A stretch of DNA of 38,847 bases, taken from contig WBXH01000006.1 in the NCBI GenBank assembly GCA_008933015.1, positions 1 to 38,847 on the forward strand, read 5' to 3'. The stretch's first letter is position 1, and each line of letters opens with the position of its first letter. The notes below the pieces were generated by a model. The model was not told the origin of the DNA. It searched no databases and was given only the letters and a program-made list of their open reading frames with translations. Shown here piece after piece: positions 1 to 38,847 of the stretch. Position numbers and translations under genes: made by a program. The stretch comes from Verrucomicrobiota bacterium (GTDB lineage Bacteria; Verrucomicrobiota; Verrucomicrobiia; Chthoniobacterales; UBA6821).

Positions 1-332
1 CGGATTTTATGATCCTGAACAAAGATGAGGATTAATACCCCGTTGGAGGTTTTTTTCTGGCCGATTTTCCACGCCGAATAGATCTGCTGCGTGTAATCCT
101 CCAGCGAAGCTCCCTCGGGTAGCTTGGGATAGAGTACCGCTACAATCTGACTAGAGGTCTGCTTTTCAAATGCCGCAAGACGCTGGTTGAGTTGCGCAAG
201 AAGTCGCGGCGTAATCACCCCCGCTTTATCGGTTACATACTGATCCGGTGCTGGCGGGAGAGTCTCCGCCGAGAGCTTTACGCCGCTCATCCCAAGCAGG
301 ATCAGCAGGATCAGCAAAAGGCGTCGCAGCAT
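1..332 (-). CDS. TPM-domain (YgcG-like) secreted protein, 3' part missing
   Basis: This gene is absent from the ORF track because it runs off the left edge. Reading the minus strand from the ATG at 332 gives 110 uninterrupted codons. Residues 1-22 form a signal peptide (MLRRLLLILLILLGMSG), followed by a TPM-type start with the pattern YVTDKAGVIT, then LNQRLAAFEKQTSSQIVAVL and later YSAWKIGQKKTSNGVLILIF. This is the usual opening of the TPM/YgcG fold, a domain of uncertain biochemistry (reported phosphatase or photosystem repair roles in some members). It starts 18 bases after the lemA stop, and LemA-TPM pairs are common in bacteria, which supports the call. The missing C-terminus normally holds a membrane anchor or Gly-rich tail. 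Confidence 0.85.
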   Translation of the reverse strand, partial: MLRRLLLILLILLGMSGVKLSAETLPPAPDQYVTDKAGVITPRLLAQLNQRLAAFEKQTSSQIVAVLYPKLPEGASLEDYTQQIYSAWKIGQKKTSNGVLILIFVQDHKI

Positions 333-350
333 TTGAATCGGCGTGGAGCT

Positions 351-968
351 TTACTTAGCCGGGTTTGGAGCGGCACCAAAGTCAAATTTCACCGCGGGAG
401 CCGTATCGGCTCCGGCCATTGCTTGAAAGTAGGGCTTCTGCTGGAACCCGAGCAGGCCAGCAAAGAAAACCGTCGGAAGGGTGCGAATCTTTGTGTTGTA
501 GGCCTGCACCGTTGTGTTGAAACGCCCACGCTCCACGGAGATCCGATTCTCCGTTCCCTCGAGCTGGGCCTGCAGATCGCGGAAGTTGGCCGTAGCTTTT
601 AGATCAGGGTAGTTCTCCGACACCATCAGGAGTCTTGAGAGGGCCGTGCCGAGTTGGCCTTGAGCCTGCTGAAACTGGGCTAGTTGCGCAGCATCCGTAG
701 GAGCCTGGTTCTGGTTGATGTTCATCCTGCCGACCGAGGCCCGTGCCTCAGTGACTTGAACGATCGTTGACTTCTCAAAGTTGGCGGCTCCCTGAACGGT
801 CTGAACCAGATTCGGGATCAGATCCGCGCGGCGCTGGTAGACATTCTGAACCTGAGCCCAGGAGGCATCGACAGCCTGGGAGCTGCCAACGAGGCCGTTA
901 TAGCTGCTAACGGCTGCAAGAATCAAAATAACGATGACACCGAGGATGATGAGGAGTGTTTTATTCAT
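351..968 (-). CDS. lemA: LemA family protein
   Basis: 205 residues, the normal LemA length. Residues 4-22 are a single hydrophobic N-terminal anchor. The family core follows: YNGLVGSSQAVDASWAQVQN, then YQRRADLIPNLVQTVQGAA and a late FRDLQAQLEGTENRI segment with INVxRxxFN-like ending (ISVERGRFNTTVQAYN). The protein is expected to be anchored in the inner membrane with a helical domain outside. Its molecular function is not established. It precedes a TPM-domain gene by 18 bases, so the two probably form one transcript. The start ATG at 968 has no Shine-Dalgarno match. The 68 bases between leuA and this gene show no terminator, so readthrough from leuA is possible. Confidence 0.93.
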   Translation of the reverse strand: MNKTLLIILGVIVILILAAVSSYNGLVGSSQAVDASWAQVQNVYQRRADLIPNLVQTVQGAANFEKSTIVQVTEARASVGRMNINQNQAPTDAAQLAQFQQAQGQLGTALSRLLMVSENYPDLKATANFRDLQAQLEGTENRISVERGRFNTTVQAYNTKIRTLPTVFFAGLLGFQQKPYFQAMAGADTAPAVKFDFGAAPNPAK

Positions 969-1036
969 GGGATGATAGACTAGGGGTGATTGGGAATGGA
1001 TGATAAGGAAAGCAGAAATGAGTCAGTTTTTAGGTT

Positions 1037-2608
1037 TCAGACGCGGGGCATCTCAATACCTGGAGCAGTTTGCTGCATGAGAAGAACGCGGTTAATCGCA
1101 TTCACGTAGGCCCGTGCGGAGGCCTCGATGACGTCGGTGGAGGCCCCTTTTCCAGTGATCAGCCTTCCATCACCGAAGTCAACCTTCAGGGTAACCTCAC
1201 CGAGTGCATCCTGTCCTTCGGTGACTGCCTCAACGAGGTAAACGGCCAGATGACCGGTCTTCTTCACGATCCGGTCGATCGCCTTCATGGCTGCATCGAC
1301 TGCTCCGTTACCGGGGCTCGATTCCTCAATAATCTCTCCGCCATGTCTTAGTTTTACGGTAGCAGTGGGAACGGTGCTCCCGCCGCATACGACCTGCAGC
1401 GACTCCAGTGCATAAGCACCGGTTTCACCGGCAACAGCATCACCAGCGAGGGCAACCAGATCATCGTCGTAGACGAATTTTTTCTTGTCACCAAGCTCCT
1501 TGAATCGGGTGAAGATCGGTGCGATCTCAGCTTCCGTAAGAGTAAGTCCCAACTGCTCAAGACGGGCCACCATGGCATGTCGACCGCTGTGCTTTGTCAA
1601 TGGTAGGTCGGTCCCCCCCCAACCCACGTCGCGGGGATCCATGATTTCATAAGTCTCTCTCATCTTCAGGATGCCATCCTGATGAATGCCAGACCCATGA
1701 GCAAAAGCGTTCTCGCCGATGATGGCCTTGCTACGCGCGACCTGAAGGCCGCTCAGGCGGCTGATTAGGCGAGAGGTCTTCAGGATCTCCTTGGTGGCGA
1801 TTCCGGTGGAAAGTCCTGCAAAGACATCAGGGCGGGTCTTGATCGCCATCACGACTTCTTCAAGCGCGGCGTTTCCGGCCCGCTCACCGATACCATTGAA
1901 AGTCCCCTCGACCTGACGAGCACCGGCTTGGACGGCGGCAAGCGAGTTAGCAACAGCCATGCCGAGATCGTCGTGGCAGTGGACGCTGATCACCGCATTC
2001 TTGATGTCGCGGACATGCTTGCGGAGATAGGTGATCAGATCGGCGTACTGGCCGGGCATGGCATAGCCGACGGTGTCGGGAATATTGACCGTTGTGGCGC
2101 CCGCCTCGATTGCAGCCTGCACGACCTCGGCCAGGAACTCAGGCTCGGTGCGGGAGGCATCCTCTGGGGAGAACTCAACATCCACAGTCATGGACTTGGC
2201 CTGACGTACACCCTCGACAGCCAAGCGGAGAATCTCTTCGTTGGCTTTCTTGAGCTTATGCTCTCGGTGGATCTTGGAGGTCGCTAGGAAGACATGGATG
2301 CGGGCACGCTCACCGGCGGGGAGCAGGGCGCGGCCAGCAGCCTCGATGTCCTTGGGGACGCAGCGCGCGAGGCCGGCAATCACGGGGCCGGTAATCTCGC
2401 GGGCGATCGTCTGCACGGCTTCAAAGTCCCCGTCGCTAATGACAGGAAATCCCGCCTCAATGATATCGACATTGAGGCGAGCAAGTTGCCGGGCGATCTC
2501 GAGTTTTTCACGCAGATTCATCGAGGCACCGGGGCACTGCTCTCCGTCACGCAGAGTCGTATCAAAGATCAGAACCTTATCGGAGTTGATGCCGGTGTCT
2601 GAAATCAT
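1037..2608 (-). CDS. leuA: 2-isopropylmalate synthase
   Basis: LeuA condenses acetyl-CoA with 2-oxoisovalerate, the first committed step of leucine synthesis. The 523-residue protein is full length. The HMGL-like TIM barrel opens with FDTTLRDGEQCPGASM (metal-binding Asp and catalytic Arg), has the metal-ligand motif SVHCHDDLGMA, and the signature GIGERAGNAALEE. The C-terminal LeuA dimer domain, the leucine feedback site in the family, ends with GEVTLKVDFGDGRLITGKG and EASARAYVNAINRVL. The ATG at 2608 has no Shine-Dalgarno sequence. The gene lies 230 bases downstream of purL, and that gap holds a Leu-rich leader ORF and hairpins (see separate entries), so regulation by leucine availability is likely. 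No other leu gene is in the window. Confidence 0.96.
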   Translation of the reverse strand: MISDTGINSDKVLIFDTTLRDGEQCPGASMNLREKLEIARQLARLNVDIIEAGFPVISDGDFEAVQTIAREITGPVIAGLARCVPKDIEAAGRALLPAGERARIHVFLATSKIHREHKLKKANEEILRLAVEGVRQAKSMTVDVEFSPEDASRTEPEFLAEVVQAAIEAGATTVNIPDTVGYAMPGQYADLITYLRKHVRDIKNAVISVHCHDDLGMAVANSLAAVQAGARQVEGTFNGIGERAGNAALEEVVMAIKTRPDVFAGLSTGIATKEILKTSRLISRLSGLQVARSKAIIGENAFAHGSGIHQDGILKMRETYEIMDPRDVGWGGTDLPLTKHSGRHAMVARLEQLGLTLTEAEIAPIFTRFKELGDKKKFVYDDDLVALAGDAVAGETGAYALESLQVVCGGSTVPTATVKLRHGGEIIEESSPGNGAVDAAMKAIDRIVKKTGHLAVYLVEAVTEGQDALGEVTLKVDFGDGRLITGKGASTDVIEASARAYVNAINRVLLMQQTAPGIEMPRV

Positions 2609-2640
2609 AGGTCTAGGTATTTTAGAAATCGTGGAGCATG

Positions 2641-2669
2641 CCCGTCATGGACGGGTCAAGACGTTACCC
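2641..2669 (-). promoter_or_regulatory. Alternative hairpins between leader and leuA
   Basis: On the minus strand CCCGTC-CAT-GACGGG (2655-2641) is a perfect six-pair hairpin 32 bases before the leuA start. An alternative four-pair stem GGGT/ACCC (2669-2666 with 2656-2653) would use the same CCC and exclude it. No T-tract follows, so this is not a classical intrinsic terminator. It could act through Rho or by affecting leuA translation. The role is inferred. Confidence 0.35.
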
Positions 2670-2672
2670 TGT

Positions 2673-2738
2673 TTAGGAAACAAGGAGAAGAAGGCCGCTG
2701 GCGCGAAGTTCGCAGGCTTTGTCAGCGGCTTGTTTCAT
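2673..2738 (-). CDS. Putative leucine leader peptide upstream of leuA
   Basis: A 21-codon ORF (ATG at 2738, TAA at 2673-2675) too short for the ORF track. It ends in GLLLLVS; the four Leu codons are CTT CTT CTC CTT, followed by GTT. All four Leu codons belong to the CUU/CUC pair normally read by a single tRNA-Leu (GAG anticodon). The enterobacterial LeuL leader also has a run of four Leu codons after Gly, so the resemblance is striking, but this sequence is not homologous to it in any way I can show. It lies 64 bases upstream of leuA in the same direction and is buried in a hairpin. Initiation signals are weak: only AGG three bases before the ATG. Inference: ribosome stalling at these codons under leucine starvation controls leuA. 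Confidence 0.6.
   Translation of the reverse strand: MKQAADKACELRASGLLLLVS
2677..2736 (-). promoter_or_regulatory. Hairpin spanning the leucine leader ORF
   Basis: On the minus strand GAAACAAG (2736-2729) pairs perfectly with CTTGTTTC (2684-2677), and the adjoining GCCGCTG (2729-2723) pairs with CAGCGGC (2700-2694), sharing one base with the outer arm. The 3' side carries a nine-base bulge, CTTCTTCTC, which is exactly the first three Leu codons. A small inner stem (GCGA/TCGC) closes the loop. The hairpin therefore covers almost the whole leader ORF, and a ribosome moving through or stalled on the Leu codons must open it. Confidence 0.55.
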
Positions 2739-2838
2739 AAACCTAAAATTGCCACAGACCGCACCTACTGGCAACTAATCTCAGGCAGATTGAGTAGGAC
2801 AGCCCCTCCTAAAGGGTTACTGGAGTGGCGGACGGACA

Positions 2839-5064
2839 TTACCCCTCCATTAATGAAGGGATGGTCTTCTCAAAGGTGTCATTGAGATCCCTGACCGGCC
2901 AAGTGTAGACCGAGGCCCCTGTTGTGATCGAGAGATCCGGAACCGCTGTCACGGTGCCAATGAAACGGAAGGAAACGCCACTACTCTTCAACTCAGACTC
3001 AACAAGACTTCTATTTGAAGGAGAAACTGAAATAACGATCCTTCCCTGAGACTCATTAAAGAGATCCACGTCAGCTCTCTGACCGGTCTCTCCAAGATCA
3101 ATGGAGGCCCCGAACTCCGTTCCAAAGCAACTTTCGGCAAGAGCAACAGCAAGTCCACCCTCGGAACAATCATGAGCACTGCAGACAAGTCCCTTGCGGA
3201 TGACGCCTAGCAGGGCGTGATGAATGGCTATTTCCTTTTCAAAATGGAGGACTGGTGGAGCTCCTTCCTTCCGGCCATGGATGGCGAGCAGGTAGTGGGA
3301 TCCACCAAGTTCAGAACCAGTCTCACCGATCAGGATGATCTGATCCCCCTGCCCCTTGAAGGCCTGAGTCGTGAGATGCGCCGCATCATCGATGCGCCCA
3401 ACCATCGAGATGGTCGGAGTCGGATCGATCGCACCAGCGGGACTCTCATTATAGAGGCTGACGTTGCCCCCTGTAACAGGGACGTTGAAGGCACGGCATC
3501 CCTCGGAAATACCCTCCACGGCTGCACGGAGTTGGTAGAAGTTCTCGGGCTTGTGGGGATTGCCAAAGTTGAGGTTGTCGGTGACACCGATCGGTACGGC
3601 TCCTGAGCAGGCTAAGTTACGGGCGCACTCAGCCACCGCGATACGGGCACCGACTAAGGGATCCAGCTTGCAGTAAATGGCGTTACAGTCGGTGGAGGCC
3701 GCAAGAATCTTGTTGGCTTCGCGAACGATAAAGACGGCCGCATCGGAGCCTGGAAGCACAGCAGTTCCCGTGCGGACCATGTGGTCGTACTGGCGCCAGA
3801 CCCAGCGCTTGCTAGCTATGCTTGGGTGAGCAAGGAGGGAAGGGAGTGCCTTCAGCGGATCGGCCTGAGGAACGGATGCCAAATCAAGCGGAGCGGGTGG
3901 GGTGAAGGGCGCCGCCTCACGGCTGTAGAGTGGCCCGTCATCAGCAAGGGCACGGGCGGGAACGTCGACAACAACCTCGTCGCCATTACGCACGCGCATC
4001 TGGCCGTCATCGGTCACAACACCGATCTCGGCATAAGGGAGGTCCCACTTCTCGAAGATCTGCTTGACCGTATCCTCCTGTCCCTTCTTGACGATCACAA
4101 GCATGCGCTCCTGCGACTCGCTAAGGAGAACCTCATAAGGGGTTTGGCCCTTTGCACGCTGGGGCACGAGTTGTATGTCGATCTCAACACCAGTGCCGCC
4201 ACGGCTGGCCGTCTCGCAAGTCGAGCAGGTAAGTCCGGCCGCGCCCATGTCCTGGATGCCGGCAACGCAATCGGTGGCCAAAAGCTCAAGACAGGCCTCA
4301 AGAAGAAGCTTCTCACGGAATGGATCTCCCACCTGAACGGCGGGACGATCTGCTTTCGATTCTTCGGTCAGCTCACGGGAGGCGAATGCGGCACCGGCAA
4401 GACCATCTCGGCCCGTCTCGGCACCGACATAGAAGACCGGGTTGCCAACACCTTCAGCTGCACCGCGCGCGATCTGCTCATGGCGGAGGATACCAAGGCA
4501 GAAGGCGTTCACCAGCGGATTGCCGCTGTAGCTCTCATCAAAATATACTTCGCCGGCGATCGTCGGCAGACCAATGCAGTTTCCGTAGTGGGCGATACCA
4601 GCGACCACTCCCGCGAAGAGTCGGCGGTTGGTCTTGGCTTGCTTGCTGTCACCCTCGATGGATCCGAAGCGAAGGGAATCCATGAGGAATACCGGGCGCG
4701 CTCCCATCGTGAAGATGTCACGGATAATACCACCAACACCTGTGGCCGCTCCCTGAAAAGGTTCCACGGCGCTCGGGTGATTATGGCTCTCGATCTTGAA
4801 GGCCACGGCCCATCCGTCGCCAATATCGATAACCCCGGCATTCTCCTCACCCGCCTTGACCAAGACGCTGGGTCCGGTGGTCGGGAATTTGCGGAGCTCG
4901 GGACGCGAGTTTTTATAAGAACAGTGCTCGCTCCACATGACCGAGAAGACACCGAGCTCCTCAAAGCTCGGCTCGCGGCCCAGTATGGAGAGAACTTTCT
5001 CGTACTCTTCAGGGGAGAGTCCGTGCTTGGCAATGAGTTCGGGAGTGATCTTAGGATTGGCCAT
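2839..5064 (-). CDS. purL: Phosphoribosylformylglycinamidine synthase, PurL subunit (small type)
   Basis: PurL converts FGAR, ATP and ammonia to FGAM in purine synthesis. The ORF track starts at 5112, but that overlaps purQ by 31 bases; the ATG at 5064 ([15 protein letters not shown]) matches the family N-terminus, leaves a 17-base gap after purQ and gives 741 residues, typical of the small PurL used with separate PurS and PurQ. Visible motifs are [13 protein letters not shown] near the start, [24 protein letters not shown], the second-half [12 protein letters not shown] and [18 protein letters not shown]. The gene ends the purS-purQ-purL run. No terminator with a T-tract is obvious after it, so transcription might continue towards leuA. 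Confidence 0.96.
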
Positions 5065-5081
5065 GTAAGTAAAATTCGGGG

Positions 5082-5789
5082 TTACTTCTTGGCGTCGTGC
5101 GAAGCCGTCCACTCGATCATCGACTGGAAGATACCGCGACCATCGGTACCACCGAGGATAGGATCACAGACACGCTCGGGATGCGGCATGAGTCCGAAGA
5201 CATTGCGGCCGTGGCTGCAGATACCGGCGATGTTACCCAGCGAACCATTCGGATTCGCTTCCAGAGTCACGTTGCCTGAAGCGTCGCAGTAACGGACAAG
5301 GATCTGAGCATTGGCCTCCAACTGCTTCATGGTCTCAGGATCCGCAAAATAGTTTCCCTCGCCGTGGGCGATCGGGATGTCGAGGACCTGTCCTTCGTGA
5401 AGAACAGAAGTAAAGGGGGCGTCGGTGTTCTCGACGCGAAGTTGGAGATTCTCGCAGCGGAACAGCAGACCGTTATTGCGCAACAGTGTGCCGGGAAGGA
5501 GACCAGCTTCGCAAAGAATCTGAAATCCGTTGCAGATACCGAGCACGAGAACACCGGAATCAGCCGCAGTTCGGACGGCTCCCATGATGGGGGAGAATCG
5601 TGCTATCGATCCGCATCGCAGGTAATCACCGTAGGAGAACCCACCAGGAAGGACGATGGCATCATAGCCGGTAAGGGAGGTCTCCTTGTGCCAGACAATC
5701 TCGGCCATCACACCGGGAAAAGAAGCCAAGGCTGCCTGGCAATCGGTGTCGCAATTCGAACCGGGAAATTGAATGACAGCAACACGCAT
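5082..5789 (-). CDS. purQ: Phosphoribosylformylglycinamidine synthase, glutaminase subunit PurQ
   Basis: PurQ hydrolyses glutamine and passes ammonia to PurL in a PurS-bridged complex. The ORF track begins at 6035 inside purS; the true start is the ATG at 5789 ([17 protein letters not shown]), giving 235 residues, the family length. The class I glutamine amidotransferase nucleophile is in [13 protein letters not shown], and the His/Glu of the triad are in [10 protein letters not shown]. The start lies 25 bases after purS. No Shine-Dalgarno sequence precedes it. Confidence 0.95.
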
Positions 5790-5814
5790 GACGGTGGACT
5801 TAGTCGCAACCACC

Positions 5815-6045
5815 TTAGGAAAGAATCCTGAGCGTGTAATCCTCGACCACCGGATTGGAGAGGAGATCGTGACAGATCTCGTGAAGTTGCTTCTCATCGG
5901 CTCCATCGACCTCGATCTCAATCGATTTGCCGATACGGACGGAACGCACTTTTTTGAGGCCAAGATGCTCCATGGCTCGTCCGGCTGCCACACCGGCAGG
6001 GTCAAGGATGGCGGGTTTAGGCATGACGGTGACAACGGCTTTCAT
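5815..6045 (-). CDS. purS: Phosphoribosylformylglycinamidine synthase, PurS subunit
   Basis: 76 residues, the normal size for PurS, the small dimeric subunit that joins PurQ to PurL. The pattern matches the family: [20 protein letters not shown], then ALxxLG-like [21 protein letters not shown] and [15 protein letters not shown] at the end. It is first in the purS-purQ-purL operon and is transcribed divergently from valS across a 233-base gap. The presence of PurS excludes the large single-chain PurL of gammaproteobacteria. Confidence 0.94.
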
Positions 6046-6053
6046 GAAGAGTG

Positions 6054-6174
6054 GAAAATCGGGCTTCAGGGGAAAAGGGACAAGGGCAAAATCAAAAAAA
6101 TGAGAGGATCCCCAATCACTAGTAATGAATTCGTTTCGGAAAACTCACACTGAGACTTGAAAATCGGGGGCTTC
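6054..6174. repeat. Imperfect direct repeat in the purS/valS intergenic region
   Basis: The plus-strand sequence GAAAATCGGGCTTC (6054-6067) recurs as GAAAATCGGGGGCTTC (6159-6174), with a two-G insertion. Similar purine-rich bases precede both copies (TGAAGAGTG and TGAGACTTG). The copies are 105 bases apart between divergent genes. They could be paired operator sites for the pur operon, but they do not match a purine operator I know. Confidence 0.3.
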
Positions 6175-6278
6175 CCATGATCTACGCACGATTTCTCGGG
6201 AGAATCCTTATCGTAGGGGCTCTGCGAACTTGTTTTTCCCTCCATGGAGATGTTTTCTAATATGCTCTCCGATTTTTT

Positions 6279-8939
6279 ATGTCAGAACTCTCCAAAGCCT
6301 ACGCACCAACAGACGTCGAAACCGAATGGTATGATCGCTGGTGTTCATCGGGTTGCTTCACTGCAGACCCAAATTCCCCTGCACCTCCTTATTCGATTGT
6401 CATCCCTCCCCCCAATGTCACCGGCATCTTGACTCTGGGCCATGTCCTAAATAATACGCTCCAAGACATCCTTGCCCGCAGGGCACGCCAGACCGGGCAC
6501 GAGGTCCTCTGGCTACCGGGCACTGACCACGCAGGCATCGCCACACAGACAGTCGTTGAGCGCCAACTCCGCAAGGAATTGAAAAAAAACCGTCATGACC
6601 TGGGACGGGAGGCCTTCCTTGCAAAAGTCTGGGAGTGGAAGGAGAAGCACGGTGGCATCATTATCGGTCAACTCAAGAAGCTCGGATGCTCCTGCGACTG
6701 GTCACGGGAACGCTTCACCATGGACGAAGCTTATGCCCGCAAGGTGCAGGAGGTCTTCATCGACCTTTATCGGAAAGGGCTGATTTACCGTGGCAAGCGC
6801 ATGGTCAATTGGTGCCCCGTCTCGCTGACGGCCTTAAGCGACGAGGAGGTCGTCCAAAAAAAACAAAAGGGCTACCTCTACCACTTCAAACTGGAGATCG
6901 TGGAATCACCCGGCACCTGGCTTGAAATCGCCACCACCCGCCCCGAAACCATCATGGGCGACACAGCCATTGCCGTGAATCCCAAGGACGAACGCTATGC
7001 ACACCTGATCGGAAAGCACGTGCGTCGCCCCCTTCCCCTCGACTCCCTGGTGGAGCTTCCGATCATCGGTGATGATGCCGTGGATTTTGAGTTCGGCACT
7101 GGCGTCCTCAAGGTGACGCCAGCCCATGACAAAGCTGACTACGAGATCGGACTGAGGCACAATCTACCCATCATCGATATCATGAATGCTGATGGTACCC
7201 TCAATGATCTTGCCGGCGAAGGATTTGCCGGGCTTGACCGATTTGAGGCACGCATCGAGGCGGTGGAACGCCTGAAGGAACTGGGACTCCTAACCAAGGA
7301 GGAACCTCACGAGAACAACGTCGGCTTCAGTGAACGAGCGGACGTTCCGGTCGAACCTCGCCTCAGCGAGCAGTGGTTCCTGAAATATCCAAAAACCATC
7401 GAGGCACGTGATGCTGTCCGTAACGGCCTGATCCGATTCTCCCCCACTCGTTGGGAAAAGGTCTACGACCATTGGCTTGAGAACATTCAGGACTGGTGCA
7501 TCAGTAGACAACTCTGGTGGGGACACCGCATACCGGTCTGGTACGCCCCTGAGGGAAACTCCGAGGCGCCACGAGTCCAGATGGAATCACCAGGCGAGGG
7601 ATGGAAACAGGATAGCGATGTTCTTGACACCTGGTTTTCTTCATGGCTCTGGGCGCATGACACCATGGACGATGCTATCCGCTCGAAATTTTACCCCACG
7701 AGCGTTCTCGTCACGGGCCCGGACATCATCTTTTTCTGGGTTGCACGCATGATCATGGCCGGACTCGAATACACTGGAAAAATCCCATTCAGGGATGTCT
7801 ACTTCACTGGCATTATCCGCGATAAAGCGGGCCGTAAGATGTCCAAAAGCCTTGGCAACTCACCGGATCCACTCGATCTGATTGCCAAATACGGCGCCGA
7901 TGGCCTGCGCTTCGGAATCATCCGTGTTGCCCCTCAGGGTCAGGACATCAAGTTCGACGAGAAGCAGATTGAGGAGGGGAGGAACTTCGCCAACAAGCTC
8001 TGGAATGCTGTCCGCTTCCGCGAAATGCAGGGACCGACCTCACCCGAAACGGATCTTGCAGGACTAGATCTTCCCGACATAGCGATTCACTTGCTTGAGC
8101 GTTTCGACACGATGCACGCCTCCTTGCGTGCAGCGTATCGTGAGTATCGCTTTCATGAAGTGGCGGGCCTTCTTTACGATTTCTTCTGGGGAGACTACTG
8201 CGACTGGTTTGTAGAGGCGGCGAAGCCGATCCTCTACTCGGAGCAAAACAAGGAGTCATCCGCGAGGGTAGCGATCCTTGCCACGATGGATGTCGTGCTC
8301 CCGGGAATACTCAGGCTTCTTCACCCTCTCATGCCTCATTTGACAGAGGAACTCTGGAGACATCTTGGATGCATAGCTCCAGCATCGGCATCGGCATCAG
8401 GAGAGCGCAAAGGCTTCCTTCTCTATACACAGCCGCCCTGCGAGAATCATCTCGAAAGAATTGCTGACGGAAAGATATCAGAGGCAGGAAAGCAGACAAC
8501 GGCCCTCTACAGCGCCATCCACGCCGTGCGCAATCTTCGTGCGGAGTTAAAGATCCCCTCCAAACAGCAGGTTCGTTTTTTACTGGCAGAGAAGGGCGAG
8601 TTTTCTCCCATCCGCTCCTCCATCTTCGCGGCGCTCACCAGAGCCTCCGAAGTTGATGTGATAGAGGGGAATGCCCCGGCTGGCACCCCAAGCGTGGTCA
8701 CCGACATCGGTACCGTGTTCATGCCGCTTGAGGGACTCCTAGACCTTGAGGCAGAAAGGGCGCGCATCACGACTGAAATCGCAAAAGCTGAAGCAGAATT
8801 GGCCAAGGTGAATGCAAAGCTTGCCGACCAGACCTTTGTGGACAAGGTGCCTGCTGCCGTTCTTGAGGATCACCGCCAACGACAGGCTCGCTGGAGCGAG
8901 AAACTCGTCACATTGAAGAGTACGCTCTCCACATTCTAA
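6279..8939 (+). CDS. valS: Valyl-tRNA synthetase
   Basis: Class I synthetase charging tRNA-Val. 886 residues, complete. The HIGH-type motif is in PPPNVTGILTLGHVLNN (about residues 43-59) and the KMSKS loop is GRKMSKSLGNSPDP (about residue 520). The editing domain lies between them with TTRPETIMGDTAIAVNP and VKVTPAHDKADYEIG-like sequence. The tRNA-binding region contains the WCISRQLWWGHRIPVW block, and the C-terminus is the coiled-coil arm (LEAERARITTEIAKAEAELAKVN). The ATG follows GATTTTTT, with no Shine-Dalgarno sequence. manC begins three bases after its stop. Confidence 0.97.
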   Translation: MSELSKAYAPTDVETEWYDRWCSSGCFTADPNSPAPPYSIVIPPPNVTGILTLGHVLNNTLQDILARRARQTGHEVLWLPGTDHAGIATQTVVERQLRKELKKNRHDLGREAFLAKVWEWKEKHGGIIIGQLKKLGCSCDWSRERFTMDEAYARKVQEVFIDLYRKGLIYRGKRMVNWCPVSLTALSDEEVVQKKQKGYLYHFKLEIVESPGTWLEIATTRPETIMGDTAIAVNPKDERYAHLIGKHVRRPLPLDSLVELPIIGDDAVDFEFGTGVLKVTPAHDKADYEIGLRHNLPIIDIMNADGTLNDLAGEGFAGLDRFEARIEAVERLKELGLLTKEEPHENNVGFSERADVPVEPRLSEQWFLKYPKTIEARDAVRNGLIRFSPTRWEKVYDHWLENIQDWCISRQLWWGHRIPVWYAPEGNSEAPRVQMESPGEGWKQDSDVLDTWFSSWLWAHDTMDDAIRSKFYPTSVLVTGPDIIFFWVARMIMAGLEYTGKIPFRDVYFTGIIRDKAGRKMSKSLGNSPDPLDLIAKYGADGLRFGIIRVAPQGQDIKFDEKQIEEGRNFANKLWNAVRFREMQGPTSPETDLAGLDLPDIAIHLLERFDTMHASLRAAYREYRFHEVAGLLYDFFWGDYCDWFVEAAKPILYSEQNKESSARVAILATMDVVLPGILRLLHPLMPHLTEELWRHLGCIAPASASASGERKGFLLYTQPPCENHLERIADGKISEAGKQTTALYSAIHAVRNLRAELKIPSKQQVRFLLAEKGEFSPIRSSIFAALTRASEVDVIEGNAPAGTPSVVTDIGTVFMPLEGLLDLEAERARITTEIAKAEAELAKVNAKLADQTFVDKVPAAVLEDHRQRQARWSEKLVTLKSTLSTF

Positions 8940-8942
8940 GAA

Positions 8943-10049
8943 ATGAGATCGAACTCTACAACACCCTCAGCGCTCGACCGTCTGTATGTTTTTATTATGG
9001 CTGGAGGAAGTGGGGAGCGTTTTTGGCCGGCCAGTCGCACCTCCACCCCGAAGCACCTGCTACGCCTGCTTGGTGAACAGTCGCTGCTGGAGCAAACGAT
9101 CCGTCGCTTCACGGGAAGCGATACCCAGAAGATCGGAAGCATGATCCCTCCCGAGCAGGTTTTCATCCTTACAAACAGGGCTCAGGTAGAATCCACCCAG
9201 GCCGCCATTCCCTTTTTCCCACGTTCCAATATCATTGCCGAACCAGCCAAGCGTGACACGGCTCCAGCAGCGGCATTGGCAACGGCCATCGCCCGTTCGA
9301 AAAACAAGGATGCCATCGTTGCTCTCTTTCCAGCCGATGCGATGATTCATGATGTTGCGACTTTTCAACGTCAGCTTTCCGAGGCCACAGAATTTGTAGC
9401 CGAGCATCCCTCGATTGTTACTTTTTCGATCACACCCACACATGCCTCGACAGGATTCGGATATCTCCAGTTGGGACACCCCATCCCCAGCAAGTATTCT
9501 TCGAGTTTCGTGACCGTGGAACGCTTTGTGGAAAAACCTGATGCACCGCGGGCCGCGGAATTTTTCGAAGGGAAAAAACATGGTTGGAATGCGGGCATGT
9601 TCCTCTGGCAGGCTGGGACTTTTGTTGAGGAATGTCGGAAATACCAACCGGAGTTGGAACATTTTATCTTGGAATTCCCCTTGGACGGGTCAACCGAGAA
9701 TTATCTGGGTGAAGTCTTTCCGAAGCTTCCAAAGATCTCCGTCGATTTTGCGATCATGGAAAAAGCAGCAAGCGTGGTGGCTGCCATCGCTGAATACGAC
9801 TGGGATGATGTCGGCTCTTGGTCTGCTCTTCCCGCCCACTTGGGCAAGGACTCCTTGGAAAACACTTTTTCAGGAAGGGTTATCACCCTTGATGCTCATC
9901 ACAATATCGTGGTGGGCGGCAAGCGCACCGTCGCTCTCTGTGGAGTCAGCGATCTTGTGGTTGTAGCAACGGAGGATGCAATCCTTGTCTGTCACAGGGA
10001 CGCCGTTCAACAAATCAAGAACTTGCCGGTCCCCGACGAATTAAAGTGA
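8943..10049 (+). CDS. manC: Mannose-1-phosphate guanylyltransferase (GDP-mannose pyrophosphorylase)
   Basis: Makes GDP-mannose from mannose-1-phosphate and GTP for glycan synthesis. The 368-residue protein is the single-domain type: it lacks the C-terminal phosphomannose isomerase domain found in AlgA-type enzymes. The nucleotide-binding signature MAGGSGERFWPASRTSTPKH is at residues 19-38, followed by VALFPADAMIHD, the sugar-binding VERFVEKPDAP and GWNAGMFLW, and YDWDDVGSW near the end. The start at 8943 is three bases after valS, so co-transcription is likely. It converges on pgpH, with only eight bases between the stops and no clear terminator there. Confidence 0.9.
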   Translation: MRSNSTTPSALDRLYVFIMAGGSGERFWPASRTSTPKHLLRLLGEQSLLEQTIRRFTGSDTQKIGSMIPPEQVFILTNRAQVESTQAAIPFFPRSNIIAEPAKRDTAPAAALATAIARSKNKDAIVALFPADAMIHDVATFQRQLSEATEFVAEHPSIVTFSITPTHASTGFGYLQLGHPIPSKYSSSFVTVERFVEKPDAPRAAEFFEGKKHGWNAGMFLWQAGTFVEECRKYQPELEHFILEFPLDGSTENYLGEVFPKLPKISVDFAIMEKAASVVAAIAEYDWDDVGSWSALPAHLGKDSLENTFSGRVITLDAHHNIVVGGKRTVALCGVSDLVVVATEDAILVCHRDAVQQIKNLPVPDELK

Positions 10050-10057
10050 GGGGATGA

Positions 10058-11602
10058 TCATGCCTTCGCGTCGTCTTTCCGACGACCATAAGCGATGCGC
10101 GAGTGCATCATGCTTCCCAAGCTTGAAACTAGTGTTGCAGCAATCTCCTGCAACTGGCATAGGGTCACCGGGGCCTCATCATATTGGCCGTCATTGATAC
10201 GATCCTGCAGTAGATCGTGAACCAAGTCATCCAATCGTTGCGGCGTGGGACGTTCAAGGCTTCTTGAAGCACTCTCAGCAGCATCGGCTAGCCCCAGAAT
10301 AACGGCCTCAAGAGACTGCGGCTTGGGTCCCGGATACCGGTAGCTCTCTTCGCTTACCCTTGGGATATCCTCAGGATTGGCATTGATCAGACCGCCGCCG
10401 GATTGGGCATCCCTCTCCTGTCGGCAAGCGCGCTGGTAGAAAAATTCGACAAGTGTTGTCCCATGATGCTGTTGGATACCGTCAATGACCCTGCCGTTGA
10501 GTTTATGACGCAGTCCGAGATCAACCCCATCTTTCACATGGGAGACAATGACCAACGAACTCATGGTGGGGGTAAGCTCGTCATGGGGGTTCTCCCCCGT
10601 AGGCATATTTTCGGTGAAGTACTCTGGTTTAGCCAGCTTTCCTATATCGTGAAAATAAGCACTGACTCGGCATAGCGAGGAGTTGGCTCCGACTTTTTCA
10701 GCACAAGCCTCTGCAAGATTTGCCATGGCTAGGGAGTGATGGTAAGTACCGGGAGCCTCCAAGCTGAGGCGGCGTAGGAGCGGGTGGTTCAGGTCAGCCA
10801 TCTCCATCAATGAGATATCCGTTGTAATACCAAACATCCTTTCAACAAGCGGAAGGGAACCGCTGATGACAACACCGGTAAAAAGCCCTATCCCTACGGC
10901 ATAGGTGAAACAGAGTCCAGCCTGAACCCATGGAAATGAGAGGGGCATGGGGCAACCGCCTTGAATGAAAGGGAGGGAACTCCAAATCAGGGAAAGGAAA
11001 GCAATAGAAATACCGGAATACAACCCGGCGCGAAGCAATCGTGAACGGCGTCGAACCTTTAAGGTGGAAAGAATCCCCGTAAGTCCACCAGCAAGGACCA
11101 GTAAGAGAGAACCGGGATCACCCTTCTGCTGAAGCACCAACCACCACAGAGCACCTGTCACGCAGGCAAAAATTGCTGTCGGAGCACCGAGCATGACGGA
11201 GATCGATATCGGGGCCAACGCATAAGGTATCAATATCTGTGAAAGCCCAACATCACTCTGTCCTTGGATCAGCTTTCCCAAGCCCAGTTGTAAAAGAATC
11301 AGAAAGAGAAAGAGCGTGAGACGTGAGTTCTTAACGAGCGGGGAGTCTTTGCTCACCAACGGCAGTGTGACGGCTAGTACAAGGACCATCAACGAAAGGA
11401 AAAATTGTGTCAAAGCATCCTGCGACCCGCTCAAAAAACAGAGGCTGGCCAGTATCACTGAGGTCGTAAGGATGATCACTCCCTTCATTAGGGTGTTTTC
11501 TTCAAGCCGTTCAAAGAACCTGTTGCCGGACTTGGAAAGACGGGTCTTTCCACAACTCATTCCCTTGGCCTCAAGGCGTCTTTTTTTGAGAAATCGGAAC
11601 AT
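10058..11602 (-). CDS. Membrane HD-domain phosphohydrolase of the PgpH (7TM-HD) family, lacking the sensor domain
   Basis: PgpH-family proteins are membrane c-di-AMP phosphodiesterases. This 514-residue member has about eight hydrophobic segments between residues 41 and 250, then a cytoplasmic HD domain (about 284-440). Visible are HPLLRRLSLEAPGTYHHSLAM, the HD pair in SAYFHDIGKLAKPEYF (residues 318-319), VSHVKDGVDL, IQQHHGTTLVEFFY and LGLADAAESASRSL. Family members usually run 700-850 residues with a large extracellular 7TMR-HDED domain between helices 1 and 2. Here helix 1 (41-59) is followed almost at once by helix 2, so that domain is missing. It lies 41 bases downstream of phoH, the usual neighbour. 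Confidence 0.85.
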   Translation of the reverse strand: MFRFLKKRRLEAKGMSCGKTRLSKSGNRFFERLEENTLMKGVIILTTSVILASLCFLSGSQDALTQFFLSLMVLVLAVTLPLVSKDSPLVKNSRLTLFLFLILLQLGLGKLIQGQSDVGLSQILIPYALAPISISVMLGAPTAIFACVTGALWWLVLQQKGDPGSLLLVLAGGLTGILSTLKVRRRSRLLRAGLYSGISIAFLSLIWSSLPFIQGGCPMPLSFPWVQAGLCFTYAVGIGLFTGVVISGSLPLVERMFGITTDISLMEMADLNHPLLRRLSLEAPGTYHHSLAMANLAEACAEKVGANSSLCRVSAYFHDIGKLAKPEYFTENMPTGENPHDELTPTMSSLVIVSHVKDGVDLGLRHKLNGRVIDGIQQHHGTTLVEFFYQRACRQERDAQSGGGLINANPEDIPRVSEESYRYPGPKPQSLEAVILGLADAAESASRSLERPTPQRLDDLVHDLLQDRINDGQYDEAPVTLCQLQEIAATLVSSLGSMMHSRIAYGRRKDDAKA

Positions 11603-11643
11603 TGCAGATGATGGTTTTCTTACGGGATTCTTTGAATAGTTTG

Positions 11644-12735
11644 CTAAAATCTGCTGTCTTTCGTTCCCCTATGCTCTTTGTAAGCCTCCAGGATGGCTCG
11701 AACGAGCGGGTGACGAACCACATCCTTTTCTCCAAAAAAATGAAACGAGATTTCGGAGGTAGTTTTGAGCGCCCCCACGGCCTCAATAAGGCCGCTTGGT
11801 TTGTTTTTGGGAAGATCAATCTGGGTGCGATCACCCGTGATCACACACCTGGAACCCATCCCGATCCGCGTGAGAAACATGAACATTTGTTCGGTTGTTG
11901 TGTTCTGCGCCTCATCAAGAATGATGAAGGCCTTGTTGAGGGTTCGCCCGCGCATGTAGGCAAGAGGAGCGATCTCAATGATTTTCTTTTCGATGGCACG
12001 CTGGATCTCCTCCGGTTCCATCATGTCATGAAGCGCGTCGTAAAGAGGCCGCAGGTAAGGCAGAATCTTTTCCTGCAGCTCTCCAGGTAAAAATCCCAAT
12101 GCCTCACCTGCCTCGACTGCTGGACGGGTAAGGATGATCCGGTTGACGCTTTCCGATCGGAGCGCCGCAACGGCCTTGGCCACGGCAAGATAGGTCTTGC
12201 CAGTTCCTGCCGGTCCGATCCCAAAGGTGATATCATGGGAATCGATGGCCCTGAGATAATCCCTCTGTGAAATACTCTTGGGTACTACGGGAGGCTTGCG
12301 TGCGGAGCACTGGATTCTCTCAGAGTAGAGTCCTTCGAGCGACTCATTGCGATGACGGATATCCACACTTCCTTCACCCGATGCCTTCTTGGCTGGGACA
12401 GACTGAGTCGTTTCATGACCGAGGGCGAAAAGAAACTCATCACGTCCAATCAGTGCACCTTTTGCACTCACCTTTTCGAGCTGGGAAAATATTTTTTGCG
12501 CCCTGTCTACGGCTTCTTTAGGGCCATCAATTTTCATCCAACCATCGCGGCATGTCAGACGAATGCCGAGACGCCCTTCCATCATTCTGAGCAATCCCTC
12601 ATCGCCTCCATAAAGCGACACAAGAACACGGCCGTTGGCAAATTCCATCTTAACAGAGAACGTCTCACCGCTTACATTCTCGACAATCCCCCGATTGGGA
12701 TTACGGGTGGTCTTTCGCAGGGCCTTTGTCTTCAA
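11644..12735 (-). CDS. phoH: PhoH-family ATPase
   Basis: PhoH proteins are cytoplasmic ATPases linked to RNA metabolism. 363 residues. An N-terminal KH-like region (about 25-105) precedes the ATPase core with Walker A GIGPAGTGKTYLAVAKAV, RPAVEAGEALGFLPG, Walker B FIILDEAQNTT and the MFLTRIGMGSRCVITGD block. The start codon is TTG at 12735; an in-frame TAG lies immediately before it, so no upstream start is possible, and the next ATG (residue 30) would cut the KH-like part. It follows the 154-residue secreted protein by nine bases and precedes pgpH. The ybeY gene that commonly sits in this cluster is not here. Confidence 0.93.
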   Translation of the reverse strand: MKTKALRKTTRNPNRGIVENVSGETFSVKMEFANGRVLVSLYGGDEGLLRMMEGRLGIRLTCRDGWMKIDGPKEAVDRAQKIFSQLEKVSAKGALIGRDEFLFALGHETTQSVPAKKASGEGSVDIRHRNESLEGLYSERIQCSARKPPVVPKSISQRDYLRAIDSHDITFGIGPAGTGKTYLAVAKAVAALRSESVNRIILTRPAVEAGEALGFLPGELQEKILPYLRPLYDALHDMMEPEEIQRAIEKKIIEIAPLAYMRGRTLNKAFIILDEAQNTTTEQMFMFLTRIGMGSRCVITGDRTQIDLPKNKPSGLIEAVGALKTTSEISFHFFGEKDVVRHPLVRAILEAYKEHRGTKDSRF

Positions 12736-12744
12736 CTAAGAAGG

Positions 12745-13209
12745 CTATTTATAGCCGTAAACCAACGCCCACGGAGTCCGATCCTCGGGCGACTTGAGGA
12801 TTTGAACGATGGCAAAAAATGTTCCCGTTGACTTGGGGGAGACTCTGGCGCCGGCAAAGCGGCCCTTTTGCCAGCTTTCTGCATCAACCAGATTGCCCTT
12901 GTCATCGTAGATGTGAACCGAGAGGGAGGCACCTTTCAGATCTGTGGCCATGAGAAACCAGTAGTCGTTTCCTTTGAAGAGTTGTGAACTCACCGCTTTT
13001 TTATCACGGACGGCAAGATCGCCTCCCCAGGCATCCTTTCTGATGGAGAAGCCCTGCTTGTAGTAAGGAAGAGCAGCCTCGTAAGCGAAGGAAAGTGCGT
13101 CATCAACGGTTGCCAAGAGTTGTACTGGTGAGGCCACCGTTACTATGGTGACAGCCATTATGAATACCAGATATCTGGGTCGATTGAGGCAAGTGGCGGA
13201 GAATTTCAT
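12745..13209 (-). CDS. Secreted protein of unknown function (154 aa)
   Basis: I do not recognise the family. Residues 1-33 form an N-terminal signal (basic start, hydrophobic LVFIMAVTIVTVAS, possible cleavage after LLA). The mature part of about 120 residues has an alternating polar/hydrophobic pattern suggesting beta strands (LSVHIYDDKGNLVDAES, GTFFAIVQIL, TPWALVYGYK). DLKGASLSVHIYDDKGNLV resembles the lipid- or ligand-exposed sandwich folds of periplasmic proteins, but that is weak. It lies two bases after the 267-residue secreted protein and nine bases before phoH, so the four genes 14015 to 10058 look like one operon. Confidence 0.75.
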   Translation of the reverse strand: MKFSATCLNRPRYLVFIMAVTIVTVASPVQLLATVDDALSFAYEAALPYYKQGFSIRKDAWGGDLAVRDKKAVSSQLFKGNDYWFLMATDLKGASLSVHIYDDKGNLVDAESWQKGRFAGARVSPKSTGTFFAIVQILKSPEDRTPWALVYGYK

Positions 13210-13211
13210 GG

Positions 13212-14015
13212 TCAGTTGACGCCGTTGACAACCTGCTGATTTACCCCGTGGGTGAAATCATGAATGATCTTAGCCTGGTCAATCGAGATGTTTTCCCCAC
13301 CTTGATTGACAATAGGGCCGATTTTCCGAAGAACATCTCGAATTTCGGAGACCAAGAGGTTTTTACGAAGACGAGATCCCATGGAACCGATACACCGATC
13401 GAAGTAATTCACCAGTTCCGGCTGATGAAGTAATTCAGCTCCATCCCTGGAAAAGCCGTTCTGGACAATAGAAGTGAGTACCTCGGTTCCCCGGAGCCAC
13501 CCTCCGAGACTGACAAGCTGCGACAGGTCCTGATCATTAAGTTCCTGCATGGCACCTCTCACATCCTGAAGCGCTCCGTCGAATTCTGCTCGAACCCCCT
13601 TCCAATCGCGTTGGTCGGCCTTGTCGGTAATGCTCTTACTACGAGCGATGACTGATTTACGGACATTGATAGCCTCGGCAAGCGTAAGAACCTGACGGCC
13701 GAGTTCTTTGACTCGTTCGGAATCCTCCGCCTCAACGGCCACGAAACCCTCGGCAATCACATTGCCTAAAAGAAGTGCAGTGCGTGCACGGTCTTCGGGA
13801 GTTTGGGCTTTTCCATCACGCAATTGGGACTTCCAGTTGGGATTACCCAACTTATCCAAGACGGCAAAAATCTCACTGGGGACTGGCACAACCACATCTT
13901 GGACGGCCGCTGCGGGAAAATCAGAGATGGCGATCTTCTTCGGCGGTGTGTCGGCAAGGAGGGCCGTCACACCCGAAACCGAGACAAGCAGAGTAAGGAG
14001 TGAAATTTGTTTCAT
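13212..14015 (-). CDS. Secreted helical protein of unknown function (267 aa)
   Basis: No family recognised. The ORF track starts at 14084, but the ATG at 14015 begins a clear signal peptide (MKQISLLTLLVSVSGVTALLA, cleavage near residue 21) and is preferred. The mature protein is almost all predicted helix, with DRARTALLLGNVIAEGFVAV, VKELGRQVLTLAEAIN and WKGVRAEFDGALQDVRGAM, then a region ending ISIDQAKIIHDFTHGVN. It is the first gene of the minus-strand operon that includes the 154-residue secreted protein, phoH and pgpH, and is divergent from the heptose kinase gene. The product is likely periplasmic. Confidence 0.78.
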   Translation of the reverse strand: MKQISLLTLLVSVSGVTALLADTPPKKIAISDFPAAAVQDVVVPVPSEIFAVLDKLGNPNWKSQLRDGKAQTPEDRARTALLLGNVIAEGFVAVEAEDSERVKELGRQVLTLAEAINVRKSVIARSKSITDKADQRDWKGVRAEFDGALQDVRGAMQELNDQDLSQLVSLGGWLRGTEVLTSIVQNGFSRDGAELLHQPELVNYFDRCIGSMGSRLRKNLLVSEIRDVLRKIGPIVNQGGENISIDQAKIIHDFTHGVNQQVVNGVN

Positions 14016-14026
14016 CGAAAATCCGG

Positions 14027-14050
14027 AAAAAATACCCTCGCCGCGGAGGG
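14027..14050 (-). terminator. Terminator-like hairpin in the leader of the secreted-protein operon
   Basis: On the minus strand CCCTC-CGCGGC-GAGGG is followed by TATTTTTT, ending 12 bases before the ATG at 14015. The five-pair stem is short but GC-rich, and the T-tract is good. If the promoter lies upstream of 14050, this would be an attenuator for the four-gene operon. If the longer ORF start at 14084 is real, it would be coding. Confidence 0.3.
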
Positions 14051-14110
14051 ATTTGCCGTGGAGCATTGGGGACTCGTAGTTCACAGGCTGTTTGTTAAGT
14101 TCAATCTGTA

Positions 14111-15118
14111 ATGGACCTTAAAAGATTACAACACATTCTTGATGCCGCATCCGCCAAACGGTTGCTTGTCATCGGTGACCTGATGCTGGACGAGTTCGTC
14201 TGGGGAAACGTCAGTAGGATTTCTCCTGAAGCACCTGTTCCAGTCGTGGAGGTTGAGAGGGAATCAAGTTATCCGGGTGGAGCCGCAAATGTTGCCAGAA
14301 ATCTAAGGGGTTTCACCAACTCGGTGACCATGCTTGGTGTCATCGGAGCCGATCAGGCGGGAGAAAAGCTGACCAAGCTCCTTCAAGAAGAGGGTATCTC
14401 GCCGGAAGGTCTCTTCACCGACCCTAATGTCTCTACCATTGTAAAGACACGTATCATTGCCCAGCGGCAGCAAGTCGTCCGATTCGATCGCGATCACAGG
14501 GCAGCGCCGGGTTCGGGTAGAAGCGATATTGTCACGAGGGCAAGGAAACTGGTGCAAGAAGCGGATGCCGTTCTCATCGAGGACTATGGCAAGGGATTCC
14601 TTGATCAACTTCTTGTCGATGAGGTGATCCGGGCCGCTAAGGAAAGCGGAACGATCGTGACTTGTGATCCGAATCCCAAAAATCCTCTCGAGTGGACGGG
14701 AGTCGACACGATCAAGCCGAACCGTTCCGAAGCATTTGCGGCCGCGGGCATCCCCCTCACACCTCCGGTGCATCCCGTTGAAAAGGACAAGGCACTGATG
14801 GAAGTGGGAAGACTTCTTTTACAACGCTGGCAAGCCGGCGCCCTCCTCATCACCCTGAGCGAGCAGGGAATGATGCTTTTCCGCCCGGAAGACCCACCCT
14901 ACCACACGCCTACCAGAGCCCGGGAAATTTTTGATGTCTCGGGAGCAGGAGACACATCTATTTCCCTCTATACACTGGGCATCGCCTCGGGAGCCGAACC
15001 TGACGAAGCTGCAGAATTGGCCAACCATGCCGCGGGGATTGTTGTCGGTAAGTTGGGAACGGCCACCTGTTCCAAGGGGGAGTTGGTGGAAAGCTTCCGT
15101 AACAACGCTGGTCTATGA
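14111..15118 (+). CDS. rfaE1: D-glycero-beta-D-manno-heptose-7-phosphate kinase (RfaE1/HldE N-domain type)
   Basis: PfkB-family kinase that phosphorylates heptose-7-phosphate at C1 for the ADP-heptose of LPS core. 335 residues, kinase domain only: the C-terminal adenylyltransferase of fused HldE is absent and must be encoded elsewhere. Typical family sequence includes VIGDLMLDEFVWGNVSRISPEAPVPVV, YPGGAANVARNLRGF, DYGKGFL, CDPNPKNP and the PfkB catalytic signature DVSGAGDTSISLYT. The catalytic Asp is the one in GAGD. It overlaps the phosphatase gene by four bases (ATGA), so the two are translationally coupled. Confidence 0.92.
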   Translation: MDLKRLQHILDAASAKRLLVIGDLMLDEFVWGNVSRISPEAPVPVVEVERESSYPGGAANVARNLRGFTNSVTMLGVIGADQAGEKLTKLLQEEGISPEGLFTDPNVSTIVKTRIIAQRQQVVRFDRDHRAAPGSGRSDIVTRARKLVQEADAVLIEDYGKGFLDQLLVDEVIRAAKESGTIVTCDPNPKNPLEWTGVDTIKPNRSEAFAAAGIPLTPPVHPVEKDKALMEVGRLLLQRWQAGALLITLSEQGMMLFRPEDPPYHTPTRAREIFDVSGAGDTSISLYTLGIASGAEPDEAAELANHAAGIVVGKLGTATCSKGELVESFRNNAGL

Positions 15119-15663
15119 GCGGCAAAATAGGGTTGCGCCCGGCGCTTTTCATCGACCGTGACGGCACCTTGATGGAGGAGGTGGATCACTGCCACGATCC
15201 GACGCTTGTCCGTGCTTATCCTGGGGCGGCCACGGAGCTCGAGCGCGCCCGCTCCCTGGGATGGGCAATCATCATCATCACCAACCAGAGCGGCATTGGC
15301 AGGGGATATTTCACAGTGGAGCAGTTCCAATCGGTCCAGAATGAACTCATCCGTCAACTTGGCGGAACAATTGATGCGACTTACATGTCACCCGATCTTC
15401 CCGAAACCGGATCATTGCGTCGCAAGCCTGCTCCGGGAATGATCCTTGAGGCAGCTTCAGAGCATGGAATCGACCTGAGTCGATCATTCATGATAGGGGA
15501 CAAAAAACTCGATGTCGAATGCGGACGCCAGGCCGGAGTCTTTACCATTCTGGTCGAGACTGGCTATGGACGTGACTACGGTGACTGCTTTCCCGATCAC
15601 AGGGTTCCGACCGTTACCGAGGCAATACGCATAGCCTTGGACGGGAGTCCAATGGAACGCTGA
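15115..15663 (+). CDS. gmhB: D-glycero-D-manno-heptose-1,7-bisphosphate phosphatase (HAD family)
   Basis: HAD-IIIA phosphatase that removes the C7 phosphate after the heptose kinase step. 182 residues. Motif I is FIDRDGTLMEE (nucleophile and acid/base Asp), motif II IITNQSGIGRGYF, motif III RRKPAPGMI and motif IV MIGDKKLDVECG. E. coli GmhB holds zinc in a loop with a CPH...CxC pattern before motif III. Here the equivalent stretch is MSPDLPETGSLRRKP with no Cys or His, so the zinc site is missing. The ATGA overlap with the kinase gene supports the pathway assignment. A related HAD-IIIA phosphatase of another sugar remains possible. Confidence 0.85.
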   Translation: MSGKIGLRPALFIDRDGTLMEEVDHCHDPTLVRAYPGAATELERARSLGWAIIIITNQSGIGRGYFTVEQFQSVQNELIRQLGGTIDATYMSPDLPETGSLRRKPAPGMILEAASEHGIDLSRSFMIGDKKLDVECGRQAGVFTILVETGYGRDYGDCFPDHRVPTVTEAIRIALDGSPMER

Positions 15664-15669
15664 CCCTCG

Positions 15670-16482
15670 ATGAAAAAATCCGGGAAATCAGCTCCCAAGC
15701 TGACTTGTAAAAATCATGGTCCAGCAATTGCCCTAGTCATACCAGCACGTTGGGGGTCCACCCGATTTCCCGGCAAATGCCTTCACATGATCGCTGGAAA
15801 ACCGCTTGTCCAGCACGTCTGGGAGCGATCACTTCTTGCAAAGAACATTTCACGGGTCCTGATCGCCACCGATGACAAGAGGATTGCCGATACATCCCTT
15901 CAATTCGGTGCGGAAGTCGTGATGACATCGCCAACCCATCCGAGCGGTACAGATCGCATTGCCGAAGTTGCCACCAGACTCCGAGGCATTACCCATTTCA
16001 TTAATGTTCAGGGGGATGAGCCGATGATCAATCCTCTCCTGATTGGCATGCTTGCCAAAGCAATGATTCAGGATCCAGAAATCGGCATGATCACGGCGGC
16101 GACTCCTTTTGAAGATCCACGGGAAGTTGATGACCCAAACTGCGTGAAAGTAATCGCTGGCAAGAATGGCAACGCCCTCTATTTTTCACGGGGAAGAATT
16201 CCATTCCAGCGAGATGCTCATGATCAGGAGAGCGCAATGACACCGCTGCTCCATCTGGGCATCTACGGATACAGCCGGGATATCCTAAAAAAACTTGTCA
16301 AACTTCCCCCCTCCCCGTTGGAGCTTTGCGAGAAACTCGAGCAACTGAGAGCCTTGGAACATGGCATCCCGATTAGGCTTGTCAGAACATCCCACCGAGG
16401 CGTGGGAGTCGACACCCCGGCAGACGCCCTCCTTGTGGAACGAATGATCCTTGGGATCAATGACCGTAAAAAAAACAGGTAG
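15670..16482 (+). CDS. kdsB: 3-deoxy-manno-octulosonate cytidylyltransferase (CMP-Kdo synthetase)
   Basis: Activates Kdo as CMP-Kdo for lipid A-core assembly. 270 residues, with a basic N-terminal extension of about 22 residues before the usual start IALVIPARWGSTRFPGKCL. Other family motifs are VLIATDDKRI, PSGTDRIAEV, FINVQGDEPMINP, YFSRGRIPF, LGIYGYSRD, LELCEKLEQLRALEHG and VGVDTPAD. It lies six bases after gmhB in an LPS-core operon. Its last 26 bases overlap the 3' end of the convergent MgtC/DUF4010 gene. Confidence 0.94.
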   Translation: MKKSGKSAPKLTCKNHGPAIALVIPARWGSTRFPGKCLHMIAGKPLVQHVWERSLLAKNISRVLIATDDKRIADTSLQFGAEVVMTSPTHPSGTDRIAEVATRLRGITHFINVQGDEPMINPLLIGMLAKAMIQDPEIGMITAATPFEDPREVDDPNCVKVIAGKNGNALYFSRGRIPFQRDAHDQESAMTPLLHLGIYGYSRDILKKLVKLPPSPLELCEKLEQLRALEHGIPIRLVRTSHRGVGVDTPADALLVERMILGINDRKKNR

Positions 16483-17737
16483 CGATCACGAAAGATGCAG
16501 TGACGCCGAGAACGGTTACCACCTCTCGGATCAAGCCGGGCGAACCAAAAAAAACGGCTATAGAGGCCTTCATCGCCGTATTGGCAAGAATCGCTAGCAA
16601 GATGCCCTTAATCACGATTGCAGTAGCAAGGCTGCCGCTTTGTGTCATTTGAGAAAGGGAGAGCGTGATAGCATCAAGATCAATCAACCCGGAAAGACCA
16701 CTCACCAAAAGCAACTCGTTATTCCCCGTCACCGCCATGGTCGCTCTCACGCCCAGCACAATGACGGCGTAGAGGGCGCCGAACTGAAAAGCCACACGAA
16801 GTCGGAGCGGGTTCCCATATCTGGTGGGATCGGGTGAGGTTCCACTCCCAGCTCCACCTTGGAGCAAGCGCCAGAGGCACCAGACCACCCCCGGCATCGA
16901 AGCAATCAACAAGACACCCGAAGCAAGAACCAGCAAGCGTGGGTTTACAAAAGCAAGCAAGAGACCGACCCTCAACGGCATGATTGTACAAGCCAGCAGA
17001 ATGGCTAGCGCACAATCAGCAGATTCAGAAGGTCTTTCCCGGCTTTGTCGGCTCATGGCAAGCGTCGTTGCAGTACTCGAGGCGATTCCTCCGAGGAGTC
17101 CAGTGAGGGCGATCCCGTTGCGCTGCCCAAGGACGCGAACGGCAAGATAACCAGCGAATCCGATTCCGGAAACAAGCACGACCATTAACCAGATCGTATG
17201 GGGGTTGAAGGCCTGATAAGGCCCGAAGGTTTCATCGGGCACAAGAGGAAGTATAACTCCCGTCACAGCTGCAAACTTCAATGCGGCACGGACATCCTCC
17301 AGCGTGATACCACGGGTAAAACGATGGAGCGTGGGCTTGATGGCGAGAAGGATGATCACACACACTGCGAGAACGATGGCCACACGTTCCTGCTCCCAGA
17401 AAACAAGACCTCCGATGAGGAAGGAAATCATCCCCGCAGCACCAGTCGTGAATCCTGGATCCCCTCCACCACGGTTGCGGCTTTGGAGAAAGAGGGTCAA
17501 CCAGACACCCATGGCGGCAAATCCGGCAATGAAGAAAAGGGGGTGTACGGTCTGTGTGAACCAGGCACAAAGATCTCCAAAGATCGCCCACAGCGTGAAC
17601 GTACGGAGTCCCGCAAGAACCCTTGAACGGTGATGACGGAACTGATCATCCCATTGCCGTTCCAGTCCGATGAGAGCTCCCAAGCTGGCACTTAAGAGAA
17701 GACTCCGCAGGAGGTGATTAGTTTCAGTGGGGAACAT
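16457..17737 (-). CDS. MgtC/SapB-DUF4010 membrane protein
   Basis: 426-residue polytopic inner-membrane protein. The N-terminal part has the MgtC/SapB signature SASLGALIGLERQWDD followed by RSRVLAGLRTFTLWAIFGDL, and the rest matches the DUF4010 layout, with about eleven hydrophobic helices in total. ALTGLLGGIASSTATTLAMSRQSRE is a characteristic conserved loop of this family. The substrate is unknown; MgtC relatives are connected with magnesium and phosphate homeostasis, but this fused family has no settled role. The gene overlaps kdsB tail to tail by 26 bases and stands 64 bases from the upstream MBL gene. Confidence 0.85.
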   Translation of the reverse strand: MFPTETNHLLRSLLLSASLGALIGLERQWDDQFRHHRSRVLAGLRTFTLWAIFGDLCAWFTQTVHPLFFIAGFAAMGVWLTLFLQSRNRGGGDPGFTTGAAGMISFLIGGLVFWEQERVAIVLAVCVIILLAIKPTLHRFTRGITLEDVRAALKFAAVTGVILPLVPDETFGPYQAFNPHTIWLMVVLVSGIGFAGYLAVRVLGQRNGIALTGLLGGIASSTATTLAMSRQSRERPSESADCALAILLACTIMPLRVGLLLAFVNPRLLVLASGVLLIASMPGVVWCLWRLLQGGAGSGTSPDPTRYGNPLRLRVAFQFGALYAVIVLGVRATMAVTGNNELLLVSGLSGLIDLDAITLSLSQMTQSGSLATAIVIKGILLAILANTAMKASIAVFFGSPGLIREVVTVLGVTASFVIATCFFYGH

Positions 17738-17801
17738 TCAATGAAATCTTCAGATCAGAGTAGCATGAACAAAACTGAGTCGTAACAGGTTGAAAATCTC
17801 A

Positions 17802-18779
17802 TCAAAGACTGAACTCCAATTGGTTTCCACCCGTGAGTGACCAGGCCTCCATCCCTTTACGCCTGAGATCTGAGGCAAATTCCTCAGCGTACCCATGAAG
17901 GGTAAACACACGCCGAGGGTTCACCAGTTCTACCATCTCCATTAACTCTGCATAATCTGCGTGATCAGACAAAGGAAACACTGCATCACATCCAAAACGA
18001 TACACAGCTCGCTCATTGATCCCCCAACCCGTGATCATGGCAATCCGCTTCTCGGGGATATTTTCCAAGATTGCTGATCTGGCTACTGCAGGGGGGAAAA
18101 GAAGTACATGACCGGGTACATCCGATGCCTCGAATCGAGAATACGGTGGAAAAACGGCCCCCATCTCCTCGTAGAGCCGAGTCATTTGCCAGATCGATCC
18201 ATGGACCATCACGGGAAGTTCAGTTCCCGCCAAGGCAGCAAGAATTTCCTGCGCCTTGCCAAGTGAGTACCCCAGAAGGATAGGGACCGCACCCGCAGCA
18301 AGTGACTCACGGCAAAACGTAATGATCTTCGCGATTGTTTTGACTGAGGGCGGGAAGCTGAAGTGGGGAAGTCCGAATGTTGTTTCCATGATCAGGGTAT
18401 CGGCCCTTACACTCTCGGCCTGCTCGGATGAAAGGCCTGGGCGCAGTTTAAAGTCACCCGTGTAGAGCAGTCTTTCCCCACCTTGCTCAATAAGGATCTG
18501 CGCGGAACCGAGCACATGCCCAGCAGGCAAGCAGGTCGCCCGAAAGCTTCCGAAGTCGCGTCCCTCCCCGTAACGAAGAACATGCTGAACCTTGCCACTC
18601 GCCCCCATGCGGGACCTCATGAAGCGTGCCGTCGGCTCTGTAAGAATAGTACGGAGATGGTTTCCCATATGATCTGCATGGGCATGGGAGACAAAGGCAA
18701 ACGGACGATTTCCACGCGGATCAAGCCATAGATCGCAGGAGGGAAGGTAGACCCCGCGCTCATAGAGAACCTTCATCAT
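17802..18779 (-). CDS. Beta-CASP metallo-beta-lactamase-fold exonuclease (ligase-associated type)
   Basis: 325 residues from the ATG at 18779; the ORF track's longer form (18926) runs into lgt. The zinc motif SHAHADHMGNH is at residues 31-41, followed by LPAGHVLGSAQI, LLYTGDFKLRPG, ILLGYSLGKAQEI, SDHADYAELMEMV and TLHGYAEEFASDL. This order fits the YSH1/CPSF-like exonuclease family often encoded with an ATP-dependent DNA ligase. No ligase is nearby here. The start codon overlaps the lgt stop as TGATG, so translation is coupled to lgt. Substrate (DNA or RNA) cannot be decided from sequence. Confidence 0.85.
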   Translation of the reverse strand: MMKVLYERGVYLPSCDLWLDPRGNRPFAFVSHAHADHMGNHLRTILTEPTARFMRSRMGASGKVQHVLRYGEGRDFGSFRATCLPAGHVLGSAQILIEQGGERLLYTGDFKLRPGLSSEQAESVRADTLIMETTFGLPHFSFPPSVKTIAKIITFCRESLAAGAVPILLGYSLGKAQEILAALAGTELPVMVHGSIWQMTRLYEEMGAVFPPYSRFEASDVPGHVLLFPPAVARSAILENIPEKRIAMITGWGINERAVYRFGCDAVFPLSDHADYAELMEMVELVNPRRVFTLHGYAEEFASDLRRKGMEAWSLTGGNQLEFSL

Positions 18780-19729
18780 CAACTGCCTTCCCTCAAGGCA
18801 ACCCGATATCTGGGCCTCATCCAAGCCCATATCAAGAAGAGTAGTCCGACCAAAATCATAAACAGGGAAAGAAACTGACCCCTCGTGAAACTTCCGGTAA
18901 GCGGCGCATCCGGCTCTCGAAAACACTCACCAAAAATCCTAACCAAGGCATAACTGATAAAAAAAACTCCGGTGAGGACACCATCGGAAACCCTACACTT
19001 CGTCCGCATAAACCAAAGCAGTGAAAAAAGGAGCACTCCCTCCAAAGATGCCTCGATAAGTTGAGAGGGATATCGGGGTGCTATCTCGCCGGAAAGAAGG
19101 ACTCGCAGGGGCTCTGATTGAGCAACTCCGTTAAGAATAGCATCAGGGGAATTAAACTTGGGATCAAGGTCCGAAGTCCGGGAGATCAATCGCTCCAGGC
19201 TCTCGGGGGGATAAAGAAACATTTCCTTAGGAAATTGAACTGCCCAAGCGACATCCGTGATGCGTCCATACAACTCACCGTTGATGAAATTTGCACAACG
19301 CCCGAAAAAAAGACCGATTGGGGCAACCACCACGAGGTTATCTCCCAGATTCCTAAAAGAAAGACGATGCCGTCTGGCATACCAGAACGTGTAGAGCGCG
19401 AATCCGATAATGCCACCATGGCTTGCCATACCACCCTCCCAAACACGAAAGAAGATCAGGGGATCATGCAAAAATCGATCTGCATCATAGAACAGCAGGT
19501 AGCCAAGGCGACCTCCCAAGAGCACTCCAAACAAAGCGCCCATGGTTATAAAATCAACCACTTGGTCGGGCTTCAGATCCGAATACCCCTTTGCTGCCAA
19601 GCGTCTGTAAAGCAGAATACCCACAAGGAATCCGGCCAAATAAGAAAGACCATACCAACGAATTCCAATTTCTCCGCTGAAGCGGATTAAAAAAGGACTC
19701 AAATCATGGACATAGTATGCCAGAATCAT
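18779..19729 (-). CDS. lgt: Prolipoprotein diacylglyceryl transferase
   Basis: Inner-membrane enzyme that adds diacylglycerol to the lipobox Cys of prolipoproteins. 316 residues with about seven membrane helices. Family motifs are GIRWYGLSYLAGFLVG, GGRLGYLLFYD, WEGGMASHGGIIG and the Lgt signature GRCANFINGELYGR, then YPSQLIEASLEG. A longer loop (about residues 172-212) between the signature and RYPSQL holds PPESLERLISRTSDLDPKF. The gene is divergent from a small putative lipoprotein gene 82 bases away and overlaps the following nuclease gene. Confidence 0.95.
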   Translation of the reverse strand: MILAYYVHDLSPFLIRFSGEIGIRWYGLSYLAGFLVGILLYRRLAAKGYSDLKPDQVVDFITMGALFGVLLGGRLGYLLFYDADRFLHDPLIFFRVWEGGMASHGGIIGFALYTFWYARRHRLSFRNLGDNLVVVAPIGLFFGRCANFINGELYGRITDVAWAVQFPKEMFLYPPESLERLISRTSDLDPKFNSPDAILNGVAQSEPLRVLLSGEIAPRYPSQLIEASLEGVLLFSLLWFMRTKCRVSDGVLTGVFFISYALVRIFGECFREPDAPLTGSFTRGQFLSLFMILVGLLFLIWAWMRPRYRVALREGS

Positions 19730-19811
19730 GCTTTCTTATCCTCTCCGAGAAGAGGAATATCGGCAATTTCTTTGACACGGAAAGAGGCAGCTCGGATATG
19801 ATCAAGAAACT

Positions 19812-20048
19812 ATGAACTTACCCTCCACCCCCCGCATGTACGGGCACCTTTTCCTGCTTTGTTTTTCGCTCTGCCTCATTTCCTGCACAACACTCGAAAA
19901 CAGGAGGGATCTCTATTTCCCACAAAGAGTCCTTGGCCCTTACACCCGGGTGTTGAATCACGGCATCCCCAAGTGCAAACCGCCCCAAGTTAATGAGCAA
20001 AACCAACATCATTCCTCCGGCAAGGCGGTAATTCCGCAGCAGAGTTGA
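19812..20048 (+). CDS. Small putative lipoprotein
   Basis: 78 residues. A hydrophobic segment HLFLLCFSLCLISC ends in a lipobox-like LISC with Cys25 (or Cys17 if the ATG at 19836 is used), followed by TTLENRRDLYFPQRVLGPYTRVL. The tail is polar (QVNEQNQHHSSGKAV). The protein would be a lipoprotein of about 54 mature residues. I do not recognise its family. It stands alone, divergent from lgt and convergent with the 259-residue gene, so it needs its own promoter. No Shine-Dalgarno sequence is present. The clean signal peptide supports a real gene. Confidence 0.6.
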   Translation: MNLPSTPRMYGHLFLLCFSLCLISCTTLENRRDLYFPQRVLGPYTRVLNHGIPKCKPPQVNEQNQHHSSGKAVIPQQS

Positions 20049-20058
20049 GAAGTCGTCG

Positions 20059-20080
20059 CTACCCGCCCCTTACGGGATAG
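20059..20080. terminator. Weak hairpin between convergent genes
   Basis: CTACCCG (20059-20065) and CGGGATAG (20073-20080) form a seven-pair stem with one bulge, between the lipoprotein stop and the convergent gene's stop. There is no T-tract on either side, so terminator function is uncertain. Confidence 0.25.
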
Positions 20081-20849
20081 GAGAAGAAGTTGACAATGAC
20101 GAACCCTTGGACACCTCACCTGAGCTGACCTTTTCCAAGATTGGTTGAATCGAGGGATCCACCTTTATCATAGCTTCGTTGAGGGTCTTACGGAGTACAT
20201 CGACCGCCGATTGATGATCCTGCGGATTTACAGAATGTTTAACACCATCCCGGGCGCTTGCCACCTTGGGGTCATCTTTCACTTTATCACGCGTTGCTGC
20301 CAGATGTGACCTTTCATCCGGAGTCAGGCTTGCAATGCTAGGTCTCGGATCATGGGGAGATTTCTTTCCTCCCCCTGAAATAGGTTTTTTCTGGGACTCG
20401 TGAGGCACGGGGGAGTGGTGAAAAGAAGATCCTTTGTGCTGAGCATTCATGGACTTGTCGGCTTCCTCCCCCTTTTTATGCTGCAGCATTTTATTCAGTA
20501 GTGGCTCGACGGAGGGGTCGGCTTGAATCATCGCCGCCCTGAGGGCCTTTAGTACTTCTTCCCGCTGTCTCTTTAACTCATCCAACTTCTGAGTTAGCAC
20601 CGGGTCTTTTTGGAGTGCCGCATCATGAGCGGCCTTCACCTGCTTCCTTTCCGCTCGTGTGAGCAGATCCAAAGGCTGCGGCGGGGGCTGTTGCGGCCCT
20701 TTAGGAACAATGACCGGAGCGTTTGTTTTCTCGAAGACATTCGTTGTCGTGGACTGACTACGAACATTCCATGAAAACAAGAACCCAGAGAAAAGGATCA
20801 GGAGCACATTCTTTAACGCATTGTTCATTGTGAGTTTTTTAAAAAACAT
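20070..20849 (-). CDS. Secreted protein with an internal duplication, unknown function
   Basis: 259 residues. The N-terminus is a signal sequence (NVLLILFSGFLFSWNVRS); the ATG at 20828 is an alternative start seven residues later. A Pro-rich linker follows. Two copies of a helical unit are visible: the first starts LTRAERKQVKAAHDAALQKDP (about residue 63) and ends AAMIQADPSVEPLLNKM, the second starts LTPDERSHLAATRDKVKDDP (about residue 175) and ends EAMIKVDPSIQPILEKV. Both share LTxxER, AMIxxDPSxxPxLxK. A His/Lys/Ser-rich linker with HKKGEEAD and GGGKKSPHD joins them. The protein is probably periplasmic. The unit recalls other LT-x-x-E helical periplasmic proteins, but I cannot name a family. 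Confidence 0.7.
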   Translation of the reverse strand: MFFKKLTMNNALKNVLLILFSGFLFSWNVRSQSTTTNVFEKTNAPVIVPKGPQQPPPQPLDLLTRAERKQVKAAHDAALQKDPVLTQKLDELKRQREEVLKALRAAMIQADPSVEPLLNKMLQHKKGEEADKSMNAQHKGSSFHHSPVPHESQKKPISGGGKKSPHDPRPSIASLTPDERSHLAATRDKVKDDPKVASARDGVKHSVNPQDHQSAVDVLRKTLNEAMIKVDPSIQPILEKVSSGEVSKGSSLSTSSPIP

Positions 20850-20888
20850 GTTCAGGAGGTCTGTGTGATAGGAAACCAGCTTTTGCGT

Positions 20889-21029
20889 TTATCTTCTGTA
20901 AGGAGAACACCACAGTTCTGGGGAAGTTGCAGAAACCTCGTGGTAGTCTTTTTTGGAAGCAGCCTGCTTATAGATTCCGGCAACTTCGATACCTAGGGCA
21001 ATACTTCGTTCCCCAACTAAAACCATCAT
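20889..21029 (-). CDS. Possible small protein (46 aa) behind the E2 gene
   Basis: An ORF of 46 codons from tandem ATG ATG (21029 and 21026) to TAA at 20889-20891, absent from the ORF track because of its size. It begins three bases after the E2 stop codon in the same direction, which would allow translational coupling. The protein starts MMVLVGERSIALGIEVAGIY and continues with a polar, Lys- and Tyr-containing tail. No homologue is recognised. It fills most of the 183-base gap between E2 and the next gene. It could be chance. Confidence 0.35.
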   Translation of the reverse strand: MMVLVGERSIALGIEVAGIYKQAASKKDYHEVSATSPELWCSPYRR

Positions 21030-21032
21030 GAA

Positions 21033-22274
21033 CTAAAGAGTCTCGGGCTTACCTAGCAGTTCAGCCACGCGTTGAAGAAGTCTGCCAGCGGCACCCCCAT
21101 CCAGCACTCGGTGATCAAAACTGAGTGTGAATTGAGCCTCCGTCACAGGCACAAAGGTTTGTTTTTCCGAATCCCAAAAAGGCGTCACGCGTCCAGCTCC
21201 CATACCGAGCAGAATACTCTGTTCAGGAAGGGGAATAGGGGTTGCCATCGTAAGTCCAAAGACTCCGTAATTCGTGATTGTTGCGATTGAACCTCCTGTG
21301 TCCGACCCTGGCAGACGGCGAGCGCGTGCCAGTTCGACAAGACGATTGTACCGCTCTACGAGATCCGCAAGAGGAAACTGATCGGCGTGGCGGATAACCG
21401 GGACAAGAACCCCGTCCTCGGCTTCAACCGCAAAACCAATATCCACGGAGCGGGGGTGGATCACGCGGTCGCCGATGAGTCGCCCCGCTGTCGCCGGCAT
21501 TTCCGAAAGTGCTATGGAAAGCGCCCTGAGGGCATAGAGAGCGGGACCAGCCTTGATGGTCTGCTTTTTGCGGTGAGCCAGCAGGATGTCGAGTTGAATG
21601 GGAAGGACAACAGTGGCCAGAGGTCTGGTCCAACTTCGACGCATCGCATCAGCAACAGCGACACGCATTGATGATGCAGGGGAAATTGTATTTCGCTCCA
21701 GATCCTGAAGAAAGCGCTCCAGATCATCAATGGTGACGCGGCCACCGGCTCCGCTCCCAGCCACTCCGGCCAAATCCGCGGCATGAAGTCCCAATTCTGC
21801 CATACGGGCCTTCATGCGAGGTGAGAGGAAACTAGCACCCCCGGCGTGAGCGGGAACGGGGAGTCCACTGACGGTTGGTTCGACGGTTTTACCAAGTGCT
21901 TTTGTCTTGGCTACAACTTCACCCTTTTTTAAGTCGGTCTCTTTTTTCTTCTTGGGTTTTTCGACGGGAGGCGGAGGAACGTCATTCAGTCCCAGTCTTT
22001 CCGCATCATCGTCGCTGATCTCAAGGTATCCCAGAGTCGCGCCGACGGCATAACTTTCCCCGACAACCGCGATGAGTTCCTTCAAAATTCCCCCACATGG
22101 GGCGGTGACTCCCATCACTGCCTTGTTGGTCTCTACTTCTAGGAGGTCCGTGTCAGCCTCCACGCGCTCCCCAACTTTGAATGCAGCGCTCACGATGGTC
22201 GCCTCCGCGATGGATTCCCCGAGTTGGGGCATGATAATCGGAAGGAGATGCATGGAGTCGGGTGATGGAAACAT
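21033..22274 (-). CDS. 2-oxoacid dehydrogenase E2 (dihydrolipoyl acyltransferase, PDH type)
   Basis: Transfers the acyl group from E1 to CoA. The ORF track begins at 22355 within E1-beta; the ATG at 22274, 14 bases after the E1-beta stop, gives 413 residues (the ATG at 22253 is also possible). The lipoyl domain has its Lys at about residue 51 in EVETNKAVMGV. A Lys-rich linker (PKKKKETDLKKG) follows, then a complete E3-binding domain at 149-188 (SPRMKARMAELGLHAADLAG and GAGGRVTIDDLERFL), then the acyltransferase core with catalytic His in SFDHRVLDGG (residue 388). The substrate is probably pyruvate; a branched-chain role is possible. Confidence 0.9.
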   Translation of the reverse strand: MFPSPDSMHLLPIIMPQLGESIAEATIVSAAFKVGERVEADTDLLEVETNKAVMGVTAPCGGILKELIAVVGESYAVGATLGYLEISDDDAERLGLNDVPPPPVEKPKKKKETDLKKGEVVAKTKALGKTVEPTVSGLPVPAHAGGASFLSPRMKARMAELGLHAADLAGVAGSGAGGRVTIDDLERFLQDLERNTISPASSMRVAVADAMRRSWTRPLATVVLPIQLDILLAHRKKQTIKAGPALYALRALSIALSEMPATAGRLIGDRVIHPRSVDIGFAVEAEDGVLVPVIRHADQFPLADLVERYNRLVELARARRLPGSDTGGSIATITNYGVFGLTMATPIPLPEQSILLGMGAGRVTPFWDSEKQTFVPVTEAQFTLSFDHRVLDGGAAGRLLQRVAELLGKPETL

Positions 22275-22288
22275 GGTATCGTCTTGGT

Positions 22289-23257
22289 TTAGAGTTCCAA
22301 AAGTTGTCGCAGGGAGTTGGCAACCGAAGAAGCTGTCGGGCGATGTGTTCCCCACAGCGCGGGGTGATATGGCACAGGGGTTTCCTTGGCGTTAAGACGT
22401 TGAGGCGGGGCATCCAGCAACCCGAATCCCTCCGTGGCAACTCGCGCAATCACCTCGGCTGCAACTCCTCCCCATGGCCAAGCCTCCCCCACAACCAGCA
22501 ACCTTCCCGTCCGGGCAACGGATGCCAGAATCGTGTCGGTGTCGATGGGTCTTACCGTACGAAGATCGACCACCTCGATGTCATAGCCATCATGAGTCAA
22601 TTCCTCCGCAGCGGCCAGGGCTTCATGAACCATCGCGCTGTAGGCGACGACCGTGGCGTCCCTGCCTTGGCGTGCAATCTTGGCCTTTCCGAAGGGCAAC
22701 ACCGTCTCTGGCAATTTGTCTGCCTTGAGATGGTAATAGAGAAATTTATGCTCACAGAAAATCACAGGATCATCCAAGGCCACAGCTTCGAGAAGCATTG
22801 TGTAAGCATCCTCGACGGTTGCGGGCGTCATGACGATGAGGCCAGGGTAATGTGCATAGATCGCCTCCATGCTCTGACTGTGGAAAGGACCGCCTCCCGG
22901 AGTTCCTCCGCTCGGAAGACGCACAACCAAGGGGCAAGGAGTTCCGGTACGGTAGTGCAGCGTGGCTGCCTGATTGACGATCTGGTTAAATCCGCACGTG
23001 GAGAAGTCAGCGAACTGCATCTCAATGATCGGTCGCATCCCCTCAACCGCGGCACCGATCGCCAGTCCAACCATGGCGTCCTCGCTGATTGGTGAGTCAA
23101 GGACGCGTCCCGGGAATTCCTTGGCAAGATTCTTTGTTGCTTTGAAAGCGCCACCGAATCCCCCGATATCCTGACCGTAAATAAAGACACGGGGATCATC
23201 CTGCAGGGCTTTTTGTTGAGCCAATCTTATTGCTTCGAGATAGGTGATGGCGCTCAT
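22289..23257 (-). CDS. pdhB: 2-oxoacid dehydrogenase E1 beta subunit
   Basis: 322 residues, transketolase pyrimidine-binding domain plus C-terminal transketolase domain of the two-subunit E1. Family blocks include TYLEAIRLAQQKALQDDPRV, GQDIGGFGGAFKATKNL, DSPISEDAMVGLAIGAA (with the conserved Glu that activates ThDP), EMQFADFS, VDLRTVRPID and VVGEAWPWGGVAAEV. The start overlaps the E1-alpha stop by four bases (ATGA) and E2 follows 14 bases later. The gene symbol assumes pyruvate as substrate. Confidence 0.9.
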   Translation of the reverse strand: MSAITYLEAIRLAQQKALQDDPRVFIYGQDIGGFGGAFKATKNLAKEFPGRVLDSPISEDAMVGLAIGAAVEGMRPIIEMQFADFSTCGFNQIVNQAATLHYRTGTPCPLVVRLPSGGTPGGGPFHSQSMEAIYAHYPGLIVMTPATVEDAYTMLLEAVALDDPVIFCEHKFLYYHLKADKLPETVLPFGKAKIARQGRDATVVAYSAMVHEALAAAEELTHDGYDIEVVDLRTVRPIDTDTILASVARTGRLLVVGEAWPWGGVAAEVIARVATEGFGLLDAPPQRLNAKETPVPYHPALWGTHRPTASSVANSLRQLLEL

Positions 23258-24315
23258 TGCCGTTCTTCCGGATACCGGGAGTTCTGTTGACTATCCAAGC
23301 AGGAAAATGCGTTCCAATCCTCTTCGGAGGGATCAGGTGAGGGCTCCCTCAAAACCTTGGAAGACGTTTCCTCAACTTCCTTTTCGACGATCTTTTGCCA
23401 ATCCGCTGCCTCCTCCCCAGTAAGCCAACCTTTTTCCAGAAGCGTGGTGCGGGCCAGATCCAAGCAGTCCCCACCCAAAGAACTTTCTTTCATCGCCGCA
23501 GGAATATAGGAGGCATCATCGTGCTCTCCATGACCCACAAGCCTTAGAAGATCTGCGACCACAAGCTGTGGACCCTCTCCGGATCGGGCGGCCGAGACAG
23601 CTTCTCCGATCACACTGAGGCAGTCCATCAGATCGTTACCCACGGCCCGTCGCCCCCTCACACCATACCCCTCGGCTCGGACGAGAAGATCATTGCAGGC
23701 GAATTGACGGTCATTCGGAGTGGAGTAGGAAAACTGATTATTAGCGACCACAACGACGATCGGGAGTTTTTCAACACCGGCAAGGTTCATCCCCTCGTGG
23801 AAACTCCCTGTGGAAGTTCCACCTTCACCAATACAGGTCCCCCCAACTGCGCCCGTCTCACCACGGAAGCGCTTGGCCATCAAGCCGCCACAAACCGTCG
23901 AGACCATTGCTCCCAAGTGACTGATCATCGCGTGATATCCTTCCGAAGGACGTCCCCGATGAATGTTTCCATCCCTCCCCCTCATCGAGCCGAGTGATGA
24001 TCCAAGGTAGGTGCGCATCGTGTCCAGAATCGTATCTCCGAAGGCCATCCTGCCTGCTTGATCGCGAATAAGCGGGGCATAGACATCACCACGGCGCAGG
24101 TGAATGCCAAGGGAGACACTCAAGGCCTCTTGTCCCCGGCCAAGGAATACGCCGCCGACAATTTTTCCCGATCTGTAGAGAACGGCCAACTTCTCTTCAA
24201 GGATCCGTGCCTCCAGCATAATCCGGTAAGCTCGGCGTGCATTTTCCCGCGTGACCTCAGGAGAGTGCTTCGTGGCACGCGGGCCATCGGAGTCTGAAGC
24301 TTTACCCAAAGTCAT
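23254..24315 (-). CDS. pdhA: 2-oxoacid dehydrogenase E1 alpha subunit
   Basis: 353 residues. Binds ThDP and decarboxylates the 2-oxoacid together with E1-beta. The ThDP motif reads GEG at 163-165 then 26 residues to NN at 192-193; most relatives have GDG, so the metal-ligand Asp is replaced by Glu. Other blocks are GGVFLGRGQEALSVSLG, RDQAGRM (residues 84-90), GRDGNIHRG and FSYSTPNDRQFACNDL. It is the first gene of the E1-alpha, E1-beta, E2 operon; no E3 is present. Pyruvate is the probable substrate, but branched-chain 2-oxoacids cannot be excluded. Confidence 0.88.
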   Translation of the reverse strand: MTLGKASDSDGPRATKHSPEVTRENARRAYRIMLEARILEEKLAVLYRSGKIVGGVFLGRGQEALSVSLGIHLRRGDVYAPLIRDQAGRMAFGDTILDTMRTYLGSSLGSMRGRDGNIHRGRPSEGYHAMISHLGAMVSTVCGGLMAKRFRGETGAVGGTCIGEGGTSTGSFHEGMNLAGVEKLPIVVVVANNQFSYSTPNDRQFACNDLLVRAEGYGVRGRRAVGNDLMDCLSVIGEAVSAARSGEGPQLVVADLLRLVGHGEHDDASYIPAAMKESSLGGDCLDLARTTLLEKGWLTGEEAADWQKIVEKEVEETSSKVLREPSPDPSEEDWNAFSCLDSQQNSRYPEERQ

Positions 24316-24485
24316 TGGTTTATATTAGGGTAACTCCCTGAAAATAAGGAGCATTTTGTTAGATGGTAAGGAGCGCTCTGAAGTTCGGAAGAACGTTTCG
24401 CTAGGAACGTATTCCGGTCGGAAAGACAAAAATTCCCGTGATGACAGAATGATGAAACCAAGCCCAAAAAATTCAGAGAAAAGTG

Positions 24486-24896
24486 TCAGGGAAGAGATTT
24501 CCAGAGCAACACCATGATCATGGCTAGCACAGCGCAAAGCAGGAGAAACTGGAGCCTTGCCGAGCGCTCCTCAGGCTTGGTCATACGGCGGCTTCCTGTA
24601 GAACTTGTTGAGGGACTATGGCGCTTGTCACGTGGCCGGCTAAGACCATCGGCATACGTGGCTGTCGCAATCGCTCGGAGCTTGATCATCTCCTCTTGTC
24701 TGCGTGCTTTCTCAGCCACCTCTTTGGGCAGATCTTCTACGCGTTGCTTCATCTTCTCCTCAAGCTTCCTCAGTTCGAGTTCACGCTTACGGAGATCTTC
24801 CAAATCCCGGTCGAGACGGGAACGGCTCTCGGCGTGTGTCGAGGCCGATGTCACAGGGCGTGATCCCCTGTGGTTACTAGGTGAGCGAAAAGCCAT
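24486..24896 (-). CDS. Tail-anchored coiled-coil protein, unknown function (136 aa)
   Basis: No family recognised. After a polar Ser/Arg-rich start, residues 25-75 are highly charged and strongly helical (LDRDLEDLRKRELELRKLEEK), a likely coiled coil. A Ser/Arg/Lys-rich linker follows, and a single C-terminal helix (LQFLLLCAVLAMIMVLLW, about 115-132) ends three residues before the stop. The protein would sit on the cytoplasmic face of a membrane, held by its tail. The gene lies 19 bases after a longer gene of the same design and 170 bases before E1-alpha. Confidence 0.7.
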   Translation of the reverse strand: MAFRSPSNHRGSRPVTSASTHAESRSRLDRDLEDLRKRELELRKLEEKMKQRVEDLPKEVAEKARRQEEMIKLRAIATATYADGLSRPRDKRHSPSTSSTGSRRMTKPEERSARLQFLLLCAVLAMIMVLLWKSLP

Positions 24897-24915
24897 ATTC
24901 CTAATCTTAAAAAGA

Positions 24916-25545
24916 TTATCTTGGAGCGGCAGTCATCAGATGCCAGATCCAAACAATGAGAGCAATCGTTCCAAGAACGAGGAGAGGCAATGTGAATGCA
25001 AGACCATTCCTCAACCAGTGGGAAAAACCCTGATCTCCAATGTCGGGGAAGAGTGAACCTCCCGATCCTTCTTCGTAAGGCATACCATCGTCCTGGTTTG
25101 ATATCGGAGTGATTTTGGCATGAAGTCGCGCATAGGCTGACCTTGCCTCGTCAACAATACCAAGCGAACGGGTCAACTCGCGTGAGAGATCACGACCACC
25201 CCATGACTTTGGATCTATTCCCTCAAGATTATGCAGGTGCTCCGCGAAGATATCCTGAATATTGTTGAGTTGCTCAAGGCGGCGTTGAGTTTCCTCCGTC
25301 TCTCGTTGGACAAGAATAATGGATCGCCCCAATTTGTCGGCCATCTCATTGCGTCCGCGTTCCAGATCGTCTTGCCTGCGGGTGAGCTCCTCAAGGCGAA
25401 GCTTTTCTTTCTCAATGAGGTCCTGCCTCTGCCTCAACTCCAGAAGCTCTGATTGGGCGCGTTTTACCTGATTCTGAAGTTCTTCTGCCGATGGGGTCTC
25501 TTCGAGATCCAACAGCTCATCGTGGGTGTCTTGAAAGTCGGACAT
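24916..25545 (-). CDS. Tail-anchored coiled-coil protein, unknown function (209 aa)
   Basis: The ORF track's start at 25551 is a GTG; the ATG at 25545 (MSDFQDTHDELLDLEE) is preferred. Residues about 20-110 are a long coiled coil with heptad-like Leu and many Glu/Arg/Gln (LELRQRQDLIEKEKLRLEEL). A helical region (WGGRDLSRELTRSLGIVDEA) and an acidic Gly-rich linker follow, then a C-terminal membrane helix (AFTLPLLVLGTIALIVWIW) close to the end. No known domain is recognised. It pairs with the smaller gene downstream. The layout is that of proteins organising a complex at the membrane, but this is inference. Confidence 0.75.
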   Translation of the reverse strand: MSDFQDTHDELLDLEETPSAEELQNQVKRAQSELLELRQRQDLIEKEKLRLEELTRRQDDLERGRNEMADKLGRSIILVQRETEETQRRLEQLNNIQDIFAEHLHNLEGIDPKSWGGRDLSRELTRSLGIVDEARSAYARLHAKITPISNQDDGMPYEEGSGGSLFPDIGDQGFSHWLRNGLAFTLPLLVLGTIALIVWIWHLMTAAPR

Positions 25546-25622
25546 GACCACAATATGTAGCGTAACTGAACTTTTTTGGCTCTAAAAATCTTCCATTAGG
25601 GGGATTATTTATCCCTTCTTAC

Positions 25623-26303
25623 TCATCCAAATATAGCCGACCCGACCCTGCAAAGGGTCGCCCCCTCCTCCACCGCCACCTCGAAATCCCCGCTCATTCC
25701 CATGGAGAGAGCGGACAGGGGAATTCCGGTCTGTTTCGCAAGGCGATCCCGCAGTTCACGTAATCCGGAAAAATAACGCCGTGAAAATTCCGCCTCAGCG
25801 GAAAGAGGGGCCATTGTCATGAGACCTTCAACCTGCAGGCGAGGCATCGTCAGGAGATCCCCGATGATCGCTTCGAGATTCTGGGGTTCAAAGCCCTGCT
25901 TACTTCCCTCCCCCGAGACGTTCACCTCAAGAAGCACCCTTGGAAACAATCCCAATTCGGCTCCGATCCTGTCGATATCACGTGCGGTGCCAAGTTTATC
26001 AACGCCATGGATAAGTTCAAAAAGAGGAAGTATCTTGCGCACCTTGTTGGACTGGAGATGGCCTATGAAATGCCAGCGCAACCGCGCAGGCAGAAGAGGT
26101 ATCTTTAGTATAGCCTCCTGGATACGACTTTCCCCGAAGATCTCCTGCCCAGACTCGGAGGCCTCCCGTATGAGTTCCGGAGGGTAGGTTTTTGAGACAG
26201 CCACCAATTCGATCTCAGCCGGATCGCGTCCGGACCTGAGAGCAGCTCCAGCGATGCGTTCACGGACTTGCTGAAGTTTTGATGCAATGACAGGGTTGAT
26301 CAT
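25623..26303 (-). CDS. PLP-binding homeostasis protein, YggS/PLPBP family
   Basis: YggS-type proteins bind pyridoxal phosphate without known enzyme activity and help maintain PLP and amino-acid balance. The ATG at 26303 (MINPVIASKLQQVRERIAG) fits the family start; the ORF track's 26351 start overlaps the region of the LysR promoter. The PLP Lys is in ELVAVSKTYPPELI (about residue 36). Other blocks are FGESRIQEA, RWHFIGHLQSNKVR, LLEVNVSGEGSKQGF, GLMTMAPL and SMGMSGDFEVAVEEGATLCRVGSAIFG at the C-terminus. 226 residues, normal. It is divergent from a LysR gene 62 bases away. Confidence 0.93.
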   Translation of the reverse strand: MINPVIASKLQQVRERIAGAALRSGRDPAEIELVAVSKTYPPELIREASESGQEIFGESRIQEAILKIPLLPARLRWHFIGHLQSNKVRKILPLFELIHGVDKLGTARDIDRIGAELGLFPRVLLEVNVSGEGSKQGFEPQNLEAIIGDLLTMPRLQVEGLMTMAPLSAEAEFSRRYFSGLRELRDRLAKQTGIPLSALSMGMSGDFEVAVEEGATLCRVGSAIFG

Positions 26304-26346
26304 GGTTGAGAAATGATGGTTTTTTTCTTGGAGTGCCGAGCGAGTC

Positions 26347-26370
26347 TGCATACAGATTCTGATTCATGCA
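26347..26370 (+). promoter_or_regulatory. Inverted repeat at the LysR start codon
   Basis: TGCAT (26347-26351) and ATGCA (26366-26370) are inverted repeats around CAGATTCTG, itself a palindrome (26353-26361). The right arm contains the ATG of the LysR gene. Such a site, between divergent genes, could be an autoregulatory LysR operator. The arms are short, so chance is possible. Confidence 0.3.
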
Positions 26371-27265
26371 ACTTGAGGGCTTCAAGGTCTTCTGTGACCT
26401 TTGTGACACAGGCAGCTTCTCACGTGCGGCGGAAGCAAGCGGCATCACTCAAAGTGCGGTAAGCCAACAGATCCGCGCGGTTGAAAAACGTTTTGGAGTT
26501 CCCTTGATCGACAGAAACAGTGGCAACTTCATGCTGACTCCCGAAGGATACGTCTATCTAGAGGCCTGCCGCGATATTCTAGCCCGCCTGGATAGCTTGG
26601 GGACCCGCTTCAGGATTGCCCGCGGCGAGTTGGGTGGACGACTCCGTGTCGCAAGCGTCATCAGCATCGCGCTCCACAATCTTCCCCCGCTGCTCAAGCA
26701 GTTCCGCAAAGCCCATCCCGGAGTTGAGGTCTTGGTCGACTATCGCAAGGCAGAGGAGATTTATGATGCCGTGGGGGATGGTCGCGCCGACCTTGGATTA
26801 GTGGCCTACCCAAAAGCCCGCCTAGGCTTACGGGCCATGACCCTCTGGAGGGAGAGGATGGTCTTGATCATGCCTCCCGACCATCAGTTGAAGGGAAAAC
26901 GTCCGGTCGAACTTTCACAACTGGAGGGCCGACGCTTTGTTGGACTGACTCCTGATATTCCCACACGTCAACACCTTGACAAGGTCTTCAAAAAAGCAGG
27001 AGTGAAGATCACCTACCTGGCCGAATTCGAAAACATCGAAACCGTCAAAGCGGCGGTAGAAGCGGAGCAGGCCCTCGCCATTATTCCTGAGACCTCCGTT
27101 CGTCAGGAAATCAAGCAAGGGGCACTCTCCTCTCGCCAGATCCATGCCGAGCGACTCTGGCGACCTATGGGAGCGATCACCAGAAGGCCAATCCCAGAGA
27201 AACCATCACTCCTGGAATTTCTCAGCCTGCTTTCTCCCAGAGCGAAGGCACTGATTCAGGAATAA
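26366..27265 (+). CDS. LysR-family transcriptional regulator
   Basis: 299 residues, the standard size. The winged helix-turn-helix is at residues 1-60 (FKVFCDLCDTGSFSRAAEASGITQSAVSQQIRAVE), followed by a linker helix and a periplasmic-binding-type effector domain (about 88-290), with LRVASVISIALHNLPPLLKQF, DLGLVAYPKARLG and AVEAEQALAIIPETS. The family resembles CysB/Cbl- and CynR-like regulators, but the effector cannot be inferred. It is divergent from the YggS gene and 142 bases upstream of the deacetylase gene, either of which may be a target. Confidence 0.92.
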   Translation: MQLEGFKVFCDLCDTGSFSRAAEASGITQSAVSQQIRAVEKRFGVPLIDRNSGNFMLTPEGYVYLEACRDILARLDSLGTRFRIARGELGGRLRVASVISIALHNLPPLLKQFRKAHPGVEVLVDYRKAEEIYDAVGDGRADLGLVAYPKARLGLRAMTLWRERMVLIMPPDHQLKGKRPVELSQLEGRRFVGLTPDIPTRQHLDKVFKKAGVKITYLAEFENIETVKAAVEAEQALAIIPETSVRQEIKQGALSSRQIHAERLWRPMGAITRRPIPEKPSLLEFLSLLSPRAKALIQE

Positions 27266-27407
27266 CGTTCGCTCTCAAAGAGGAAGGTGAGACAGAGGAG
27301 GGCTCCTCCAAGCCCATTCATCTCATCATCCACTCGGCTTCAAGGATTCCCATCGTTTTTTCCATGATCTCTGACGTGCATCTTTTGGAATTTCTGTCAG
27401 GTTCTAA

Positions 27408-28415
27408 ATGATCATGTTCCGAAGACTTTACATCCGCTGTTTGACCTCTCTTCCGCTTGTCACGATTGTCCTATTTCTAGTCTTGGGAATACTGCCCGGT
27501 GTTGCAGCCGAAGTGCTCACCAACGGATCCATTCAGGCACCTACTCCACTCGCTACTACATCCGTCATTTCTGGCAATCAGGTTGGAGCCCTCACTAATA
27601 CCGCTGCAACCAACCCCACAGCCACCTCTTCAGCACCGGCATCGGTTGCGCAACAAGCCATGGCGATGCAGACACCGAGTTCCTTGAACAATTCCGCAGG
27701 GGGGCGAAGCAGTTATTCCTCCATACATGTTGACGGTCCATACATCGCCATGACTTTTGATGACGGACCGGACGCAACCCTGACTCCCCACTTGCTCGAC
27801 ATCCTCAAGGAGCGCCATATACATGCGACCTTCTTCGTTCTTGGTCAACGGGTTCAGGAACACCCCGAAATCATGGTGCGTGCCGTGGCGGAGGGCCATC
27901 AGATAGGGAACCATAGCTGGGATCACCCTCCGCTCAACAAGTTGGCCGAAGGAGGACTAAGGCACCAACTGGCGGATACTTCAGATCTCATCAAACAGAC
28001 AATCGGCAAAGCTCCAGACATCATGCGTCCGCCCTATGGGGCCACCAGCCCGAGACTGAGTCGCGCCATCGAGAAGGAATATGGCATGAAGGTGATCCTC
28101 TGGTCCGTCGACCCCTTCGACTGGAAGAATCCCGGCTCCAAGGTTGTTACAGAAAGAATTCTCTCGGGATGGAAGGGGAGCAGTGGGGCCAAACCGGGCG
28201 CCATCATCCTCTCCCATGACATTCACAAGGGAACCATCGACGCAATGCCCGCCACACTCGATGCCCTCCTCGCAAAGGGATACAAGTTTGTGACCGTGGA
28301 TGAATTACTCGCCTTGGAGACCAAAAGTCCGGTTGCAACTCCGAGTGCATCGGCTGCATCCCCTGCCCCTTCTCCGCATAAGACCAAAAGGTCGAGGAAT
28401 AAAACTTCTCAATAA
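27408..28415 (+). CDS. Secreted NodB-type polysaccharide deacetylase
   Basis: Removes acetyl (or related) groups from a polysaccharide or peptidoglycan in the envelope. 335 residues: a signal peptide (LPLVTIVLFLVLGILPGVAA, to about residue 34), a Ser/Thr/Ala-rich linker (to about 103), then the NodB domain. Catalytic motifs are TFDDGPDATLTP (base and metal Asp), GNHSWDHPPLNKL (metal His pair), RPPYGATSPRLS, WSVDPFDWKNPG and IILSHDIHKGT. A basic, Pro/Ser/Ala-rich tail (PSPHKTKRSRNK) follows, possibly for binding cell-wall polymers. It ends within a hairpin. Confidence 0.93.
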   Translation: MIMFRRLYIRCLTSLPLVTIVLFLVLGILPGVAAEVLTNGSIQAPTPLATTSVISGNQVGALTNTAATNPTATSSAPASVAQQAMAMQTPSSLNNSAGGRSSYSSIHVDGPYIAMTFDDGPDATLTPHLLDILKERHIHATFFVLGQRVQEHPEIMVRAVAEGHQIGNHSWDHPPLNKLAEGGLRHQLADTSDLIKQTIGKAPDIMRPPYGATSPRLSRAIEKEYGMKVILWSVDPFDWKNPGSKVVTERILSGWKGSSGAKPGAIILSHDIHKGTIDAMPATLDALLAKGYKFVTVDELLALETKSPVATPSASAASPAPSPHKTKRSRNKTSQ

Positions 28416-28428
28416 AAGTTTTTATTCC
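28396..28428. terminator. Bidirectional terminator-like hairpin
   Basis: GGAATAAAACTT (28396-28407) and AAGTTTTTATTCC (28416-28428) form a twelve-pair stem with one bulged base and an eight-base loop that contains the deacetylase stop codon. The T-rich right arm and A-rich left arm make it suitable on both strands. It lies between the convergent deacetylase and sucB genes. Confidence 0.5.
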
Positions 28429-28525
28429 CCTGATAGAAGGCTCAAGCGAGCTTCATACTTATGCTAGGGCAAACATAGGCAAATAACGCCCAAGCTAGAA
28501 GAACCCAACTCACCGAGCTTATTTC

Positions 28526-29650
28526 TTAGTCGAGGAACAAGCGCACAGGATTCTCGAGCGCTTCCTTGACCTTGATCAGGAAGGTCACGGCCTCCTTCCC
28601 ATCCACGACGCGGTGGTCATAGGAAAGCGCCAGATACATCATCGGGCGGATGACCACCTTGCCATCGATGGCAACGGGGCGCTCTTGGATCTTATGCATG
28701 CCAAGAATACCACTCTGAGGGGGATTGAGGATCGGTGTACTCAGGAGTGATCCGTAAACTCCCCCGTTGGAAATGGTGAAGCAACCGCCTCGGAGGTCAG
28801 AGAGGCCTATCTTTCCCTCACGGGCTTTGACCGCAAAACCAAGAAGCTCCTTCTCGATTCCGGCAAGGGAGTGCCTCTCGCAATCGCGCAGGACGGGAAC
28901 CATGAGCCCCTTCTCGGTGCCGACAGCAACGCCTATGTCGTAGTAGTGATTCTCAATGAGTTCGTCCCCCTCGAGTTGGGCATTGATCTGGGGAATGGCT
29001 TTGAGGGCCTCCACAACGGCTTTGACGAAAAAGGACATGAAGCCAAGCTTCACTCCATACTTGGCCTGAAAACCCTCTTGAACTTCCTTACGGATGCCCA
29101 TGATGGCGCTCATGTCGACCTCATTAAAGGTCGTAAGGATTGCCGCTGTCTGCTGGGCGTTGACCAACTGAAGGGCGATCTTGCGGCGAAGAGGAGTCAA
29201 CTTGCGACGGGTCACGCGACCTTCGGGAAGGGATCGTGATGAGGGAGGGTCACTCGGGATAGATGTAGCCTTGGGTGCGGGAATCCCGATTTTGGGTAAA
29301 GGAGCATCGGTTTTCGGGGTGGGAGCTTCATGCTTCCCTATCTCCACTTTAGTCTCGGTCTTTTGCTCAGCTACTTCAGCCTTCAGCCTTTGGTCTTCAG
29401 CTTTTTTAGGTGCCGCGGCCGTATCAATCTCGGCGACGGTGGAACCGATCGGCACCTCTGCACCTTCGGCGACCTTGATCTTCAGGACGCCTGCCTCAAG
29501 AGCCGTGACTTCCGAGGAAACCTTGTCCGTGTCGAGGGTGAAAAGAAGATCTCCCATAACGACATGATCGCCCTCTTTTTTGTGCCATGCGGAGAGGACT
29601 CCGGAGGTAATGGATTCTCCGACGGCAGGTACAATGACGGCAACGCTCAT
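28526..29650 (-). CDS. sucB: 2-oxoglutarate dehydrogenase E2 (dihydrolipoyl succinyltransferase), no E3-binding domain
   Basis: Transfers succinyl from E1 to CoA in the TCA cycle. The ATG at 29650 ([14 protein letters not shown]) gives 374 residues; the ORF track's longer start lies in sucA. The lipoyl domain (1-77) has its Lys at 43 in [14 protein letters not shown]. Residues 80-145 are an Ala/Pro/Lys linker, and the acyltransferase core runs from [15 protein letters not shown] to the end with catalytic His346 in [12 protein letters not shown]. No peripheral subunit-binding domain (E3-binding) is visible in the linker, whereas E. coli SucB (405 residues) has one. It follows sucA after 43 bases. 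Confidence 0.94.
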
Positions 29651-29693
29651 AATGAAAATGTGTGGATGATGAAGAGAGTTTTCTTGTTTATTT

Positions 29694-32477
29694 TTAAGCT
29701 CCGAAAGCCTGTGCAATGAGTGCAGCCTGCTCGTTCTTATGAGCTGCGGTTGTACCCACGGCAGTACTCGCATCCTGCTCACGTCCCGCGTAGCTGATCG
29801 CACGTCCATAGAACTTCATCAACTTGGGGAGGAGGTGATGCCAGGAACCCATGTTCTCCGGCTCTTCCTGACACCAGACGATCTCCTTGGCATGGGCATA
29901 GGGAGCGGTGACCTTACGGAGTTCCTCTTCGTTAAGCGGATAAATCTGCTCCAGTCGCACGATTGCCGAGCGGTCGTTCCAACCGTTCTTTTCGCGATAG
30001 GACTGAAGGTCGTAGTAGACCTTGCCTGTGCAAAGAATAAGTCGCTCAACCTTTACAGAATCAGCCGCCTTTGGACCCTCGAGAATCTCGTGAAATTCAC
30101 CCTCCGTGAAATCTTTGGTAGTTGAAACGGCGGCTTCGGATCGGAGGAGGCTCTTCGGCGTCATGATGATGAGCGGCTTGCGGAAATCACGGAGCATCTG
30201 CCGGCGCAGGACGTGGAAGTATTGGGCTGGAGTGGTCAGATTGCAGACCTCCATGTTCTCGTCAGCGCAAAGTTGCAGGAAGCGTTCCAGTCGGGCGCTA
30301 GAATGCTCGGGCCCCTGCCCCTCATAGCCGTGGGGAAGCAGCATGACAAGCGAGCTGGGTCTCAGCCACTTGGTCTCTCCCGAGGCGATGAACTGGTCGA
30401 TAATGACCTGGGCCCCGTTGGTAAAATCGCCGAACTGAGCCTCCCACATGCAGAGCATCTTCGGATAATCCATTGAATATCCGTAGTCGAATCCCAACAC
30501 AGCGGCCTCCGAGAGCGGGCTATTGTAGACACAGAAGCGTGCCTGATCCGGTGCGAGGTGCTGTAGCGGTATGTAACGCTCACGGTTTACTTCGTCGTAG
30601 AAGACAGAGTGGCGGTGACTGAAGGTGCCCCTGCGACTATCCTGACCCGAGAGGCGGATCGGGATCCCCTGAAGCATGAGCGATCCGAAGGCAAGAGCCT
30701 CGCCGAACGCCCAGTCATAGGGACCGGATTTTTCGAAGACCTCTCGCCTCCGTTCGAGGATGGTCTTGCGGACTTTTGGTAGAATGCGAAAATCAGAAGG
30801 CACTGTCGTGAGGCCATCAACGATAGTCTTGAGGATCTTTTCGTTGATCGCGGTTTTGACCGGCTTGAAGGAGTAGGGAGGCTGAAAGACTGCCGTGGAA
30901 CCGACAAAGGCCTTCTGATTGGCCTTCACGTCGGTGTCGATCCCCATTTTCATCTCGGCCAGAGCAGCCTCAAGTTGGGACTGTGATTTCTTCCAACTGG
31001 TATCGAACTCCTCTTGAGTCAGGGTTCCAATCTCAATCGCCCGATTCAGAAAGATCTCGCTCGGACGCTTGTGGGCTCGGATTACCTTGTAAAGATCGGG
31101 TTGGGTGAAGAGCGGCTCGTCACCCTCGTTGTGGCCGTAGCGTCGGTAGCAGACGATATCAACGACGACATCGCGACCGAACTCCTGCCTGAAGGCCAGC
31201 GCGATGCGCGCGGCTTCGGCGACAGCGATCGGATCGTCCCCATTCACGTGAAAAACAGGGGCCTCGACGGTCTTTGCAATCTCGGTGCAGTAAAGGGTGG
31301 AGCGGGAATCGGCGGGAAGTGTCGTGAAACCAATCTGGTTATTCACGATGAGGTGAACTGTTCCTCCGACCTTGTATCCGGGAAGTTGGGAGAGGTTGAA
31401 GCACTCAGCTACGATGCCCTGCCCCGGGAACGCCGCATCGCCGTGGATTAGGATAGGCACGACCTTGCGTCGCTCGATCGTGTCTTCGAGGATCCTCTGG
31501 CGAGCCCTGGCCTTACCAAGGACAACGGGATCAACAGCCTCAAGGTGGCTCGGGTTGGCGGCGAGGTAAACCTCCACCTCCTCCCCCTTCTCGTTACGCC
31601 GCGTGGTCTGGTATCCGAGGTGATACTTCCCGTCGCCACTCGCTTCCCCGAGGTCGGGATCATACTTGTCACTGAATTCATTGAAAAGTATGGCAAACGG
31701 CTTCTTCAGGAAGTTGGTCAGGACATTCAGGCGACCCCGGTGGGCCATTCCAAGGACGATCTCCTTCACTCCCTGCTCTGGCGAGCGGTGCAGTATCTCG
31801 GAGAGGGCAACAAGCATCGACTCACCCCCTTCAATGGAGAACCGCTTACTACCGACATAGGTAGTGTGGAGAAAGTTCTCAAAGCTCTCGGCCTTATGAA
31901 GGGTACGTAGGATGCGATAGTGGGGAGTGGCTGTATCCACCTTCCCAGCACGGGACTCGACTTGCTCCCTGACCCAATGGCGGATACGAGGGTTCTGGAT
32001 ATGCATGTACTCCACACCAAGCGTGCTGCAGTAAATCGACTTCAGTTCGGCAATAATCTCGCGAAGCAACAACGGGGTTCCCTCCCTGTAGGATCGGGAA
32101 CTCACCGTCTCATTAAGATCAGCATCGGCAAGGCCGAATTCCTTCAGTTCCAAAAGTGGTTGGTAAGGAATCTCAACACTCAGTGGATTCAGTCGGGCGA
32201 GTGTGTGCCCCAGCGTGCGGTAAGTATAGATCAGGGCCTCCACGCGGCTTTCTAGACTCCTGGAACTTGATGATCGAGGAGATCCCGTAGTAGCAGATCC
32301 GGCAACTTCTCCTTCCGAGCCCTTGACCGGAATCTTCAGATAACGGGCAAAACCGAGCTCGAAACCTTCAAAAAAAGAGGCCCATTCAGTAGAGACAGAA
32401 GAAGCGTCCTTGCGCCATTTTTCGTAATTTTCATCGATGGCCGCCTCGTTCCAGCGCGCCGTGAAAGATGTGCTCAT
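29694..32477 (-). CDS. sucA: 2-oxoglutarate dehydrogenase E1
   Basis: 927 residues, full length. Decarboxylates 2-oxoglutarate with ThDP. The N-terminal E1o segment ([21 protein letters not shown] and [16 protein letters not shown]) is conserved. Later blocks are [115 protein letters not shown] and [13 protein letters not shown] near the C-terminus. Transcribed with sucB. No lpd (E3) gene is in the window. An AGGAG lies 27 bases upstream, too far to serve the ATG at 32477, with a stem-loop before it. Confidence 0.97.
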
Positions 32478-32504
32478 GAAGATTGGTTGAAATCATTACT
32501 CCTG

Positions 32505-32539
32505 AGTGTGGCCTGCCTTACGGCGTGCTTAACCACACT
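32505..32539 (-). promoter_or_regulatory. Stem-loop in the sucA leader
   Basis: On the minus strand AGTGTGG and CCACACT form a perfect seven-pair outer stem. Inside, GCC-GTAA-GGC forms a three-pair stem with a GNRA-type tetraloop. The 35-base element ends 27 bases before the sucA ATG and just before an AGGAG. Known cis-regulatory RNAs occur upstream of sucA in other phyla, but I see no match to their consensus. It also lies between divergent genes and could be a DNA operator. Confidence 0.35.
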
Positions 32540-32658
32540 GGAAAAGAACTTCATTCTTTAGCAGATCATGCTCGCTCGGCAAGCTGGCAATTAACTCTGA
32601 AGGGGTCTCCTTGCGCCGTTGGGGCATTAAGGGTAGGGTCAAAACCCAGCCATCGCCC

Positions 32659-33654
32659 ATGATCACCGTCCAAGGACTCACCAAAAGCTACGGCCCGGCC
32701 GATGCGATTCGTGACCTCTCCTTCTCCGTGGATCAGGGTGAGGTGGTGGGATTTCTTGGCCCCAACGGCGCGGGAAAAAGCACCACGATGAAGATTCTTT
32801 CCGGCTACCTTCCTGCCGATTCCGGTGAAGTGAGGATCGCGGGTTTTGATATCTTCAGTGAGTCACTCAAAGCCCGATCCCGCATCGGCTACCTCCCCGA
32901 AAACGTGCCTCTTTACCCCGAAATGAGGGTTGGAGAGTACCTTGCTTATCGCGCCTCGCTGAAAGGGGTCCGCTCCCGGCGCATCAAAGAGAAGGTTGAA
33001 GACGCCGTTCAGCTCTGTGGACTGAGACACGTCCAAAAGCAGCTCGTGGGTACGCTTTCCAAGGGATACCGCCAGCGAGTAGGGCTGGCTGACGCACTTG
33101 TCAATGAACCTGACATCCTGATCCTTGACGAGCCGACCATCGGACTCGATCCCAACCAGATCAGGGATGTTCGTGCGCTCATCAAGGGTCTTGCGGCACG
33201 CCACACCATCCTTCTCTCAAGCCACATCCTGAGCGAAGTCGAGGCCACCTGTTCACGCATCCTGATCATTAACAAAGGTAGGATTGTCGCGACTGGCACT
33301 CCTACGGAGTTACGCCAGCGTGCTGGAGTTCCCCTTTCCGGAGCCGTCAGGCTTGAGATGTCCACGGAAAGCCCTTTAGTTACCCTCCAAGAATTAAACT
33401 CCCTTCCCTACATCAGCAAAGCCACAACGCTCAGAGAATCTGAGGGCTGGGTCACTTACGAGATCGTCCCCAGGGTAGAAGATCCTCGTACACTTCTCTA
33501 TGAGGAAGCGGTAAGGCGAGGATGGAAGCTTCGTGAACTCTCCGCTCGGGAAGTTCCGCTGGAGGAAATCTTCTCTTCTTTCGTGCCAACCTCGCCCGAT
33601 CAGTCAGCAAGTGGGCTGCCGGCTGGGGATCATCAACCAGAAAGAAGGTCATGA
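32659..33654 (+). CDS. ABC transporter ATPase, GldA-like
   Basis: 331 residues from the ATG at 32659 (MITVQGLTKSYGPADAIRD); the track's longer start at 32611 adds a non-family extension. Walker A is GPNGAGKSTT, the Q-loop region GYLPENVPLYPEMRV, the signature LSKGYRQRVGLADAL and Walker B ILILDEPTIGLDP, with the switch His in LLSSHILSEVE. Residues beyond about 225 form the C-terminal regulatory extension typical of ABC-2 exporters. It overlaps the permease gene by four bases (ATGA). The order ATPase, ABC-2 permease, GldG is that of the Bacteroidetes gliding-motility GldAFG exporter, but the same set occurs widely in non-gliding bacteria. Confidence 0.92.
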   Translation: MITVQGLTKSYGPADAIRDLSFSVDQGEVVGFLGPNGAGKSTTMKILSGYLPADSGEVRIAGFDIFSESLKARSRIGYLPENVPLYPEMRVGEYLAYRASLKGVRSRRIKEKVEDAVQLCGLRHVQKQLVGTLSKGYRQRVGLADALVNEPDILILDEPTIGLDPNQIRDVRALIKGLAARHTILLSSHILSEVEATCSRILIINKGRIVATGTPTELRQRAGVPLSGAVRLEMSTESPLVTLQELNSLPYISKATTLRESEGWVTYEIVPRVEDPRTLLYEEAVRRGWKLRELSAREVPLEEIFSSFVPTSPDQSASGLPAGDHQPERRS

Positions 33655-34406
33655 GGGTTTTTTGGACACTTCTAAAAAGAGAAATCAGTTCGGCATTCCT
33701 GACGCCGATGGCTTGGGTTCTTCTTTTTTTTCTCCTGCTTCTCACGGGTTTTAATTTTTATGCTGGTGTCTCTTCGCTAAACCACGGACCCACCGAGGTC
33801 ACAGTCGTGGAATCTTTTTTTAATACGGTCTTTTTTTGGTTTTCTTTTCTGCTGCTCTTCCCGCTGCTGACGATGCGCCTCTTTTCCGAAGAGTACCGCA
33901 CGGGAACAATTGAGCTACTCATGACGGCACCTGTCCGGGACTCTCAGGTGGTCCTTGCCAAGTTCTTTGGGGCGCTCGTTCTCTACTCGGCGCTTTGGCT
34001 CCCCACGGGCCTTTATTTTCTGATCTTCTGGTGGCAGACCCACCTGCAAGCGGCTGGTGCCATGGGAGCATATTTCGGAGCTTACGGACTCCTTTTCCTC
34101 ATGGGGATGTTTTATCTCTCGCTCGGCTGCCTCTGCTCGTCATTGACCCGGCATCAGATTTCCGCAGCGGTGATGACCTTCTGTCTGGTGGCTTTGTTTT
34201 TCTTCACGGGACTTCTGACCTTCCTGTCCGGTCAGATCGGCACATTCATGAAGGGCGTCACGGTCACCTTCTCGCCGATCGATCAGATGACTCAGTTCTC
34301 AAGAGGGCTTTACGACACCAGGGCCGTTGTCTGGTACCTGGTAATGACCGCCCTCTGCCTCTTTCTCACACTCCAGTCGCTTCAAGCACGCCGTTGGCGC
34401 GGTTAA
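33651..34406 (+). CDS. ABC-2 type permease, GldF-like
   Basis: 251 residues with six membrane helices. The N-terminus RVFWTLLKREISSAFLTPMAWVL and the block RLFSEEYRTGTIELLMTAPVRDSQVVLAKF are hallmarks of ABC-2 and GldF-type permeases. FSPIDQMTQFSRGLYDTRAVVWYLVMT near the end is also conserved in them. It is translationally coupled to the upstream ATPase and followed after 12 bases by the GldG-like gene. Confidence 0.9.
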   Translation: MRVFWTLLKREISSAFLTPMAWVLLFFLLLLTGFNFYAGVSSLNHGPTEVTVVESFFNTVFFWFSFLLLFPLLTMRLFSEEYRTGTIELLMTAPVRDSQVVLAKFFGALVLYSALWLPTGLYFLIFWWQTHLQAAGAMGAYFGAYGLLFLMGMFYLSLGCLCSSLTRHQISAAVMTFCLVALFFFTGLLTFLSGQIGTFMKGVTVTFSPIDQMTQFSRGLYDTRAVVWYLVMTALCLFLTLQSLQARRWRG

Positions 34407-34418
34407 TTCACCGGGCAT

Positions 34419-35921
34419 ATGAGAACTCCACGCTCGCAACGACCCGCCAGACTAAGGACCGTACGCCTTCGCGTCGTCATGCAAATACTTGCGGCTCTGG
34501 TAATGACCCTGACCGTTCTTTGCTGGTCGCTGGGGCACTACCAGCGGTTTGACTGCAGCCGTTCCCACAAATTCGAACTCTCCAATCAGTCGAAGGAGAC
34601 GATGTGGAACCTCACCTCACCGGTGAAGATCACCGTCTATTTTTCACCCTCCTCTCTCGCCACAGGCTCGGAACTCTACGGTGACATCATGGCTATGCTG
34701 AGGGAGTTCCAATTTTATGCCCACTACTACCGGAATCTAGCCGTCGAGCGGATCGATCCTCTTAAAGATCCTGCAGCCGCCAAGGAAATTCAGGCGCGCT
34801 ACAAGTTCTCCGGGGAGGAGAATGTGCTGATCGTGGAGTATGGCGGCCGAAGCAGCGTGATTCCGGTCCCCGAGATGGGAGAATACGATGCGGCTCCCAC
34901 CAATTATGGTGATCCACCACGATTGATCGCTTTCCGTGGCGAGCAGGTGCTGACCTCCGCTCTGATCGGTCTGATCGAGCCAAAACTTAACAAAAAGGTC
35001 TACTTCCTCCAGGGGCATGGGGAAGGGTTACCCGGGCTACCACCTCTGGAACTTGTGGGCCAGAATCTGAAACGACAAAACATCTCCGTCGCACCGCTGA
35101 ATCTGGCCCAACTGGCACAGGGACTTCCCTCCATCCCCAACGATGCCGCCATAGTCGTGATCGCTGGGGCTCATTTTGACCTTTCTGCAACCGAGTTACA
35201 GGCCCTGCAGAACTACTGGAACAGCGGCGGGCACCTCATGGTCCTGCTCGACCCAACGGGTGAGACCCCTACCCTTGACTCCTTCCTAAGCACCGCTGGC
35301 ATCACGCCACGCAACGACAGGGTTCTGCGTCTGATCAATCTGGGTAACAGCATGGGCATCCTTAGGGATGTCACTGGGGAATTTTTTGCAGATTCCGAGA
35401 TCACTTCCCGTCTCGTAGGTCTGAACGTTCTCTTTGCCGGCAACACCAGATCTCTTGCCCAGCGCATCTCACCTGAAAATCCGAGGTCCACACGCCCGCT
35501 GATCCGGGCCGTTCACGGGTTTCGCGGGTGTTCCGACTACTTGAATACGGATGGCGGCGGGGTGCACTTCGATCCTGTGAAGGACAACTTTTTTCCCGTG
35601 ATCATCGCGGCGATGACCGATCTGGGCGGCGTCCATGACGATAGAATCTCCATGGGTGCCTCCCGCATGGTCGTGGTAGGCAACTCTGAATTCCTGAAAG
35701 ACAAGTTCCTTGGCGGCACGGGACTCGATTTTTTCTCGAGCGCGGTGAATATGCTGATCGACCGCACACGTCTTGTAGGAAGCACTCCCAAAACCAAGGA
35801 ATTCTTCACGCTAAATCTGGATGACCAACAGGTCCGCTTCCTCGCTCTCTGGACCATGGTCGTTGTTCCCCTGACAGCAGCTCTACTTGGAGGAGTGATA
35901 CTGTGGAGGCGGAGGCGATGA
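34419..35921 (+). CDS. GldG-like ABC transporter auxiliary protein
   Basis: 500 residues. A basic N-terminal tail and one membrane helix (about 20-42) precede a large periplasmic part, and a C-terminal helix (TMVVVPLTAALLGGVILW) ends in RRRR. The GldG/ABC-type core is recognisable: RSHKFELSNQSKETMWNLTSPVKITVYFS, then YRNLAVERIDPLKDPAAAKE, KKVYFLQGHGEGLP, and AAIVVIAGAHFDLSATELQALQNY with a GGHLMVLLDP block. The partner permease is encoded immediately upstream. The ATGA overlap with the DUF4340 gene indicates coupled translation. Confidence 0.88.
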   Translation: MRTPRSQRPARLRTVRLRVVMQILAALVMTLTVLCWSLGHYQRFDCSRSHKFELSNQSKETMWNLTSPVKITVYFSPSSLATGSELYGDIMAMLREFQFYAHYYRNLAVERIDPLKDPAAAKEIQARYKFSGEENVLIVEYGGRSSVIPVPEMGEYDAAPTNYGDPPRLIAFRGEQVLTSALIGLIEPKLNKKVYFLQGHGEGLPGLPPLELVGQNLKRQNISVAPLNLAQLAQGLPSIPNDAAIVVIAGAHFDLSATELQALQNYWNSGGHLMVLLDPTGETPTLDSFLSTAGITPRNDRVLRLINLGNSMGILRDVTGEFFADSEITSRLVGLNVLFAGNTRSLAQRISPENPRSTRPLIRAVHGFRGCSDYLNTDGGGVHFDPVKDNFFPVIIAAMTDLGGVHDDRISMGASRMVVVGNSEFLKDKFLGGTGLDFFSSAVNMLIDRTRLVGSTPKTKEFFTLNLDDQQVRFLALWTMVVVPLTAALLGGVILWRRRR

Positions 35922-37339
35922 GTTGGAAAGGTACTTTTGGTCTGATTATCGTTGCGGCACTGTCCATCGGACTCCTCTTTTTTTCCTCTCACAGACAGAC
36001 CCGTTCATCACGGGAGCCACTTCTCTCCCTCGATCCAAGTCAGGCCGAAAAGATCTTCATACGCGAGGGAAGCTCAACCGTGACGCTCCTGAAAAAGGAG
36101 GGTGTCTGGTTTCTTGGAGAGGAGCTGGTGGACCGGGCCGACCAGCATCTGATCCGATCCCTGCTGCAGTCAGCCTCCTCAACAACTCCGACCGATATTC
36201 TGAAAGTAAGCGAGCTCAAAGGTCCGGTAAGCCTCGCCTCACTTGACCTTAACCAACCGAAACGATCTCTCACGATCGTGGGCAAGGTTCGGGAGAGCAT
36301 TGATTTCGGTAGCGAGGGCGCGGCCCCTCGATCCCTCTATGCGCGTCTCGGCGACGGGGATGTCTACCTGATTTCCGATGAACTCCCAAAGTTGGCCTTC
36401 CGATCAGTTCAGGATTTCCATGATCCCCACTTGACCTCTCTGAATACCGAACACCTGCAGGAGATTTCCCTCACCAAAGGAGGTGCTATCCAACAACTGG
36501 TGCTTAGAAAAGGGAGCCGAGGCTGGAATCTTGAACGCCCCCTTTCGGCAAAAGTTGATCAAAGCGCCCTCTCCTCCTGGATCACCCCACTTATTTCCGC
36601 CCAGATCCAGCAGTGGATGCCGGCAGGAACTGATCCCTCCACCTGTGGCTTCGAGTCCCCTCGAGGAGTTTTTGCTATCACCCAGGAGGGAGAGATAAAT
36701 CCGCTGACCATCGCTATCGGGGATCCAGTGCTCTCCTCTCCAGAGAGTTCTTATGTCCGATGCAGTGATCGCTCAGGGATCTTCATCGTTAAGGGTCTCT
36801 CGGCAACTCTCGACGTAATGCCCCAATCACTCCGCTCCCACACGCTTCAACCGGTCGATTATGACACCGTGGATCGCATTGCTATTTCGGGAAATGGAAC
36901 TGGAGAGCCTCCTGTGATTCTCACCAGGAAGCCAGAAAGTGAGGATTGGACGATCAAGGCCCATTTTGGAACCGGTCAATCAATCCTGCCGGGTGAGAAG
37001 GTCAGGGCATGGTTTGATCAACTCAGCAGCATCAAAGCCCAGAGCTTCGTCCCGGCCACACCCGACCAGATGAAACTTCACGGCATGGATCAGCCTTCGT
37101 GCTCCATCCGCTACAGCGCCCACCTTTCCGAGAACACGGCTGAGGAGAGTGCCGGTGAATTCCTACTTGCCTCGTATACATTCGGCCAGGCCTCCAACGG
37201 AGTTATTGCCCTTCGCGAAGGAGACTCGAGTGATCTGATGATCCTCCCGGAGCATCCTCTGGAAGTGATACTCTCGGAGTTTCTTCAGCCCGACCTTCCG
37301 ATTACTCAACCCTCGCTCGACGACTCAAAGGCGAAATAA
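35918..37339 (+). CDS. DUF4340 protein of the Gld-like ABC operon
   Basis: 473 residues from the ATG at 35918, which overlaps the GldG-like stop as ATGA. The track's 35903 start is a GTG and would overlap by 19 bases. A single N-terminal anchor (MSWKGTFGLIIVAALSIGLLFFS) precedes an exposed domain of repeated beta-rich modules: IFIREGSSTVTLLKKEGVWFLGEE and later ISLTKGGAIQQLVLRKGSRGWNLERP, the DUF4340 pattern of short lysine-rich strands with a Trp. DUF4340 proteins are commonly encoded next to GldG-like genes and are thought to act with the exporter; the substrate is unknown. Confidence 0.85.
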   Translation: MSWKGTFGLIIVAALSIGLLFFSSHRQTRSSREPLLSLDPSQAEKIFIREGSSTVTLLKKEGVWFLGEELVDRADQHLIRSLLQSASSTTPTDILKVSELKGPVSLASLDLNQPKRSLTIVGKVRESIDFGSEGAAPRSLYARLGDGDVYLISDELPKLAFRSVQDFHDPHLTSLNTEHLQEISLTKGGAIQQLVLRKGSRGWNLERPLSAKVDQSALSSWITPLISAQIQQWMPAGTDPSTCGFESPRGVFAITQEGEINPLTIAIGDPVLSSPESSYVRCSDRSGIFIVKGLSATLDVMPQSLRSHTLQPVDYDTVDRIAISGNGTGEPPVILTRKPESEDWTIKAHFGTGQSILPGEKVRAWFDQLSSIKAQSFVPATPDQMKLHGMDQPSCSIRYSAHLSENTAEESAGEFLLASYTFGQASNGVIALREGDSSDLMILPEHPLEVILSEFLQPDLPITQPSLDDSKAK

Positions 37340-37402
37340 CTGAGAATCCCCCCTCCTTCAACTGTCGACACACGGTACTTTTAACCGCTAATTTTTCACC
37401 CC

Positions 37403-38847
<1,445 letters not shown>

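Follow-up and report, generated by a model that had tools for sequence, protein, structure and literature searches.

The window analysed here, a stretch of 38,847 nt from a Verrucomicrobiota bacterium (contig WBXH01000006.1), carries purL and leuA on its minus strand, and the interval between them (purL ends at 2839) holds a short ORF encoding MKQAADKACELRASGLLLLVS. The initial annotation had described a 21-codon ORF with a run of leucine codons on the leuA strand, and the ORF was found with those codons at 2738–2673. As in the classical description of an attenuator, this short ORF repeats codons for the amino acid that the pathway makes. Judged from the window alone, it is only mildly unusual: an ORF with at least four Leu in five codons arose in 3.6% of 2000 dinucleotide shuffles of the region. 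The leader ORF is therefore taken as real because of the comparative evidence, not the single sequence. An Rfam covariance-model scan gave no match at the gathering score in the window and none at E ≤ 5 in 12 loci. The features of the locus are summarized in Table 1.

Table 1. Features of the leuA leader region in the window
Feature	Coordinates	Strand	Remark
Predicted leader promoter, -35 box TTGCCA	2769..2774	minus	Spacer of 17 nt to the -10 box; highest-scoring promoter in the region
-10 box CAATTT, preceded by TGG (extended -10)	2746..2751	minus	Ends 7 nt before the leader ATG
Leader ORF MKQAADKACELRASGLLLLVS	2673..2738	minus	21 codons, ATG 2738 to TAA 2673
CGCGCCAGC (Arg-Ala-Ser)	2697..2705	minus	Homologous to arm 1 of relatives, where the conserved element is CGCGCTGGC (Arg-Ala-Gly)
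Control codons CTT CTT CTC CTT (four Leu)	2682..2693	minus	Distance to the stop codon as in congeners
GGGT, candidate arm 2 after the stop codon	2666..2669	minus	Pairs with ACCC 2656-2653; not above chance
Hairpin CCCGTC-CAT-GACGGG, candidate arms 3 and 4	2641..2655	minus	Site of the relatives' terminator hairpin; no T tract
leuA, 2-isopropylmalate synthase, presumed regulated gene	1037..2608	minus	NF002086 and TIGR00973 above cut-off; LeuA_dimer PF08502 E 1e-36

We searched for leuA in the genus, order, and class and collected the upstream regions. ORFs with at least four Leu in five codons preceded leuA in 12 of 15 genus members (window included), 19 of 43 other order members, 13 of 49 other class members, and 9 of 20 named Verrucomicrobia, compared with 3 of 45 non-Verrucomicrobia and 1.2–2.4% of shuffles (2.4% for the genus). 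Presence was uneven, with few or no such ORFs in families f13, f15, f20, f24, f44, and f50. The nearest named leuA records were uncultured Spartobacteria MAGs. Leu-run ORFs also preceded leuA in three records titled Planctomycetota, Planctomycetales, and Pirellulales (L060, L064, and L100); an example from this group encodes MPTNSLSLLLLTLPLGA and is followed by a GC hairpin and a T tract.

In most congeners, the ORF ended in RAG.LLLLAL before the stop codon, while the window ORF ends in RASGLLLLVS with the run equally placed relative to the stop; four congeners (L006, L008, L009, and L012) had an ORF of the same length as that of the window. A covariance model built from nine leaders of the same genus, with the window held out, matched the window leader (2637–2738, minus strand) with an E value of 7.7e-12 and 33.7 bits, which was the top match of its genome (next, 16.2 bits). 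The model gave no match at the leuA of the sister genome G005. Two weak matches elsewhere (G012:C25 and G000:C10) were set aside, as no leucine gene or Leu-run leader was recognised there. Over the last six codons, pN/pS within the genus was 0.36 in frame, compared with 1.7 and 4.5 in the other frames, and this codon pattern supports translation in the leader frame. The Leu codons of the window differ from those of congeners mostly at third positions, with all four Leu intact; the window-against-congener pN/pS was 0.65 over the last 10 codons, so constraint on the window branch appears modest. Codon pN/pS across the class set was uninformative, and structure probably constrains the same codons.

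Promoters were located by taking, in each upstream region and regardless of where the ORF starts, the highest-scoring sigma-70-like candidate. This candidate ended 4–11 nt before an in-frame ATG or GTG of the Leu ORF at 68 of 83 loci (window included; 5.7 expected from position) and at 35 of the 40 loci with a single possible start; related loci are not independent, and kinship inflates these counts as it does the codon counts. The -35 position is kept in the genus as TTGCAA or TTGCCA, and the -10 box of the window is weak. Since the promoter lies 7 nt before the ATG, transcription of the window leader is predicted to start at, or within a few nucleotides of, the start codon, and the leader mRNA, with its start predicted from the promoter consensus, is probably leaderless. 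With homologues in the genus and across the class and a promoter upstream, the earlier proposal of a leucine leader before leuA in Verrucomicrobiota was supported; it did not mention that the start is probably leaderless, that relatives have terminators and antiterminators, or that ilvB is preceded by a Val counterpart.

That counterpart emerged from a class model whose training set comprised leaders found before type-1 leuA. The model also matched Leu leaders before a different 2-isopropylmalate synthase (L208–L213 and L217), assigned to NF002991 with TIGR00970 close but below cut-off on partial sequence, and a search for type-1 leuA in the genomes carrying these leaders found none at E ≤ 1e-100. 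It further matched Val-run leaders before ilvB. Leaders of this kind in Pedosphaera-like families (L218, L219, L220, and L269–L281), such as MQVDLNNLTVVVVPSGAAVGC, share the layout of the Leu leaders. Among 13 hand-picked Pedosphaera-like ilvB upstream regions, 11 contained at least three Val in a five-codon aliphatic run (1.5% of shuffles), and 10 of the 12 Val-rich ORFs listed had a promoter scoring at least 8 at the matching distance. No Val-run ORF was found in three ilvB upstream regions of other families, and nothing comparable to an Ile, Leu, or Val leader before ilvB was recognised in 15 genomes of the window's own genus. That the control codons match the product of the gene is the best argument that they are read as a sensor.

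Downstream of the ORF, the Pedosphaera-like leaders carried a near-perfect terminator, for example ACCCCACTGCCGAACCCGGCAGTGGGGTTTTTG. Across 28 Pedosphaera-like loci, 97.7% of terminator cells were paired and six pairs were changed on both sides (0/500 shuffles). The last ORF codons in these leaders, GGCAGTCGGGTT (Ala-Val-Gly), imitate the 3' arm of the terminator and can pair with its 5' arm. This antiterminator was paired in 83.8% of cells with 11 double-changed cells (0/500 shuffles as high); pairs changed on both sides numbered four, a value reached by 25 of 500 shuffles. In these families, the predicted anatomy is that of textbook attenuation, with a covarying terminator and an antiterminator encoded in the ORF.

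An intrinsic terminator was present in 9 of the 13 genus leaders scored, as in nearly all Pedosphaera-like relatives, and recognisable terminators were missing in many order members that keep leaders (f5 and most of f7). In the genus, a comparable switch uses different sequences: GGAGCGGCC after the stop codon pairs with GGTCGTTCC, which excludes a hairpin GATCCGG/CCGGATC followed by CTTTT; the alternating stems are GGAGCGGCC:GGTCGTTCC, GATCCGG:CCGGATC, and CCGCGCT:GGAGCGG, and are too invariant for a covariation test. Family f5 (L027, L029, L031, L122, L124, L125, L128, L132, and L139) had a near-invariant GGGAGTGGCGCCCC directly after the Leu run and no recognisable terminator, which raises the question of whether this stretch might be another output step.

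In the window's own copy, the minimum-energy fold of the ORF (-20.4 kcal/mol, z -3.4; 2/200 shuffles as good) pairs the arms GAAACAAG (2736–2729) and CTTGTTTC (2684–2677) as well as GCCGCTG (2729–2723) and CAGCGGC (2700–2694), with the Leu codons in a bulge. These arms are the ones given in the initial annotation, but they are not conserved among congeners, which instead conserve stems that alternate near and beyond the stop codon. In the window's full-length leader transcript, the 3' arm of the ORF favours CCTTGTTT/AAACAGGG round the stop codon over the arm named in that annotation. The two mutually exclusive stems described after the ORF, GGGT (2669–2666)/ACCC (2656–2653) and CCCGTC (2655–2650)/GACGGG (2646–2641), are likewise present, but in its fold the post-ORF region does not stand out from shuffled sequence (z -0.6 to -1.0), and we rejected them as significant structure. 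Between the leader and leuA of the window, a search for an intrinsic terminator found none and no T-tract, in agreement with the earlier description. Because of this absence, we call the window copy a leader homologous to attenuators and not a demonstrated attenuator.

In the leuA phylogeny, the window (G000), G005, and G009 form a supported clade nested within the genus, one that has lost the terminator. leuA stands behind purL in the window and in G005, and the G009 contig ends 43 nt upstream. Absence of the Leu run from close relatives had been named beforehand as evidence against a leader; most congeners keep the run, but in the closest relative with sequence, G005 (locus L004), the promoter is conserved and the run is out of frame with the ATG. 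This disruption could be real decay or an assembly error. We read the window copy as a genuine leu leader that appears to be derived, its output step lost or changed.

The proposal that the four Leu codons need a tRNA-Leu (GAG), which would act as the sensor, was not supported. The Leu anticodons among the tRNAs examined in the 85%-complete assembly of the window genome were UAG and AAG, and in a congener whose assembly is 95% complete, the long-armed tRNAs examined gave CAA, UAG, CAG, and AAG; GAG was not found in the incomplete window genome or in this congener, and the Leu codons of the relatives' leaders are mixed CTN. CUY codons are probably read by an A34 tRNA. The tRNA-Leu with anticodon AAG, which to our knowledge is unusual in bacteria, lies at L310:1163-1246 (G000:C4) and was also seen at L348 (G004, a congener).

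Taken together, the ORF is likely to encode a leucine leader and to be a homologue of leu attenuators, probably leaderless, that form a class-wide family in Verrucomicrobiota; in relatives, members of this family would switch leuA by ribosome position, and the window's clade has lost the T-tract terminator. Homology, the conserved frame and Leu run, the promoter position, and the covarying terminator and antiterminator of the Pedosphaera-like leaders were computed; stalling and the direction of regulation we infer. The promoter would start transcription at or next to the first codon of the ORF, and ribosomes would load on the 5' AUG. A ribosome short of leucyl-tRNA would stall in the Leu run, and with plentiful leucyl-tRNA it would reach the stop codon. 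In the relatives, its position would choose between the antiterminator and an intrinsic terminator directly ahead of leuA. During a stall in the Leu run, the last codons would be exposed and the antiterminator could form; a ribosome at the stop codon would cover them and the terminator would form, such that leuA would be read when leucine is short. For the window's clade, our best guess is that the stall still switches between GGGT:ACCC and CCCGTC:GACGGG; the output might, speculatively, be Rho-dependent rather than intrinsic termination.

A competing account shares the homology and departs from ours only in what the leader does now: derived from the class-wide attenuator, the leader lost its terminator in the clade of G000, G005, and G009, regulation ceased, and leuA is simply transcribed through. 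The missing terminator, the chance-level post-ORF stems, the disrupted frame in G005, and the nesting of the clade within a genus that mostly keeps its terminator are all consistent with such a relict. The intact frame, peptide length, and four Leu codons of the window, changed at third positions, argue against it, as do a promoter block 78% identical between the window and its sister (only 50% in the spacer upstream) and the persistence of leaders in other order families without terminators. We regard the relict account as possible, with a probability appreciable but below even, and decay of the window leader is nearly as likely as altered function. Alternatively, a stalled ribosome may alter access to the leuA start rather than transcription, which would suit the lack of a terminator in the window and several order families and the genus hairpin ending only 7–13 nt before the leuA ATG. 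In the window, however, the hairpin ends 32 nt upstream of the ATG, no Shine-Dalgarno sequence that it might hide was seen before leuA on reading the sequence, and the class has clear terminators, so we consider such translational control unlikely.

Two further explanations are highly improbable. Although comparable Leu runs occur in shuffles of the region at the rate given above, an ORF that arose by chance, or one for a small hydrophobic protein that has its own role and no connection with leuA, is at odds with the covariance-model match, the conservation, the promoter position, and the switch to Val before ilvB. Equally improbable is a long-range inverted repeat in which the promoter region would pair with the leuA start in purL read-through transcripts and silence them: the helix does appear in the minimum-energy fold of 2609–2760 (z -3.75), but 23% of shuffles reached its duplex energy in the window, as did 43% in the sister, and we rejected it as not exceeding shuffled sequence.

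Enterobacterial leuL combines a Leu-run leader, mutually exclusive stems, and a terminator with an ordinary ribosome-binding site on a leadered transcript. The window shares the Leu-run leader with it, and the window's relatives also share the mutually exclusive stems and the terminator before leuA; unlike in leuL, the start codon here lies at the predicted transcription start, and there is no Rfam match. In Streptomyces lividans, leuL1 before leuA (MRFGLLLLSCRGEGL) is leaderless and has no typical Rho-independent terminator (PMC8079986), and the actinobacterial LEU element has a conserved pseudoknot and pairs its Leu run with the Shine-Dalgarno box of leuA (Seliverstov et al. 2005, PMC1262725), with translational control as one reading considered. 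Like these, the window has a short Leu-run ORF before leuA, no typical terminator, and a start that is leaderless by prediction, whereas its relatives, unlike the LEU element, have T-tract terminators with an ORF-encoded antiterminator, and the window has no visible leuA Shine-Dalgarno box. Streptomyces trpL1 and leuL2 (PMC8079986) similarly consist of a leaderless leader peptide followed by hairpins, in a different phylum and with different genes. As leaderless, terminator-less leu leaders are known in Actinobacteria, neither feature is new in kind. A search for literature on leucine leaders of Verrucomicrobia and Planctomycetes, in a library without most subscription journals, found nothing relevant.

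We tentatively propose, with somewhat less than even confidence, that Verrucomicrobiota, and perhaps other PVC bacteria, may possess an undescribed, deeply conserved family of leaderless branched-chain attenuators, with a Leu run before two types of leuA and Val before ilvB and an antiterminator in the last codons of the leader, in which some lineages, including that of the window, would have kept control after losing the terminator. Ribosome-mediated attenuation, probably leaderless, would thereby extend to a phylum without an earlier report in the literature searched. Leaders with a complete terminator, a weak one, or none form a natural series in which to study how the output step of an attenuator is lost or altered, and the predicted leaderless start sites offer a ready set for tests of translation initiation in Verrucomicrobiota.
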